From Eubacteriales bacterium (lineage in GTDB: Bacteria > Bacillota > Clostridia > Tissierellales > Dethiosulfatibacteraceae): a DNA stretch of 55,159 nucleotides. Under the pieces are notes generated by a model, which made no database searches, was not told the origin of the DNA, and saw only the letters and a list, made by a program, of their open reading frames with translations. Location: positions 1 to 55,159 of the forward strand of contig JAUYTY010000176.1 in NCBI GenBank assembly GCA_030694905.1, read 5' to 3'. This document shows, in pieces, positions 1 to 55,159 of the stretch (positions are counted from its first letter, which is position 1; each line of letters starts with the position of its first letter). A program made the position numbers and the translations under genes.

Positions 1-98
1 GGGGCCACACCTGTTCCCATCCCGAACACAGCAGTTAAGCCCTTCTGCGCTGATGATACTTGGTGGGTGACTGCCTGGGAAAGTAGGTCGTCGCTGGA
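1..98 (+). rRNA. rrf: 5S ribosomal RNA, 3' part
   Basis: The first bases match the conserved body of bacterial 5S rRNA: CCCATCCCGAACAC near 17-30, AGCAGTTAAGCCC near 31-43 and the closing GGGAAAGTAGGTCGTCGC near 77-94. The first ~20 nt of the gene lie outside the window, so it is truncated at the left edge. The 3' end is estimated from the family pattern and could be off by a few bases. It is presumably the last gene of an rrn operon, because a strong hairpin terminator follows directly. Confidence 0.93.
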
Positions 99-104
99 TA
101 AGCC

Positions 105-139
105 AAAAAACCACCCGTCATTTCGACAGGTGGTTTTTT
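105..139. terminator. bidirectional rho-independent terminator
   Basis: AAAAAACCACC at 105-115 pairs with GGTGGTTTTTT at 129-139 around a 13-nt loop. The A run on one side and T run on the other allow it to end both the rightward rRNA transcript and the leftward abfD operon. The last codons of the leftward small gene (stop at 118) lie inside the loop and one arm. Confidence 0.85.
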
Positions 140-426
140 AAAGTTTCGATTAAGCAACTGCTAAGTGTATCGCCTTCACACTCCACACCGTTTACCACGT
201 AACCATTTACCAAGATTACCGGCTTTTCGATGATTGTTTTTTCGACACAGGCAGTCAGACAGCTATTGATGATTAGATAAAGATCGAAGTGTTGGTCATC
301 CTTGTAGACAAACTCAACATTATTTAATGATTGTTTGATTCTTTTAAGTATCAGCTTGACATCATAGTATGGGTTGCAGTTTCCGCACAGCTTCACTCTA
401 ATATACAACTTATTCGAATCCGCCAT
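118..426 (-). CDS. small cysteine-motif protein, possibly thioredoxin-like [2Fe-2S] type
   Basis: A 102-residue protein read leftwards. The ATG at 426-424 is chosen because it follows the SDR stop codon (431-429) by only 2 nt, which suggests translational coupling. A longer reading from 444 would overlap the SDR gene. It has no signal peptide and no membrane segment. The visible feature is four cysteines in two pairs, CGNC (C14, C17) and CLTAC (C56, C60), separated by alternating helix/strand-like sequence. This spacing resembles thioredoxin-fold [2Fe-2S] proteins, but I do not recognise the family. As third gene of an operon with a radical-type dehydratase and a dehydrogenase, it might carry electrons or help cluster assembly; that is inference from position. 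Confidence 0.6.
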   Translation of the reverse strand: MADSNKLYIRVKLCGNCNPYYDVKLILKRIKQSLNNVEFVYKDDQHFDLYLIINSCLTACVEKTIIEKPVILVNGYVVNGVECEGDTLSSCLIETLKNHLSK

Positions 427-428
427 GG

Positions 429-1181
429 CTATTGGGCCGTCCATCCGCCATCCACTGTCAGAATCGTTCCGGTGATATAGCTTGCTTCATCCGAGGCAAG
501 ATAGACAACAGCACTGGCTATTTCCTCCGCTGTTCCAAATCTTCTCATAGGTGTTTTGTCCAGAAGATACTTCCGAACCTTCTCTTCATTCAATACATTT
601 TCGTTGATCGGTGTAATCACATAACCCGGAGCGATACCGTTGACTCGGATACCGTATTTTGCCCACTCCAACGCGAGGCCTCTTGTCAGCTGAACGACGC
701 CTCCCTTGCTGCAGAGATAGGGAAGTACATTTTTATCTCCTACCAGACCGAGCATAGAGGCGATATTGATGATACGGCCGTGCTTTTGCTTGATCATTCT
801 TTTACCGACTGCCTGAGCAGTTAGAAAAACACCCTTTAGATTTGTGTCGACAACAAAGTCCCAGTCATCCTCTGTCAGCTCTTCTGCCGGTTTGGTGATG
901 GCAACGCCAGCATTATTGACCAATATGTCGATAAAACCAAACTGTTTAATTGTATTCTCAACCAGTGCATCTATCATTTTCTTCTGGGTGATGTCACAGG
1001 CATAAGCCATGGACTTGACACCCTTGCTTTTTATTTCCTCAGCGACTTTTATGCAGTCACCCTCGCTTCGACTGACAATGACAACATTAGCGCCACTATC
1101 AGCTAGGCTGTGAGCAGTGGCGTAACCCAAGCCTTTGGTGGCACCGGTTACGATTGCCGTTTTTCCAGTTAGATCAAACAT
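429..1181 (-). CDS. short-chain dehydrogenase/reductase (FabG-like)
   Basis: A 250-residue classical SDR. The N-terminal Rossmann motif is TGATKGLG (residues 12-19), NNAG is at 89-92, and the catalytic triad region has Ser in NIASM followed by YLCSK (YxxxK). The C-terminus ends GTILTVDGGW, as usual in the family, and length is normal. It should oxidise or reduce a hydroxyl/keto group with NAD(P)(H) in the cytosol. Basic Arg38 after strand 2 (VIVSRSE) hints at NADP but is not proof. Its start lies 1 nt after the abfD stop, so the two are surely co-transcribed. The partnership suggests it acts on a hydroxybutyryl- or crotonyl-CoA-related metabolite. Exact substrate unknown. Confidence 0.88.
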   Translation of the reverse strand: MFDLTGKTAIVTGATKGLGYATAHSLADSGANVVIVSRSEGDCIKVAEEIKSKGVKSMAYACDITQKKMIDALVENTIKQFGFIDILVNNAGVAITKPAEELTEDDWDFVVDTNLKGVFLTAQAVGKRMIKQKHGRIINIASMLGLVGDKNVLPYLCSKGGVVQLTRGLALEWAKYGIRVNGIAPGYVITPINENVLNEEKVRKYLLDKTPMRRFGTAEEIASAVVYLASDEASYITGTILTVDGGWTAQ

Positions 1182-1182
1182 C

Positions 1183-2628
1183 TTATTCCTCGCTTTCTAT
1201 GCCGGCAAGCCTTTTAGCCAGGGTTTTTTTGTATTCAACATTGGCCTGTCTTGCCATGACAACCCTTTGCGCCTGTGGAGATCCCGCACCATGCATGCTC
1301 TCAACCAATGCGGTGCCGCCTGTCATATTTTCTATCAATCGGGCCATCCTGTATCTTTCATCAGTTGTGAACTTGCCGTTGCCTTTTAGATACTTCTGCA
1401 TGTATTTTCCGATTTCAGGATCATTAAGATCTTTCTCAGATGGCATTGTGGCGATAAATCCACCGGCAATATCATGGCTGAGCCTGCAGATCTCATAGAT
1501 GAATCGGGTGACATTCTGTTTGTCTACGTTAGCCAATAATGGATTTACGTAATAAGCGCCGGAAGGCAGCTGATGGCCATCGCATGAGCAAGCCAAAGCG
1601 CAGCAGTAAAGGGTCTCGGTCAAGTGAACCATTTCAGTGATCTTATCCTTGACATGGCTGGCACCGGCTGCGCCATTGTATTCAGCAATTGCAGCGGTCG
1701 CACCGATTATGATATCGCTGACACCACCCTTGCATCCGCCGTAGTTCTGTCTGTGGTAAGAAGCGAAGCGTTCAACCATCAGGCCGGCAAACTGGGTCTC
1801 GCCGAACATGAACACCCTTTCCCAAGGAACAAACACATTCTCAAGGATGGTGATGCATTCACCCCCGACCACTCCGAATTTGGCATTCCCCTGGTCGATC
1901 TGGTCCCATTTTCTTTTATCATTTGACTGGCGACCGAATATATGAATGACGCCTTCCGCATCAACAGGTATGGCACAAGCCACCGCGTAGTCCTTATCTT
2001 CCGGAGATAACGCTGTCGTTGGCATGACGAGCATTTCAAAAGAGTTGACCATACCGGTCATATGCATTTTTGCGCCTTTAATGACGATCCCTTTTTCATT
2101 TTGCTCCACTACATGCACAAACATATCCGGATCTTCCTGCTTACCCGGTGGTAAAGATCTGTCTCCTTTTGGGTCAGTCATAGCGCCGGCTACCATCAGG
2201 TCATTCTCTTGAATATATTCCAGGTATTTGGAGAATCGTTTGAAATAATCAGTTCCCAGCTTCGCATCCATATCATAGGTTGTGGAGTATAGCGCATTCA
2301 ATGCATCAAATCCGACACATCTCTGGTAGCAGGAACCGGTTTTCTGAGAAATCGCTCTCAGCATTTTAACCTTCTTGATCAGATCATCCGTACTTTGGTG
2401 AATATGTGTGAAGCGGTTGATTTTATTGCCTGTCAGATGCGAGACGGTCGTCAGTAGTTCCTCAAATACGGGATCGTGGGCCATGTCATAGGTCATCGCT
2501 GCTGCATTGATATGAGGTTGGATTAATGGGTGTCCCACCACGCTGTCAATCTTTTGTCCTTCATAATAAACAATTGGTTTCAATTGCTTTAAAGCGTCCA
2601 TGTATTCTTGTCCGGTTTTAAGTGCCAT
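1183..2628 (-). CDS. abfD: 4-hydroxybutyryl-CoA dehydratase / vinylacetyl-CoA delta-isomerase
   Basis: A 481-residue protein of the 4-hydroxyphenylacetate 3-hydroxylase flavoprotein fold. It aligns along its length with my memory of the Clostridium aminobutyricum dehydratase. The ligands of the [4Fe-4S] cluster are all present at the same numbers: Cys100 and Cys104 in CYQRC, His292 and Cys299 in HRQNYGGC. That separates it from the monooxygenases, which lack them. The enzyme uses FAD and the cluster in a ketyl-radical dehydration of 4-hydroxybutyryl-CoA to crotonyl-CoA, a step in 4-aminobutyrate or succinate fermentation. A clear AGGAGG precedes the ATG. First gene of a leftward three-gene operon. 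The usual partners (4-hydroxybutyrate dehydrogenase, CoA transferase) are not in this window. Confidence 0.92.
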   Translation of the reverse strand: MALKTGQEYMDALKQLKPIVYYEGQKIDSVVGHPLIQPHINAAAMTYDMAHDPVFEELLTTVSHLTGNKINRFTHIHQSTDDLIKKVKMLRAISQKTGSCYQRCVGFDALNALYSTTYDMDAKLGTDYFKRFSKYLEYIQENDLMVAGAMTDPKGDRSLPPGKQEDPDMFVHVVEQNEKGIVIKGAKMHMTGMVNSFEMLVMPTTALSPEDKDYAVACAIPVDAEGVIHIFGRQSNDKRKWDQIDQGNAKFGVVGGECITILENVFVPWERVFMFGETQFAGLMVERFASYHRQNYGGCKGGVSDIIIGATAAIAEYNGAAGASHVKDKITEMVHLTETLYCCALACSCDGHQLPSGAYYVNPLLANVDKQNVTRFIYEICRLSHDIAGGFIATMPSEKDLNDPEIGKYMQKYLKGNGKFTTDERYRMARLIENMTGGTALVESMHGAGSPQAQRVVMARQANVEYKKTLAKRLAGIESEE

Positions 2629-2742
2629 AAAGTAACCTCCTAAAATCTAATGCTGAATATTTGTCTATATGCCATAACTATATCATATTAAAGATGTTAC
2701 TTCACTAAGAAAAAAATTATTTCATTTGATTTAAAACCCTTA

Positions 2743-2771
2743 TTGCTTAAGAAAAAATAATGTGGTATGAT
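2743..2771 (+). promoter_or_regulatory. sigma-A type promoter of tRNA-Leu
   Basis: TTGCTT at 2743-2748 and TATGAT at 2766-2771 are separated by 17 nt. The tRNA starts 26 nt after the -10 box, a normal distance. Pattern match only. Confidence 0.6.
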
Positions 2772-2797
2772 AATGTTCGGAGCAAAAGCTCCAACAT

Positions 2798-2884
2798 GCC
2801 GAAGTGGCGGAACTGGCAGACGCGCTAGATTCAGGTTCTAGTGAGCGCAAGCTCGTACAGGTTCGAGTCCTGCCTTCGGCACCA
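2798..2884 (+). tRNA. tRNA-Leu (anticodon CAG)
   Basis: The acceptor stem GCCGAAG (2798-2804) pairs with CTTCGGC, followed by discriminator A and an encoded CCA (2882-2884). The anticodon stem CTAGA/TCTAG encloses the loop TTCAGGT, giving anticodon CAG, which reads CUG. The long variable arm (about GAGCGCAAGCTC) is typical of class II tRNA-Leu, and the T loop GTTCGAGTCC is standard. The length of 87 nt fits. It is flanked by its own promoter and terminator, so it is a single-gene unit. Confidence 0.96.
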
Positions 2885-2912
2885 AATAAGAACACAATGT
2901 TTGATACAATCG

Positions 2913-2947
2913 AAACTCGTTGATTTCAACGGGTTTTCGTGTTTTTT
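2913..2947 (+). terminator. terminator after tRNA-Leu
   Basis: AAACTCGTTGA (2913-2923) can pair with TCAACGGGTTT (2926-2936), with one G-T pair, and is followed by TTCGTGTTTTTT. It ends the tRNA-Leu transcript. Confidence 0.75.
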
Positions 2948-3056
2948 GAGACAGTGTGTAGGATTAAAACAGAGAAAATTCTACAGTTAAGCTATATTAT
3001 TTGCACTGAAAATGCACCGTTAATAATAAAATGCACCGAAGAAAAATTCGGGTGCA

Positions 3057-3071
3057 CCTTTTGGCGTTAAT
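3057..3071 (+). repeat. single copy of the GGCGTTAAT repeat
   Basis: CCTTTTGGCGTTAAT here recurs exactly at 5322-5336, inside a tandem array. Just upstream are two AATGCACCG copies (3010-3018 and 3029-3038) and an inverted GGTGCACC, so this stretch is rich in short repeats of the kind found at insertion sequence ends. It marks the left side of a low-gene-density scar. Confidence 0.5.
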
Positions 3072-3185
3072 GGAAAGCGCTAGTTGACTTGTCTGTTATG
3101 AGAAGATAAATTAGTCATTGTGAAAAACAGAACTTAATTTAAGTCCTTTTGAGTCGAAGCCCTAACAAATTCCAGAGCTGTTATC

Positions 3186-3347
3186 GGGTTTAATTTTTGT
3201 GAGCAACTTTATAAAATTGAAAAGGATCTAAGAGAAAAGTATGAAGGCAATGATGATTATTATAAAATTCGTTATGAAGCAAGGCTTGAAAAATCAGCTC
3301 CAATCATAGAAGAATTCATGTATAGAATCAGTATAGACAAAAGATGA
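3186..3347 (+). pseudogene. IS66-family transposase fragment
   Basis: An open frame without a start codon encodes about 53 residues containing CEQLYKIEKDLREKY, then RYEARLEKSAPIIEEF, and a stop at 3345-3347. This pattern (Leu-x-x-Ile-Glu ... Arg ... Ser-x-Pro-Ile) matches the middle of IS66 TnpC transposases as I know them. Everything upstream and downstream of the fragment is missing, so it is a dead relic. No recognisable gene is visible in the flanks at 2948-3185 and 3348-3534. Confidence 0.55.
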
Positions 3348-3534
3348 GCGAAGTAAAGTAAGAAGAACCGACCCTATTGCTCGGAGGCTGGCATCTACTT
3401 TTGTAAGTCCTCAAAGTCCCGAGGTTTATCCATTGGGTTTACCGGAGAAATGAAAAACGGCAGACACAAAGCCCGCCGCTTCTATAGTCAACTTTTGTAA
3501 TTTGCCCGGTTCAACAGTTTCGATTGACGATCAA

Positions 3535-4479
3535 CTACTTAGGTCGTACAGACTCTATCACCTTTGCATCCACCCAGTAGATTTGATTGTTTCGGGTGAA
3601 GAATAGATACTTATCATCGTCCGATACCCATGGACAAAGCTCTGAACCGTATGTGTTGACTGACGAAGGTAGTTCGACAGGAGTACCCCAGGACCCATCT
3701 ATGCTCCTAAAACTCACGAAGAGGTTCGGCCGATCCGTAAATGACGCTGTGCGAGCGAAGATAAGGTACGAACCGTCTCTTTTTATGAACGGGCAAAACT
3801 CACGGCTGGGACTGTTAACAAGTTCGTCAAGTTTCGTAACCCTAGTGAACTGCCCGTTTACCTGCTCGGCACAGTAGATATCGTTGATGGTTGCATCTGA
3901 CTTTTCAAGCTCACGCCCCGAGAAGTACAGGTCTCCGTTGGATGTAAGCGACATCGTCCAGTGGACCTTCAACGAATTAACCGCGTCTGGCAAAGCCGTC
4001 GGCGTTGACCAAGTACCATTGATTCTTTCAACGACATGGATATTCTCTTTTCCATCCACCATCAGGGAGAAGTACAGCTTCTTACCATCCGCTGAAAAGG
4101 TAGGAGAATCGCCAATTTCTGAGAAGGGTGCAGCTGCAGGTTTTGTCCAAGCACCGTTTTCCAGGTTCATGTAGTACAAATGGTAGGTCAAACCGTCCGA
4201 TTCTATCGAAGACCAATAGACCTCTGTGCCATCTGGTGAGAACTGACATACGGAATGTGTCTCCCCAGAAGGTGATAGGAGTAGTTCGGACGCAAATGGC
4301 GTAGATATCATTCCGGGTGGTTCTTGTCCTAAGTACGCACTGGCCAGATCCGATGTTGGTGAAGGTGGAGAGGATAGCGAGGTTGGTTTACTGCACGCTA
4401 CGCTAGCTAAACACAATCCGACTATTAGACACGTCAAAATGCTGGATTTGCAAAACTTCAAGTTCATCAACTCCTTCAT
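3535..4479 (-). CDS. PD40/TolB-like beta-propeller lipoprotein
   Basis: A 314-residue exported protein. The ATG at 4479 is preferred over one seven codons upstream because AAAGGA lies 6 nt before it. The N-terminus has a hydrophobic stretch ending in a lipobox, LASVAC, so it should be lipid-anchored outside the membrane. Five WD40-like PD40 repeats are visible: FSPDGTEVYW, FSADGKKLYF, LTSNGDLYF, FIKRDGSYLIF and WVSDDDKYLFF, each about 45-55 residues apart. These build a beta-propeller; the ligand cannot be predicted. The gene stands alone between IS relics, which could mean it was brought in by transfer, but base composition gives no firm sign. Confidence 0.75.
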   Translation of the reverse strand: MKELMNLKFCKSSILTCLIVGLCLASVACSKPTSLSSPPSPTSDLASAYLGQEPPGMISTPFASELLLSPSGETHSVCQFSPDGTEVYWSSIESDGLTYHLYYMNLENGAWTKPAAAPFSEIGDSPTFSADGKKLYFSLMVDGKENIHVVERINGTWSTPTALPDAVNSLKVHWTMSLTSNGDLYFSGRELEKSDATINDIYCAEQVNGQFTRVTKLDELVNSPSREFCPFIKRDGSYLIFARTASFTDRPNLFVSFRSIDGSWGTPVELPSSVNTYGSELCPWVSDDDKYLFFTRNNQIYWVDAKVIESVRPK

Positions 4480-4599
4480 TTCTAATCCTTTTTTATACAT
4501 TACTGCTTCTAATGTTTCATAAATTCACTATATATCTACTGTATATAAAAGTAAAGATAGTATATAAAAAATGTCCCAGCTAAGAGGGGATTAGCGCCA

Positions 4600-4952
4600 A
4601 TGATGCCAAGTTCCGCAATTCCAATTTACAATGAAACCAATGCTTTTTGGGAAATCAAGCTGGATTCATCTCCTGAATCTGTCCTGGAATACACAAAGAT
4701 AAAGGCACTGGAAAATATAAAATGCGCTAAGGAGAAGCATGCAAATCTAAAAGAATACGATTATGCTTACAAGCTTTATTCAATTTGATAAATATAGCTG
4801 AAGAGGAATACAAAAAAGCCGAAGATGTGTTAAGTAAAAATAATTCTATATATGGAATTTCAAAAGCTGTTAGAAGTTACACTAGAGCTCAAGTAAGAGC
4901 AATACAGGTAATTAATGCTTTAATCGTGCTCCCTTCTAATACAATTGATTAA
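4600..4952 (+). pseudogene. frameshifted small gene of unknown function
   Basis: An ATG at 4600, preceded by AGAGGGG, opens a 62-residue frame (MMPSSAIPIYNETNAFW...) that stops at 4788. A second frame, shifted by -1 and open from 4731, continues with NLINIAEEEYKKAEDVL and ends at 4952. Joined, they give one plausible helical, charged protein of roughly 110 residues, and charge and helix pattern flow across the junction. No slippery heptamer is visible in the overlap (4731-4788), so a disabling mutation or sequencing error is more likely than programmed shifting. Family not recognised. Confidence 0.45.
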
Positions 4953-5288
4953 CCATGAAGTTAGTAACCTAAGTAGTTTCTAAATATTGGTGACGAGCAT
5001 AATATTGGCGATAAGTATATAAGTTGCTTGAAAATATTGTGAAATTAAAAGTTGTAGAAATTTGAATCATTACCCGAGCGGAAACGGTACTATACAATTT
5101 CAGTGAGATTTGTAGGAGCGTTAGACGGGGATAGAAATCGAGAGATATCCCCTTTAATAGTCCGATTTATTAAATTGTATAAGACTAATGTGATACCGCA
5201 CCTGTTTAAGGAAATATAACAATGAGTTGGCGTGTCCACAATAAGGGTTTCTATACTTTTCACTGTCCATTCTATAGGGTATATTATA

Positions 5289-5338
5289 GCGTTAATCCAT
5301 ACTTTTTGGCGTTAATCGATACCTTTTGGCGTTAATCG
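5289..5338 (+). repeat. three tandem copies of a 20-nt repeat
   Basis: GCGTTAAT begins at 5289, 5309 and 5329, exactly 20 nt apart, within units such as GCGTTAATCGATACCTTTTG. The core also occurs once at 3063-3070. Multiple short direct repeats at an end are a known property of IS21-family elements, but no transposase gene is nearby and the family assignment is a guess. Confidence 0.65.
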
Positions 5339-5352
5339 AATATCGCCAAATT

Positions 5353-5420
5353 GTATCAATCTTTGAGTGATTAGACAAAACTGATACCACAGATTGATAC
5401 GATGTATCTTTCTGTGGTAT
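5353..5420. repeat. overlapping inverted repeats with alternative pairing
   Basis: ATACCACAGATTGATAC (5384-5400) pairs with GTATCTTTCTGTGGTAT (5404-5420) with two mismatches and a 3-nt spacer. The inner part AGATTGATAC (5391-5400) can instead pair perfectly with GTATCAATCT (5353-5362). The two structures exclude each other. There is no T run, so it is not a plain terminator. It lies 64 nt before the promoter of the flavin reductase gene. Confidence 0.6.
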
Positions 5421-5483
5421 TGTTAATTTAAGCTTTGAAAGCGCTATAAATCAAAGTATTTCATAAATCGGCAAGGCGTGTTA

Positions 5484-5512
5484 TTGACATATGTCCGTAA
5501 TAGTATTACAAT
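5484..5512 (+). promoter_or_regulatory. sigma-A promoter for flavin reductase gene
   Basis: A perfect TTGACA (5484-5489), a 17-nt spacer and TACAAT (5507-5512), 43 nt before the start codon. Confidence 0.7.
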
Positions 5513-5555
5513 TATTAGGATTATGGATATAAGATGAATTATGAGGAGGTTTTTT

Positions 5556-6068
5556 ATGAGTATAACTAACGCGGTCGTGGAAAAGAAAGAGGCAAAAATG
5601 AGATCATGCTTGCAGCCTGCTCCGAAAGTTCTCGTTTCATGCAGGGGTCTGGATGGAGAGAATAATGCGCTAGCGGTAGGCTATTGCGGCAATTGCAGTT
5701 ATGATCCGCCTATGGTTATGGTTGGTATTGTCCCTACAAGGTATTCCTATAAAATGATAAAGGAATCAGGATGTTTCGTGGTTAACCTTGTGGAGAAAAG
5801 TTATAAGGAAACCTTTGATTATCTTGGAAGCCATAGCAAACGGGACGGGGACAAACTGGCAGCAATGAACGTTAAGCTTCAGGATGGACAAAAGGTGAAT
5901 GCACCCATACTGCTTGATTGTCCTGTAAACATTGAATGTACAATTGTGGATTCTATTGTAACAGGATCACATGAAATGTTTATCGGGAAAATCGAATGCG
6001 TCCGTGCCGATGCAAGAATAACAGATGACAAGGGCAATATTGATTTTTCTCGCCTTGATTTCATTTAA
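5556..6068 (+). CDS. flavin reductase-like (flavoredoxin-type) FMN-binding protein
   Basis: A 170-residue protein. The ATG at 5556 is chosen because GAGGAGG lies 6-7 nt upstream; an in-frame ATG at 5541 would overlap that site. The sequence has the flavin-reductase split-barrel pattern: PKVLVSCRG, then DPPMVMVGIVPTRYSY (the DPP and substrate-facing loop) and ESGCFVVNL. Members bind FMN and either reduce free flavin or act as small redox carriers in anaerobes. Length is slightly short, ending in NIDFSRLDFI. It is a single-gene unit with its own promoter. The partner cannot be told from context. Confidence 0.85.
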   Translation: MSITNAVVEKKEAKMRSCLQPAPKVLVSCRGLDGENNALAVGYCGNCSYDPPMVMVGIVPTRYSYKMIKESGCFVVNLVEKSYKETFDYLGSHSKRDGDKLAAMNVKLQDGQKVNAPILLDCPVNIECTIVDSIVTGSHEMFIGKIECVRADARITDDKGNIDFSRLDFI

Positions 6069-6132
6069 TGGCGTTCTTTTGCGTCTTTTCCCGCTTGAAA
6101 CACTAAATTGCATAACAACATTTATAAGAACG

Positions 6133-6170
6133 CTCTTATATCTTTCAAGATAGAAGGGTTTTTTTTCTCT
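6133..6170 (+). terminator. probable terminator after flavin reductase gene
   Basis: An imperfect stem around TATCTTTCAAGATA (6139-6152) is followed by GAAGGG and an eight-T run. The stem is weak and AT-rich. Confidence 0.4.
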
Positions 6171-6261
6171 TAAGAATATAAAAACCAACCAAAAAAAATA
6201 CAACTTCATTCCTACCTATGATATAATAATCAGAAATACATTAATAAGGAGAGAATAATAT

Positions 6262-7449
6262 ATGAAAGTGCATGATGTGGTAATTGTAGGAGCAGCCAGG
6301 ACACCTATTGGCGACTTTATGGGCTCTTTAAAGAGTTTCAGTGGTGTAGACCTTGGTGTGGCTGCGGTTAATGGTGCGTTGAAAAAAGCTGGTGTGGATC
6401 CAAAACTCGTTGAAGAATTGGCTGCAGGATGCATCTATAAAAACGGACAAAAAGGAAATCCGGCAAGACAGGTCCAGCTAAAGACAGGTATGCCGACAAC
6501 CGGTTGGGCTTATACGCTAGACCAGCAATGTGCTTCAGGTATGAAGGCATTTGAACTAATTTATCAGTCAGTCGCATTGGGCAAAGCATCTGTTGCCGTT
6601 GCATTGGGAATGGAAAGTATGACAAATGCCCCTTATCTGTTGCTGAATGCTAGAGAAGGCTACCGTATGGGAGATGGACAATTAAAAGACAGCATGCTGC
6701 ATGACGGGCTGATTTGTGCCATGGAAGGCTACCATATGGGAATAACAGCAGAAAATCTCGCAACAGAATACGGCATATCCAGAGAAGAGCAGGACGAATT
6801 GGCTTTGATGAGCCACCAGAGAGCAGTAGCCGCAAAGAAAAACGGATACTTCGTCGATGAGATTGTACCGATGGAAATCAAGACAAGAAAAGGCGTAACT
6901 GTTGTTGACCAGGATGAGCATCCAAGAGAAGATGTGACATTGGAAACACTAGCGGCTATGAGACCGGCATTTGACAAGAACGGAACCATTACTGCCGGCA
7001 ATGCATCAAGCATTAATGATGCGGCAGCAGCCCTTGTTCTGACAACTATGGAGAAAGCAAAAGAGCTTGGATTGAAGCCGTTGGCAAGAGTCCTTGCAAC
7101 TGCCAATTCAGGTGTTGAACCAAGGATCATGGGAATAGGACCTGCTTACTCAATTCCTAAATCAATCGAATTGGCGGGATTGACGGCCGATGACATCGAC
7201 TACTATGAAATAAATGAAGCATTTGCGGCACAGTTTTTAGCCGTCAATAAAGTTTTGAAGCTTGATATCAATAAAGTCAATGCAAACGGGTCAGGTATCG
7301 GTTTGGGCCATCCTGTGGGCGCTACAGGTGCAAGACTAGTACAGACACTGATCCACGAACTGAAAAGAAGAAACGGAAGATACGGTGTTGCCTCATTATG
7401 TGTCGGTGGTGGACCGTCTATGAGTGTTGTAATAGAGAATCTGTCATAA
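6262..7449 (+). CDS. thiolase (acetyl-CoA C-acetyltransferase-like)
   Basis: A 395-residue thiolase of normal length with AAGGAGAG upstream of the ATG. Nucleophile Cys90 sits in QQCASGM, the second motif NEAFAAQF and the His motif GLGHPVGATGARL are present, and the acid/base Cys is in CVGGGPSM near the C-terminus. It condenses two acetyl-CoA or cleaves 3-ketoacyl-CoA in the cytosol. The last motif differs from the common CIGGGMG form (Pro-Ser in place of Met-Gly), which might alter chain-length preference. The gene is monocistronic, closed by a strong terminator, but would link functionally to the crotonyl/3-hydroxybutyryl-CoA enzymes encoded on both sides. Confidence 0.92.
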   Translation: MKVHDVVIVGAARTPIGDFMGSLKSFSGVDLGVAAVNGALKKAGVDPKLVEELAAGCIYKNGQKGNPARQVQLKTGMPTTGWAYTLDQQCASGMKAFELIYQSVALGKASVAVALGMESMTNAPYLLLNAREGYRMGDGQLKDSMLHDGLICAMEGYHMGITAENLATEYGISREEQDELALMSHQRAVAAKKNGYFVDEIVPMEIKTRKGVTVVDQDEHPREDVTLETLAAMRPAFDKNGTITAGNASSINDAAAALVLTTMEKAKELGLKPLARVLATANSGVEPRIMGIGPAYSIPKSIELAGLTADDIDYYEINEAFAAQFLAVNKVLKLDINKVNANGSGIGLGHPVGATGARLVQTLIHELKRRNGRYGVASLCVGGGPSMSVVIENLS

Positions 7450-7511
7450 TTTGACAAGTATTTGATTCTATGTCAGATATTGTCGCAGGGCAGATAAAAG
7501 AATGAAACCGC

Positions 7512-7546
7512 AAAAGATACAGTTCATTTATGGACTGTATCTTTTT
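7512..7546 (+). terminator. terminator after thiolase gene
   Basis: AAAAGATACAGT (7512-7523) pairs with ACTGTATCTTTTT (7534-7546), followed by a T-rich tail. Confidence 0.85.
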
Positions 7547-7635
7547 ATACAGAGAATAATCAAAACAAATCATCAGATATGTTATAATACTTAAAAAGAA
7601 GTAATGGAGCCTAAATATATGAGATGGAGGTTAAG

Positions 7636-9240
7636 ATGAAATCGAATGCCAGAATAGCTGAAGTCATCGACCAACTAGCTTCAGAAAGACTAGACCTTTT
7701 AAAAGAAGTAGGAATTAAAATATGGAAATATGCGGAACTAAGTCGACAAGAATACCGTTCGGCGAAATATCTTTCAGATAAACTGGAATCAATGGACTTT
7801 CAGGTAAAAAGAGGTGTAGGTGGTTATCCCACCAGCTTTGTGGCGCAATGGAAAAATGGCGTTGAATCAGGACCAGTAATTGGACTATTGTGTGAATATG
7901 ATGCTTTACCCAGTCTATCTACAGAGAAAAAGGGTGACCCAGGTCATGGTTGCGGACACAATCTGTTTGCTGCGGGAGCCATCACAACAGCCGGCATAAT
8001 CAAGGCATACTTGGAAGAAACGGGAATCAATGCAACAATAAAGGTGTTCGGAACCCCCTCGGAAGAAAGCTATGGAAGCAAACCCTTTATGGTCAAACAA
8101 GGAATCTTTGATGGTGTTGATTTTTTCATGGGGTTTCATCCGTTGGAGTTCAATGGCGTGCTGTACGCCACCCACAATGCAATCATAGGAAAGAAGTATC
8201 GGTTTTTTGGCAAGACATCCCATGCGGGTGCAGAGCCTGAATTGGGCATAAGTGCTTTGGACGCCGTAGAGATAATGAATGTTGCGGCAAACTACTTGCG
8301 GGAACATATCACACAGGATGCGAGAATACACTATATCATCACACATGGTGGCGAAGCGGCAAATATTGTCCCTGATTTTGCAGAAAGTCATTATATAGCA
8401 AGAGCCCAGGATTTGAATAATCTAAAGCAGATCAGCAATAAAATAGACAATGCGGCTAAAGGTGCTGCTCTGGCTACCGGGTGCACCTATGAAATCGAAT
8501 ATATAGAGTCCTTTGCCAACACCGTATTGAATAGACCCTATGCGGAAATTGCCCAGAGCTACATACAGCATTTCGGACCGCCAAATTATTCACAAGAAGA
8601 TCAAGACTCGGTTTCGGAATTTGGAAAGAGAGAAGGTATTTTGATGAACATAGAAGAACTCCCTGACAAACAGGGATTTTACGGGGCATCCACAGATGAG
8701 GGTGATGTCTCATGGGTGGCTCCGTGGATAAGAATTTGCATGGCTATCTATGCGGATGGCACCCCGGGACATTCCGTAGAGGTTACCAGACAGTCCAATA
8801 TGCCGACAGCTCACAAAGGCATGCTTCATAATATCAAGGTGTGTTCCTCTGTAATAGCTCACTTGCTTGAGAATCAAAAGGATCTTGAACAGGTAAAGGA
8901 ATACCACAAGAATGCCATGGCAAAAAGAACCTACGACAGGACGTTCAACCCATATCCCAAACCTTCGTTTTTTCCTAACGCACCTGGATTTGCGGTTGAC
9001 GACTCAGGCAATCTTACATTGAAGCCAGAGATCCATCCATTCCTGGAGGGACTGGAAAGCTTCAGCATTTTCTTATATAGAGAAGATAAATTGATTGGAC
9101 AAGGGCACAAGAAAGACGTAACCCAATCGAAACTGAATTTTGAGATTGCAGAGGATTTGTTGCCTGAAGAAGTGTTGACGATAAAATACAATTTGTCCGA
9201 TAGGGATAGTCAAACCTTGCTGGGATACTTTAAGATTTAG
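7636..9240 (+). CDS. M20-family amidohydrolase (AbgB-like) with C-terminal extension
   Basis: 534 residues from the ATG at 7636, which has GGAGG 5 nt upstream; an earlier in-frame ATG at 7624 overlaps that site. The N-terminal two thirds carry the metal-dependent amidohydrolase motifs of the AbgB/M20D group: GLLCEYDALP, HGCGHNLFAAGA, the PSEES acid pair, and the dimerisation-domain motif GKTSHAGAEPE. Relatives hydrolyse p-aminobenzoyl-glutamate or other N-acyl amino acids. Family members are usually 430-490 residues; here roughly 75 residues after the catalytic domain (from about VDDSGNLTLKPEIHPF) form an extra beta-rich segment I do not recognise. A single gene with its own TATAAT just upstream. 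Substrate unknown. Confidence 0.85.
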   Translation: MKSNARIAEVIDQLASERLDLLKEVGIKIWKYAELSRQEYRSAKYLSDKLESMDFQVKRGVGGYPTSFVAQWKNGVESGPVIGLLCEYDALPSLSTEKKGDPGHGCGHNLFAAGAITTAGIIKAYLEETGINATIKVFGTPSEESYGSKPFMVKQGIFDGVDFFMGFHPLEFNGVLYATHNAIIGKKYRFFGKTSHAGAEPELGISALDAVEIMNVAANYLREHITQDARIHYIITHGGEAANIVPDFAESHYIARAQDLNNLKQISNKIDNAAKGAALATGCTYEIEYIESFANTVLNRPYAEIAQSYIQHFGPPNYSQEDQDSVSEFGKREGILMNIEELPDKQGFYGASTDEGDVSWVAPWIRICMAIYADGTPGHSVEVTRQSNMPTAHKGMLHNIKVCSSVIAHLLENQKDLEQVKEYHKNAMAKRTYDRTFNPYPKPSFFPNAPGFAVDDSGNLTLKPEIHPFLEGLESFSIFLYREDKLIGQGHKKDVTQSKLNFEIAEDLLPEEVLTIKYNLSDRDSQTLLGYFKI

Positions 9241-9335
9241 CCGCCAATGGTTTCACCAATCCAATAATAAAGTAGAAGTTTTATTCGTTAATTAGTATAA
9301 TATGAGTAACAACACAAACGGAGAAGATCACGATT

Positions 9336-10865
9336 ATGCTGAAAAAACTATTCATCCCAAGAACCATGCTGCTTCTCGTTCCAGTGCTTATGCAACTGGC
9401 TATATTTGTCGTTCTGGTCCTGAGATTCAATGAATTTTTCGGGTACTTTTACGTTGCGAGCATTACACTCAGTATAGTTGTTGTGGTTATGATACTCAAT
9501 AGCAGGAGCAATCCAGCTTATAAGATCGCATGGATCATTCCAATTATGCTGTTTCCGATTTTTGGCGGCGTTTTTTACCTCTTGATTGGAAGAAATAAGC
9601 TCAGCAATAGAAACATAAAAAGAATGAAGTTAATTGAGATCAAATCCAAGGAAGTGCTGGAGACACATCATCATGTCCTGGAGAAAATAAGAAAAATCAG
9701 AAGAGGCGCTGCCTTACAGGCTAGTTACATACAGAATTATGCCTATTACCCGCCTTATGAGGATACATATACAGAATACCTGCATATAGGCGAGATTAAA
9801 TTCCAACGACTAAAAGAAGAATTGGAGAAAGCGAAACATTTTATATTTCTGGAATACTACATTATAGAAGAAGGCAAGATGTGGAACAGCATATTGGATA
9901 TCTTGAAACTAAAAGTCGCGGAAGGCGTGGAGGTGAGAATCATCTATGACGATGTCGGATGTATTTTCACATTACCGAGGGACTATCATCTCAGACTTGA
10001 GGAAATGGGCATACAGTGCTGTGTGTTCAATCCGTTGGAGCCTATACTGTCATTGAAGGGAAATACGAGAGACCATAGAAAGATAGCCGTCATAGATGGT
10101 CATACAGGATTTACAGGGGGAATCAACCTAGCCGATGAATACATAAATGAGATCGACAAGTACGGACATTGGAAGGATTCATCCATCATGGTCAAAGGAA
10201 AGGCAGTCTGGAATCTGACTGTCATGTTTCTGTCCATGTGGCATTATCTTAGAGGTATAGATGAGGATTTCAACGAATTCAGAAACTACACACATAATGA
10301 CAACGGACTGGGATCAGCTGGATTTGTACAACCTTTTGCCGATAGCCCACTTGACAATGAATCTGTAGGTCAAACAATCTATTTGAATCTGATCAGCAAA
10401 GCCAGCAAAAGCATTTACATCACAACACCCTATCTCATCATTGATTATGAAATGATCAACGCATTGACAACAGCTGCAAAAAACGGTGTGGATGTGAGAA
10501 TCATCACACCCCATCACGGTGACAGGTGGTATGTCCATTCGGTCACACGTTCGTATTATAGGCAACTCCTCGAAGCAAGCGTTAAAATATATGAGTATAC
10601 GCCAGGCTTTATCCACTCAAAAACATTCATTGTAGATGATGACTATGGGGTGGTTGGAACCATCAATATGGATTATAGAAGCCTCTATCTTCACTTTGAG
10701 TGCGGGGTGTGGCTGTTCAAGACAGAGAGCGTGGTCCAAATGAAGGATGATTTTATTGACACCTTGGCGATGTGCGAACAAATCACATTGCAGCAAGCCA
10801 GCAGTCTTCCGTGGTATAGAGTCATGGGACGGCTAATGCTGAGGATATTCGCACCGTTGCTGTGA
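9336..10865 (+). CDS. cls: cardiolipin synthase
   Basis: A 509-residue membrane enzyme of the phospholipase D superfamily. Two N-terminal transmembrane helices (about residues 8-30 and 38-58), then two HKD motifs: HRKIAVIDG with the GFTGG stretch in the middle, and HSKTFIVDD with GTINMD near the C-terminus. It transfers a phosphatidyl group between two phosphatidylglycerols to make cardiolipin at the cytoplasmic membrane. Length and motif order are standard for bacterial ClsA-type enzymes. GGAGAAG precedes the ATG by about 11 nt, a slightly long spacing. It converges on the sigma-54 activator gene with no obvious strong terminator between them. Confidence 0.94.
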   Translation: MLKKLFIPRTMLLLVPVLMQLAIFVVLVLRFNEFFGYFYVASITLSIVVVVMILNSRSNPAYKIAWIIPIMLFPIFGGVFYLLIGRNKLSNRNIKRMKLIEIKSKEVLETHHHVLEKIRKIRRGAALQASYIQNYAYYPPYEDTYTEYLHIGEIKFQRLKEELEKAKHFIFLEYYIIEEGKMWNSILDILKLKVAEGVEVRIIYDDVGCIFTLPRDYHLRLEEMGIQCCVFNPLEPILSLKGNTRDHRKIAVIDGHTGFTGGINLADEYINEIDKYGHWKDSSIMVKGKAVWNLTVMFLSMWHYLRGIDEDFNEFRNYTHNDNGLGSAGFVQPFADSPLDNESVGQTIYLNLISKASKSIYITTPYLIIDYEMINALTTAAKNGVDVRIITPHHGDRWYVHSVTRSYYRQLLEASVKIYEYTPGFIHSKTFIVDDDYGVVGTINMDYRSLYLHFECGVWLFKTESVVQMKDDFIDTLAMCEQITLQQASSLPWYRVMGRLMLRIFAPLL

Positions 10866-10910
10866 AAATATAATTGGATTGAGTTCCTTTGACTGAAGAA
10901 TTTGAAATAT

Positions 10911-13007
10911 TTAAACATTATTCAAATAATGTAAAAAATCATTACCTTTATCAGACAGAATTGTCCCTTGTTTTGTTATGCCAATTTCAACTAATCCATG
11001 TGAATTCAAGTGTTTCATGATAGTCCTCAATTTACTGTAGGTTATTTCTATATCAAAACTTTTTAAAATATTTAACATATTGTTTCTACCAAGTTTTACG
11101 ACGCTATCATTATTGCCTGACAACAACGTAAGTATCTTGTTGATATGATCTATATCAAAATACTCTTTTAGTTGATATAGTACTTTTTTATGACTGCTCT
11201 GCAAGCCTAATAAGTTTGTTTGGTTGCTTGTTCTAATATCATATGGTAATGAATCTATTTCAATAACACCCGATTTTGACATTAAAGTTGTGTATTCTAT
11301 CATGTTTGCCAATTCTCTGAAATTGCCGTTCCATGAGTAATTTTCTAAACAATTCAGAGCGTCGATGGAAAATACTTTGTCAGAAGATTTTTTGCTTAAC
11401 AGTACTCTAATCAGTTTTTTTATACTTTCTTTTCTTTCTCTCAAAGGAGGTATGTTGATTATAAATACATTAATTCTATAGTACAAATCTTCTCTGAATT
11501 TACCTTCCTTGATTAATTTTTTCAAATCTTTATTGGTAGCTGCTATAACCCTAACATCGACCGGTATAATCTTAGTATCTCCTAATCTCATAATTTCTTT
11601 TTCTTCTAGAACTCTCAGCAATCTTGTTTGAAGGCTTAGTGAAGAATCACCTATCTCATCAAGGAAGATAGTTCCCTTATGAGCTAATTCGAACAATCCT
11701 TTTTTTCCACTCCTTTTGGCCCCTGTGAAAGCACCTTCTTCATATCCAAAAAGCTCACTTTCTATCAAATTTTCAGGCAGAGCTGCAAAATTAACAGCCA
11801 CAAAAGGTTTATCTGATCTATCCGAGTAATTATGAATAGATTGAGCCATTAATTCTTTTCCTGTTCCACTCTCCCCTGTTATTAAAACAGTTGATTTGGT
11901 CTTGGCAAAGATTTTAGCATCATCAATCAGACTATTCATAATTTTATGCTCGGTGATAAAATCATTGAATGAATGGCGGGCAAAATATCCCCTAGTATCT
12001 TGATATAGCAATTTCCTGACTTGCTCCTCTTTTTTTTCAATATCCTTTGTTTCACCAAGCTTAAAGAAACCAATTTCTGAACCGACATTTTTGTAAGAGA
12101 TATACGAAACATAAATGTTGCGATTGTTAATTCTGATAATAGTATTAGAATCTAATAATTTGCCTTCAGAGTTGTATAATGACGAGACGTCTATAACCGA
12201 TTGTATTTTTTGGTTAAGGAGGTTGTTTTTTTTGCGGTTTAAAAGTTTTTCAGCAACTAGATTCATTTCTGTAATTTCAAAATTAGAATTTATAGCTATA
12301 ATTCCTTCATCGATTTCATTTATAATTGAATGAAAAGTATTTTTTAACATGTTTGATTCCAAAAGTTGAATACTAAGCTGCTTATACGTATTCACTAGAA
12401 TTTCCTTTTGTTTCTTATAATACTTATCTAAATATTCTGCCCTAAAATCATAATATTTAAGAATTTTTGTAAAACTATCAACTGATAGAGACCTTAATCC
12501 TATGTCTATTTTGTTAGAAATATGAACTGGACAGTAATCTAACATGCCGGGAGAAATAGCAGTGTCTATGTGATCACTCACATCATTCTTACAGTTTTCC
12601 CAATATGGTATGTAATTTATGTGATCGATTCCCAAGTTCTTTAAAGTTTTAATTGTCTCATATGCGGTTGATTCTGTTTTGTTAACAACCAAGACTTCAG
12701 TGTTGTTGCTTAACAGAAACAATTTATCAAAACATTCAGGTTCAAAGACATCCAAAGATGCTAATATGATTTTTTCTTTATCAAAGTATTGGCTTATCAG
12801 ATTATAGGATTGTTCACCCATTGCCATAATCAAATCTGGAGGGTTTTTTAAGGTTGATATTAAATCTTCTATACTGTAATCATAAAAAATATGCTCTTTA
12901 ATGCGAACCTGTTCACCAAAAACCTCAGAAAGAGTATTTCTTAAATTAACAGCGTGTTTTCTTGTTAATGAGACAATTAAAAGACTTTTTTTAGTTGAAT
13001 CTTTCAT
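10911..13007 (-). CDS. sigma-54-dependent transcriptional activator, PrpR-like sensor, PAS, AAA+
   Basis: 698 residues from ATG 13007, with GAGGTG 4 nt upstream. Domains in order: an N-terminal region (1-200) of repeating Rossmann-like strands and helices resembling PrpR-type sensory domains; a PAS domain (about 222-320); an AAA+ domain (about 350-575) with Walker A GESGTGKE, the sigma-54-contacting loop EGAFTGAKR and Walker [10 protein letters not shown]. The C-terminus (about 600-698) lacks the usual Fis helix-turn-helix and instead looks like a winged helix ([16 protein letters not shown]). It hydrolyses ATP to open promoters held by sigma-54 polymerase. Its location, divergent from two sigma-54 promoters, strongly suggests that it controls the neighbouring catabolic cluster in response to a small ligand. 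Confidence 0.9.
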
Positions 13008-13138
13008 AGCCACCTCGCACATAATATTGATATAATAATACAGTTAAAAAAAATAAAAATCAACACAAAAAGTGTATTAATTAGTATCATGCCATAAAAT
13101 AGACAGGACAATATTATAGCCTATAAAGGCTGCTTAAA

Positions 13139-13154
13139 TGGCATAAGAATTGCA
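13139..13154 (+). promoter_or_regulatory. sigma-54 (-24/-12) promoter, SDR gene
   Basis: TGGCATAAGAATTGCA has the invariant GG and GC with exactly 10 nt between them. It lies 80 nt before the SDR start and faces away from the sigma-54 activator gene. A TAGTATCA octamer at 13082-13089 lies 49 nt before the -24 box and recurs upstream of the second sigma-54 promoter. Confidence 0.82.
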
Positions 13155-13234
13155 TATGCTAATACATCTGAAATTATAATCTGAGGCAATACATTAACTA
13201 TGGAATATAAAATTTAACAGTGAGGTTTAGAGAC

Positions 13235-13978
13235 ATGAGATTTAATGACAAGGTAGTTGTGATCACGGGTGCCTGTGGAGAAATAGGCAAATGTATAGTA
13301 GAATCATTTATGAATGAAGGCGCATTAGTTGTAGCTTGCGATATAAACGAACGAGCTTTGCAAGCGATAAATGACAATAAAGATTTCAATGACAAAATAG
13401 TAATCACAGAGAAAGTTGATATAACAAATGAGAAAGAAGTTGTACTGACAATAGAAAAAATTACAAGAGACTTTGGACGTATAGATATATTGGTGAATAA
13501 TGCTGGCATTGTAAGAGATAGGGTTATTACAGAAATGACGGAAAAAGAATGGGATGATGTGTTGGATGTTAACCTGAAGGGCGCGTTCTTTTTCTGCAAA
13601 CATGTTGCGAGACAAATGCTCATCGACGGAAAAGGTAAAATCGTCAACATATCTTCAAGGGCATACCTAGGTAATCCGGGACAAGCCAATTACTCATCAT
13701 CAAAGGCGGGATTGATTGGATTGACAAAATCCCTGGCTAAAGAACTAGGACCAGCTGGAATAAATGTCAATGCAATCGCACCGGGACTTATCGAGACGGA
13801 TATGATAATATCTCATCCTAAATATGAAAAGATAAAAAACATTCATATCAAACTCTCACCACTTAAGAGGCTGGGAAAAGTCACTGATGTAAGAGATGCT
13901 GTCTTGTTTATGTCTTCAGAGGAATCATCCTACATAACAGGTGAAATTTTACATGTAACAGGAGGAAGAATGGGTTAG
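13235..13978 (+). CDS. SDR oxidoreductase (FabG / acetoacetyl-CoA reductase-like)
   Basis: 247 residues from ATG 13235; a GTG at 13220 is an alternative, but it coincides with the best ribosome binding sequence (GTGAGG). Motifs: TGACGEIGK in the nucleotide fold (the usual third Gly position intact), NNAG, Ser in NISSRAY and YSSSKAG, ending EILHVTGG. The reaction would be NAD(P)-linked interconversion of a hydroxy and a keto group. Asp following strand 2 (VACDINE) favours NAD. First gene of the sigma-54-controlled cluster. Together with two 3-hydroxyacyl-CoA dehydrogenase-type genes, this gives three dehydrogenases, so each probably handles a different intermediate or stereoisomer. Confidence 0.86.
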   Translation: MRFNDKVVVITGACGEIGKCIVESFMNEGALVVACDINERALQAINDNKDFNDKIVITEKVDITNEKEVVLTIEKITRDFGRIDILVNNAGIVRDRVITEMTEKEWDDVLDVNLKGAFFFCKHVARQMLIDGKGKIVNISSRAYLGNPGQANYSSSKAGLIGLTKSLAKELGPAGINVNAIAPGLIETDMIISHPKYEKIKNIHIKLSPLKRLGKVTDVRDAVLFMSSEESSYITGEILHVTGGRMG

Positions 13979-14139
13979 AAAAATTATGTTCAAACCATAA
14001 TACGATTGATATATTAATAAAGTCGGAAAAATTCTAAAAACGACCCAATAAACATACTAAATATATTTTGGTATATGTGTAGTATCAAGAAACAGTTGAA
14101 AATAGTAAAACTTGAAATGATGAGGTGATTTAATCAAGA

Positions 14140-14155
14140 TGGCATGATAATTGCT
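14140..14155 (+). promoter_or_regulatory. second sigma-54 promoter, hbd-tct operon
   Basis: TGGCATGATAATTGCT keeps GG-N10-GC and begins with the same TGGCAT as the first site. It is 44 nt before the GTG start of the next gene. TAGTATCA occurs at 14090-14097, 42 nt before the box. Confidence 0.8.
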
Positions 14156-14199
14156 ATAATAAATATGAACACTTAAATATGACATAAGAGGTGGTTGGT

Positions 14200-15048
14200 G
14201 TGAAAGATAAAGAAATTGCTGTAATAGGGTCAGGGACCATGGGGATGGCAATAGCCCAATTGATCTTATTCAAAGGATACAGAGTAATCACATTGACTAT
14301 TGAGCCAATTGAAACAGGTTCAAAAAAAATGGAAGAACTACTGAATGCGTCGGTGAATAAAAACAAAATCACAACTAGTGAAAAGGATATGTATTTTGCT
14401 CAATACCGGATTACAAATGATCCGGAAAAATTGTCCGAATGTTATATGGCTATTGAAGCGATTGTTGAAGATCTTGATGAAAAAATCAAGTGTTTTCAAA
14501 TGTTGGACAAGATATGCAAAGACGAAACCATAATTTGCACCAATACTTCCTCGTTATCGGTCACCAAATTAGCCTCAATAACAAATAGAGCAGACAAGAT
14601 AATAGGATTACATTTTTTCAATCCTGTAATATCCACAAAAATGGTGGAAATAGTTACAGGCCTGAGAGTATCTGAAGAAACAATATTGGAATGTATTGAG
14701 TTTGTAAAATCTTTAGATAGAGAATTTATAGTCGTTCAAGACACCCCAGGATTTTTGGTCAATTACCTGCAATATGCATTTCGACTAAATGCGATAAGAA
14801 TGGTTGAAAGAGGAATAGCAAAGCCTTCTGATATTGACAAGGCAGCAAAACTGGCATTGGGACATCCTATGGGACCTTTTGAATTACAGGATATGGTTGG
14901 ATTGGATATCACCTATAATGCAGTCTCATCAATATTTGAAGAGACAAAAGATTTGACTTTTGCTCCTCCTGTTTTGCTGAAAAGGATGGTTGAAGCCGGA
15001 TACCTAGGGAAAAAATCCGGTAGAGGGTTTTATGATTACTCGAAATGA
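14200..15048 (+). CDS. 3-hydroxybutyryl-CoA dehydrogenase-like protein
   Basis: 282 residues from GTG 14200, with AAGAGGTGG 5 nt upstream; the length equals clostridial Hbd. Motifs: IGSGTMGMAIAQ (nucleotide fold), NTSSLSVT (catalytic-site Ser), HFFNPV with the catalytic His, MVEIV with its Glu partner, PGFLVNYLQ, and the C-terminal GRGFYDYSK. It should oxidise (S)-3-hydroxybutyryl-CoA or a similar thioester to the keto form. Odd: the acidic residue that normally ends strand 2 and binds the NAD ribose (RDI in Hbd) is replaced by Thr (VITLTIE), so cofactor use may differ. Followed after 15 nt by tctB, hence same operon. Confidence 0.88.
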   Translation: MKDKEIAVIGSGTMGMAIAQLILFKGYRVITLTIEPIETGSKKMEELLNASVNKNKITTSEKDMYFAQYRITNDPEKLSECYMAIEAIVEDLDEKIKCFQMLDKICKDETIICTNTSSLSVTKLASITNRADKIIGLHFFNPVISTKMVEIVTGLRVSEETILECIEFVKSLDREFIVVQDTPGFLVNYLQYAFRLNAIRMVERGIAKPSDIDKAAKLALGHPMGPFELQDMVGLDITYNAVSSIFEETKDLTFAPPVLLKRMVEAGYLGKKSGRGFYDYSK

Positions 15049-15063
15049 AAGGAGTTTTTTATT

Positions 15064-15522
15064 ATGAAAATTAAAGAAAGCAAAGCTGAAATTTTTATCG
15101 GATTATTTTTATTCATATTTGCATTATTACTATTGTTTTATATTATCCCGACACAGATTCGCTTCGTTCCAAGTGCTACTACATCACCCAGGCTGATGCC
15201 AAGATTTGTAGCGATAATAATTGGCGTTTTATCATTAACAATGATGTTTTTCGGGTACTTGAAAAGAAACCGCTTAAACCAGAAAGAGTTTTCAATCAGC
15301 CAAAAGGAAGCTAAATTAGTGATTCTGACGCTGATTGTAATAGCAATCTATACAATGGCAGTTAAATATATCAGATATATACCGACAACAATCATATCTC
15401 TGGCATTTTTAATGTGGGCATTTGGACAAAAGAGCAAGATTAAGCTTGTTTTGATATCAACAGCAGTACCCATCGTTATATATGTGTTTTTCACGAATTT
15501 CCTGAAAATTCGCTTACCTTAA
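15064..15522 (+). CDS. tctB: tripartite tricarboxylate transporter small membrane subunit TctB
   Basis: A 152-residue protein with four hydrophobic helices and the family pattern of a first helix followed by PTQIRFVPSAT, a stretch of polar residues (about 76-92), and two more helices. Preceded by AAAGGAG. It is the small integral subunit that pairs with TctA in secondary, binding-protein-dependent uptake of carboxylates. The 18-nt gap to tctA shows co-transcription. Identified as much by context as by sequence, since TctB proteins are poorly conserved. Confidence 0.85.
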   Translation: MKIKESKAEIFIGLFLFIFALLLLFYIIPTQIRFVPSATTSPRLMPRFVAIIIGVLSLTMMFFGYLKRNRLNQKEFSISQKEAKLVILTLIVIAIYTMAVKYIRYIPTTIISLAFLMWAFGQKSKIKLVLISTAVPIVIYVFFTNFLKIRLP

Positions 15523-15540
15523 TCAAAAGGAGAGATTGAT

Positions 15541-17067
15541 ATGATTGAATTATTGTTAGACGGTTTTGTAAATGTATTAGTGCCAGGCAATTTTATCTAC
15601 TTGTTAGGTGGCCTTATTTTAGGTGTCGTTATGGGTGCAATACCTGGGTTGACGGCAACGATGGCCATAGCTTTAATTATTCCCTTAACCTTCACCATTT
15701 CTCCAACGCAGTCTCTTATTATGTTGCTTGGAGCTTACAATGGTGGGATTTTTGGAGGCAGCATATCTGCAATTTTATTAGCTACTCCAGGAACACCTTC
15801 AGCTGCAGCTACAGTTGCCGATGGTTTTAAGCTGGCGCAAAAAGGACAAGCCGGTAAAGCCATAAAAACTGCACTTATCAGTTCTGTATTCGGAGGATTA
15901 TTCAGTTCAATTGTCCTTATATTGGTTGCAGAGCCAATCGCTAGATATGCATTAAAATTTGGTCCAGGTGAATTCACAATTATAATGTTGTTCTCTTTAA
16001 CAATAATAGCTTCAGCATCTGGGAAATCAATGATAAAAGGATTGATAGGGGGATGCTTGGGACTGCTGTTCGGGTTTGTTGGGATGGATCCTGTTTATTC
16101 GATACCTAGATTCACATTTGGGAATGTTAATTTATCCAGTGGAATAAATCTGGTAGTAATGTTGATTGGATCACTTGCGGTAGCAGAAATTTTGATACAG
16201 ATAGAATCTGTGGCCAGAGGCAGGACAAATGCTCATTTACCGCCTCCAATGACCAAAGATGATGACAGATTGACATTCAAAGAATTCAAGACATTATTGA
16301 AAACCTTAGTGCGTTCCTCCGCATTGGGCTGTGCGATTGGAGCTCTCCCAGGATTGGGACCAACACTGGCCAGCTATGTTGGATATGATATGGCTAAAAG
16401 AAACTCTAAAAACCCTCAAAAATTTGGCGAGGGGGCGATAGAAGGGGTAGCGGCGGCAGAGGCAGCCAATAATGCAGTTTGTGGCGCCAATCTAATCCCA
16501 TTGTTGTCGTTAGGAGTTCCAGGAGATACGGTGGCAGCAATGCTGATAGGGGCGTTTCTGATTCAAGGCCTGACACCGGGACCGCTGATTTTCAGGGAAG
16601 CACCGGAGTTAGTATATAACATATATTCAGGTTTGATAATATCAAATATACTGCTATTTGCGTTTGTCATGCTCACATACAAATTTTTTACAAATATTGG
16701 CAAATTGGAAACTACTGTTATATTTCCTGTTGTATGTATGTTTTGCATAGTAGGTGTCTATGCATTTAATCAAAGTTTATTTGATGTTTGGATCATGTTG
16801 TTCTTTGCTGTTTTAGGTTACATCTTGATGAAGTTCAATTTTCCACCCGCTACCATGATGATTGGTTTTATCTTAGCGCCATTATTCGAAACCAATTTCA
16901 GATTAGCATTGTTAATCTCAAACAACAGTTACGCGATATTTTTTAAATCTCCAATCACCTGGTTTTTCTGGGGAGCAACTTTGCTTTCAATAGTTACTAT
17001 AGCCAGAGGAAAAATCAAAGATGTCTTAGCGGAGAGAGCAATAGATAAAGAATTAAATAACATCTAA
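15541..17067 (+). CDS. tctA: tripartite tricarboxylate transporter large permease TctA
   Basis: A 508-residue membrane protein with about 11-12 transmembrane segments. Family motifs are clear: GAIPGLTATMAIALIIP near the N-terminus, YNGGIFGGSISAILL, and in the second half GALPGLGPTLASY, EAANNAVCGANLIPLL and GVPGDTVAAMLIGA. These two pseudo-repeats are the signature of TctA/DUF112 permeases. It drives ion-coupled import of the substrate delivered by TctC. Standard length; AAAGGAGAG upstream. The substrate cannot be read from the sequence, but neighbouring genes suggest a 3-hydroxy- or 3-keto-acid. Confidence 0.95.
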   Translation: MIELLLDGFVNVLVPGNFIYLLGGLILGVVMGAIPGLTATMAIALIIPLTFTISPTQSLIMLLGAYNGGIFGGSISAILLATPGTPSAAATVADGFKLAQKGQAGKAIKTALISSVFGGLFSSIVLILVAEPIARYALKFGPGEFTIIMLFSLTIIASASGKSMIKGLIGGCLGLLFGFVGMDPVYSIPRFTFGNVNLSSGINLVVMLIGSLAVAEILIQIESVARGRTNAHLPPPMTKDDDRLTFKEFKTLLKTLVRSSALGCAIGALPGLGPTLASYVGYDMAKRNSKNPQKFGEGAIEGVAAAEAANNAVCGANLIPLLSLGVPGDTVAAMLIGAFLIQGLTPGPLIFREAPELVYNIYSGLIISNILLFAFVMLTYKFFTNIGKLETTVIFPVVCMFCIVGVYAFNQSLFDVWIMLFFAVLGYILMKFNFPPATMMIGFILAPLFETNFRLALLISNNSYAIFFKSPITWFFWGATLLSIVTIARGKIKDVLAERAIDKELNNI

Positions 17068-17113
17068 TCTAACGATTCTTATTAAGAATTGTTAAAATAA
17101 AAGGAGGAAGGTC

Positions 17114-18106
17114 ATGAAAAGAAAAATTTCTTTGTTTTTAGTTATCAGCTTAATAATTATGATTTTAGGAGGATGCAACAATACACCTGCAACACCAACT
17201 ACGCAAGCTGGTGGGGAGACTACGCAAGCTCCTAAGATTGACTACCCAACAAAAGCCATCACAATCATCTGCAATTATGGAGCAGGCGGAGGAACAGATT
17301 TGGCAACCAGAGCGTTGGCACAAGCGATGGAAAGGATATTGGGACAACCTATAACAGTCGAGAACAAAGCTGGAGGTAGTGGAACTTTAGGAATCATTGA
17401 GACAATGAACAGAGCGAATGACGGATATACGATAGGTGTATTGACTGCAGCGCCTCTTACTATAGTGCCTCATCAAATGGAAGTGCCATTTACACCGGAA
17501 GATTTTGATTATATTGGAACATTTGGTCAGTACGGATATGGAATAGCTGTCAAAGCTGATTCGCCATATCAATCAATAGCAGATATAGTTGCGTTGGCAA
17601 AGGCTTCTTCAGGACCATTGGCCTACAGCGCTTCGGGATATCCACAACCTTTTGCTATGAATGCTATTGGCGAAAAAGAGGGAATAGAATTTACTTATGC
17701 GCCTTATGCTTCAGCAAGCGAAGTCTTGACTGCAGTACTTGGAGGACACATACAAGTGGCAGTTGGAGGACAGGCAGAGATTACACAATTCATGAAATCG
17801 GGAGAGTTGAGATTATTAGCGGCTGCTGGAGAAAGCAGATGGGAAACAGCTCCAGAAGTACCTACGTTGCTAGAGCTTGGTTATGATGTAGCGCTAAGAT
17901 CATATATGGGACTAGGACTTCCTTCAGGAGTGGATCCTCAAATCGCTGCAATACTTCAAGACGCCTTTAGTAAAGCTGTTGAAGACGAACAATTCCTGCA
18001 GGTAATGAGAAATATGAATTTCATGATTTCTTACACAACAGGGGAAGAATATAAAGAGTTTCTGGCAAGGACATACGTTGAAAATAAAGAATTGATGGCT
18101 GAGTAA
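17114..18106 (+). CDS. tctC: tripartite tricarboxylate transporter substrate-binding lipoprotein TctC
   Basis: 330 residues: signal peptide with lipobox LGGC (Cys near 21), a Thr/Pro-rich linker, then a Bug/TctC periplasmic-binding fold starting IDYPTKAITIICNYGAGGGTD, which contains the family YPxKxIxxxxxxxAGGxxD motif. VENKAGGSGTLG and the later VAVGGQAE stretch are also typical. It is anchored outside the membrane and hands a carboxylate to TctAB. AAAGGAGGA precedes the ATG. Gene order tctB-tctA-tctC differs from the common C-B-A order. A large hairpin follows, perhaps to keep this part of the mRNA abundant. Confidence 0.93.
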   Translation: MKRKISLFLVISLIIMILGGCNNTPATPTTQAGGETTQAPKIDYPTKAITIICNYGAGGGTDLATRALAQAMERILGQPITVENKAGGSGTLGIIETMNRANDGYTIGVLTAAPLTIVPHQMEVPFTPEDFDYIGTFGQYGYGIAVKADSPYQSIADIVALAKASSGPLAYSASGYPQPFAMNAIGEKEGIEFTYAPYASASEVLTAVLGGHIQVAVGGQAEITQFMKSGELRLLAAAGESRWETAPEVPTLLELGYDVALRSYMGLGLPSGVDPQIAAILQDAFSKAVEDEQFLQVMRNMNFMISYTTGEEYKEFLARTYVENKELMAE

Positions 18107-18127
18107 ATAGAAAAAATGTATCTCTAA

Positions 18128-18174
18128 CTTTTGTCATATTGTTTGCCATAATGTAGTAAACAGTATGACAAAAG
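18128..18174. repeat. 17-bp inverted repeat after tctC
   Basis: CTTTTGTCATATTGTTT (18128-18144) and AAACAGTATGACAAAAG (18158-18174) pair in 16 of 17 positions around 13 nt. There is no T run. It could stabilise the tctC mRNA end, or be an operator for the BKACE gene that starts 132 nt later. Confidence 0.65.
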
Positions 18175-18306
18175 GTACTATTAACCGAATTGGTCTTACT
18201 AAGCTCCAAAAAAATGAATTTGAAACTAAAGAACAAGGGCTAGGTTTACTCCAAATAGTCTTATATAAACTCGCCATTGATTAAAATTTTAAGGGAAGGT
18301 GATTAA

Positions 18307-19146
18307 ATGAATAAGTTAATGATAACATCAGCCTTATGCGGCGCGGGAACATCTAGAGAACAATCACCGCATGTTCCAATCACACCGGAAGAAATAGCTA
18401 AGGATGTTATAGAAGTAGCAAAAGCGGGGGCAGCCATTGCACATCTGCATGTAAGAGATGAAAATGGCAAGAACAGTATGGATACAGGACTTTTCACAAG
18501 AGTTGTGGAAAAGGTCAGAGAAGCCATGTACAAGGAAGGTATAGATATTGTATTGAATTTGACCACATCAGGAAGCGTTTGGCCTGAAGATGTAAGGCTT
18601 GCACATCTTCCCATATTGTTGCCTGAGATGTGCTCCTATGATCCAGGTACAATGAACTGGGCAAATAGTTATGTTTTTTTAAACACCCCAAAGTTTCTTG
18701 AGAGACTGGGAACTTTAACGCATGAGCTGCAGGTTAAACCTGAATTGGAAATATTCGACGCAGGCATGATAGGAAACGTAGAATATTATTTGAAAAAAGG
18801 TTTCTTGAAAGAGCCCTTGCATTATCAATTTGTTCTGGGTGTACCGGGTGGTATGCCGGGAAATATAGAAAGCCTTGCTTACCTCCTTTCAAAAATCAGG
18901 AAAGGATCTACCTGGTCGATTACAGGTATAGGTAAAAGCCACATGCCAATGATGCTGGCAGGCTTGGCAGAGGGATGTGACGGTCTTAGAGTCGGACTGG
19001 AAGATAATGTTATGTTTAGTAAAAATGTTCCAGCAACCAATGCCATGTTGGTTGAACGAGCAATCAAACTTGCGGAAATATCAGGCCGTGAAATTGCTAC
19101 AGCCGAAGAAACCAGAAGTATCTTAGGTCTTGTTAAGCATAAATAG
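18307..19146 (+). CDS. beta-keto acid cleavage enzyme (BKACE, DUF849/Kce-like)
   Basis: 279 residues, normal for the family. The Zn2+-binding HLH motif is His46 and His48 in IAHLHVRDENG; PITPEEIAKD is the conserved N-terminal segment, and QFVLGVPGGMPG and RVGLEDN (with the catalytic Glu) follow. BKACE enzymes condense a beta-keto acid with acetyl-CoA and split it into acetoacetate and a new acyl-CoA, as in lysine fermentation (Kce) and carnitine breakdown. Position 14, Glu in the lysine-pathway enzyme where it holds the substrate amine, is Gly here (GAGTSR), so the substrate is probably not 3-keto-5-aminohexanoate. AGGGAAGGTG precedes the ATG. Next to a second dehydrogenase that could make its keto acid. 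Confidence 0.93.
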   Translation: MNKLMITSALCGAGTSREQSPHVPITPEEIAKDVIEVAKAGAAIAHLHVRDENGKNSMDTGLFTRVVEKVREAMYKEGIDIVLNLTTSGSVWPEDVRLAHLPILLPEMCSYDPGTMNWANSYVFLNTPKFLERLGTLTHELQVKPELEIFDAGMIGNVEYYLKKGFLKEPLHYQFVLGVPGGMPGNIESLAYLLSKIRKGSTWSITGIGKSHMPMMLAGLAEGCDGLRVGLEDNVMFSKNVPATNAMLVERAIKLAEISGREIATAEETRSILGLVKHK

Positions 19147-19174
19147 TGATAGCAGGATAGAAGGAGAAAATTTG

Positions 19175-20134
19175 ATGAAAATTGAAGACATAAAAAAAAT
19201 CGCCGTTATAGGAGCAGGGACTATGGGTCCTGGAATCGCTCAAACTTACGCCATGGGTGGATTCGAGGTTGCACTTTATACAAGATCTGAAGATACTTTG
19301 AATCAGGCCAGGGCTATGATAAAGTCTAACCTGGAAACATTTGTGGAAGAAGAGATAATCACAGTGGAACAGGCTTTAGAGGCAGAGAATAGGATCAAAT
19401 TCTATAATGATCTGGAAAAAGCGGTTGAGGGAGCACAGTTTGTTCAAGAGACAATTGTAGAAAACGCCGATATAAAGCGTGATTTATACGCTAATTTAGA
19501 TAGATTGCTATCTGAAGATGCCATTATTGTTACAAACGCCTCTTCATTGAACCCTTTTGAACTGATTCCCACCAACAGAGCTAAAAATTTTACAACTGCT
19601 CATTGGTTTGCGCCACCTCAAATAATACCGTTGGTAGAAGTTGCGAAAGGTGAATTGACATCAGAAGAAACAATGATGACAACATTGGAACTACTTAAGA
19701 GATGTGATAAGATTCCGGTTAGAATGGAAAAATTCGTACCGGGATATATAATCAATAGAATTCAAATCTTGCTGAATACTGAAGTTTTCTACTTGCTTGA
19801 TAACGGGATTTGTACACCGGAACAATTGGACTTGGCGGTAAAAGCCAGCCTGATGCCAAGAGGAATGGTTTTAGGTCTTGTTCAAAGATATGATTTCACC
19901 GGTTTGGATATCAGTGCAAAAAATATCATCAATGCAAGTTATAAGATGCCAGAAACCAGCAAGAGACCATCGGCTCTGTTTGATCATGTTGATAAAGGAG
20001 AGCTGGGTATTAAAACAGGCAAGGGATTTTATGACTACACTGGAAGAAGTACCATTGAACTCTCTAAAAAAAGAGATAAAATGCTGTTCAAGGTATTTAG
20101 AGTCACAAAAGATTTAATACATGAGAAAATTTGA
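19175..20134 (+). CDS. 3-hydroxyacyl-CoA dehydrogenase family, free-acid type (carnitine dehydrogenase-like)
   Basis: 319 residues from ATG 19175, with AAGGAG 8 nt upstream; earlier starts would overlap the BKACE gene. Rossmann motif IGAGTMGPGIAQ, then NASSLNPFEL, the active-site segment AHWFAPPQIIPLVEV and a C-terminal domain ending GKGFYDYTG. Compared with the CoA-type Hbd upstream, it is longer and has the PP-x-IPLVEV form found in L-carnitine and L-gulonate dehydrogenases, which use free hydroxy acids. The usual Asn after the catalytic His (HxFNP) is Ala. It likely oxidises a 3-hydroxy acid to the 3-keto acid used by the adjacent BKACE. Substrate unproven. Confidence 0.85.
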   Translation: MKIEDIKKIAVIGAGTMGPGIAQTYAMGGFEVALYTRSEDTLNQARAMIKSNLETFVEEEIITVEQALEAENRIKFYNDLEKAVEGAQFVQETIVENADIKRDLYANLDRLLSEDAIIVTNASSLNPFELIPTNRAKNFTTAHWFAPPQIIPLVEVAKGELTSEETMMTTLELLKRCDKIPVRMEKFVPGYIINRIQILLNTEVFYLLDNGICTPEQLDLAVKASLMPRGMVLGLVQRYDFTGLDISAKNIINASYKMPETSKRPSALFDHVDKGELGIKTGKGFYDYTGRSTIELSKKRDKMLFKVFRVTKDLIHEKI

Positions 20135-20166
20135 TTCTGAACTAGAGTACCAAAACTAAATTGAGT

Positions 20167-20207
20167 AAAAGAGAATTCTTTGATATAATAAATCAAAGAA
20201 TTCTTTT
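20167..20207 (+). terminator. terminator of the BKACE cluster
   Basis: AAAAGAGAATTCTTTGAT (20167-20184) pairs with ATCAAAGAATTCTTTT (20192-20207), 7-nt loop, ending in a short T run. It separates the catabolic cluster from the HAD gene. Confidence 0.8.
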
Positions 20208-20238
20208 ATGGTTTAAGTACAGAAACAGGAGGCAATCA

Positions 20239-20976
20239 ATGGCTAATATAGCAGCTTTTTTCGACATAGATGGAACACTTTACAGAGAGGGTCTGATTAC
20301 CGCTACCTTCAAGATGCTGGTCAAATCTGAAATCATCGATCAGGAGCGATGGTATAATGAGGTTAAGGAAAAATACACAATGTGGGACAAGCGGATAGGA
20401 AACTATGATGACTACCTCTTAAAAATGGCCGAGATCTACGTCGAGGCTGTCAAAGGTCTGCACAAAGCCCAGATCGAACACATCGCAAAAAAAGTGGTGA
20501 CGAAAAACGGCGGCAGAGTATACACTTTCACCCGTGATCGCATAAAATATCATAAGGACGCTGGACATAAAATCATCACCATATCCGGTTCACCGGAAGA
20601 GCTGGTCGAACAGATGTCGTTGATGCATGGATTTGATGACTTTATTGGGACTAAATATCTGAAAGATGGGGATGACTTCTTTACAGGTGAGATTGTGCCT
20701 ATGTGGGACAGTGTCAATAAAGAAAAGGCAGTGATGGATTTTGTCAAAAAATACGACATCGACTTGCAGCAATCCTTCGCCTATGGCGATACGGCAGGCG
20801 ACTTATCAATGTTCAAGATGGTGGGACACCCGACAGCCGTCAACCCCACCAGGGAGTTGCTGACAAAAATCAGCCAGGAATTGGAAATACACAACAAGAC
20901 AAGAGTGGCTGTTGAGAGAAAAGATATGATCTATCAGTTTGACATGTCATTCTTCGATTCAAAGCAGAATCAATAG
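20239..20976 (+). CDS. HAD-IB family hydrolase (SerB-like phosphatase)
   Basis: 245 residues from ATG 20239, which has AGGAGG upstream; the longer open frame from 20161 runs through a terminator hairpin and is unlikely. HAD motifs: FDIDGTLYREG (nucleophile and acid Asp), TISGSPEEL (motif II), and YGDTAGDLSMFKMVG (motif IV) with AVNPTREL after it, as in subfamily IB phosphoserine-phosphatase-like enzymes. It dephosphorylates a small molecule in the cytosol, identity open. Its 3' end overlaps the convergent MEMO-like gene by 7 nt. Confidence 0.88.
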   Translation: MANIAAFFDIDGTLYREGLITATFKMLVKSEIIDQERWYNEVKEKYTMWDKRIGNYDDYLLKMAEIYVEAVKGLHKAQIEHIAKKVVTKNGGRVYTFTRDRIKYHKDAGHKIITISGSPEELVEQMSLMHGFDDFIGTKYLKDGDDFFTGEIVPMWDSVNKEKAVMDFVKKYDIDLQQSFAYGDTAGDLSMFKMVGHPTAVNPTRELLTKISQELEIHNKTRVAVERKDMIYQFDMSFFDSKQNQ

Positions 20977-21842
20977 ATGAAAGAAAAATAACTGGTGGTC
21001 GAATGGTAATCGGCAGGGACCAGGTCATAAGAATTTTTATGGTCCAGCAGAATTTCATGGGAATAGCCAGTTTCATTCACATATGTCAGGAAAGCTATCA
21101 AGGTCTGGGGAGAATCAACATTGTCGTTGGTAAATCTCATGATTTCACGATAGTTTTTTTCTTGGATCGCTTTCAGGGTTATTTCATCCATCCTATAAGC
21201 CTCCGGTACGGTTAGGTAATGGCTAAAATCCAAAGAAGCGATTAGCAGCGTGTTTTCATCATCAATCATTTCGCTGAGAAATACGCCAAGATCCTGAGAT
21301 TCATTCAGGTTCAAGGTAGCTGGAATCGCGATGGTATTGATGGTTGCATCAGGAAAATAGTATTTGACATAGGGTATAATGGCGCCGCTTGAGTGCTCGT
21401 TTTTCATGATGGCATTATTGACCGTCATATAGGGATGCTGAAGAAGCTTTTGATGATAGGACTCGTTCAATTCAAGTGTGCCGAAGGGAGTGTTCCATCC
21501 TGCATCGGATGTTATGATTTTAAGCCCTTCCCGACTGTTGTGGTCAGGACCAATGATGACAATGCTCTCGTAGCTATTGTCCTGTATCGATTGAAACAGA
21601 TCGTGTATCAGCTCAGATGCCAGCGTGTGGTGTGTTGAGATGATCCCCTTAACATCGCCATAGGACTGAAGCTCCTTGTCTTTCAGGGTAACCCAAAACA
21701 GGGCTTCATCAAAGTCCGACAGACGAATGTATAGACCGGATTGCTCAGCGATGGCGCTTTTGCTTGGATTTTGAATTTCCGCAACAGCGCACCCGGTAAA
21801 CATTGAAACCATCATTAGTATAATAATCAACTTTTTAATCAT
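20970..21842 (-). CDS. MEMO-like (AmmeMemoRadiSam protein B) lipoprotein
   Basis: A 290-residue protein with a signal peptide and lipobox FTGC (Cys18), so it sits outside the cytoplasmic membrane. The remainder matches the MEMO/class III dioxygenase-like fold: IISTHHTLAS, VIIGPDHNS, the SDAGWNTPFGTLELN segment, NEHSSGAIIPYVKYYF and LLIASLDFSHYL. These place three conserved His in the usual positions. Most bacterial homologues are cytosolic and sit with AmmeR and radical-SAM partners, which are absent here. It overlaps the MATE gene by 4 nt (ATGA), so the two are translated together. Function unknown; a surface hydrolase or oxygenase role is speculation. Confidence 0.82.
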   Translation of the reverse strand: MIKKLIIILMMVSMFTGCAVAEIQNPSKSAIAEQSGLYIRLSDFDEALFWVTLKDKELQSYGDVKGIISTHHTLASELIHDLFQSIQDNSYESIVIIGPDHNSREGLKIITSDAGWNTPFGTLELNESYHQKLLQHPYMTVNNAIMKNEHSSGAIIPYVKYYFPDATINTIAIPATLNLNESQDLGVFLSEMIDDENTLLIASLDFSHYLTVPEAYRMDEITLKAIQEKNYREIMRFTNDNVDSPQTLIAFLTYVNETGYSHEILLDHKNSYDLVPADYHSTTSYFSFIY

Positions 21843-23218
21843 AATATGTTGGTTATATCACCTTTCTCGTTTTGAATGACTGGCTTTTGCCAGCGCCCGG
21901 TGGCATATATCATCAAGCCCACCAGGCAGATGATGACATTGCTGAGAACCATGGCATACCACACGGATTTTTCAGCAAGGTTAGTATAGTTCTTGAAAAT
22001 AAGAATCAACGGTATTCTAATTGCCCATAGTCTTCCAAACATCATAATCATAGCGGACACCGTATGTCCCGATCCCTGGAAAGTGCCAATGAATATCGAG
22101 AAAAAACCCATGAACGGAAGAGAGAGGGTCATGGCTTTCAAATAAAATGATCCTTGAGCAAGCACATCAATATCTGTTGCAAAAACGCCAACGATAGAAT
22201 CAGCCAATGTAAATATGATTGTGCCACCTATTACTAAAAAGACCATTGTCAGCAGGATGCTTGTTTTTATGGCCTGTTTTGCCCTTTCGATATTGTTTGC
22301 CCCTAGATTCTGACCAATAACCGTCGTAAGAGCAACGCTGATCCCCATGGCAGGCATAAGAATCATCGAATTGATCCGGTTGCCTATGCCGAAAGCGGCC
22401 ATGGTGTTCTCACCGAAAGACATGATAAAAACCGTCAGGATGACAAATCCGAAAGCCTCAGTAGAACGACCCACAGATGAAGGCAAAGCTATCCTCAACA
22501 GATTTTTAAGGACCGGCTTGTTTAGGCCAAGATGGCTTTTAGTCAGATGTATGCCATCAGAATATTTGAACAATCTAGTGATGGCAATTATTGCGAATAG
22601 ACCCCTGGCAATAACAGTCGCATAAGCGGCGCCGCTGATTCCCAGCCCGAAGGTAAATATAAAAATAGGGTCCAATATGATGTTGAGAATGACGGATAAA
22701 GCCCCGAATTTCATCGGTGTCATGGTATCGCCCTGCCCCTGTTGAATGGCTGTATAGGCAAAAAACAAGAACATGGTTGGCAAACCCAAAAATATGATTC
22801 GCAGATAATCAGAGGATTCCCGGAGCAGTTCACCGGTGCCACCCATACTGCTGACGATTTTAGTGGAAAGCAGAGCACCTGCCAAGCCTATCAGCAAGGA
22901 TGAAATGAATGAAAAGGTGATGATCTGTCCCGCAATATCTCTCGCTTTTGTTGGCTGGCCAGCTCCCACGTACTGGGATATCAGTGCGGTTCCACCTATG
23001 CCGACACCCATGCCCAGGGATATCATCAGAAATATGACAGGCCAGATCAGGGTAATAGCCGCAACCTGTGTGCTGCCGATTTTGCTCACCCAATAGGTGT
23101 CGGTCAGGTCATATATCGTTTGTATAAGATTGTTCAGCATGATTGGAGCTGACAGGAGTAGAATGACCCTGGCCATTTTTCCCTTCAGAATAAGTTCACG
23201 CTTACCGATGTAGTCCAT
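21839..23218 (-). CDS. MATE-family multidrug/metabolite efflux transporter
   Basis: A 459-residue membrane protein with 12 predicted helices in two similar halves. MATE landmarks: APIMLNNLIQTIYDLTDTYW at the first helix, ALISQYVGAGQ after helix 2 and the matching TTVIGQNLGAN in the second half. Substrates are usually exported in exchange for Na+ or H+. GGAGG lies 5 nt before the ATG. First gene of a two-gene leftward operon with the MEMO-like lipoprotein, an unusual partnership. Confidence 0.94.
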   Translation of the reverse strand: MDYIGKRELILKGKMARVILLLSAPIMLNNLIQTIYDLTDTYWVSKIGSTQVAAITLIWPVIFLMISLGMGVGIGGTALISQYVGAGQPTKARDIAGQIITFSFISSLLIGLAGALLSTKIVSSMGGTGELLRESSDYLRIIFLGLPTMFLFFAYTAIQQGQGDTMTPMKFGALSVILNIILDPIFIFTFGLGISGAAYATVIARGLFAIIAITRLFKYSDGIHLTKSHLGLNKPVLKNLLRIALPSSVGRSTEAFGFVILTVFIMSFGENTMAAFGIGNRINSMILMPAMGISVALTTVIGQNLGANNIERAKQAIKTSILLTMVFLVIGGTIIFTLADSIVGVFATDIDVLAQGSFYLKAMTLSLPFMGFFSIFIGTFQGSGHTVSAMIMMFGRLWAIRIPLILIFKNYTNLAEKSVWYAMVLSNVIICLVGLMIYATGRWQKPVIQNEKGDITNIL

Positions 23219-23364
23219 TTAAGCCTCCATATATCTTTGATCGCTATATTATACCACTAAAACCGACCTGTTAGAACCATTTAAATGCTGCACACCATCA
23301 ACAGGGTTCTTGAGTTCAGGTGGCGTTTCAAACGCTATCTGAACCTTAGAAACCGTTATCCAGG

Positions 23365-23420
23365 GACTCTACAGTGCTTATCTCCCACTGATAGAAGTGG
23401 GAGTCTTAGCACTGTTAGTC
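23365..23420. repeat. long imperfect hairpin, IS200/IS605-end-like
   Basis: Nested arms: GACT (23365-23368)/AGTC (23417-23420), ACAGTGCT (23371-23378)/AGCACTGT (23408-23415), and CTCCCACT (23382-23389)/AGTGGGAG (23396-23403). Stems with TCCCACT...AGTGGGA resemble right-end structures of IS200/IS605-type elements, but no tnpA or tnpB is near. The rest of 23219-23463 shows no gene. Confidence 0.6.
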
Positions 23421-23430
23421 ATCGGATAAA

Positions 23431-23455
23431 AACTTAAGGGTGGCCGAAGCCACCC
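23431..23455 (-). terminator. terminator of the A2M-like gene
   Basis: On the minus strand, GGGTGGC-TTCG-GCCACCC (23455-23438) forms a stem with a UUCG tetraloop, followed by TTAAGTTTTT. Confidence 0.88.
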
Positions 23456-23463
23456 TTTGTCAT

Positions 23464-26400
23464 TTAGTCATTGACTGTCAGCACTTCCTGACCTGTATAG
23501 TTCAGTCCCACATGACCGACCTTTGTGATGACAACGTGATCCGCAGTGTAGGTGCCTGGCATCACAGCCTGCATGTAATAGGAGATGGTCTTATGGTTCT
23601 CTGAATTCCAGTAGTAGAAGATAAGCTTTTGCTCTTGCTGCTCATACCATCCGGAGTTGTTATCGGCTTTGATAAATCTGAATCCTGCAGGTATGAAATC
23701 TGTAATCTGATAGCTGTAAGCCCTGTCATCGGATACGCTTGGTGTAATGGTCACCTTGATCAGGTCGGATTGCTTGAATGTTGTTTGATTCTGACCGCCG
23801 ACACTGTATTGTTTTACCAGGCTGTACTCGTTGACCCTGTTTTCATTCAGGTCCTCCACGCCGCTTAAGGCATAGACGTAGGCACCGATGTCACTGACCA
23901 CATCTTTGATGGTCATGCCAACCAAATCTTCTTTAGACAGAGTGAGGGTTTTAGTCTCAAACCCGAATATCTCAATGGTTTCCTCTTTACCGGTGTACGC
24001 AACGGTGACTTTTCCAGACAAGGCTTTGATCTCTTCCGTGTCCATGATATTTCTGTTCTTCATGTATGACAACTGCTCTATATAGGCAATCTCATACATT
24101 GATGGCACTTCATACACATAATCGAACAACAGATCGCCATTTTCGAAATCACCAAGCTTGGCAGCCAGTGTGGCCAGTAATCCAGCGGCCACATGATTCT
24201 CGCCGTTTGAATCACTGATTGAAACGACTGGTTTATCTCCAATTTTGACGGTTCGGCTCAGAACATCCTTGAAGATTTCAGTTGCTTTTGTCTTGTCGCC
24301 GATGGACTCAAGCCCTAAGGCAAGGGATATCCTGTGGGTATCTGTCAGACCTTCCAAAGCAAGGAGCTCGTACATATCCAGCAGCACCGGTTCTTTGAAA
24401 AGCGACAATCCTGTGTAGGCATAAACCACGCTGTGAAGATCCGAGTCACTATTGTTTATGATGTTGTAGAAGTATGTTTTGAGGGACTCCTGGCTGAAGT
24501 GGTCGTAATTCAACAATGCCACTCTCATGCTGATGAAGGTGTCGCTGTCTCCATATGGCAGAAGCTTGATCCCGCCGTCATAGTTCTGGTATCTGGAGAT
24601 TGCGTCATCCCAGAGCTTAAGGTCCGGTTCGAAATTCTCCTTGATAAAACGTCTTGCTTCCATTCCTGCCAGCAATTGGTCAATCCTGATACCGGATGCG
24701 AATCTCAAATCCAGCAGACTGTTGTAGAAATTGGACTTGCTTTCGACAAAGAAGGTAACCTCCGCATTGGAGAGCACATTGCCAAATCTTGTGCTTCTTG
24801 TGATGTCGTAATATTTCTTGTTGCTAAAGGATACTGTAGAATCCACAACCTCGAAGGACTGTTGGAGGGCATCTGTGTAATCGCCATCTGTTGCATAGGA
24901 GGTGATCACATATTCTCCCTTTTCAAGTTTTCCCATGGAGATGTTGGTGTATTGGCCTATTTTGCCGTCCTTCTGAATTTCCTTAATGGTATCCGATCCT
25001 TTTCTTTCCAGTACCACCTTATAATCAACAGCTTTATCCTTCACGGCACTTTCGCCAAAGACTCTCAAACTGATGGAAGGATTGTCGCCGGTAATAAAAT
25101 ATTTGCTCAGAATAGTTGAGACATGGAACGGCAATTTGGCGTTGATGTTGATCCAGCCTGTGCTTGCCTGCATCTTGTCATTGACTCCCTGGTAGGTGAT
25201 TCTCCACGATGTGAGATTGTCAGGAAGCTTGAAGGTTATTGTGCCTTCTCCATTGGCATTGGTGGTCAGGGTCATGAAAGTCGCAGTGTCTTTGAATTCA
25301 CTTCTGACATAATAATCTGCTGCGTCACCGCCCTTTTCGGCACCCTCGCCAAATCTGAAGAAGCCGCCGCTGTTCTCAGAAGACACATACTCGCTGATAA
25401 TGCCTGTGCTGTATACGCTCATGTATATGTTTGCCAGCATATCCGCGGTTTGCGAGTAAAGGCTAAAGTAAGCCTCATCCACAATACTCAGGTTGATGTC
25501 TGCCGGGTATGGTTTGCCGTCAGCATCGGTAGTCTTGATGTTCAGTGTCACCTCTTCGCCTGGACCGTAGTCTTTTTTATTGGCTGTAACGGCAATGTCT
25601 ATTTCTCGTTCGCTGTAGTCATAGTTTATGTAAGCAGGATAAGCGGTCTTAATCATGGTCCCATCCTTTGCATAGATGGCCTGGACCAGAATATTCGGAA
25701 TATGTCGCTCTAGGAATGTAAAGCTTCCCGACACCGTGTCCTTAATTTCATATTTCAACAGACCATCCTGCAGATACATGACCATCATCTTGTCATTGTC
25801 TGTTTCCTCAACCTGGCCGTCGTTATCTAAATAGTAATTGATGGTTTCATTGATTTTGTAACTATATTTGTTGTCAACAGTTTGAATCGAGTAATAGGTG
25901 GCAAAGGGATCTGCGACTGTTTTCCTCTGATAACTGAAGGATGTTCTTTCCAAAATCTGGCCGTCTTTTCCATCATTGATTGACACAGTCACTTCGTAGC
26001 TTTTATCAGAGTCCTTGGCATACGGCATCTGAAGCACATAAGTGCCGTTGACCAGCTGGATATCTCTTTGTTCCACCACTTCACTCTTGAAAATGGATTC
26101 ATAGGTCTTTCGGTTTACCTTATTGATGTAGTCATAGACCTGTCCGGTCTCTCTGCTCTCATACCAGGATGCTGTGACTGTAAGACCGGCTGTCAGATTG
26201 AGAGGGGCTCCCCTAAGTTCTTCATAGCTGAAGTCGTAACCGGTTTTGTATTTATCGGAATCCAGCTCATGACCTTTGATGATCACTTGTGGAATATCGG
26301 AATCCCTGTCGTACTCAAGCTCCACCATTCTTTCCTTAGGCAGGAACACAAAGCTGGCATAATCGGTAATCGGATAATTCTCAGCATCTCGGTTATAGGC

Positions 26401-28314
26401 CTCGATGCTGGCAGCTATCGGTCGCCAATTGTCAGTGACAAAAGTCGGTGTCAGGGTTATATCAGCTTCGCCGTTTGCATCTGTGGTCAGCTTGCCTTCA
26501 AGGGGAGTGCCTAGATACATGTAATAAACAAATGGCATATCCGGAACAGCGCCGCCGTCAAAGAAGCTGGATCTGATGGTGTAGTTGATCGATTCGCCTG
26601 CAGTGATGAATTCCTTGTCAAAGGAGCCCTCCACTTTATAAACAGGTTTTGTATATTCATTGATGTAGAACTCATGTCGGAGAACCAGATCGTTTCCATC
26701 CTCCAGCAGAATAGAGTACCATCCCGGGGATTGGTCTTTCCAGCTGAAGCTTTCGGTCAATGTGCCGGTATTGGTGGTGGTTATGTTTTTACTGTCCATC
26801 AGATAGACACCGTTGACCATTGAATAGAGGCTCAATTTGTATTGTCCGCCACTTTTGAGTTTTGGCTTCACATAGCCGTAAAGATTGACAGTATCAGTCG
26901 GAAGGTAGGTGCTTCTATCGGTGAATATATACTTGAAATAATCATTGGATGTTTCGGAAAATTGTGGCACGCGGAGAGCGTCATCATAAAATCTGTAATA
27001 AGGATCAAATCTTCTGACGCTCCTCATGACAAAATCATTAAATCCGTCAGCCTCTATTTTAGCATAGGTTGTGAAGGCTTCCGGATCATTTGTATAGCTG
27101 ATTGTGGCTATGCCATCCTGTTTGGATGTTCCTGTAAACTGATCATTGATGGTGATCTTTGCATTGCTGACAGGCTTGAGGTCCTTGCTGTCCAACAGCC
27201 ATAGAAAATGGTTGTCTTCAAACTGGCTGTCATATACCATCATATCGTTGACCTGAATATATGAGAAGTAATCTTTATTGTCATAGGATATCCTGACCAG
27301 GTAATAGCCTGGATCCAGCTGCTTTGGCATTTCAAAGGAGTGGAAATTCACATAGCCGTAGGCCACTTCCACAGGGACAGATTTGAATGATTCTACCAAA
27401 TCAAGATATGCAGGAACAGTATCCGCAATATTTTCATACATTTTCAGATAGGCGAAAGCCTCGTCATACTGCTTGATGTCCTTGAGAAAGCTGTCAGAGC
27501 TGTCAAAGGCATAAACCGCCACATCATACTCATATTTTGCGGCATTGCGATTGACATAGGCGGAAATGAAATGTGTCTGTGCTGTGGTAAAGGTGTTGAT
27601 CAGGTTGTTGATGCTGATCAGCTGCTCTTCACCGGAAGATTCGGTGGTGAAAGTGAAAACATAATCATCAGCCAGGGCCAGATCGCTGTCCTTGACTTTA
27701 GCGCCGGCTTTTACGGTTACCTGGTATGTGGTGTTTCTTTCAAGCTTGTCTGGAACAAAAATCATGGAATAGCCATTGGATGTAAAGGTTCCTACAACGG
27801 CAGGCTCAATTGAGAAGACCTCAGAGAAGTTTTCTATATTCTTATGAGTGAAAATCACCTCGATGCCTGTATTGATTGGAACGTAAGTGGACATTCTTCC
27901 TGGGATGCTGCCGATGATTTTCAGATCCTTTTGAGTCTGAAAAGCCCATTTATAGTTGTAACCGTTTTCAGGGTCAGTCAGCTCAACGCGATAAATCGTA
28001 TTGTCGTTGAGAGGCTGTTCCGGTACCAGTATAAATTCATTGCCGGTGGATTCTGTCACTTCAAAGGTTGTATCCGGGTATATCTTGACGGTCGCCTTGA
28101 TATATTCGGCACTTACCTCGTTTTTAGATAGCACCTTAAACCCAGTACCCACATTGATGCCTGCACCATCAGACTTCAATGGCGCAACGTTGAAATCCCA
28201 TTCTCCCAAACCGATAAGGGGATCCGTGGTGGGGTCAGGTGTTTTATTTCCAGGAGAGCATGCCGTGACAACAAGTGTCAAGCATAGTAAAACCGCTAGA
28301 ATTCTTTTTTTCAA
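23464..28314 (-). CDS. alpha-2-macroglobulin family lipoprotein without thioester motif
   Basis: A 1616-residue exported protein. I prefer the TTG start at 28314 because AAGGTGAT lies 5 nt upstream; GTG at 28323 would sit inside that site. Lipobox VTAC follows the signal helix. Order: two Ig-like Big_5 domains (about residues 35-230), several macroglobulin beta domains, a variable region (about 800-900), the A2M family segment PDNLTSWRITYQGV near 1050, and an alpha-helical barrel-like domain (about 1200-1400). Where thioester members have GCxEQ, this protein has GIRIDQ (about 1210), so it cannot form the covalent trap. Bacterial homologues inhibit foreign proteases. It ends in a strong terminator and stands alone, without the frequent pbpC neighbour. 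Confidence 0.87.
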   Translation of the reverse strand: MKKRILAVLLCLTLVVTACSPGNKTPDPTTDPLIGLGEWDFNVAPLKSDGAGINVGTGFKVLSKNEVSAEYIKATVKIYPDTTFEVTESTGNEFILVPEQPLNDNTIYRVELTDPENGYNYKWAFQTQKDLKIIGSIPGRMSTYVPINTGIEVIFTHKNIENFSEVFSIEPAVVGTFTSNGYSMIFVPDKLERNTTYQVTVKAGAKVKDSDLALADDYVFTFTTESSGEEQLISINNLINTFTTAQTHFISAYVNRNAAKYEYDVAVYAFDSSDSFLKDIKQYDEAFAYLKMYENIADTVPAYLDLVESFKSVPVEVAYGYVNFHSFEMPKQLDPGYYLVRISYDNKDYFSYIQVNDMMVYDSQFEDNHFLWLLDSKDLKPVSNAKITINDQFTGTSKQDGIATISYTNDPEAFTTYAKIEADGFNDFVMRSVRRFDPYYRFYDDALRVPQFSETSNDYFKYIFTDRSTYLPTDTVNLYGYVKPKLKSGGQYKLSLYSMVNGVYLMDSKNITTTNTGTLTESFSWKDQSPGWYSILLEDGNDLVLRHEFYINEYTKPVYKVEGSFDKEFITAGESINYTIRSSFFDGGAVPDMPFVYYMYLGTPLEGKLTTDANGEADITLTPTFVTDNWRPIAASIEAYNRDAENYPITDYASFVFLPKERMVELEYDRDSDIPQVIIKGHELDSDKYKTGYDFSYEELRGAPLNLTAGLTVTASWYESRETGQVYDYINKVNRKTYESIFKSEVVEQRDIQLVNGTYVLQMPYAKDSDKSYEVTVSINDGKDGQILERTSFSYQRKTVADPFATYYSIQTVDNKYSYKINETINYYLDNDGQVEETDNDKMMVMYLQDGLLKYEIKDTVSGSFTFLERHIPNILVQAIYAKDGTMIKTAYPAYINYDYSEREIDIAVTANKKDYGPGEEVTLNIKTTDADGKPYPADINLSIVDEAYFSLYSQTADMLANIYMSVYSTGIISEYVSSENSGGFFRFGEGAEKGGDAADYYVRSEFKDTATFMTLTTNANGEGTITFKLPDNLTSWRITYQGVNDKMQASTGWININAKLPFHVSTILSKYFITGDNPSISLRVFGESAVKDKAVDYKVVLERKGSDTIKEIQKDGKIGQYTNISMGKLEKGEYVITSYATDGDYTDALQQSFEVVDSTVSFSNKKYYDITRSTRFGNVLSNAEVTFFVESKSNFYNSLLDLRFASGIRIDQLLAGMEARRFIKENFEPDLKLWDDAISRYQNYDGGIKLLPYGDSDTFISMRVALLNYDHFSQESLKTYFYNIINNSDSDLHSVVYAYTGLSLFKEPVLLDMYELLALEGLTDTHRISLALGLESIGDKTKATEIFKDVLSRTVKIGDKPVVSISDSNGENHVAAGLLATLAAKLGDFENGDLLFDYVYEVPSMYEIAYIEQLSYMKNRNIMDTEEIKALSGKVTVAYTGKEETIEIFGFETKTLTLSKEDLVGMTIKDVVSDIGAYVYALSGVEDLNENRVNEYSLVKQYSVGGQNQTTFKQSDLIKVTITPSVSDDRAYSYQITDFIPAGFRFIKADNNSGWYEQQEQKLIFYYWNSENHKTISYYMQAVMPGTYTADHVVITKVGHVGLNYTGQEVLTVND

Positions 28315-28450
28315 AATAATCACCTTCCATTTGTCTTATTTTCATTTTTTCAAATCAACTATATCGATACGCATCATTACAGCTTGATTGTATCATTATA
28401 TTGGACGTTTTGCATTTAAATATGTTCCGTTAACGCATCCCCATTGAGAA

Positions 28451-28479
28451 ATAAAAAGACACCGCTTTTACGGTGTCCG
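28451..28479 (-). terminator. terminator of the DUF4097 gene
   Basis: On the minus strand, GACACCG (28477-28471) pairs with CGGTGTC (28464-28458) and is followed by TTTTTAT. Confidence 0.85.
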
Positions 28480-28530
28480 GGAGATTCAACTGATTTGCTT
28501 CCTAATTATTATCTTATCCGATGACGTTTC

Positions 28531-29505
28531 CTAGTTGATAGTCAGTTTACCGGAGGTGGTTGATATTTTGACTGAATAGGTTCCGCTACCCTTTACAGCA
28601 GTTACATCGTTGTTCTTGATCTGTTCAATCACAAGCCCGCTGCCAGGATCAAAGCCGCCTGTTACTGTGCTGAAATTCAACCGGTAGTCCGAGTCCTCCG
28701 GGATATCCAATTCCACAGCGCCTGATATCGTTGTGATATCTATATTGCCATTTAAGTCTTCAATATTGGCAGTGACTTTTCCAGAGGTTGTTTTTGCCGT
28801 GAGGCTGTTCATTCCGCCAAAAACATCAATTGCGCCTGATACGCTTTTGGCTGAAATGGCATCTGACATGATGTTGCCAAGAGATATCTTTCCTGAAACT
28901 GTTGTAATATCAAAGCGGTCACTCTTGATGTGATTGGCAGTGAGAGCACCTGAAACAGTTGACATCTTTGTGTCCTTGGAAACTGACTTGTCTAGATTTA
29001 TGGCGCCAGACACATTAGACAATTCCAGATTATTCAAGGCAAAGCCATTCATGTTGATAACCCCGGATACCGTAGAGCCTTTGAGGTTCTGGCTATACCC
29101 GGCGGGAATACTGACAGTCATGATCAACTCATTCTTGTAAATATTTGTGCTGGTTAGATTTCTTTTGTGCGATCGGATGGTAATGCCTTTTCCTGATTTT
29201 TCAACAATCAGCTCAGGGCTGAAGTTGGCGTTGATTGATCCCTTGAGATCGACAGTCGCCTTGCTGTCATTTGTCTCAACTATTCTCAGCTCCTTGACCA
29301 GCACATCCACCACCAAGTCATTGATGCCGTCTATGGAGAAGGTTTCAGTTTCATTGACAATATGAGTTCTACTTGTCAGAAATCTGAAAGGATTAAAGGA
29401 CCAGTTTCTTAAGGATAAAGGATTTGCCGACCACATGCAGCCGGTCATTATAAAACTTGTTGCCAGAATTATTGCTAAAAGCAAGATGCCTTTTTTTCTA
29501 TTCAT
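28531..29505 (-). CDS. DUF4097-type beta-strand-repeat lipoprotein
   Basis: A 324-residue protein with lipobox MTGC and thus a lipid-anchored, extracytoplasmic location. After residue ~50, it is a chain of short beta strands with the recurring pattern TVSGxI/ xxVSGAI (for example STVSGVINMNG, SNVSGAINLDK, STVSGALTANH, TTVSGKISLG, KSVSGAIDVFG, TTSGKVTANI, TTISGAVELDI), one turn every 18-22 residues. This is the right-handed beta-helix type found in DUF4097/LiaF-associated proteins. GAGGTG lies upstream of the ATG. Such proteins are often near envelope-stress systems; none is visible here. Molecular role unknown. Confidence 0.82.
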   Translation of the reverse strand: MNRKKGILLLAIILATSFIMTGCMWSANPLSLRNWSFNPFRFLTSRTHIVNETETFSIDGINDLVVDVLVKELRIVETNDSKATVDLKGSINANFSPELIVEKSGKGITIRSHKRNLTSTNIYKNELIMTVSIPAGYSQNLKGSTVSGVINMNGFALNNLELSNVSGAINLDKSVSKDTKMSTVSGALTANHIKSDRFDITTVSGKISLGNIMSDAISAKSVSGAIDVFGGMNSLTAKTTSGKVTANIEDLNGNIDITTISGAVELDIPEDSDYRLNFSTVTGGFDPGSGLVIEQIKNNDVTAVKGSGTYSVKISTTSGKLTIN

Positions 29506-29730
29506 GGAAATTCACCTCGATAATATTTTATAAGATAACTATATATTAGTAAACTAAAAGAAGCATTAACAAATAATTAAAATTCTGTTAAATATGAAAA
29601 AAATGTCACATATATTGTAATTATCTCAACCTAGGAATATAATTAATTATCGCTCATCTTGAGATGTTCAAGCTATCTCTATGAGTGGTGTTTCAAATGA
29701 TTCACACAATATATCATGGGAGGGAAAACT

Positions 29731-32070
29731 ATGAAGAAATTACTTGTATTTATGCTGGTGTTTGTTCTTTTGGCATCCACAGTTATGGGCTGCCAACCTA
29801 AAGAACAACCGACAACAGCAGCGCCAACAGAGGCTACAACCGCACCACCGCCGGTTAACAACACACCGCTGGTTGTCGGCTATGCCGCATTCAGCCAGAG
29901 ATTCAGTCCGTTTTTTGCAACCACTGCTTATGACATGGATGCACAATCGCTGACACAGGTCAGCCTGCTGAAAACCGACAGAACAGGCGGAATTATCTAC
30001 AATGCCATTGAGGGGGAAACACACAATTATAATGGTGTAGATTATTTTTATGACGGCATATCCAATATTAAAGTGGATTATGACGAGGCAGCCGATATCA
30101 CAACCTACAATATTAAAATCAGAGACGATGTCAAGTTCAGTGACGGGGAATTGTTGGATGCAGATGACATAATCTTCTCATATTATGTCCTGTCAGATCC
30201 GACTTATACAGGATCATCCACACTCTATTCTTATCCTATACTTGGAATGACAAATTACAGACTTAACAACTCCATGGCAGAGGAATTGTCCGTCACCGCG
30301 GAAGAGTTAGCCGCTGAAATGGAAAATCCGAGCGAAGAGTCACAGGCGTTTATCGAGGGATTCGTCAGTGACATACTGATATCCGAACTGGATTGGGTCA
30401 AGAGTCTTTACGGAGATGCCAACTGGAAAAGCTACACTGACCAGCATCCTTTGGCAAAAGACCTGTACGCTATGTTTTATAGCATAGATGAAGCTTATGA
30501 CTCATATACCGTAGAGGACGAAAATCAGGTATTGGAAGATATTCTAGCCCAATACGGAGATGATTGGAAAACACTTGGTGTCAATTATGGTGGATCTGAG
30601 ACCTATTTTGCAGCAGACGTCGAAGGACCGATCAGTGAAATGCTGTTGACACAAAAGTTGGCATCCTCTGAGGGTGTTGAGGTATTCAATATCGAAGGTA
30701 TCAAGAAACTGAGCCAGACAGAAGTTGAAGTAAAGGTCAAAGGCTTTGAGGCTCCTGCAGTATACAGTATCTGTGGAATCGAGGTCGCTCCGATGCATTA
30801 TTACGGAGATGCCACCATGTATGATTACGCAAACAATAAATTCGGTTTTGAAAGAGGAGACCTTTCCATCGTTGAATCAAAAACAACAATGCCTATGGGA
30901 GCAGGACCTTATAAATTCATCAAATACGAAAACAAGATAGTCTATTATGAAGCTAATGAAAATTACTACAAAGGCGCACCAATCACCCAATATCTGCAGC
31001 TTAAAGAAACAACAGACGCTGAAATGATAGCGGGAGTTGGCGCAGGTGAAATAGACGTTGCCAATCCATCAGGTTCTGTTGCCAAATTTGCGGAGCTGAA
31101 AGCCTTCAACTCCAACGGAGAGGCTGTCGGTGATGTCATCACTGCGGTTTCAGTGGATAATCTTGGATATGGCTATATCGGAATCAACGCAAAGAATGTT
31201 AACGTCGGTGGCAACCCTGCCTCAGAAGAAAGCAAGAATCTGAGAAAAGGCTTTGCAACAGTATACGCGGTTTATAGAGATGTCGCCAATGACAGCTACT
31301 ATGGAGACGCGGCAAATGTTATCAACTATCCGATATCCAATACATCATGGGCAGCGCCGCAAAAGGCTGACCCTGGATATGAAGTCGCATTCTCAACAGA
31401 TGTTGACGGCAATCCAATCTACACATCAGATATGGTAGCGGAAGCCAAATATGAAGCAGCGCTGGAAGCGGCAAAAGGATTCTTCATTGCAGCTGGATAC
31501 ACCTTTGACGAGGCTAGTGGAAAATTCACAGCAGCCCCTGCAGGAGCCAGCCTGACTTATGAAGTAATTGTACCTGGAGACGGAACAGGCGACCACCCTG
31601 CATTTGCGATTTTGGCAGATACACGTGCGTCTCTTGAGAAGATCGGTATTACCCTGACTATCAATGACCCATCAGACACCAATGTGCTATGGGATTCCAT
31701 AGACGCCAATGAGCATCAGATGTGGACAGCCGCATGGGGATCCACAATAGATCCAGACATGTATCAGGTATACCACAGTTCTAACGGTATTGGACTTGGC
31801 GGAACAGACAGCAACAACTACAACATTGCAGATCCACAACTGGATGAGCTGATTGTTGAGGCAAGACAAAGTCCGGATCAGGCCTTCAGAAAAGCCACTT
31901 ATAAACAAGCTCTGGATATCATAATGGACTGGGCTGTAGAGGTACCAAACTACCAGAGACAAAATCTGGTTATATTCAGTACACAACGTGTCGGTATGGA
32001 CACAGTCACTCCAGACATCACAACCTATTGGGGATGGATGAACGACATAGAGCTTCTTCAAATGCAGTAA
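29731..32070 (+). CDS. oligopeptide/dipeptide ABC transporter substrate-binding lipoprotein (SBP family 5)
   Basis: 779 residues from ATG 29731, with GGGAGGG upstream. Signal peptide with lipobox VMGC, a Thr/Pro-rich linker, then the SBP_bac_5 fold: the family segment IRDDVKFSDGELLDADDIIFSY is clear, MPMGAGPYKFIKYE and PNYQRQNLVIFS follow. It captures peptides or similar solutes outside the membrane for the permease encoded next. The usual length is 500-560, and here an extra ~150 residues, rich in Glu/Asp, lie between YPILGMTNYRLN and IEGIKKLSQTEVEV. First gene of a five-gene operon; a hairpin after its stop probably keeps its mRNA level above that of the permease genes. Confidence 0.92.
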   Translation: MKKLLVFMLVFVLLASTVMGCQPKEQPTTAAPTEATTAPPPVNNTPLVVGYAAFSQRFSPFFATTAYDMDAQSLTQVSLLKTDRTGGIIYNAIEGETHNYNGVDYFYDGISNIKVDYDEAADITTYNIKIRDDVKFSDGELLDADDIIFSYYVLSDPTYTGSSTLYSYPILGMTNYRLNNSMAEELSVTAEELAAEMENPSEESQAFIEGFVSDILISELDWVKSLYGDANWKSYTDQHPLAKDLYAMFYSIDEAYDSYTVEDENQVLEDILAQYGDDWKTLGVNYGGSETYFAADVEGPISEMLLTQKLASSEGVEVFNIEGIKKLSQTEVEVKVKGFEAPAVYSICGIEVAPMHYYGDATMYDYANNKFGFERGDLSIVESKTTMPMGAGPYKFIKYENKIVYYEANENYYKGAPITQYLQLKETTDAEMIAGVGAGEIDVANPSGSVAKFAELKAFNSNGEAVGDVITAVSVDNLGYGYIGINAKNVNVGGNPASEESKNLRKGFATVYAVYRDVANDSYYGDAANVINYPISNTSWAAPQKADPGYEVAFSTDVDGNPIYTSDMVAEAKYEAALEAAKGFFIAAGYTFDEASGKFTAAPAGASLTYEVIVPGDGTGDHPAFAILADTRASLEKIGITLTINDPSDTNVLWDSIDANEHQMWTAAWGSTIDPDMYQVYHSSNGIGLGGTDSNNYNIADPQLDELIVEARQSPDQAFRKATYKQALDIIMDWAVEVPNYQRQNLVIFSTQRVGMDTVTPDITTYWGWMNDIELLQMQ

Positions 32071-32085
32071 ATTACTGACAAGTTT

Positions 32086-32119
32086 AATGGGCCCGCTTTC
32101 AGTGAGCGGGCTCATTTGA
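32086..32119 (+). terminator. intercistronic hairpin, partial terminator
   Basis: AATGGGCCCGCT (32086-32097) pairs with AGCGGGCTCATT (32105-32116), followed by only a short T run. Probably attenuates transcription between the binding-protein and permease genes. Confidence 0.65.
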
Positions 32120-32142
32120 TATTCAACAGGAAGGGGTAGCAA

Positions 32143-33129
32143 ATGAGACGTTACATACTAAAAAGATTATTAATTTCAGCGGTATTGCTGTTTTTTGTTT
32201 CATTAATCATTTATATTATTATGAGAAGCATACCCACCTCTTATGTGGAGACACAAGCAAGAATGCTGTCCCAATTGCCGGGTGCCAAAAGCTATACAGA
32301 GTGGTTGACTCAGCTCAACGAGACCTATGGTATGGATAAAGGTATCGTGCCGGGTTATTTTCAATGGCTCAAGAGCGCTGTCAGAGGAGATTTCGGGGAT
32401 TCATGGCAATTCAATGTGCCTGTGACTCAGAAATTCGCTGAAGTCATATGGTATTCATTTGTTTTGGGCTCCATAGCCTTTGTTTTGGAGATCGGTATAG
32501 CGGTTCCATTGGGAATACTGGCTGCTCGGAGGCAATATAGCCGCATGGATTATGGCATCACTGTCATTGCTTTGTTGGGTATATCATTGCCGACATTTTT
32601 CTTTGCCACAGTCCTTAAACTGATTTTCGCTGTCTGGTTGGACTGGTTTCCTCTATATGGGACAGTGGGAAGATTTTATATGCAGTTGGATAGTATAGGG
32701 AGGTTTCTGGATTTGGCGAGGCACTATTTTCTACCGGTCCTCACCCTGACTATCATTGGGATCGGTAGTTTGATGAGATACACGAGAACCAATATGCTTG
32801 AGGTTCTAAACGCCGATTTCATAAGGACTGCACGGGCAAAAGGCCTATCTGAGAAGAGAGTCATCAATTATCATGCCTTCAGAAACACGCTGATCCCATT
32901 GGTCACAATTCTTGGTGGATCGCTGCCGGGATTGTTTGCAGGAGCTTTAATCACAGAAACACTTTTCCAGATCCAGGGAATCGGCTATACGGCTTATCTT
33001 GCAATGGTCAGTGGCGACATACCGTTTACCATGTTTTATATGGTGTTTATGGCTGTGTTGACAATTCTTGGGACATTGATTGCAGATATTCTGTACGCTG
33101 TTGTTGACCCGAGAGTCAGGATCGGTTAG
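32143..33129 (+). CDS. peptide ABC transporter permease, DppB/OppB type
   Basis: A 328-residue membrane protein with six helices. After the first helix (residues 8-30) comes an extracytoplasmic loop with the family phrase YGMDKGIVPGYFQWLKSAV and GDFGDSW. The cytoplasmic EAA loop that docks on the ATPases is present: EVLNADFIRTARAKGLSEKRV. The C-terminal VDPRVRIG is also standard. It forms half of the channel with the next gene's product. Length is normal, unlike its partner. AGGAAGGGG precedes the ATG. Confidence 0.93.
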   Translation: MRRYILKRLLISAVLLFFVSLIIYIIMRSIPTSYVETQARMLSQLPGAKSYTEWLTQLNETYGMDKGIVPGYFQWLKSAVRGDFGDSWQFNVPVTQKFAEVIWYSFVLGSIAFVLEIGIAVPLGILAARRQYSRMDYGITVIALLGISLPTFFFATVLKLIFAVWLDWFPLYGTVGRFYMQLDSIGRFLDLARHYFLPVLTLTIIGIGSLMRYTRTNMLEVLNADFIRTARAKGLSEKRVINYHAFRNTLIPLVTILGGSLPGLFAGALITETLFQIQGIGYTAYLAMVSGDIPFTMFYMVFMAVLTILGTLIADILYAVVDPRVRIG

Positions 33130-33137
33130 GGGGGCAT

Positions 33138-34928
33138 ATGATGGATAAAGATAAAATGGATAAAGATAGAGAAAACAGAAAAGACAAGATAGATAGAATA
33201 ACGGAATACACCGATATAGACAATGGCCTATCGGATGTGCAGCGTGTGAAGGTGTTATCGCCCGGCATGCTTGTTGTGAGAAGATTCTTAAGGAACAGGT
33301 TGGCAATCATTGGTTTTGTCATTATTACGTTTATGTTTCTGTTCTCATTTGTCGGTGGACTTCTGACCCCATACAATGAGACCCAGGTTTTCAGATATAT
33401 CGGCACCATGTCCAAAGAGTACGTTAGCGTCACTATAAATGAGGAGTTCCGGTTTACCGTAGCGGAAGGAATGAGTTATGGAAATGCGGCCCATGCGAGA
33501 TTCATATTGGCTAAAAATAGAGGAGATTCCGTTTTTACCCACAATGACGATGAGTATCATATCATCCAGGAAGCCGAAGATTTCTACAGAGTGGTCTTAT
33601 CTGAGCCAAAGGCCAGAATCACTTACATCAGAGGTGTCATGAGTGTCACACCATTGGAAAATGGACTTTCTTTTGATGAAGATGTTCAAAATGCCATCAG
33701 ACAGGCAATTGAGACAGAACAGACAAGCTTCATCGTTGGTGAGGAACAATACACGCTGACCAGACAAGGCAGGGATTATGTATTGGGAACCATTGAGGAT
33801 GTTGCCATAGAATCATTGCTTATAACGGATGGCGTCAATACCAATAAAGACCTTGGTTTTGGATTCAAGCTGGCATTGGAGAAAGCGCTACGATCTGGGG
33901 ATTCCTTATCCTTTCAATTTGAAGGCGATTTCTATGAGATAGAGGAAGATGAGAATGTGGCGTCAGTCTACAAGGTTACCGGAAGCAGCAGAGAGCAATA
34001 CGCTCTAATCTCTCAAATGGCAGTTCAAGCCATATCGCCTGATGTGGTGCTTACCATTGAATTTAAAACAGCATTGGAGAAGGCAATAGTTGACGGTGAG
34101 AGAAAATTTACCTATCCGGATGATGCCGGAAATGCGATTGTCTATGATATCAATCGAATCAATAATGTCTATACAGTAAAAACAGAAACGAGAACCCACT
34201 TGATTTCAATGCACGAACAGCCATCCAGCCAGCATTGGCTGGGAACAGACAAACACGGCATGGATGTCCTGACTAGACTTATGTATGGCGGTAGAATCTC
34301 TTTGATGATTGGTTTTCTGGTCGTTCTCCTGGAGACCGCTCTGGGTGTCGTCATGGGTGGTTTGGCTGGATACTTTGGCAAATGGGTGGACATGCTGATC
34401 ATGAGGATTGTAGATGTCTTCTTCTGCATACCATTTCTTCCAATCCTGATAATACTGGGATCGGTTATGGACAAATTGGATGTGGATCCTCAAAAGAGGA
34501 TATATTATCTGATGCTGATACTTGGCATCATGAGCTGGCCTGGAATCGCTAGAATGGTCAGAGGGCAGATACTGTCACTTCGTGAACAGGAGTTTATGCT
34601 GGCGGCGGAAGCCACAGGATTGAGCATATACAGACGTATCTTCAAACACCTGATACCAAATGTCATTCCACAGTTGATCGTTCTGGCCACATTGGGTCTG
34701 GGCGGTGTCATTCTATATGAGTCAACACTGAGCTTCCTAGGGTTGGGTGTCAAGTTCCCATTTGCATCCTGGGGGAACATCATCAGCGGTGTCAGCACGG
34801 CTTATGAGATGACTAATTTCTGGTTTGTCTGGATTCCTGCAGGATTGTTGATTCTGTTGACGGTGTTGGGATTCAATTTTGTAGGGGACGGCTTGAGAGA
34901 TGCCTTCGACCCTAAAATGAAACGGTAG
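33138..34928 (+). CDS. peptide ABC transporter permease, DppC/OppC type, with large extracytoplasmic insert
   Basis: 596 residues against about 300 for the family. Charged N-terminus (MDKDKMDKDRENRK), helix 1 at about 55-75, then roughly 275 residues before the conserved HWLGTDKHGMDVLTRLMYGG (about 362), where normal DppC has around 50. The insert has four related units (about 97, 177, 239, 304), each with a helix of the type F-x-x-ALEKAI followed by two strands ending Y-x-I or Y-x-V. The rest is a standard permease: EAA loop EFMLAAEATGLSIYR and GDGLRDAFDPK at the end. AGGGGGG upstream. The insert faces the binding protein, which is itself enlarged; the two may contact each other. Confidence 0.9.
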   Translation: MMDKDKMDKDRENRKDKIDRITEYTDIDNGLSDVQRVKVLSPGMLVVRRFLRNRLAIIGFVIITFMFLFSFVGGLLTPYNETQVFRYIGTMSKEYVSVTINEEFRFTVAEGMSYGNAAHARFILAKNRGDSVFTHNDDEYHIIQEAEDFYRVVLSEPKARITYIRGVMSVTPLENGLSFDEDVQNAIRQAIETEQTSFIVGEEQYTLTRQGRDYVLGTIEDVAIESLLITDGVNTNKDLGFGFKLALEKALRSGDSLSFQFEGDFYEIEEDENVASVYKVTGSSREQYALISQMAVQAISPDVVLTIEFKTALEKAIVDGERKFTYPDDAGNAIVYDINRINNVYTVKTETRTHLISMHEQPSSQHWLGTDKHGMDVLTRLMYGGRISLMIGFLVVLLETALGVVMGGLAGYFGKWVDMLIMRIVDVFFCIPFLPILIILGSVMDKLDVDPQKRIYYLMLILGIMSWPGIARMVRGQILSLREQEFMLAAEATGLSIYRRIFKHLIPNVIPQLIVLATLGLGGVILYESTLSFLGLGVKFPFASWGNIISGVSTAYEMTNFWFVWIPAGLLILLTVLGFNFVGDGLRDAFDPKMKR

Positions 34929-34935
34929 GTGCGGC

Positions 34936-36108
34936 ATGGATAATAATAAAGATACTAAAAAAACCAAAGATACAAATTATATGTCGGGCAGTGAAGTCAG
35001 ACGCATATCAAGAGAGAACAGACGAATCACCGATGAATTGGAAGCAAAGCATCAGCGCACCAATGTGCCGGAGTCTGAATACCGCTCCGTCATGAAAAGC
35101 ACAAAGAACGTTCTTGAAGTTGAGAATCTCCATACCTATTTCTTCACGGATATAGGCGTCATAAAAGCTGTCAGCGGCATATCATTTGACGTGCCAAAGG
35201 GCAAAACTGTGGGTATAGTCGGGGAATCCGGATGCGGAAAGTCAGTCACAAGCCTGTCCATCATGCAGCTGGTTCAGAGGCCACAGGGACAGATCGTCGA
35301 GGGAGAGATCCGATTCGATGCCGGCAATTTCGTCTTTGATATAGCAAAGACCCCAATCGACCAAATGCAGAAGATTCGAGGCAACGAGATATCCATGATA
35401 TTTCAGGAGCCTATGACCAGCCTCAATCCGGTTTTCAGGATAGGACTGCAGATAGATGAAGTCATTGATTTGCACAACCCTCACATGAACGCTGAGGAAG
35501 TGAAGAATAGAACCATCGAGATGCTTGAAGTGGTAGGTATAGCCAATGGTGAGGGCGTCTACAGGATGTACCCCCATGAACTGTCAGGGGGCATGCGACA
35601 AAGGGTTATGATTGCAATGGCTCTTGCCTGCAATCCCAAGCTCATCATAGCGGATGAACCCACAACGGCATTGGATGTGACCATACAGGCTCAGATCATG
35701 GATCTGCTTAGAAATCTCAAGGACAAAATCAACAGCAGCATCATGCTGATAACCCATGACTTGGGTGTTATAGCTGAAATGGCGGACTTTGTGGTCGTCA
35801 TGTATGCTGGAAAAGTAATCGAGAAAGGGACTGTCAGCGAGATATTCCACAACCCGATGCATCCATACACCGTAGGGCTGATGGCGAGCATACCGGGAGT
35901 AGGCGGCAAGAAATCCGGCAAGCTATACAGCATTCCGGGATCGGTGCCGAATCCCGTCGACATGCCAGACTACTGCTATTTTAGAGATAGGTGCAGCAAG
36001 GCTTTCAAATTATGTGAAGGTGCATATCCTCCGGAAATATATGTCTCTGAAACCCATATGGTGACATGCTATCAATATCTGGACGACAAGGAGGAGCAAA
36101 ATGTCTGA
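34936..36108 (+). CDS. peptide ABC transporter ATP-binding protein, OppD/DppD type
   Basis: 390 residues. An unusual charged N-terminal extension of about 55 residues precedes the ATPase. Walker [10 protein letters not shown]-loop [10 protein letters not shown], signature [15 protein letters not shown], Walker [14 protein letters not shown] and switch His in THDLG are intact. The C-terminal oligo_HPY region carries [15 protein letters not shown] and a later Cys, the four-cysteine pattern known to bind a [4Fe-4S] cluster in some OppD/DppF proteins. It powers import together with the next gene product, whose start overlaps this stop by 8 nt. Confidence 0.94.
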
Positions 36109-37096
36109 AATAAAGGATGACAACATCATAGAAGTCAAGAATCTGAAAAAATACTATCCCGTGTCATCCGGGCTTTTTTCCAAGGTCAAATACTTTGTCA
36201 AGGCTGTCGATGATATTTCATTCAATATCAAGAGAGGCACGACAATGGGCCTTGTCGGTGAATCAGGCTGCGGTAAAACCACAGTCGGAAAGACCATCCT
36301 GAGGCTGACAGACAAGACCGACGGTCAGATTCTATTCAATGGAATAGATATACATGCATTGAACAGAAAAGACCTTAGAGCGATCAGACCAAAAATACAG
36401 ATTATCTTCCAGGATCCATATTCCAGCCTATCGCCAAGAATGCCCGTAGGCGAGATCATTGGAGAGGCTGTCAGGGACAACAACCTGGTGCCAAAGGAAG
36501 ATTTCGATGACTACATATCAAAGGTCATGCTGGACTGTGGATTACAGGTCTATCACAAGGACAGATACCCCCACGAATTTTCCGGCGGACAGAGGCAAAG
36601 GATATGTATTGCCAGGTCCATTGCCCTCAATCCGGATTTCATAGTATGTGACGAGCCTGTATCAGCCCTTGATGTGTCCATTCAGGCACAGATTCTCAAT
36701 CTGCTGATGGAGCTTCAGGAAAAATATAGCCTGACTTACCTATTTATATCCCATGATCTTTCAGTGGTGGAGCACATCTCAGACACTGTCGGTGTCATGT
36801 ACCTGGGAAGCATCGTAGAGTATTCAGACAAGAAGACCATATTCGGAAACCCGCTGCATCCTTATACGCAGGCTTTGTTCAGCGCAATTCCCGTACCCGA
36901 TCCGGATATAAAAAAGGAAAGGATTATACTTGAGGGAAGCATGCCTTCACCGGCCAATCCGCCATCAGGCTGCAAATTCCACACAAGATGCAGACACTGC
37001 ATGGAGATATGCAAGCATCAGGACCCGCAGATACTTGAGGTTGAAAAAGGCCATTTGGTTGCATGCCATTTGTACCCCTCAAAAATCAGATCGTAA
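36101..37096 (+). CDS. peptide ABC transporter ATP-binding protein, OppF/DppF type
   Basis: 331 residues, normal length. Walker A GESGCGKTT, Q-loop FQDPYSSLSP, signature FSGGQRQRICIARSI, Walker B FIVCDEPVSALDV, switch His in ISHDLSVV. The C-terminal segment CKFHTRCRHCMEICKHQDP has the cysteine pattern of the oligo_HPY domain. It pairs with the preceding ATPase. Ribosome binding site AAGGAGGAG lies within the previous gene's last codons. Confidence 0.94.
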   Translation: MSEIKDDNIIEVKNLKKYYPVSSGLFSKVKYFVKAVDDISFNIKRGTTMGLVGESGCGKTTVGKTILRLTDKTDGQILFNGIDIHALNRKDLRAIRPKIQIIFQDPYSSLSPRMPVGEIIGEAVRDNNLVPKEDFDDYISKVMLDCGLQVYHKDRYPHEFSGGQRQRICIARSIALNPDFIVCDEPVSALDVSIQAQILNLLMELQEKYSLTYLFISHDLSVVEHISDTVGVMYLGSIVEYSDKKTIFGNPLHPYTQALFSAIPVPDPDIKKERIILEGSMPSPANPPSGCKFHTRCRHCMEICKHQDPQILEVEKGHLVACHLYPSKIRS

Positions 37097-37110
37097 AGGA
37101 TATGATTTAA

Positions 37111-37365
37111 ATGAAAAAAAAAGAAAAAGAAGAATTCAGAGACGATGGCCGATCGATAGCTGATATGAACTTTGATGGAGCTCCTTGGCAAACCAAGGGC
37201 AGCAAAAATATCGAACCAAGCTCTGATCCAGGGCTGCAGCTTACTAAAAAAGAAACATTTCAGCTTATGAAAACAGCTTTGTTTGCAGGTTTGATCATTG
37301 GATTGATTTTTGTTGGCGCGTTTCTGATCTTTATTCTCTTCTCAACAAAAATATGGCTGAGGTAG
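37111..37365 (+). CDS. small membrane protein of unknown function
   Basis: 84 residues. A charged Lys/Glu-rich start (KKKEKEEFRDDGRS), a polar middle, then LTKKETFQLMKTALFAGL leading into one long hydrophobic helix (about residues 52-76) and a short basic end. AAAGGA lies upstream of the ATG, and the gene starts 14 nt after the oppF stop, so it belongs to the peptide-transport operon. No family recognised. A small single-pass protein in that position could be an accessory subunit of the transporter; this is inference only. Confidence 0.65.
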   Translation: MKKKEKEEFRDDGRSIADMNFDGAPWQTKGSKNIEPSSDPGLQLTKKETFQLMKTALFAGLIIGLIFVGAFLIFILFSTKIWLR

Positions 37366-37384
37366 CAAAGCAGGTGTTTTAAAG

Positions 37385-37609
37385 ATGACAAAAAAATCGA
37401 AAACAGGCTATGAGAAGCATCTGACCACTTGTCCCCATTGCAAACGGGATGTGCTTGATCACATGGTGGCGTGTCCATTCTGCCAGGGGGAGTTGAAGCC
37501 CTACTACAAACCCATGGAAACAGAAAAGGCCAGACGTATCCGGACTTTTCTGGCCATCGCCCTAACGGCAATTGCACTTGTCATCATTATTCTGCTGAAG
37601 CTGATATGA
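37385..37609 (+). CDS. small zinc-ribbon membrane protein
   Basis: 74 residues. Two CxxC knuckles, CPHCKRDV and CPFCQGEL (Cys residues about 18, 21, 32, 35), form a zinc ribbon at the N-terminal cytosolic side. They are followed by a single hydrophobic C-terminal helix (about residues 53-72). It follows the previous small gene by 19 nt, is likely the last gene of the transport operon, and ends just before a new promoter. No specific family recognised. Confidence 0.7.
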   Translation: MTKKSKTGYEKHLTTCPHCKRDVLDHMVACPFCQGELKPYYKPMETEKARRIRTFLAIALTAIALVIIILLKLI

Positions 37610-37613
37610 CTTG

Positions 37614-37642
37614 TTGATATTTCTCCGATAAAAGTGTATAAT
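37614..37642 (+). promoter_or_regulatory. sigma-A promoter of the ABC-F/QueG-like operon
   Basis: TTGATA (37614-37619), a 17-nt spacer and a perfect TATAAT (37637-37642), about 105 nt before the TTG start codon of the ABC-F gene. Confidence 0.7.
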
Positions 37643-37746
37643 GCTAAAGCTGATAATATTGCATAGGAAGCTATGTGATATTTTTGCTTGAAACTACAAT
37701 CATGCAGAATCTTGCTGCAAATCATAGGATGTAAAGGAGAAACACA

Positions 37747-39363
37747 TTGATAACAGTATCAAATTTAGGATTAAGCTTTGGAGGACAAGAACTATTCAAG
37801 GATGTTGATTTGAAATTCACACCGGGAAACTGCTATGGTGTCATAGGCGCAAATGGTGCCGGCAAGTCAACCTTTCTCAGAATGCTGTCAGGAGAATTGA
37901 GCCCAAACAGGGGAGAGATCCATATCACGCCAGGGGAGAGACTGGCGGTTTTGAAACAGGACCATTTCGAATATGATGAATACAATGTGGTGGAGACGGT
38001 CATCATGGGACATAAAAGACTCTACCAGATTATGAAGGAAAAAGACGAAATCTATATGAAACCGGACTTTTCAGACGCAGATGGCATCAAGGCATCCGAG
38101 CTGGAAGGCGAGTTTGCCGAGCTGAACGGCTGGGAAGCTGAAACCGAGGCGGAAAAACTGCTGACAGGATTGGGCGTGGACAAAAGGCATCACGGTAAAG
38201 CTATGCGGGATATACCACCATCAGACAAGGTCAAGGTATTGCTTGCCCAGTCCCTATTTGGCAATCCCGATATTTTGTTGATGGATGAGCCCACCAACCA
38301 CCTTGATTTCAGGGCAATCAACTGGCTTGAGGATTTCCTGATGGATTACGAGAAGACAGTCATAGTCGTATCCCACGACAGGCATTTTCTCAACAAGGTC
38401 TGCACACATATGGTTGATATAGATTTCAAGAAAATCAGGATGTATGTGGGCAACTATGACTTCTGGTATGAATCCAGTCAATTGATGTCAAGACTGATGA
38501 AAGAGCAGAACAAGAAAAAGGAAGATAAGATCAAAGAGCTTCAGAGCTTTATAGCAAGATTCAGTTCCAACGCTTCCAAAGCAAAGCAAGCTACTTCTAG
38601 AAAGAAGCTTCTGGACAAGATCAACATAGAAGACATTATGCCCTCCACCAGGCGATATCCATTTGTGGGATTCACACCGGAACGAGAAGCCGGCAAGGAT
38701 ATTCTGGCAGTGGAAGGCCTGACTAAAACCATACAAGGCCAAAAGGTATTGAATAATATCTCGTTCACTCTCAACAAGGGGGACAAGGTTGTTGTCCTGA
38801 GCAAGAATGATTTGGCCAAGTCAACCCTATTCAAGATATTGGCAGGAGAAATGGAACCGGATTCCGGCACATACAAATGGGGCATCACTACCAAGGTGGA
38901 TTACCTGCCCAATGACAACAGCGAGTATTTTGAAGGCGTTAAATTGAATCTGATAGACTGGTTGAGACAGTTCTCAATCGAAAAGTCAGAGGCATTTATC
39001 AGAGGATTTTTGGGCAAGATGCTGTTTTCAGAGCAAGAGCCACTCAAGGAAGCCTCAGTACTCTCCGGTGGTGAAAAGGTGCGATGCATGTTTTCTAAGC
39101 TGATGGTCTCAGGTGCCAATGTGCTGATATTGGACGAGCCGACAAACCATTTGGACCTGGAGTCCATACAGGCAGTCAACGATGGTCTGATTGCGTTCAA
39201 GGGGACGATGATGTTTTCCTCACAGGACCACAAATTCATCAACACCATCTCAAACAGGATTTTTGAAATCACGCCTGCAGGCCTGTATGATACACTGACA
39301 GACTTTGATGATTTCCTGGAAAACGATGAGGTGCAAAAAAGAATTGACGAGATGTATCAGTAG
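37747..39363 (+). CDS. ABC-F family ATPase (YbiT/YkpA-like) with altered first signature
   Basis: 538 residues with two ATPase modules and no membrane segment. TTG start, AAAGGAGAA upstream. Module 1: Walker A GANGAGKS, Walker B ILLMDEPTNHLDF, His in VSHDRHF; but the signature, normally LSGGE, reads IPPSD before KVKVLLAQ. Module 2: Walker A is degenerate (SKNDLAKST), the signature LSGGEKVRCM is normal, Walker B is VLILDEPTNHLDL, and the switch is SSQDHKF. Degenerate second Walker A motifs occur in this subfamily as I recall it; the IPPSD change looks unusual. ABC-F proteins act on ribosomes, in translation quality or drug protection. Operon with the Fe-S gene 9 nt downstream. Confidence 0.9.
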   Translation: MITVSNLGLSFGGQELFKDVDLKFTPGNCYGVIGANGAGKSTFLRMLSGELSPNRGEIHITPGERLAVLKQDHFEYDEYNVVETVIMGHKRLYQIMKEKDEIYMKPDFSDADGIKASELEGEFAELNGWEAETEAEKLLTGLGVDKRHHGKAMRDIPPSDKVKVLLAQSLFGNPDILLMDEPTNHLDFRAINWLEDFLMDYEKTVIVVSHDRHFLNKVCTHMVDIDFKKIRMYVGNYDFWYESSQLMSRLMKEQNKKKEDKIKELQSFIARFSSNASKAKQATSRKKLLDKINIEDIMPSTRRYPFVGFTPEREAGKDILAVEGLTKTIQGQKVLNNISFTLNKGDKVVVLSKNDLAKSTLFKILAGEMEPDSGTYKWGITTKVDYLPNDNSEYFEGVKLNLIDWLRQFSIEKSEAFIRGFLGKMLFSEQEPLKEASVLSGGEKVRCMFSKLMVSGANVLILDEPTNHLDLESIQAVNDGLIAFKGTMMFSSQDHKFINTISNRIFEITPAGLYDTLTDFDDFLENDEVQKRIDEMYQ

Positions 39364-39372
39364 GAGAATAGA

Positions 39373-40239
39373 ATGCCCATAATGTTGGATATTAATAGGA
39401 TAGCGGCCACAACCGCACCGAATCTCATAAGAAGCGTCAAAATGGATGATATAGGATATTGGAAAGAACTAAACAAGGACAATCCGATTTCACAGCATCT
39501 TTCTTTTGATGAGCTTGATGAAAACATGACCGGTGTGTGCGTCATCGCCTTCCAGTACAACCTGGATTATCCTGAACTGCCGGAAGGTTGCATGAGCATT
39601 TCTCCCTACTACTATTATGCAAATAAGTACTACAGACATTATAGTCCCTTATTGAACGAGTTGGCTTTGACAGGAAAGATCAAGATCCTTAAGGACACCC
39701 ACATCAAATCCCTTGCCAATCTTTCCGGCATCGGCTTCTACGGGAAAAACAGCATTATCCACAATGAACGCTTTGGAAGCAGGTTCTTCATGATAGCATT
39801 AGGCCTCTACGAGGACACCGAATGGGACAAATTGAATCTGGAAACTACAGACTGCGGCAGCTGCAAGCTATGCGTTGAAGCCTGCCCGACCCAAGCTCTA
39901 AGCCAGCCCTATTTGCTCTCAAGGCATCAGTGCCTGAGACACTACATGCTGACCGGGATTGAAATGCCGGAGCAATACAAGCCTCTGATGTCAGATAGAT
40001 TGGTGGGATGCGACATATGCCAGAAGGCATGTCCCAAAAACATCAGGCAATCCGAGGTAGACAGAATGCCGGATTATGACAGAGAAGTATTTGAAATTGA
40101 AAGATATATGGACAATGAAGGATCGGGACTCAATCAAATGATGCCACAGCTTGCGGAATGGATCGGGAAGAACTACGCCCGGGCAAATCGTGTAAAAGAA
40201 CAATGCAACAACATATACAGCAATATCAAAAAGGGTTGA
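39373..40239 (+). CDS. QueG-like double [4Fe-4S] protein (epoxyqueuosine reductase family)
   Basis: 288 residues, against about 370-390 for complete QueG. Visible are the family stretch LANLSGIGFYGKNSIIHNERFGSRFF (roughly residues 116-141), then two ferredoxin-type sites: CGSCKLCVEACP and CDICQKACP, with a further Cys in HQCLRHYM. These ligate two [4Fe-4S] clusters. QueG reduces epoxyqueuosine in tRNA using a cobalamin cofactor; the shorter N-terminus and missing C-terminal repeat domain leave open whether this protein does the same. It is in an operon with an ABC-F protein, both plausibly connected to translation. Confidence 0.75.
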   Translation: MPIMLDINRIAATTAPNLIRSVKMDDIGYWKELNKDNPISQHLSFDELDENMTGVCVIAFQYNLDYPELPEGCMSISPYYYYANKYYRHYSPLLNELALTGKIKILKDTHIKSLANLSGIGFYGKNSIIHNERFGSRFFMIALGLYEDTEWDKLNLETTDCGSCKLCVEACPTQALSQPYLLSRHQCLRHYMLTGIEMPEQYKPLMSDRLVGCDICQKACPKNIRQSEVDRMPDYDREVFEIERYMDNEGSGLNQMMPQLAEWIGKNYARANRVKEQCNNIYSNIKKG

Positions 40240-40259
40240 GAATTAATTCTCAACCCTTT
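40229..40259. terminator. bidirectional terminator
   Basis: AAAGGGTTGAGAATT (40229-40243) pairs perfectly with AATTCTCAACCCTTT (40244-40259 region). Lies between convergent genes and can serve both. Confidence 0.85.
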
Positions 40260-40281
40260 AAATCTATCTGTTTGGCTAATG

Positions 40282-41040
40282 CTAAATGGTCCATTCACTG
40301 TGGACGATGCCCACTAGATACCAAACCCCGTTGTCATTTTCGAAGACAAGCGTCAGACTTCTCCAATCAATCCCTTCGTATTGAGGATCAAATCCAGTGA
40401 AATGAAACTCCACAAAAGCATGATTCGAGTAGACATCTGATATGTTATTGATTGTATTGCCTGTTCCGATGGTTTGATTGATGCCAATCATATGGGGATT
40501 GGCAAAATCCTGGTCATAGACAAAGCGATCATAATAATCAGAAAATGTGAGTTCTATGGGTTCGCCACTGCCATCGTAGCTTCCCCATGTATACTCCGCT
40601 GTATCATTGAAAAGATTGACTAAAGCATTTCCTGTGAAAAACAGCATGTCATCATCCTCATGCACATAGGTATAGGGAGAGAATCTGACTCCCTTGGTAG
40701 GACTTATAAAAGCATTTAGTTTTACGATGTCGTATTCGGCGATGATTTCTATGACATTCAGTGCTTCCGTTAAAAGGGAGTTGCCCTGCACGGGTTCAGA
40801 AATCAATAAACTAGCCTCGAAATCGCTGATCGTCTTTTCCCTGTCCTTCACTTCCAATCTCAGATCGTTGATTGTCTCGCTGTATTCCATAAGCTTTGAT
40901 TCAAGCGCTTGAGTCTTATTTCTTTCGGCGCTCAATTCTTTTCTGAGCTGGCTGATGTTCTCGTCTGTATTGGCTACACATCCGGTCAGAACCAATACAG
41001 CAATCAGTAAAAATAATAGTATTGTTTGCTTTAACTTCAT
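40282..41040 (-). CDS. coiled-coil lipoprotein of unknown function
   Basis: 252 residues from ATG 41040, which has GAGGG upstream; a longer reading from 41061 is less likely. Lipobox LTGC follows the signal helix. Residues ~28-75 form a heptad-rich coiled coil (ISQLRKELSAERNKTQALES...). The remainder is a globular domain with SPTKGVRFSPYTYV and a tail ending WRSLTLVFENDNGVWYLVG, similar in style to lipoproteins with an NTF2-like or Cpn-type extracellular fold, but I do not assign a family. It should be held at the outer face of the membrane by its lipid anchor, with the coiled coil as a spacer. Confidence 0.72.
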   Translation of the reverse strand: MKLKQTILLFLLIAVLVLTGCVANTDENISQLRKELSAERNKTQALESKLMEYSETINDLRLEVKDREKTISDFEASLLISEPVQGNSLLTEALNVIEIIAEYDIVKLNAFISPTKGVRFSPYTYVHEDDDMLFFTGNALVNLFNDTAEYTWGSYDGSGEPIELTFSDYYDRFVYDQDFANPHMIGINQTIGTGNTINNISDVYSNHAFVEFHFTGFDPQYEGIDWRSLTLVFENDNGVWYLVGIVHSEWTI

Positions 41041-41107
41041 AGTAACCCTCTTTTTAAGCAATAATACTTATTATACCATTTATATAAAAATAATAAACAA
41101 ATAATAA

Positions 41108-41138
41108 ACAAAAAAATGACCCCGTAAATCGGAGTCAT
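41108..41138 (-). terminator. terminator of the 49-residue protein gene
   Basis: On the minus strand, ATGACTCCG (41138-41130) pairs with CGGGGTCAT (41124-41116), followed by TTTTTTTG. Confidence 0.85.
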
Positions 41139-41148
41139 GTTGGATTAT

Positions 41149-41298
41149 CTATTTATGGTTTTCATCAACCCAGAGCTTTGATTCAACTACGGCTTCCTCT
41201 GAAGGCTTTGTAACGCAAGTGTCTGCGTCATATGTGGTAGGTGTTGCCCATGCTTCAGGAGGGTTGGCTCCCACCAATTTGTTACGAATAGTTTTCAT
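41149..41298 (-). CDS. 49-residue protein behind a Fur-box promoter
   Basis: Start ATG 41298-41296 with AAGGAAGTG about 7 nt upstream, stop TAG at 41151-41149. The product begins MKTIRNKLVGANPPEAW and contains TYDADTCVTKPSEEAV before ending LWVDENHK; one Cys, acidic, no signal peptide or membrane helix. It has its own promoter, a Fur-like operator and a terminator, so it is a genuine gene rather than a chance frame. The NPPEAW...CVTKPSEEAV pattern reminds me of small clostridial spore-surface proteins (the CDIF630_02480 type), from memory and unverified. A modified-peptide precursor is another option, but no maturation enzyme is adjacent. Confidence 0.72.
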   Translation of the reverse strand: MKTIRNKLVGANPPEAWATPTTYDADTCVTKPSEEAVVESKLWVDENHK

Positions 41299-41343
41299 TT
41301 GTTTCACTTCCTTAACAACATTATTATTGAATTATATTAATTT

Positions 41344-41372
41344 ATTATACACTAAATGATAATGATTGTCAA
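41344..41372 (-). promoter_or_regulatory. promoter with overlapping Fur-like box
   Basis: On the minus strand, TTGACA (41372-41367), a 17-nt spacer and TATAAT (41349-41344) form a perfect sigma-A promoter, 46 nt before the ATG. TGATAATGATTGTCA (41357-41371, plus-strand reading) is a 7-1-7 palindrome with one mismatch to the Fur/PerR type TGATAATnATTATCA. It overlaps the -35 box and spacer, where a repressor would block polymerase. Confidence 0.75.
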
Positions 41373-41464
41373 ATAGAACATTGTATCAAAAAATGTCATT
41401 TGTTCGAACTTGAAATCTTATAAGAAATATAATAAGATACACCTATGATTTTAGGAGGTAGAGG

Positions 41465-41926
41465 ATGAGCATAGAAACGGTAAAAAAACAATTTGCTGAT
41501 GAAAATTTGCCGCTGGAGGTGATTGAGATGGATACCTCAACGGCGACAGTCGAATTGGCGGCACAGGCCTTAGGTGTCGAGCCGGCCCGAATTGCCAAGA
41601 CCATGGCAATCAGGTTGAAGGAAAAGGATATTCTGTTGCTGGCTAAGGGAGATGTGAAGCTGGACAATCGAAAATTCAAGGACACATTCAAGGAAAAAGC
41701 GAAATTTATCGGGCTTGAGGAAGTGGAAGAAGCCACGGGTCATCCAGTAGGTGGTGTTTGCCCATTTGGACTTAGCAAGCCACTGGATATCTATCTGGAT
41801 GAATCTCTAAAGGTATTTGACCATGTGTTCCCTGCGGGGGGAGGAGGCAACACAGCCGTTAAAATCGATGTGGATTATCTGGCTGAGGTGACCAAAGCCA
41901 CATGGGTGGATGTCTGCAAGGGTTAA
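41465..41926 (+). CDS. YbaK/EbsC-type aminoacyl-tRNA deacylase
   Basis: 153 residues, preceded by AGGAGG. Family motifs: TATVELAAQALGVEPARIAKT near the N-terminus, LLLAKGDVKLDNRKFK with the catalytic Lys region, and HPVGGVCPFGL, the conserved substrate-loop segment of YbaK/ProX domains. Members hydrolyse mischarged tRNAs such as Cys-tRNA(Pro). The N-terminus has the SIETVKKQF helix typical of the EbsC branch. Monocistronic, with TATAAT-like sequence upstream. Exact tRNA substrate unknown. Confidence 0.9.
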   Translation: MSIETVKKQFADENLPLEVIEMDTSTATVELAAQALGVEPARIAKTMAIRLKEKDILLLAKGDVKLDNRKFKDTFKEKAKFIGLEEVEEATGHPVGGVCPFGLSKPLDIYLDESLKVFDHVFPAGGGGNTAVKIDVDYLAEVTKATWVDVCKG

Positions 41927-42012
41927 AAAAGAGAAAAGATCAATATCAGTAAAACTGTTAAATTAATCTCATATAGTATATAATAATAAGGAATAATTTT
42001 CAGGAGGCCAAA

Positions 42013-43962
42013 ATGGAACTTCTTCCTTACTATAGGCTTTTAGCCAAGCAGTTTCCAAACATCGACGAGGTCAGCAAGGAAATCATCAACCTTAGTGCGA
42101 TACTTAATCTGCCTAAGGGTACTGAGCATTTTTTGACAGATATCCATGGCGAGTACGAGGCCTTTACCCATGTGGTAAGAAACGCATCCGGAACAGTAAA
42201 ACGAAAGATACACGAAACTTTTAGCGACCAGATGACGCCTTCAGACAAGGAGAGGCTGGCTTCCCTGATCTATTACCCCAGAGAAAAGCTGATTTTCCTG
42301 AAAAAACAGGGAATCGTCGATGAAAAATGGTACCAGGAAACCATCTATCAGCAGATTCTTGTGCTGAGGAAAGCGGCATATAAGTATTCCAGATCAAAGG
42401 TCAGAAAAGCCCTGCCCAAAAGCTTCAATTATGTCATTGAGGAACTGGTTCAGGAACAGGAGGATCTGGAATCCAAAAAGAGGTATTACAGCGAGATTAT
42501 AAAAACCATCATCAGAACTGACAGGGCTGATGATTTTATCATGGCATTATCAGATGTCATAAGGAGACTTGTGGTTGACAGGCTTCATATTGTAGGAGAT
42601 ATCTTTGACAGAGGCCCTGGAGCCCACCTGATCTTGGATGATCTCATGGCCCACCACGATGTGGATATTCAATGGGGCAATCACGACATCCTTTGGATGG
42701 GAGCGGCAGCAGGCTCAGAGGCATGCATCGCCAATGTGGTCAGAATATCACTGAGATATGGCAATCTTGAAACCATACAGGACGGCTACGGCATCAATCT
42801 CATGCCGCTGTCACAATTTGCCAATGAAATCTACAAGGATGACCCGGTGGAATTTTTTCAGCCCATACTCAAGGGCAAACATAATTTCAAAGACAAAGAC
42901 ATACAACTTATGGCAAAGATGGAAAAGGCCATTGCGATTATTCAGTTCAAGCTTGAAGGACAGATCATCAAAAGACAGCCGGGCTTCAAGATGGAAGACA
43001 GACTATTTTTGGACAAGCTATCCGAAGACAGATCACAGGTCACTATTGAAGACAAGAAGCATCCAATGAAGGATGACTTTTTTCCAACACTGTGCTCAGA
43101 CAATCCATACGAGCTGACAGAGGAAGAGCGGGAAGTTATGGATAACCTATTGATTAGCTTCAAGAACTCGGAAAAGCTGCAGCAACATGCTGAATTCCTC
43201 TACACCAAGGGAAGTATCTACCTGATTTTCAACAGCAATCTTCTGTATCATGCCTGTGTTCCCTTTGATGAGGATGGTGAATTTGCAAGCTTTTCAATAG
43301 CAGGCAAAAGCTATTCCGGCAAATCTCTTTGCGACTATTTTGATTCACAGCTTAGGGAAGCCTATTTCAACAAGCATGAAGACAGCAACCATTTTGACAA
43401 GGACCTGACATGGTATGCCTGGTGCGGGGCGTTGTCGCCTTTGTTTGGCAAAGACAGGATGACCACCTTCGAGCGGTATTTTGTGGAAGATAAAAAAACA
43501 CATAGAGAAACCTACAACCATTATTTCAAGATAAGAGATCAGCTTGATACCTGTGAGAAAATTCTGGATGAATTCGGCTTAAGCCTTGAAAAAGGAAGAA
43601 TCATATGCGGACATGTGCCTGTGAAAACAAAAAAAGGCGAGAATCCCGTCAAGGGCCATGGCAAGATGTTTGTCATCGATGGTGGATTCTCAAAGGCATA
43701 CCAATCGGTGACAGGCATTGCAGGATATACGCTGATATTCAATTCTCAAGGGGTTATACTGGTTTCCCACGAGCCATTCGAGACCCATGAGGCATCGATT
43801 AGAGAAGACGCAGACATGCTTCCAAAAGAGGTTTATGTGAAAGAAGAGGCAAGAAGGCTTTTAGTTGCTGACACAGATGTAGGCATGGAAATCAAAGCCA
43901 ATATCGAGATACTGAATAATTTGCTGGATGCCTATAGAAAAGGCACCATAAAGCAGATATAA
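42013..43962 (+). CDS. fbp: fructose-1,6-bisphosphatase class III
   Basis: A 649-residue protein, the expected size of the Firmicute class III enzyme. It begins MELLPYYRLLAKQFPN and carries the calcineurin-like metallophosphatase motifs TDIHGEYEAF, GDIFDRGPGAH and GNHDILWMGAA with their Asp, His and Asn metal ligands. GHVPVKTKKGENP and FVIDGGFSKAYQ lie near the C-terminus. It converts fructose-1,6-bisphosphate to fructose-6-phosphate in gluconeogenesis. AGGAGG precedes the ATG, and a strong terminator follows. A monocistronic housekeeping gene that fits an organism growing on amino or organic acids. Confidence 0.96.
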   Translation: MELLPYYRLLAKQFPNIDEVSKEIINLSAILNLPKGTEHFLTDIHGEYEAFTHVVRNASGTVKRKIHETFSDQMTPSDKERLASLIYYPREKLIFLKKQGIVDEKWYQETIYQQILVLRKAAYKYSRSKVRKALPKSFNYVIEELVQEQEDLESKKRYYSEIIKTIIRTDRADDFIMALSDVIRRLVVDRLHIVGDIFDRGPGAHLILDDLMAHHDVDIQWGNHDILWMGAAAGSEACIANVVRISLRYGNLETIQDGYGINLMPLSQFANEIYKDDPVEFFQPILKGKHNFKDKDIQLMAKMEKAIAIIQFKLEGQIIKRQPGFKMEDRLFLDKLSEDRSQVTIEDKKHPMKDDFFPTLCSDNPYELTEEEREVMDNLLISFKNSEKLQQHAEFLYTKGSIYLIFNSNLLYHACVPFDEDGEFASFSIAGKSYSGKSLCDYFDSQLREAYFNKHEDSNHFDKDLTWYAWCGALSPLFGKDRMTTFERYFVEDKKTHRETYNHYFKIRDQLDTCEKILDEFGLSLEKGRIICGHVPVKTKKGENPVKGHGKMFVIDGGFSKAYQSVTGIAGYTLIFNSQGVILVSHEPFETHEASIREDADMLPKEVYVKEEARRLLVADTDVGMEIKANIEILNNLLDAYRKGTIKQI

Positions 43963-43963
43963 C

Positions 43964-43992
43964 AAAAAACCGCTGAGTTTTCAGCGGTTTTT
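43964..43992 (+). terminator. terminator after fbp
   Basis: AAAAAACCGCTGA (43964-43976) pairs with TCAGCGGTTTTT (43981-43992). Confidence 0.9.
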
Positions 43993-44030
43993 CCTTGAAA
44001 CGTGAACAATACATTTTGATTATAAAATGA

Positions 44031-44060
44031 TTGACATCAAAAGGCAAATTACTGTAGAAT
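44031..44060 (+). promoter_or_regulatory. sigma-A promoter of the OFA transporter gene
   Basis: TTGACA (44031-44036), 18-nt spacer, TAGAAT (44055-44060). The leader to the ATG at 44244 is about 175 nt long; I see no riboswitch fold I can name in it. Confidence 0.65.
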
Positions 44061-44063
44061 TAC

Positions 44064-44079
44064 TAGGTAACGTTTTCAC
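44064..44079 (+). promoter_or_regulatory. possible CcpA cre site
   Basis: TAGGTAACGTTTTCAC, just after the -10 box, matches the usual cre pattern in about 12-13 of 16 positions, best in the right half (AACGTTTTCA). A site there would repress transcription in the presence of good carbon sources. Weak evidence. Confidence 0.35.
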
Positions 44080-44243
44080 TTCATATTTTTTCTTAATGGT
44101 CAGAATGCTGTTCAAGAAACTCATCTTGGGTCCAGCAACTTCAAACAAACACACAACTGAATAGGCACAACAAGACTACCAAAAGCAATGATGGCATTTA
44201 TTTTGTTATACCAATTTAATTTATGTTTAAAGGAGTTTTAAAA

Positions 44244-45542
44244 ATGAACGCAACCAAGAATCGAGGATTAATTGTATTATTTGCAGGACTCGGCGTGAAT
44301 CTCATGTTGGGAACACTTTATGCCTGGGGTGTAATCTCCAAGGCTCTAATCACACAGTACGGATGGACAGCAACTCAGACGCAGCTGCCCTATATGACAG
44401 CATGCGCGGTATTCGCATTCTCTATGATGCCTGGTGGAAAGCTTCAGGACAGGCTTGGACCCAGACCGATTATCATGGCATCAGCCGTATTGGCAGGAAT
44501 CGGATTCATATTCGCAGGCTATTTTCTAACACTGTTATCATTGACGATCGGATTCGGTATCATATTTGGTATGGCCATGGGATCCGGGTACGCAGCACCA
44601 ACACCGGCAGCTATCAAGTGGTTTCATCCGAGCAAAAGAGGAATCGTATCAGGTGTGGTTGTCAGTGGATTCGGGTTGGCACCCGTTTATGTGGCACCTC
44701 TCACGACTTACCTGCTGGAAAACTTTGGAATCAGCATAACCTTCTACACATTGGGAATCGGATTCTTCATTGGCATTATGCTGTTGGCCCAGCTTATCAA
44801 GAATCCACCGGCGGGCTACTGCGCTCCTGTGCCGGCAAATTATGTGAGCAAGGATGTTCCAGGTAAAAAACCGGTTGCAGCCAAGGAATACCATTGGAGA
44901 GAAATGATCAAGACCAAGCAGTTTTTCATGCTTTGGACAATGCTTTGCTTTGGGACGTTTGCAGGTCTGTTGGTAATAGGCCAGCTATCGAATATCGGTC
45001 TTGAGCAGGCCGGAATACAAGCGGCATTCACATTAACCATCATATATGCCATATTCAATGCCCTAGGTCGTATCAGCTGGGGCGTCATCATGGATAAGAT
45101 TGGCGGTAAAAGATCTTTGCTGTTTATGTTCATGATACAGGTTGTGTTTTTCGCCGCAAAACCATTGTTCACAACACCTCTGACCCTGATGATCAGTATC
45201 GCTGCCATCGGATTCACTTTCGGCGGTATGCTGACTGTTTTCCCGGCTATGACAGGTAACTACTACGGAATGAAAAACTTTGGCATGAATTACGGTATGG
45301 TAATCACCGCATGGGGTATCGGCGGTGTGTTAGGACCATTATTGGGTGGCATTGTAAGAGATGTGACAGGTGTATACACCTACAGCTACATGGCTTCCGC
45401 AGTTATCAGCTTTATGGGGGCTATGATTTCGCTCAGAATTTCAGCTCCGGATGAAAAACACGAGGCACATCCAGCTGACATAGGACAAGGATATATATCG
45501 GAAGCTCAAGATGAAGCATGCTATATATCGAATAATGAATGA
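44244..45542 (+). CDS. MFS transporter, oxalate/formate antiporter (OFA) family
   Basis: 432 residues from ATG 44244, with AAAGGAG upstream; 12 hydrophobic helices. OFA-type marks: the first helix region LMLGTLYAWGV, the loop GGKLQDRLGPRP between helices 2 and 3, GFGIIFGMAMGSGYAAPTP, and in the second half NALGRISWGVIMDKIGG. The central loop contains GYCAPVPANY, as often seen in the family. It probably exchanges or imports a small monocarboxylate; oxalate is only one of several known substrates. Single gene between two terminators. Confidence 0.9.
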   Translation: MNATKNRGLIVLFAGLGVNLMLGTLYAWGVISKALITQYGWTATQTQLPYMTACAVFAFSMMPGGKLQDRLGPRPIIMASAVLAGIGFIFAGYFLTLLSLTIGFGIIFGMAMGSGYAAPTPAAIKWFHPSKRGIVSGVVVSGFGLAPVYVAPLTTYLLENFGISITFYTLGIGFFIGIMLLAQLIKNPPAGYCAPVPANYVSKDVPGKKPVAAKEYHWREMIKTKQFFMLWTMLCFGTFAGLLVIGQLSNIGLEQAGIQAAFTLTIIYAIFNALGRISWGVIMDKIGGKRSLLFMFMIQVVFFAAKPLFTTPLTLMISIAAIGFTFGGMLTVFPAMTGNYYGMKNFGMNYGMVITAWGIGGVLGPLLGGIVRDVTGVYTYSYMASAVISFMGAMISLRISAPDEKHEAHPADIGQGYISEAQDEACYISNNE

Positions 45543-45546
45543 AATT

Positions 45547-45581
45547 AAAAAAACAACAGTCAAACCGACTGTTGTTTTTTT
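45547..45581 (+). terminator. terminator after OFA transporter gene
   Basis: AAAAAAACAACAGTC pairs with GACTGTTGTTTTTTT around a short loop. Confidence 0.9.
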
Positions 45582-45633
45582 AACAGATAGTGTATAATTA
45601 TAAGTATAAGTTGTTAATTTTATAAATCGGGGT

Positions 45634-48120
45634 ATGAATATGGGGAAGCTCTATAAGAGATTTCTTCTCATTTCATTATCTTTGTTTCTTTTACTCACAT
45701 CTGTCTTTGTTTACTTGTACAACAGAGTAGATAACAGGATACGGGAAGAGATAGAAACTGCAACCAGATATAAAACGGATGATTTATCCGAAAGGATTGG
45801 TCTCTATTTTGACATGAACAGCAGCAATATGCTAGATGCTGCTGACTTTATTAGTCGATTTCCGACAGATGAGCAACAGATATCAGAATTTTTAAAAAGC
45901 AAGCTAATGAGATCAGAATCATTTAGCGTGCTTTTTTTTGCCACTGAACAAAACAAGGTCATCAATACGATGGGCTGGATAGGTCCTGAGGGATTCGATG
46001 CATCCACTAGACCATGGTATATTAATGCTATAGAAAGGCAAAATGTGGTAATGAGCGGGCCCCACCCTGACTTGAACACTGGATTACCGGTTGTGAGCTT
46101 CTCAAAAGTTGTGAATGATGAAACTGGAGATTTTTTAGGCGTAGTCGGTGGCAATATAGACCTGGACGATATAAGCAAGGCGCTGAGGCTCACAGAATCA
46201 ACAGGCAATGATATTACTGTCGTATTGGACGAAAAGACAAATAAGATCATTCTTTGCTCGAATGTTGTCAGTCAAGTCAATTTTCCCTTCAATGCTGAGG
46301 ATTTGCAATCAGTTCTGGAACCTGCGCTAGCTGAATCACATGAAAGAAGCACTATTTTTGTAAAAGGAAAAGAGGCAAAAGTCTCATTCAAGCATATTGA
46401 GAACACAGACTGGACGGTCGCCTCAGTTCTTTTGTTGGACGATGGGATGGCAGTCAAGAGAGAGTTTCAAGAATGGTACATCGCTTTGATGATTATTTGG
46501 GTAGCCGCTTTTCTGATTCAACTGTGGCTGATTCAGAGAAACGTGGTCAATCCTCTCTACAAGCTTGAGAATAGCATACTTAAATTAGATCTTGAAGAGC
46601 AAGATGAGTACAGGATAGAAGATGCTGAACTGAAAGAATTGAATGCCTTGAGAGATAAACTGAACAGTTTGCTGGTTAAAACAAAAGGCTATATCAACAC
46701 CATTCAGGATGACAAAAAGCAACTGACAAGCCTAATCCGAGATCGGGAAGCCCTGTTTAAGAATTCTCCTAATCCTATCGTCATTTTTGATGAGAATCAT
46801 ATGATTGTTGATGTCAACAAACCTTTTACACAAGTTTTTGGATATAAACTAGACGAGATCATTGGCAAGGAATTGGATGATTTATTGAATAAGGATCTTC
46901 AAAAAAAAGATGCTCAGCATCTGACTGACAGGATTTTCTCAGGATTTGAGGTCAACGCTGAAGGCGTTAGATATGCGAAAGATGGTACTGGTATAGAGGT
47001 GAGTATTACAGGAGTCCCCATTCTAAAAGATGGGCAGATTATTGGTGGATACGGAATGTATCTGGACATATCAGACCGGAAAAATGTGGAAAAAGAGATT
47101 TTGCATATGAGCTACAACGACCAGCTGACCGGTGTCTACAACCGAAGGTTTTTTGAGGAAGAGATCAAACGATTGGACACTGCAAGAAATCTACCTATAT
47201 CAATCGTCATGATCGATGTCAATGGACTGAAGCTGATTAACGATGCCTTTGGTCATAAAAAGGGAGATGACGTGCTGATTAAAATCGCACAGTCAATAAA
47301 GGAATCCTGTAGAGAAGGGGAAATAGTAGCCAGATACGGTGGAGATGAGTTTGTTATGCTGCTTCCAAAAACGACAGATGAAGGCGCTAAAAAAATAGTT
47401 GAAAGAATCAGATTTAAGTCAGATGCAAAAAATAAAAATGAGCCTATCTATCTGTCATTTGCAGCGGGTATCGCAACAAAGTCAGAGATGGATAAGGATA
47501 TATTTGAGATATTGAAACAGGCAGACGACTTAATGTATGAGAAAAAACTCCACGAAAGTCCATTCACTAGAGGCAACCTGATCAAGACATTGATTAGAGC
47601 GCTTTATAATAAAAACAACCTTGAAGAAGAACACGGCAAAAGAGTCAGTGAGATGAGCGGCAGAGTCGGAGAAGCGTTGGGATATGACGAAGAAAAGCTG
47701 GATAGGCTAAGAACCCTTGGACTGATACATGATATAGGAAAAGTAGGCGTTGAAGAAGGTACACTCAACAAAAAAGAATCCCTGACCGATCAGGAATGGA
47801 AAAGCATGAAAAAACATACGGAAATAGGTTTTAGAATTGTCAGCGAGATTGAAGAGATGGCAGACCTGGCACAATACGTGTTGCTTCATCACGAAAGATA
47901 CGATGGAAAGGGATACCCTAAAAAACTAAGAGGAAAGGATATCCCTGAATTTGCACGCATCATTGCAGTGGTGGACGCGTTTGATACCATGACAAACGAC
48001 ACCGCATACAGAAAAAGAATGCCTACCAGAGAAGCCGTCGAAGAACTCAAGAAAAACTCAGGCACCCAGTTCGATCCTGAGATTATTGATATATTGATTA
48101 AAGTATTACTCTTCGACTAA
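45634..48120 (+). CDS. Cache-PAS-GGDEF-HD-GYP c-di-GMP signalling protein
   Basis: 828 residues (or 826 from ATG 45640, which sits better behind GGGG). Helix 1 (about 8-28), an extracytoplasmic dCache sensor (30-280) with DASTRPWYINAIE and NTGLPVVSFSKVV, helix 2 (about 285-305), a PAS domain (about 375-490), a GGDEF domain with intact ARYGGDEFVML (about 566-576), and an HD-GYP domain with HDIGKVG and the intact HHERYDGKGYP (about 750-760). It could both make and break c-di-GMP; which dominates is unknown. The inhibitory RxxD site before GGDEF reads REGE, so product inhibition may be lost. The 3' end overlaps the convergent gene by 15 nt. Confidence 0.94.
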   Translation: MNMGKLYKRFLLISLSLFLLLTSVFVYLYNRVDNRIREEIETATRYKTDDLSERIGLYFDMNSSNMLDAADFISRFPTDEQQISEFLKSKLMRSESFSVLFFATEQNKVINTMGWIGPEGFDASTRPWYINAIERQNVVMSGPHPDLNTGLPVVSFSKVVNDETGDFLGVVGGNIDLDDISKALRLTESTGNDITVVLDEKTNKIILCSNVVSQVNFPFNAEDLQSVLEPALAESHERSTIFVKGKEAKVSFKHIENTDWTVASVLLLDDGMAVKREFQEWYIALMIIWVAAFLIQLWLIQRNVVNPLYKLENSILKLDLEEQDEYRIEDAELKELNALRDKLNSLLVKTKGYINTIQDDKKQLTSLIRDREALFKNSPNPIVIFDENHMIVDVNKPFTQVFGYKLDEIIGKELDDLLNKDLQKKDAQHLTDRIFSGFEVNAEGVRYAKDGTGIEVSITGVPILKDGQIIGGYGMYLDISDRKNVEKEILHMSYNDQLTGVYNRRFFEEEIKRLDTARNLPISIVMIDVNGLKLINDAFGHKKGDDVLIKIAQSIKESCREGEIVARYGGDEFVMLLPKTTDEGAKKIVERIRFKSDAKNKNEPIYLSFAAGIATKSEMDKDIFEILKQADDLMYEKKLHESPFTRGNLIKTLIRALYNKNNLEEEHGKRVSEMSGRVGEALGYDEEKLDRLRTLGLIHDIGKVGVEEGTLNKKESLTDQEWKSMKKHTEIGFRIVSEIEEMADLAQYVLLHHERYDGKGYPKKLRGKDIPEFARIIAVVDAFDTMTNDTAYRKRMPTREAVEELKKNSGTQFDPEIIDILIKVLLFD

Positions 48121-48468
48121 TGTGCCGACAACCGTTAGATTGTTTAGGACACGTTTGCCGTGGGGAGACAGGTTGGCAATCTGATCTGAAACATCCTGGC
48201 CAGCAGTATTGCCATTGTGAGAACCACCTTGCCACTGTGGCACATCTGTCACATCATAAATAATGCCATCTACAGCCACATAAGCCTTATTGCCATCTTT
48301 GCCGTTAAATTGTGATAATTCTTCTAATGTCAATTCGATCATTTCTCCCTCTGTTTCGCCGGGACTAGCTTGTGTAGTGGTCTCGGCGTTTTCCTGCGAA
48401 CAGGCGACAACTGTGAAGACCAGCAGAACCACTAATACAATCAGGTATATTTTTTTCAATACATTCAC
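48106..48468 (-). CDS. cytochrome b5-like heme-binding lipoprotein
   Basis: A 120-residue lipoprotein: signal helix, lipobox VVAC, a Thr-rich linker (about 25-42), then a cytochrome b5-like domain beginning ELTLEELSQFNGKDGNKAYVAVDGIIYDVTDVPQW. Two His in the usual spacing (SHNGN and SPHGK) could ligate heme. The HPGG motif of true cytochrome b5 is absent (GGSHNG instead), as in other bacterial members. It should bind heme or a sterol-like ligand outside the membrane. Its promoter has a Fur-like box, which supports a role in iron or heme handling. AGGTGAAT precedes the ATG. Confidence 0.82.
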   Translation of the reverse strand: MNVLKKIYLIVLVVLLVFTVVACSQENAETTTQASPGETEGEMIELTLEELSQFNGKDGNKAYVAVDGIIYDVTDVPQWQGGSHNGNTAGQDVSDQIANLSPHGKRVLNNLTVVGTLVEE

Positions 48469-48487
48469 CTACTTTCATATATGTTAT

Positions 48488-48521
48488 ATTATACAATAAG
48501 CACGAATGATAATCAATGTCA
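48488..48521 (-). promoter_or_regulatory. promoter with Fur-like box, cytochrome b5-like gene
   Basis: On the minus strand, TTGATT (48516-48511), 17-nt spacer and TATAAT (48493-48488). TGATAATCAATGTCA (48507-48521) matches TGATAATnATTATCA at 13 of 15 positions and overlaps the -35 box, in the same arrangement as the 41344-41372 promoter. Confidence 0.62.
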
Positions 48522-48608
48522 ATAACAAAATGGTTGATTTTTGATTGGATAACTGTTATCTTGTATAGTGTTGATTAATGATGAAATAATAAAGGAAAGA
48601 GATAACAT

Positions 48609-50165
48609 ATGAGCATATTGAATGTAGAGAACGTCAACCATGATTTTGGCGGACGAAAAATACTGGAGGAAGTCAGCTTCCGCCTTCTCAAGGGTGAGCA
48701 TGTAGGATTGATAGGCGCTAACGGGGAAGGCAAATCCACACTTTTGAATATTATTACAAACAAGCTGATGCCGGATTCGGGAACTGTGGAATGGTGCAAT
48801 AGAATCACCACAGGTTATTTGGACCAGCATACTGTTTTGAAGAAGGGCTCATCAATCAGAGATGTCTTGAGAACCGCCTTTGACCATATGTATCAGCTGG
48901 AGCAGGAGATGCTTTTAATTTATGACAAAATGGGCGATGCATCAGATGAAGAGCTGGCAAAGCACATGGAAGAAACGGCCGAATTGCAACATGAGTTAGA
49001 TCACAGCGGCTTCTACATGATAGACTCCAAGATAGAAACGGTAGCTAAGGGACTGGGATTGAGCGACATCGGACTGGATAAGGATGTCTCAGATCTAAGT
49101 GGCGGACAGCGGACGAAAATCCTGCTGACAAAGCTGCTCTTGGAAAGCCCTATGATTCTTATATTGGATGAGCCCACAAACTACCTGGACGCGGAGCATA
49201 TAGAATGGCTGAAGACATACCTTCAAGAATATGAAAACAGCTTTATACTCGTTTCCCATGATGTGGCGTTTCTCAACAGCGTGGTCAATGTCATCTATTA
49301 TCTGGAAAACTCTACTATGGTGAGATACAAGGGTGATTATGACAATTTCCTTAGGATGGATGAGCTTAAAAAACGTCAGATCGGACAGGCATATGAAAAA
49401 CAGCAGAAAGAAATAGAGAAGCTGGAAACCTTTATTGCCAAAAACAAAGCTAGAGTAGCGACCACCAACATGGCAAAAAGCAGGCAGAAAAAACTGGATA
49501 AGATGGATATCATTGAACTGGCAAGAAAAAAGATCAAGCCGGAGTTTCACTTTAGAGAAGCAAGGGCCTCGACTCGCTATGTTTTCCAGACGGAGAATCT
49601 GATTATCGGATATGACGAACCATTGACATCACCACTGAAAATCAGCCTGGAAAGAGGTCAGAAGATTGCCCTTAGAGGCGTCAACGGTCTAGGTAAATCC
49701 ACTCTACTCAAGACATTGGTAGGGTTGCTGAAGCCTTTTTCTGGAGAGGTGGAGCTTGGAGACTATCTTTTCCCCGGCTATTTCGAGCAGGAATCATCCA
49801 GAGACAACCAGAAGACTGCTTTACAGGAGGTATGGGAGCTGTACCCCTCTATGACCAATGGCGAAGTGAGAGCTGCCCTTGCCAAATGTGGATTGACCAA
49901 TGAACATATCGAAAGCAAGATGATGGTTCTTAGTGGCGGGGAGAACGCAAAGGTCAGATTGTGCAAGCTGATGCTTAGAGAAATCAACTGGCTGGTTCTT
50001 GATGAGCCGACAAATCACTTGGATGTGGATGCCAAAGAATCATTAAAAAATGCCCTGGTCAATTTCAAGGGCACTATACTGCTGGTCAGCCATGATCCTT
50101 CATTCTACGAGGATTGGGTGACTGACATATGGAACGTGGAAGATTGGACAACCAAAATCGTATAA
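48609..50165 (+). CDS. ABC-F family ATPase (second copy)
   Basis: 518 residues, two complete ATPase modules without membrane segments. Module 1: GANGEGKS, signature LSGGQRTKILL, ILDEPTNYLD, VSHDVAF. Module 2: GVNGLGKS, signature LSGGENAKVRL, VLDEPTNHLD, VSHDPSF. The linker between modules is rich in Lys and Gln (KKRQIGQAYEKQQKEIEKLE), with AKSRQKKLDKM before module 2, as expected of ribosome-binding ABC-F proteins. All motifs are canonical, in contrast to the ABC-F encoded at 37747. It probably acts on ribosomes; whether it protects against an antibiotic cannot be said from sequence. AAGGAAAGAG precedes the ATG. Confidence 0.92.
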   Translation: MSILNVENVNHDFGGRKILEEVSFRLLKGEHVGLIGANGEGKSTLLNIITNKLMPDSGTVEWCNRITTGYLDQHTVLKKGSSIRDVLRTAFDHMYQLEQEMLLIYDKMGDASDEELAKHMEETAELQHELDHSGFYMIDSKIETVAKGLGLSDIGLDKDVSDLSGGQRTKILLTKLLLESPMILILDEPTNYLDAEHIEWLKTYLQEYENSFILVSHDVAFLNSVVNVIYYLENSTMVRYKGDYDNFLRMDELKKRQIGQAYEKQQKEIEKLETFIAKNKARVATTNMAKSRQKKLDKMDIIELARKKIKPEFHFREARASTRYVFQTENLIIGYDEPLTSPLKISLERGQKIALRGVNGLGKSTLLKTLVGLLKPFSGEVELGDYLFPGYFEQESSRDNQKTALQEVWELYPSMTNGEVRAALAKCGLTNEHIESKMMVLSGGENAKVRLCKLMLREINWLVLDEPTNHLDVDAKESLKNALVNFKGTILLVSHDPSFYEDWVTDIWNVEDWTTKIV

Positions 50166-50179
50166 GTGTTACCGAACTG

Positions 50180-50212
50180 AAAGACCTTTATCAATGAGGT
50201 CTTTTATTTTTC
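50180..50212 (+). terminator. terminator after second ABC-F gene
   Basis: AAAGACCT (50180-50187) pairs with AGGTCTTTT (50197-50205), followed by TATTTTTC. It overlaps the last codons of the convergent membrane protein gene. Confidence 0.75.
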
Positions 50213-51156
50213 ATGACATCAAAAATACCGGCTGTCGCTATACTGGCCACAAACGCCATGGCACCGAGCTTGCCACCCAACCCAATAAAATAGTGTTGGG
50301 TGTAGGTGAAAATCAGTGAGCCGATAATACCGGCCAATAATATTTGTCCCGTGTTTTTCAATCGACTGGTCGCCGACATGCCTATAAATGTTCCACAGAA
50401 TGCACCGACAGCCAAAAATCCTGCAGATGTATCATGAAAGAATGGGATAAATAAAGCAAACAGCAATCCCACCAGTGACGAGCTGGCTACTGCCCCATGT
50501 ACAGAGCGTTTGTTCAGAATGTAGGTGCCGGCTGCAGCCAAAGTGAAATAGAAAACCAATCGCCAATCCAGCAGGACAGTATCAGGTCGGATTGTCTCAG
50601 CAATGCCACCTGTCAAAACAGCAGCCAGAAAAGTGCCAAAATAAGCGATGGCACCAAGCTTTCCACCAAAACCAATGAAAACGTTACCGGCAATCAGAAA
50701 TAAAAATCCGGACAATCCTGCCGCAAGCAATATGCCGCTATAATTTGCAAGAACACCCAGACTGGCCATCCCTACAAAAGAACCGCAATAAATAGGGATC
50801 TGATATTTTTTCATCATAACAACGCCCAGCAATCCCACCAGGCTTGACGCAATGACGGGACCCAGATTCAGATAATGGTTCAAAACAGCGGTCAACATGG
50901 CCCCGCCGACAACGGCCATAAAGACGGAAAGGAAGCTTCTGTCATAGGTCGTCTGGTTGATGGCTTCTTTTTTTGGGCGTAAATTGTTCAGCCATTCCTT
51001 AGAAATCTCATAGCAAAGCAGAATAACGACCATCAGCTTGACAGCGAAAAAAAGCCAATCACCGGATTGAAATGACACCATCAGACTAACAAGAGACAGT
51101 TTAAAAACAATGATGCAAAAAATAGATAGACTGATTACCGCATAATTGAAATACAA
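50191..51156 (-). CDS. internally duplicated membrane protein of unknown function
   Basis: 321 residues. The TTG at 51156 is preferred because AGGAGG lies 5 nt upstream; the open frame continues to 51246 without a ribosome site. About 10 hydrophobic helices. Residues from about 105 onwards are made of two similar halves of ~90 residues: the first has VIASSLVGLLGVVM ... YCGSFVGMASL ... FIGFGGKLGAIAYF, the second AVASSSLVGLLFAL ... FCGTFIGMSA ... FIGLGGKLGAMAF. The repeated GGKLGA and SSLVGLL motifs are the strongest clue. Duplicated membrane proteins often form channels or carriers, but I recognise no family. A short cytoplasmic loop (RPKKEAINQTTYDRS) precedes the repeats. Confidence 0.78.
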   Translation of the reverse strand: MYFNYAVISLSIFCIIVFKLSLVSLMVSFQSGDWLFFAVKLMVVILLCYEISKEWLNNLRPKKEAINQTTYDRSFLSVFMAVVGGAMLTAVLNHYLNLGPVIASSLVGLLGVVMMKKYQIPIYCGSFVGMASLGVLANYSGILLAAGLSGFLFLIAGNVFIGFGGKLGAIAYFGTFLAAVLTGGIAETIRPDTVLLDWRLVFYFTLAAAGTYILNKRSVHGAVASSSLVGLLFALFIPFFHDTSAGFLAVGAFCGTFIGMSATSRLKNTGQILLAGIIGSLIFTYTQHYFIGLGGKLGAMAFVASIATAGIFDVMKNKRPH

Positions 51157-51255
51157 TATGACCTCCTGAAGAATCCTTCTTTCAAATGATACTATAATAA
51201 CAAGGCAGTGTCGATAAAAAGTCGAAAAGCTGGTCACATATAGCAAATGTCGGCA

Positions 51256-51281
51256 TTAAAAAGCCCTTGGAATTCAAGGGC
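51256..51281 (-). terminator. terminator of the hemerythrin operon
   Basis: On the minus strand, GCCCTTG (51281-51275) pairs with CAAGGGC (51269-51263), followed by TTTTTAAT. Confidence 0.85.
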
Positions 51282-51294
51282 AGAATTTGCCTGT

Positions 51295-51864
51295 CTAGGA
51301 ATATTTCCTCTCCAGTTCATCAACAAGGGCTATATACTTGCTCTGTATGCCAAGCTCAGCCTGCTTAGCTTCGAAGGCTTGGCACTGGTGGTTGACTTCC
51401 TCAAGGGTTTCCTTTGTAAGCTCTCTTTCGGCGAAGCGGTAAACCACATTGTCTTCCTTGTCGATATGACGTGCAAGCAGGTTGGCATATCCCACTGCAT
51501 TGGCAATGATGTCAAGCTTGGCTTCCTCATTGCCTTTTTTCAACTCTTCCAAGGCTTTCCTCAGCTCAGCCATGTGAAATCTACCCATGTCATGCTCCAC
51601 CAGCATACCTTGCTTGATGATTACCTTGCCTGTATCTCCAAGTTCTTCTTCCATGCGGTTGAAAAGAAGCTTCTCTTCCTTGCCATGATGATGATCATCG
51701 GCATAGGTCTTGACAAAATCAATCATTTTGTAGAAATCATCATAGTCGGGGGTTTCACCCTTTAGCAGATTGAAAGAAGCTTTTCTTAAAACCTGAAGCA
51801 TCCTTTTAATATATACATGCTCATCGATCATCAGTTGTATGCTGTTCATTTCTGGGTTATTCAT
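51295..51864 (-). CDS. hemerythrin-like domain protein
   Basis: A 189-residue helical protein. The di-iron ligand pattern is present: His in DEHVYIKRM, His/Glu in DHHHGKEEKLLF, His in VEHDMGRFHM, and His/Glu-Asp in RHIDKEDNVVY. These are ordered as in bacterial hemerythrin domains (helices A-D), and a further Glu-rich helix follows. In anaerobes such proteins bind O2, NO or iron for stress defence. GAGGTGG precedes the ATG, which overlaps the upstream gene's stop by 4 nt, so both are translated together. Confidence 0.9.
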   Translation of the reverse strand: MNNPEMNSIQLMIDEHVYIKRMLQVLRKASFNLLKGETPDYDDFYKMIDFVKTYADDHHHGKEEKLLFNRMEEELGDTGKVIIKQGMLVEHDMGRFHMAELRKALEELKKGNEEAKLDIIANAVGYANLLARHIDKEDNVVYRFAERELTKETLEEVNHQCQAFEAKQAELGIQSKYIALVDELERKYS

Positions 51865-52493
51865 GTTACCACCTCACTTATAAGATTAGTTCCATCATCC
51901 AGGACTTTAAACTCAAAAGCGTTTCCGAAGGATGAGACAAAGCCTTTTATCAAGGCATCCCTGAGTCTGTAGTAGCTTTCAACATCTCCATCTACGGATC
52001 CCCAATATTCCTTGTGTAGGCATCTTGTCCTTATCCATCCAAAGGATTTCTCATCCCGGTGCGCCGGCTTGTTGATGCTGTCGCAGGGCATACCCTCCAG
52101 CAGAACATTGTTAAGGGATTTAAACAAACCCTCCGCATCAGTGCCAATTTCAATATAATCCTTGGCGGTGTCCGCTCCATAACGCTCAAACACTTTCTCC
52201 AAGTCATCGAGAGATATCTTGTCATTGCCAAGTGAAGAGGTCACCACAAAAGCGATTCTTGACTCCACGCTTGTAACCCTTTCCTGAAGCCACCCATGGA
52301 TGTTTGCGTGGGTTATGACATCACTCAGCTCTCCAATGACGGGAGCACCGAATCTTGTATTGGCATGGCTTATCATATCTTCAACATCAACCCCCTTTTC
52401 CAATAGGGAAGCGACGATTCTGTCCAGAAGGGCTTCGTGATATTTGATTTTGTTGTACATCCAGTAATGTATAGGTCCTAAAAAAGCACTCAT
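51861..52493 (-). CDS. uncharacterised protein co-encoded with hemerythrin
   Basis: 210 residues from ATG 52493, which has AAGGAG 5 nt upstream; a longer frame from 52529 lacks a site. It begins MSAFLGPIHYWMYNKIKYHE, with helical, mixed-charge sequence throughout; RTRCLHKEYWGSVDGDVESYY lies near residues 160-180 and the end is rich in beta-type residues. Two Cys and several His are present, but no motif I can name. No signal peptide or membrane helix. Coupling to hemerythrin suggests a role in oxidative or nitrosative stress or in metal handling, which is inference from context. Confidence 0.75.
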   Translation of the reverse strand: MSAFLGPIHYWMYNKIKYHEALLDRIVASLLEKGVDVEDMISHANTRFGAPVIGELSDVITHANIHGWLQERVTSVESRIAFVVTSSLGNDKISLDDLEKVFERYGADTAKDYIEIGTDAEGLFKSLNNVLLEGMPCDSINKPAHRDEKSFGWIRTRCLHKEYWGSVDGDVESYYRLRDALIKGFVSSFGNAFEFKVLDDGTNLISEVVT

Positions 52494-52671
52494 CAGATCT
52501 CCTTGATTTTTATTTGTTATTTTGATCATTTCGTTAACCTCAATATATAATAATTAAAATAAAGATGTCGTAACATATGTTACAAAAGTCTTCTCGTATT
52601 GCCAATGCTGAATAAAATTAGTATAATAGTATAATATACCGTACTAAAACAATATCGAAGGAGTGAAGCAT

Positions 52672-53613
52672 ATGTACCCGATCAAGTTTAAAAGCATTTA
52701 TAAAGAGAAAATCTGGGGCGGAAAGAGACTGGCATCTTTTAGAAATGACCTGCCAGAAAATATAAAAATAGGAGAAAGCTGGGACATCGCATGCCATGAA
52801 TATGCAGTCAGTGAGGTTGCAAATGGCAGTTTTAAAGGGATGACCCTTCAGAACCTGATTGATGAATACGGACAAAAGCTGATGGGAGCAAAGGTTGATA
52901 CCAGTTGGTTTCCATTAAGCATCAAAATAATCACAACAGACGAGAAGCTTTCAATACAGGTACATCCGTCAGAGGAGTATGCAAAAAAAATGGGATTGAA
53001 TGGCGGGCGGACTGAGGCCTGGTATGTGATAGAGGCTGATCCTGATGCCTATCTGTATCTGGGCATCAAGGACTGCACAAAGGAACAGTTCAAGGAAGCC
53101 CTTGAAAACGACCATTATGAGGATTGCATCAATAAGGTCTATGTGAAGGCTGGAGATATGTTTTATGTCAAGAGCGGACTCCTCCATGCAATAGGTGAGA
53201 ATATCACGCTGCTTGAAATCCATCAGAATGTGGAGAAGGAATTTAGAATATTCGACTACAACAGAGGCAGGGAACTGGACCTGACTCAGGCCTACGAGGT
53301 GTTGGATTTTGAGGGCAAAGACATCGAGAGCGATTATATGCTGCTCACACACAAAGGGAACCAAATAAAGGAATACAGCCTGCCGGCGGACTTCAACATA
53401 GAGGTCTATGACGTGAAGGATTCCCTCTATCAAACATCCGACAGGAACAGGTTCCATATCTTTACCTGCGTCGCAGGTCAAGGGGAAATCCTTTACGGTG
53501 GAGACAAGCGGGAAAAGATAACAAAGGGAGACTCCTACCTCATACCGGCTATACTGGGTCCCTACGAGCTGGAAGGGAAGATGACCCTTGTCAAGAGTTA
53601 TGTCGCCATTTAA
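52672..53613 (+). CDS. manA: mannose-6-phosphate isomerase, class I
   Basis: 313 residues from ATG 52672, with AAGGAG 8 nt upstream. The zinc-cupin motifs are visible: LSIKIITTDEKLSIQVHPSE with QVHP ligands (about residues 86-105), then HAIGENITLLEIHQNVEKEFRIFDYNR with the later Glu and His ligands. It interconverts mannose-6-phosphate and fructose-6-phosphate in the cytosol. The length of about 315 is that of the short bacterial type. The 3' end overlaps the next gene by 26 nt, so they form an operon. Confidence 0.92.
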   Translation: MYPIKFKSIYKEKIWGGKRLASFRNDLPENIKIGESWDIACHEYAVSEVANGSFKGMTLQNLIDEYGQKLMGAKVDTSWFPLSIKIITTDEKLSIQVHPSEEYAKKMGLNGGRTEAWYVIEADPDAYLYLGIKDCTKEQFKEALENDHYEDCINKVYVKAGDMFYVKSGLLHAIGENITLLEIHQNVEKEFRIFDYNRGRELDLTQAYEVLDFEGKDIESDYMLLTHKGNQIKEYSLPADFNIEVYDVKDSLYQTSDRNRFHIFTCVAGQGEILYGGDKREKITKGDSYLIPAILGPYELEGKMTLVKSYVAI

Positions 53614-54415
53614 GCATCATCAGACAGAAATGATTGAAAAGATCATCAGGATTGCATACGAAGCGGGCAAAATCATAATGGATATATACAACACCGACTT
53701 CAATGTTGACTATAAGGATGACAACTCGCCATTGACAAAGGCGGATAAGCTGGCCAACGACCACATTGTCGATGCCTTAAAGATTGATTACCCGAACATG
53801 GCCATACTGGCGGAGGAATCGGCGGATGATCTGAGAAGACTTGCGTATGACTATTGCTGGTTGGTGGATCCTCTGGACGGCACAAAGGAATTCATTAAAA
53901 GAAACGGTGAGTTTTCCGTCAATATAGCCCTCACATACAAGCACAGGCCTGTATTGGGTGTCATCTATATTCCGGTCAGGGATGAGGTTTACCATGCATG
54001 TCAAGGCCAAGGAGCCTATTTTATAGAGGGCTTCTCCTTACACGGGGATGTCAATAAATCCATCAGAATACAGGTCACATCAAAAACAGATAATCTGATT
54101 ATGCTTCACAGCAGGTCCCATCAACATCCGATTATAGATCGCCTGATAGAGATGAATAAGGAAAAAATCGGTGAGATAGTGCATGCCGGATCATCCATCA
54201 AGGGTTGCCTGATTGCAAAGGGAGAAGCGGATATCTATTATCGCTTCGGATTGACGATGGAGTGGGACACAGCGGCCATGCAATGCATCATCGAAGAGGC
54301 CGGTGGAATGCTGAGACAGATGGACGATACGGAGATGACCTACAACAGAAAGGACAGCACCAACCATAAGGGTTTTTATATACTCAACCGTTTGGAGAAC
54401 AAGCTGACGCTATAG
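53588..54415 (+). CDS. CysQ-like 3'(2'),5'-bisphosphate nucleotidase / inositol monophosphatase family
   Basis: 275 residues from the first ATG, which lies within manA; ATGs at 53600 and 53630 are possible and no site decides between them. Motifs of the Mg2+-dependent, Li+-sensitive phosphatases: NSPLTKADKLAND, LAEESADD (metal Glu), WLVDPLDGTKEF (the DPxDGT core) and EWDTAAMQCIIEEAGG near the C-terminus. DPLDGTKEFIKR is the CysQ form. It likely clears 3'-phosphoadenosine 5'-phosphate or a sugar phosphate. Pairing with manA is uncommon for CysQ, so a sugar-phosphate substrate cannot be excluded. Confidence 0.88.
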   Translation: MSRVMSPFKHHQTEMIEKIIRIAYEAGKIIMDIYNTDFNVDYKDDNSPLTKADKLANDHIVDALKIDYPNMAILAEESADDLRRLAYDYCWLVDPLDGTKEFIKRNGEFSVNIALTYKHRPVLGVIYIPVRDEVYHACQGQGAYFIEGFSLHGDVNKSIRIQVTSKTDNLIMLHSRSHQHPIIDRLIEMNKEKIGEIVHAGSSIKGCLIAKGEADIYYRFGLTMEWDTAAMQCIIEEAGGMLRQMDDTEMTYNRKDSTNHKGFYILNRLENKLTL

Positions 54416-54459
54416 TGACAGATCTATATTTTCATGCATATTTAAATCTTAAAACCAAG

Positions 54460-54489
54460 CAACCGAATCAAGCTGTCGGTTGTTTTTTT
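54460..54489 (+). terminator. terminator of the manA operon
   Basis: CAACCGA (54460-54466) pairs with TCGGTTG (54476-54482), followed by TTTTTTT. Confidence 0.85.
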
Positions 54490-54516
54490 AATGATGAATG
54501 ACATATTTTATTAAGA

Positions 54517-54529
54517 GATAATAATTATC
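54517..54529. promoter_or_regulatory. perfect Fur-type palindrome
   Basis: GATAATAATTATC is an exact 6-1-6 inverted repeat and equals the core Fur hexamer arrangement. It lies 64 nt before the -10 box (TATAAT, 54581-54586) and about 140 nt before the start codon of the secreted-protein gene. Confidence 0.6.
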
Positions 54530-54549
54530 AAAAACATCTTATAAACAGC

Positions 54550-54571
54550 AAAATGTAATTAAAATGTAATT
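54550..54571 (+). repeat. 11-nt direct repeat upstream of -10 box
   Basis: AAAATGTAATT occurs twice in tandem (54550-54560 and 54561-54571), just before TATAAT at 54581-54586. An 11-nt period fits binding of an OmpR/PhoP-type response regulator on one DNA face and replaces any recognisable -35 box. Confidence 0.5.
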
Positions 54572-54669
54572 GATTTACGATATAATATTTTACAGATATT
54601 TTAAGAATAATCAAAAAAAGACAGATGAAACTTAGGGAAAGATAGATATTTATCAGGAGGTGTAAAAAA

Positions 54670-55159
54670 ATGAAAACGAACAAAAAAATGTTGGCTCTGC
54701 TGATGGTTTTTGCATTGATTTTCAGTTCGAACTTCTCGGCCTTCGCAAACTACAATGTCACGCCAACACTCAACTACACATCGGACTCTGCAGTACTTGA
54801 TACTTCAGGCTCTTCGACAAACGGACAAACGGAAGTCAGATTGATATGGGTGGAAGATAATACCTTATATATAGGGATCATCGGTCTACTCAAAGACGTT
54901 GTGGGGATCACCTACAACGGAACATCCCTGTCAAGCTTCAACGTGGACTCGGCAGAGGATCCATCAGTGGATCTTGTTGTCAACGGGATGCCATATTCCA
55001 TCAATTATCCAACAGCACCGAAAAAAGGCGGGGCATATTGGATGGTGGCGAGCTTTGATCTGACAGGTCTTGAATTGACCAGTCCATTTACTTTAAGTAT
55101 CATTACAGAAGCTACAGGTGGTTTTGGGATTGACTCAGTAACAGTAGACATACTTAACG
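54670..55159 (+). CDS. secreted protein, 5' part only
   Basis: ATG 54670 with AGGAGGTG about 8 nt upstream; open to the right edge, 163 codons visible. A Sec signal peptide (KKMLALLMVFALIFSSNFS, cleavage likely after SAFA) precedes a mature part rich in Thr, Ser, Asn and beta-type residues (NYNVTPTLNYTSDS...). No lipobox. The sequence VRLIWVEDNTLYIGIIG and FDLTGLELTSPFTLSIITE resembles alternating beta strands of an adhesin-like or Ig-like domain. The full protein is probably large and cell-surface or secreted. It has long regulated upstream DNA (Fur-like box and direct repeats). Confidence 0.8.
   Translation, partial: MKTNKKMLALLMVFALIFSSNFSAFANYNVTPTLNYTSDSAVLDTSGSSTNGQTEVRLIWVEDNTLYIGIIGLLKDVVGITYNGTSLSSFNVDSAEDPSVDLVVNGMPYSINYPTAPKKGGAYWMVASFDLTGLELTSPFTLSIITEATGGFGIDSVTVDILN

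Follow-up and report, generated by a model that had tools for sequence, protein, structure and literature searches.

A PF12655 gene behind a sigma-A promoter with a predicted Fur operator in an apparently non-sporulating clostridial lineage

Fur operators in Firmicutes are 7-1-7 palindromes that are known to overlap sigma-A promoters, with TGATAATNATTATCA as the Fur box consensus. Fur boxes end in TGA...TCA, and those of PerR end in TTA...TAA. In Bacillus subtilis, Fur-repressed promoters drive FbpA, FbpB, and FbpC, which are tiny basic proteins made in iron starvation. A second point of comparison is CDIF630_02480 of C. difficile, described in the passages of PMC9610443 that deal with it as a 64-residue protein that is located by proteomics in the exosporium layer, placed under SigF control by transcription studies, and conserved across the Clostridia. 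Those same passages do not contain the word "iron." In the main text of a paper on C. difficile Fur (PMC6311696), 02480, CD630_2245, CD630_2246, CspC, and DUF3787 were likewise not found.

We analyzed a stretch of 55,159 nucleotides (the window) from genome G000, together with seven relatives of the same family (G001 to G007; this family is called f1 below). The earlier note on this DNA had described a complete small transcription unit, and we found all of its parts: promoter, Fur-type operator, ribosome site, 49-codon gene, and terminator (Table 1). The terminator is a 9-pair stem, 5 pairs of which are GC, followed by a T-run; it lies outside the range 41149-41372 to which the unit had been assigned.

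Table 1. Parts of the transcription unit in the window
Feature	Position	Strand	Basis or remark
Promoter TTGACA-17-TATAAT	41372..41344	-	12/12 to consensus
-35 hexamer TTGACA	41367..41372	-	unchanged across four aligned f1 members
Fur-type 7-1-7 operator TGACAATCATTATCA	41357..41371	-	covers the -35 hexamer and initial part of the spacer; 13/14 to Fur consensus; related boxes in G001, G002, G003
-10 hexamer TATAAT	41344..41349	-	sequence
Ribosome-binding site AAGGAAG	41307..41313	-	sequence
PF12655 gene, 49 codons plus stop	41149..41298	-	Pfam match, domain at residues 15-49; start ATG at 41298, stop at 41149-41151
Intrinsic terminator	41116..41138	-	stem and T-run; RNA fold

The product had been listed as having no assigned function, which needs correcting: it belongs to Pfam family PF12655 (DUF3787, "Spore surface protein CDIF630_02480"), with an E value of 3.9e-10, a score of 40 bits against a cut-off of 25, and coverage of profile columns 2-36 of 36. 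The protein is small (5.5 kDa), acidic (pI 5.1), and predicted to be soluble. Its identity to the copies in relatives is 96% in G001, 59% in G002, 39% in G003, and 51% in G005, and PF12655 relatives across the order have a C-terminal K.WVD..K motif in common. The 49-codon reading frame looks coding, with 10 silent and 2 replacement codons between G000 and G001 and 10 of these 12 changes at third positions; for the more distant G002 and G003, the silent and replacement codons number 10 versus 20 and 8 versus 31. NCBIfam and PHROGs held no family for the protein, Rfam gave no match at 40900-41600, and a PDB search returned nothing credible (one match, E 0.33). An AlphaFold2 model built from a two-sequence alignment (mean pLDDT 69), which we judged weak, suggests a beta-hairpin and a C-terminal helix that would carry the family motif.

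The exact promoter sequence TTGACA-17-TATAAT occurs once in the 55-kb window, where 22 matches with up to two mismatches were found versus 10.3 expected. The palindrome reported over the -35 box is borne out and extends into the spacer. The window holds four Fur-like sites with up to two mismatches versus 0.78 expected, and 2 of 100 shuffles reach four. This abundance is only mildly above chance and is weak evidence, so conservation in relatives had to decide, and it is the stronger evidence for the predicted operator.

The comparison covered 116 regions upstream of PF12655 genes: 5 from f1, 65 from genomes with SpoIVA, 43 from other genomes without SpoIVA matches, and 3 not classified. They comprise the 114 PF12655 places of a survey of the order, less one at a contig end and two below the cut-off, and five places in additional genomes from a second genome set, from which two below-cut-off places were dropped. 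Start codons were picked by ribosome-site score, and a small number of them (e.g., in G016, G044, G109, and G157) are uncertain.

A sigma-A promoter matching 11-12 of 12 positions together with a Fur box matching 12-13 of 14 was present in four of the five f1 regions, from two genera (G000, G001, G002, and G003); the region upstream of the G005 gene had neither. Among the other 111 regions, none reached a sigma-A score of at least 11 and one reached a Fur score of at least 12, at TAATAATAATTATGA, an AT-rich run without a strong promoter. In mononucleotide-shuffled upstream regions (n = 11,600), the Fur score was at least 12 in 147 and at least 13 in 7. Aligning the four f1 genomes gave invariant columns at 9 of 17 positions in the spacer; the flanks had 11 such columns among 68 before the -35 box and 15 among 47 after the -10 box. 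G000 and G001 are close, so these are not four independent cases, and it is G002 and G003, on the protein identities given above, that carry most weight. A divergent ybaK-type gene adjoins the PF12655 gene in G000, G001, and G003. No such neighbor was found in the 2 kb examined for G002, where the Fur box is nevertheless present; thus, the box seems tied to the small gene.

Genome-wide, the degenerate box TGAYAATNATTRTCA has three exact matches in the 2.8 Mb of G000, the PF12655 site included, where 0.13 would be expected from the base composition of the window. With up to two mismatches, G000 has 166 matches versus 41 for the reversed control; with up to one, the counts are 16 versus 0 in G001 and 12 versus 2 in G003. 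The other two exact sites in G000 precede a methyltransferase gene and a lipoprotein-like gene, and the exact sites in G001 lie ahead of genes for a flavodoxin-like reductase and for a methyltransferase resembling, by eye, that of G000. One-mismatch sites in G000 precede the genes for FeoA (58 bases before the start), an Fe/Mn superoxide dismutase, and a cytochrome-b5-like lipoprotein. We inspected sites with up to one mismatch (14 of 20 others in G000, 8 of 16 in G001, and 8 of 12 in G003). Six of the 14 in G000 lie outside open reading frames of at least 100 residues and eight lie inside (L050-L053, L056, and L058-L060), with the L056 site right where its frame begins; in G003, 6 of the 7 other inspected sites lie inside frames. 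With many pattern matches inside reading frames, not all of these sites are real.

Of the three Fur-family (PF01475) proteins encoded by G000, one is Fur-like and two are PerR-like, and none exceeds the cut-off of a named NCBIfam model. The best NCBIfam model for the Fur-like protein is the Bacillus-type Fur (164 bits versus a cut-off of 220), and its best PDB match is a Fur.

Several Fur-like sites have notable surroundings. Downstream of the PF12655 gene, the lipoprotein-like gene at 40285-41040 on the minus strand is 48% identical to a paralogue at another place in G000 (L048); neither matched a Pfam family. An exact Fur-box match begins 49 bases ahead of the start of the paralogue, and that box is set in a long inverted repeat, AAGCATACCAT...ATGGTATGCTT. 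The same inverted repeat, again with a Fur box at its center, stands before a different gene in G001 (L149), and it is perhaps a mobile or reused regulatory element. Within the window, a Fur-like site at 48507-48521 precedes a cytochrome-b5-domain lipoprotein gene and overlaps a promoter-like match, TTGATT-17-TATAAT. The nearly exact Fur box at 54516-54530, AGATAATAATTATCA, lies about 154 bases ahead of a reading frame that begins with a signal-like sequence and is truncated by the end of the contig.

Among 199 genomes of the order with a completeness of at least 90%, PF12655 is present in 98 and SpoIVA in 71. The family occurs in 52 of the 71 genomes with SpoIVA versus 46 of the 128 without, with the caveat that SpoIVA may merely be missed in some draft genomes. 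PF12655 therefore goes with sporulation, yet it is common in genomes without this marker. In f1, five of eight genomes carry PF12655, the window's own included. Spo0A_C and SpoIVA were found in none of the eight f1 genomes versus all three control relatives, at a completeness of 97-100% for G000, G001, G003, and G004 (G003 with 7% contamination) and 68-82% for G002, G005, G006, and G007. The f1 lineage is thus probably asporogenous. With the SigF model TIGR02885, seven of the eight genomes had matches of up to 179 bits, below the model's cut-off of 321, and we tentatively read these matches as other sigma factors.

Upstream regions were also searched with a strict pattern for the SigF-type -10 consensus (G.A[AG]ATA[AC]T). 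This pattern was found in 24 of 65 regions from SpoIVA-positive genomes (shuffle mean 1.5, maximum 5), in 0 of 43 other regions from SpoIVA-negative genomes, in 0 of 5 from f1, and in 1 of 3 not classified. A looser pattern gave 34, 5, 1, and 1 matches in the same four groups, against shuffle means of 8.8, 4.7, 0.7, and 0.5, and requiring a -35 element left 15, 0, 0, and 0. Since the strict pattern is unmatched in 41 of the 65 regions from SpoIVA-positive genomes, SigF control of PF12655 as a whole does not follow. A constitutive sporulation promoter, which had been raised as an alternative for the window's gene, is not what we find: the promoter is of sigma-A consensus, and neither of the markers Spo0A and SpoIVA was found. 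In 14 of 48 loci from SpoIVA-negative genomes, and in 0 of 59 from SpoIVA-positive genomes, an rlmH-type SPOUT methyltransferase gene adjoins the PF12655 gene, the loci being of differing lengths; the 14 are L136, L041, L043, and 11 others of another family of the order (f3).

What can be read directly from these genomes is the family membership, the promoter and operator anatomy, the conservation of the operator in two genera, the Fur-like protein, and the lack of Spo0A and SpoIVA matches; from this we infer Fur binding and iron induction. We consider it probable, with some confidence, that this is a PF12655 gene of an apparently non-sporulating clostridial lineage that is transcribed by sigma-A and repressed by Fur. 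Iron control is likely because the operator is kept across both genera and G000 has Fur boxes at other genes as well, and the arrangement suggests that the gene now responds to iron starvation. When iron is plentiful, Fur-Fe(II) would occupy the -35 box together with the spacer and keep polymerase out. Once iron runs short, release of Fur would allow a short single-gene mRNA to be made and translated into the soluble acidic protein, which may have a small accessory role within the vegetative cell. This state may have arisen by loss of a forespore promoter. The best reading is of a gene from a spore family that Fur-iron would repress in vegetative cells and that was kept after sporulation was lost or was never tied to sporulation.

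Binding of the operator by a PerR-like or other Fur-family regulator, with the gene answering oxidative stress such as peroxide, seems unlikely to us. PerR boxes resemble Fur boxes, and G000 encodes the two PerR-like proteins, both under the cut-offs of the PerR models, and has a similar site before superoxide dismutase; however, the box at the PF12655 gene has the TGA...TCA ends of Fur boxes rather than the TTA...TAA ends of PerR boxes, and a related site precedes feoA. Less probable again is a constitutive strong sigma-A promoter whose resemblance to a Fur site at the -35 box arose by chance. TTGACA itself contributes five bases of the box (TGACA), a part of the match that the promoter requires anyway, and shuffled windows occasionally hold as many Fur-like sites as the real one. 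The distal half-site, TTATCA, is in the spacer, however, and is invariant in the four aligned members of two genera, and the only exact match to the pattern in the 4.0 Mb of G003 is at the promoter of the PF12655 gene.

We give least credence, and very little, to the idea that the lineage sporulates by a divergent program, so that the product is still a spore protein and iron is an extra input. This would fit the member of the family reported on C. difficile spores (PMC9610443, in the passages on that protein), the higher frequency of PF12655 in SpoIVA-positive genomes, and the sub-cut-off SigF-model matches in f1. It is hard to square with Spo0A_C and SpoIVA being found in none of the eight f1 genomes and with the lack of a strict SigF -10 match in the five f1 upstream regions, one of which matches the looser pattern. 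Beyond the preferred reading of a sigma-A-transcribed, Fur-repressed gene, we offer a tentative extension, which we hold to be possible rather than probable: PF12655 could be a general family of small intracellular accessory proteins that is not primarily structural in spores, with its "spore surface" name fitting one lineage. Its members would have been plugged separately into the SigF forespore program, into an rlmH-type neighborhood in another family without SpoIVA matches, and into the Fur response to iron starvation here.

If the preferred reading is true, a family named for its location on spores also leads a vegetative life that responds to iron, in genomes without recognizable sporulation regulators. 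This would offer a route to ask about the protein's role outside spores and a case of regulatory rewiring accompanying the loss of sporulation, and calling such proteins "spore surface" proteins may mislead in the genomes of non-spore-formers. The individual parts are of known kinds. Their combination, in which a "spore surface" family gene has a conserved Fur box and its lineage gave no Spo0A or SpoIVA matches, was not found in the portions of the open literature that our search covered.

Compared through the family profile only, the window's protein shares its Pfam family with CDIF630_02480. As described in the relevant passages of PMC9610443, CDIF630_02480 has 64 residues, is SigF-regulated and spore associated, and comes from a spore-former, whereas the window's gene encodes 49 residues and has a sigma-A promoter with a Fur box, and its genome gave no match to Spo0A_C or SpoIVA. 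The likeness to FbpA, FbpB, and FbpC, by analogy, would be that of a small protein behind a predicted Fur-repressed promoter; those proteins are described as basic, whereas this one has a pI of 5.1 and belongs to PF12655, a distinction drawn from their description only. The feoA site of G000 is not placed on the TTGACA hexamer in the way that the box at the PF12655 gene is. From the overlaps of Fur operators with sigma-A promoters known in Firmicutes, the mechanism proposed here would not differ, and the unusual part is the target gene.
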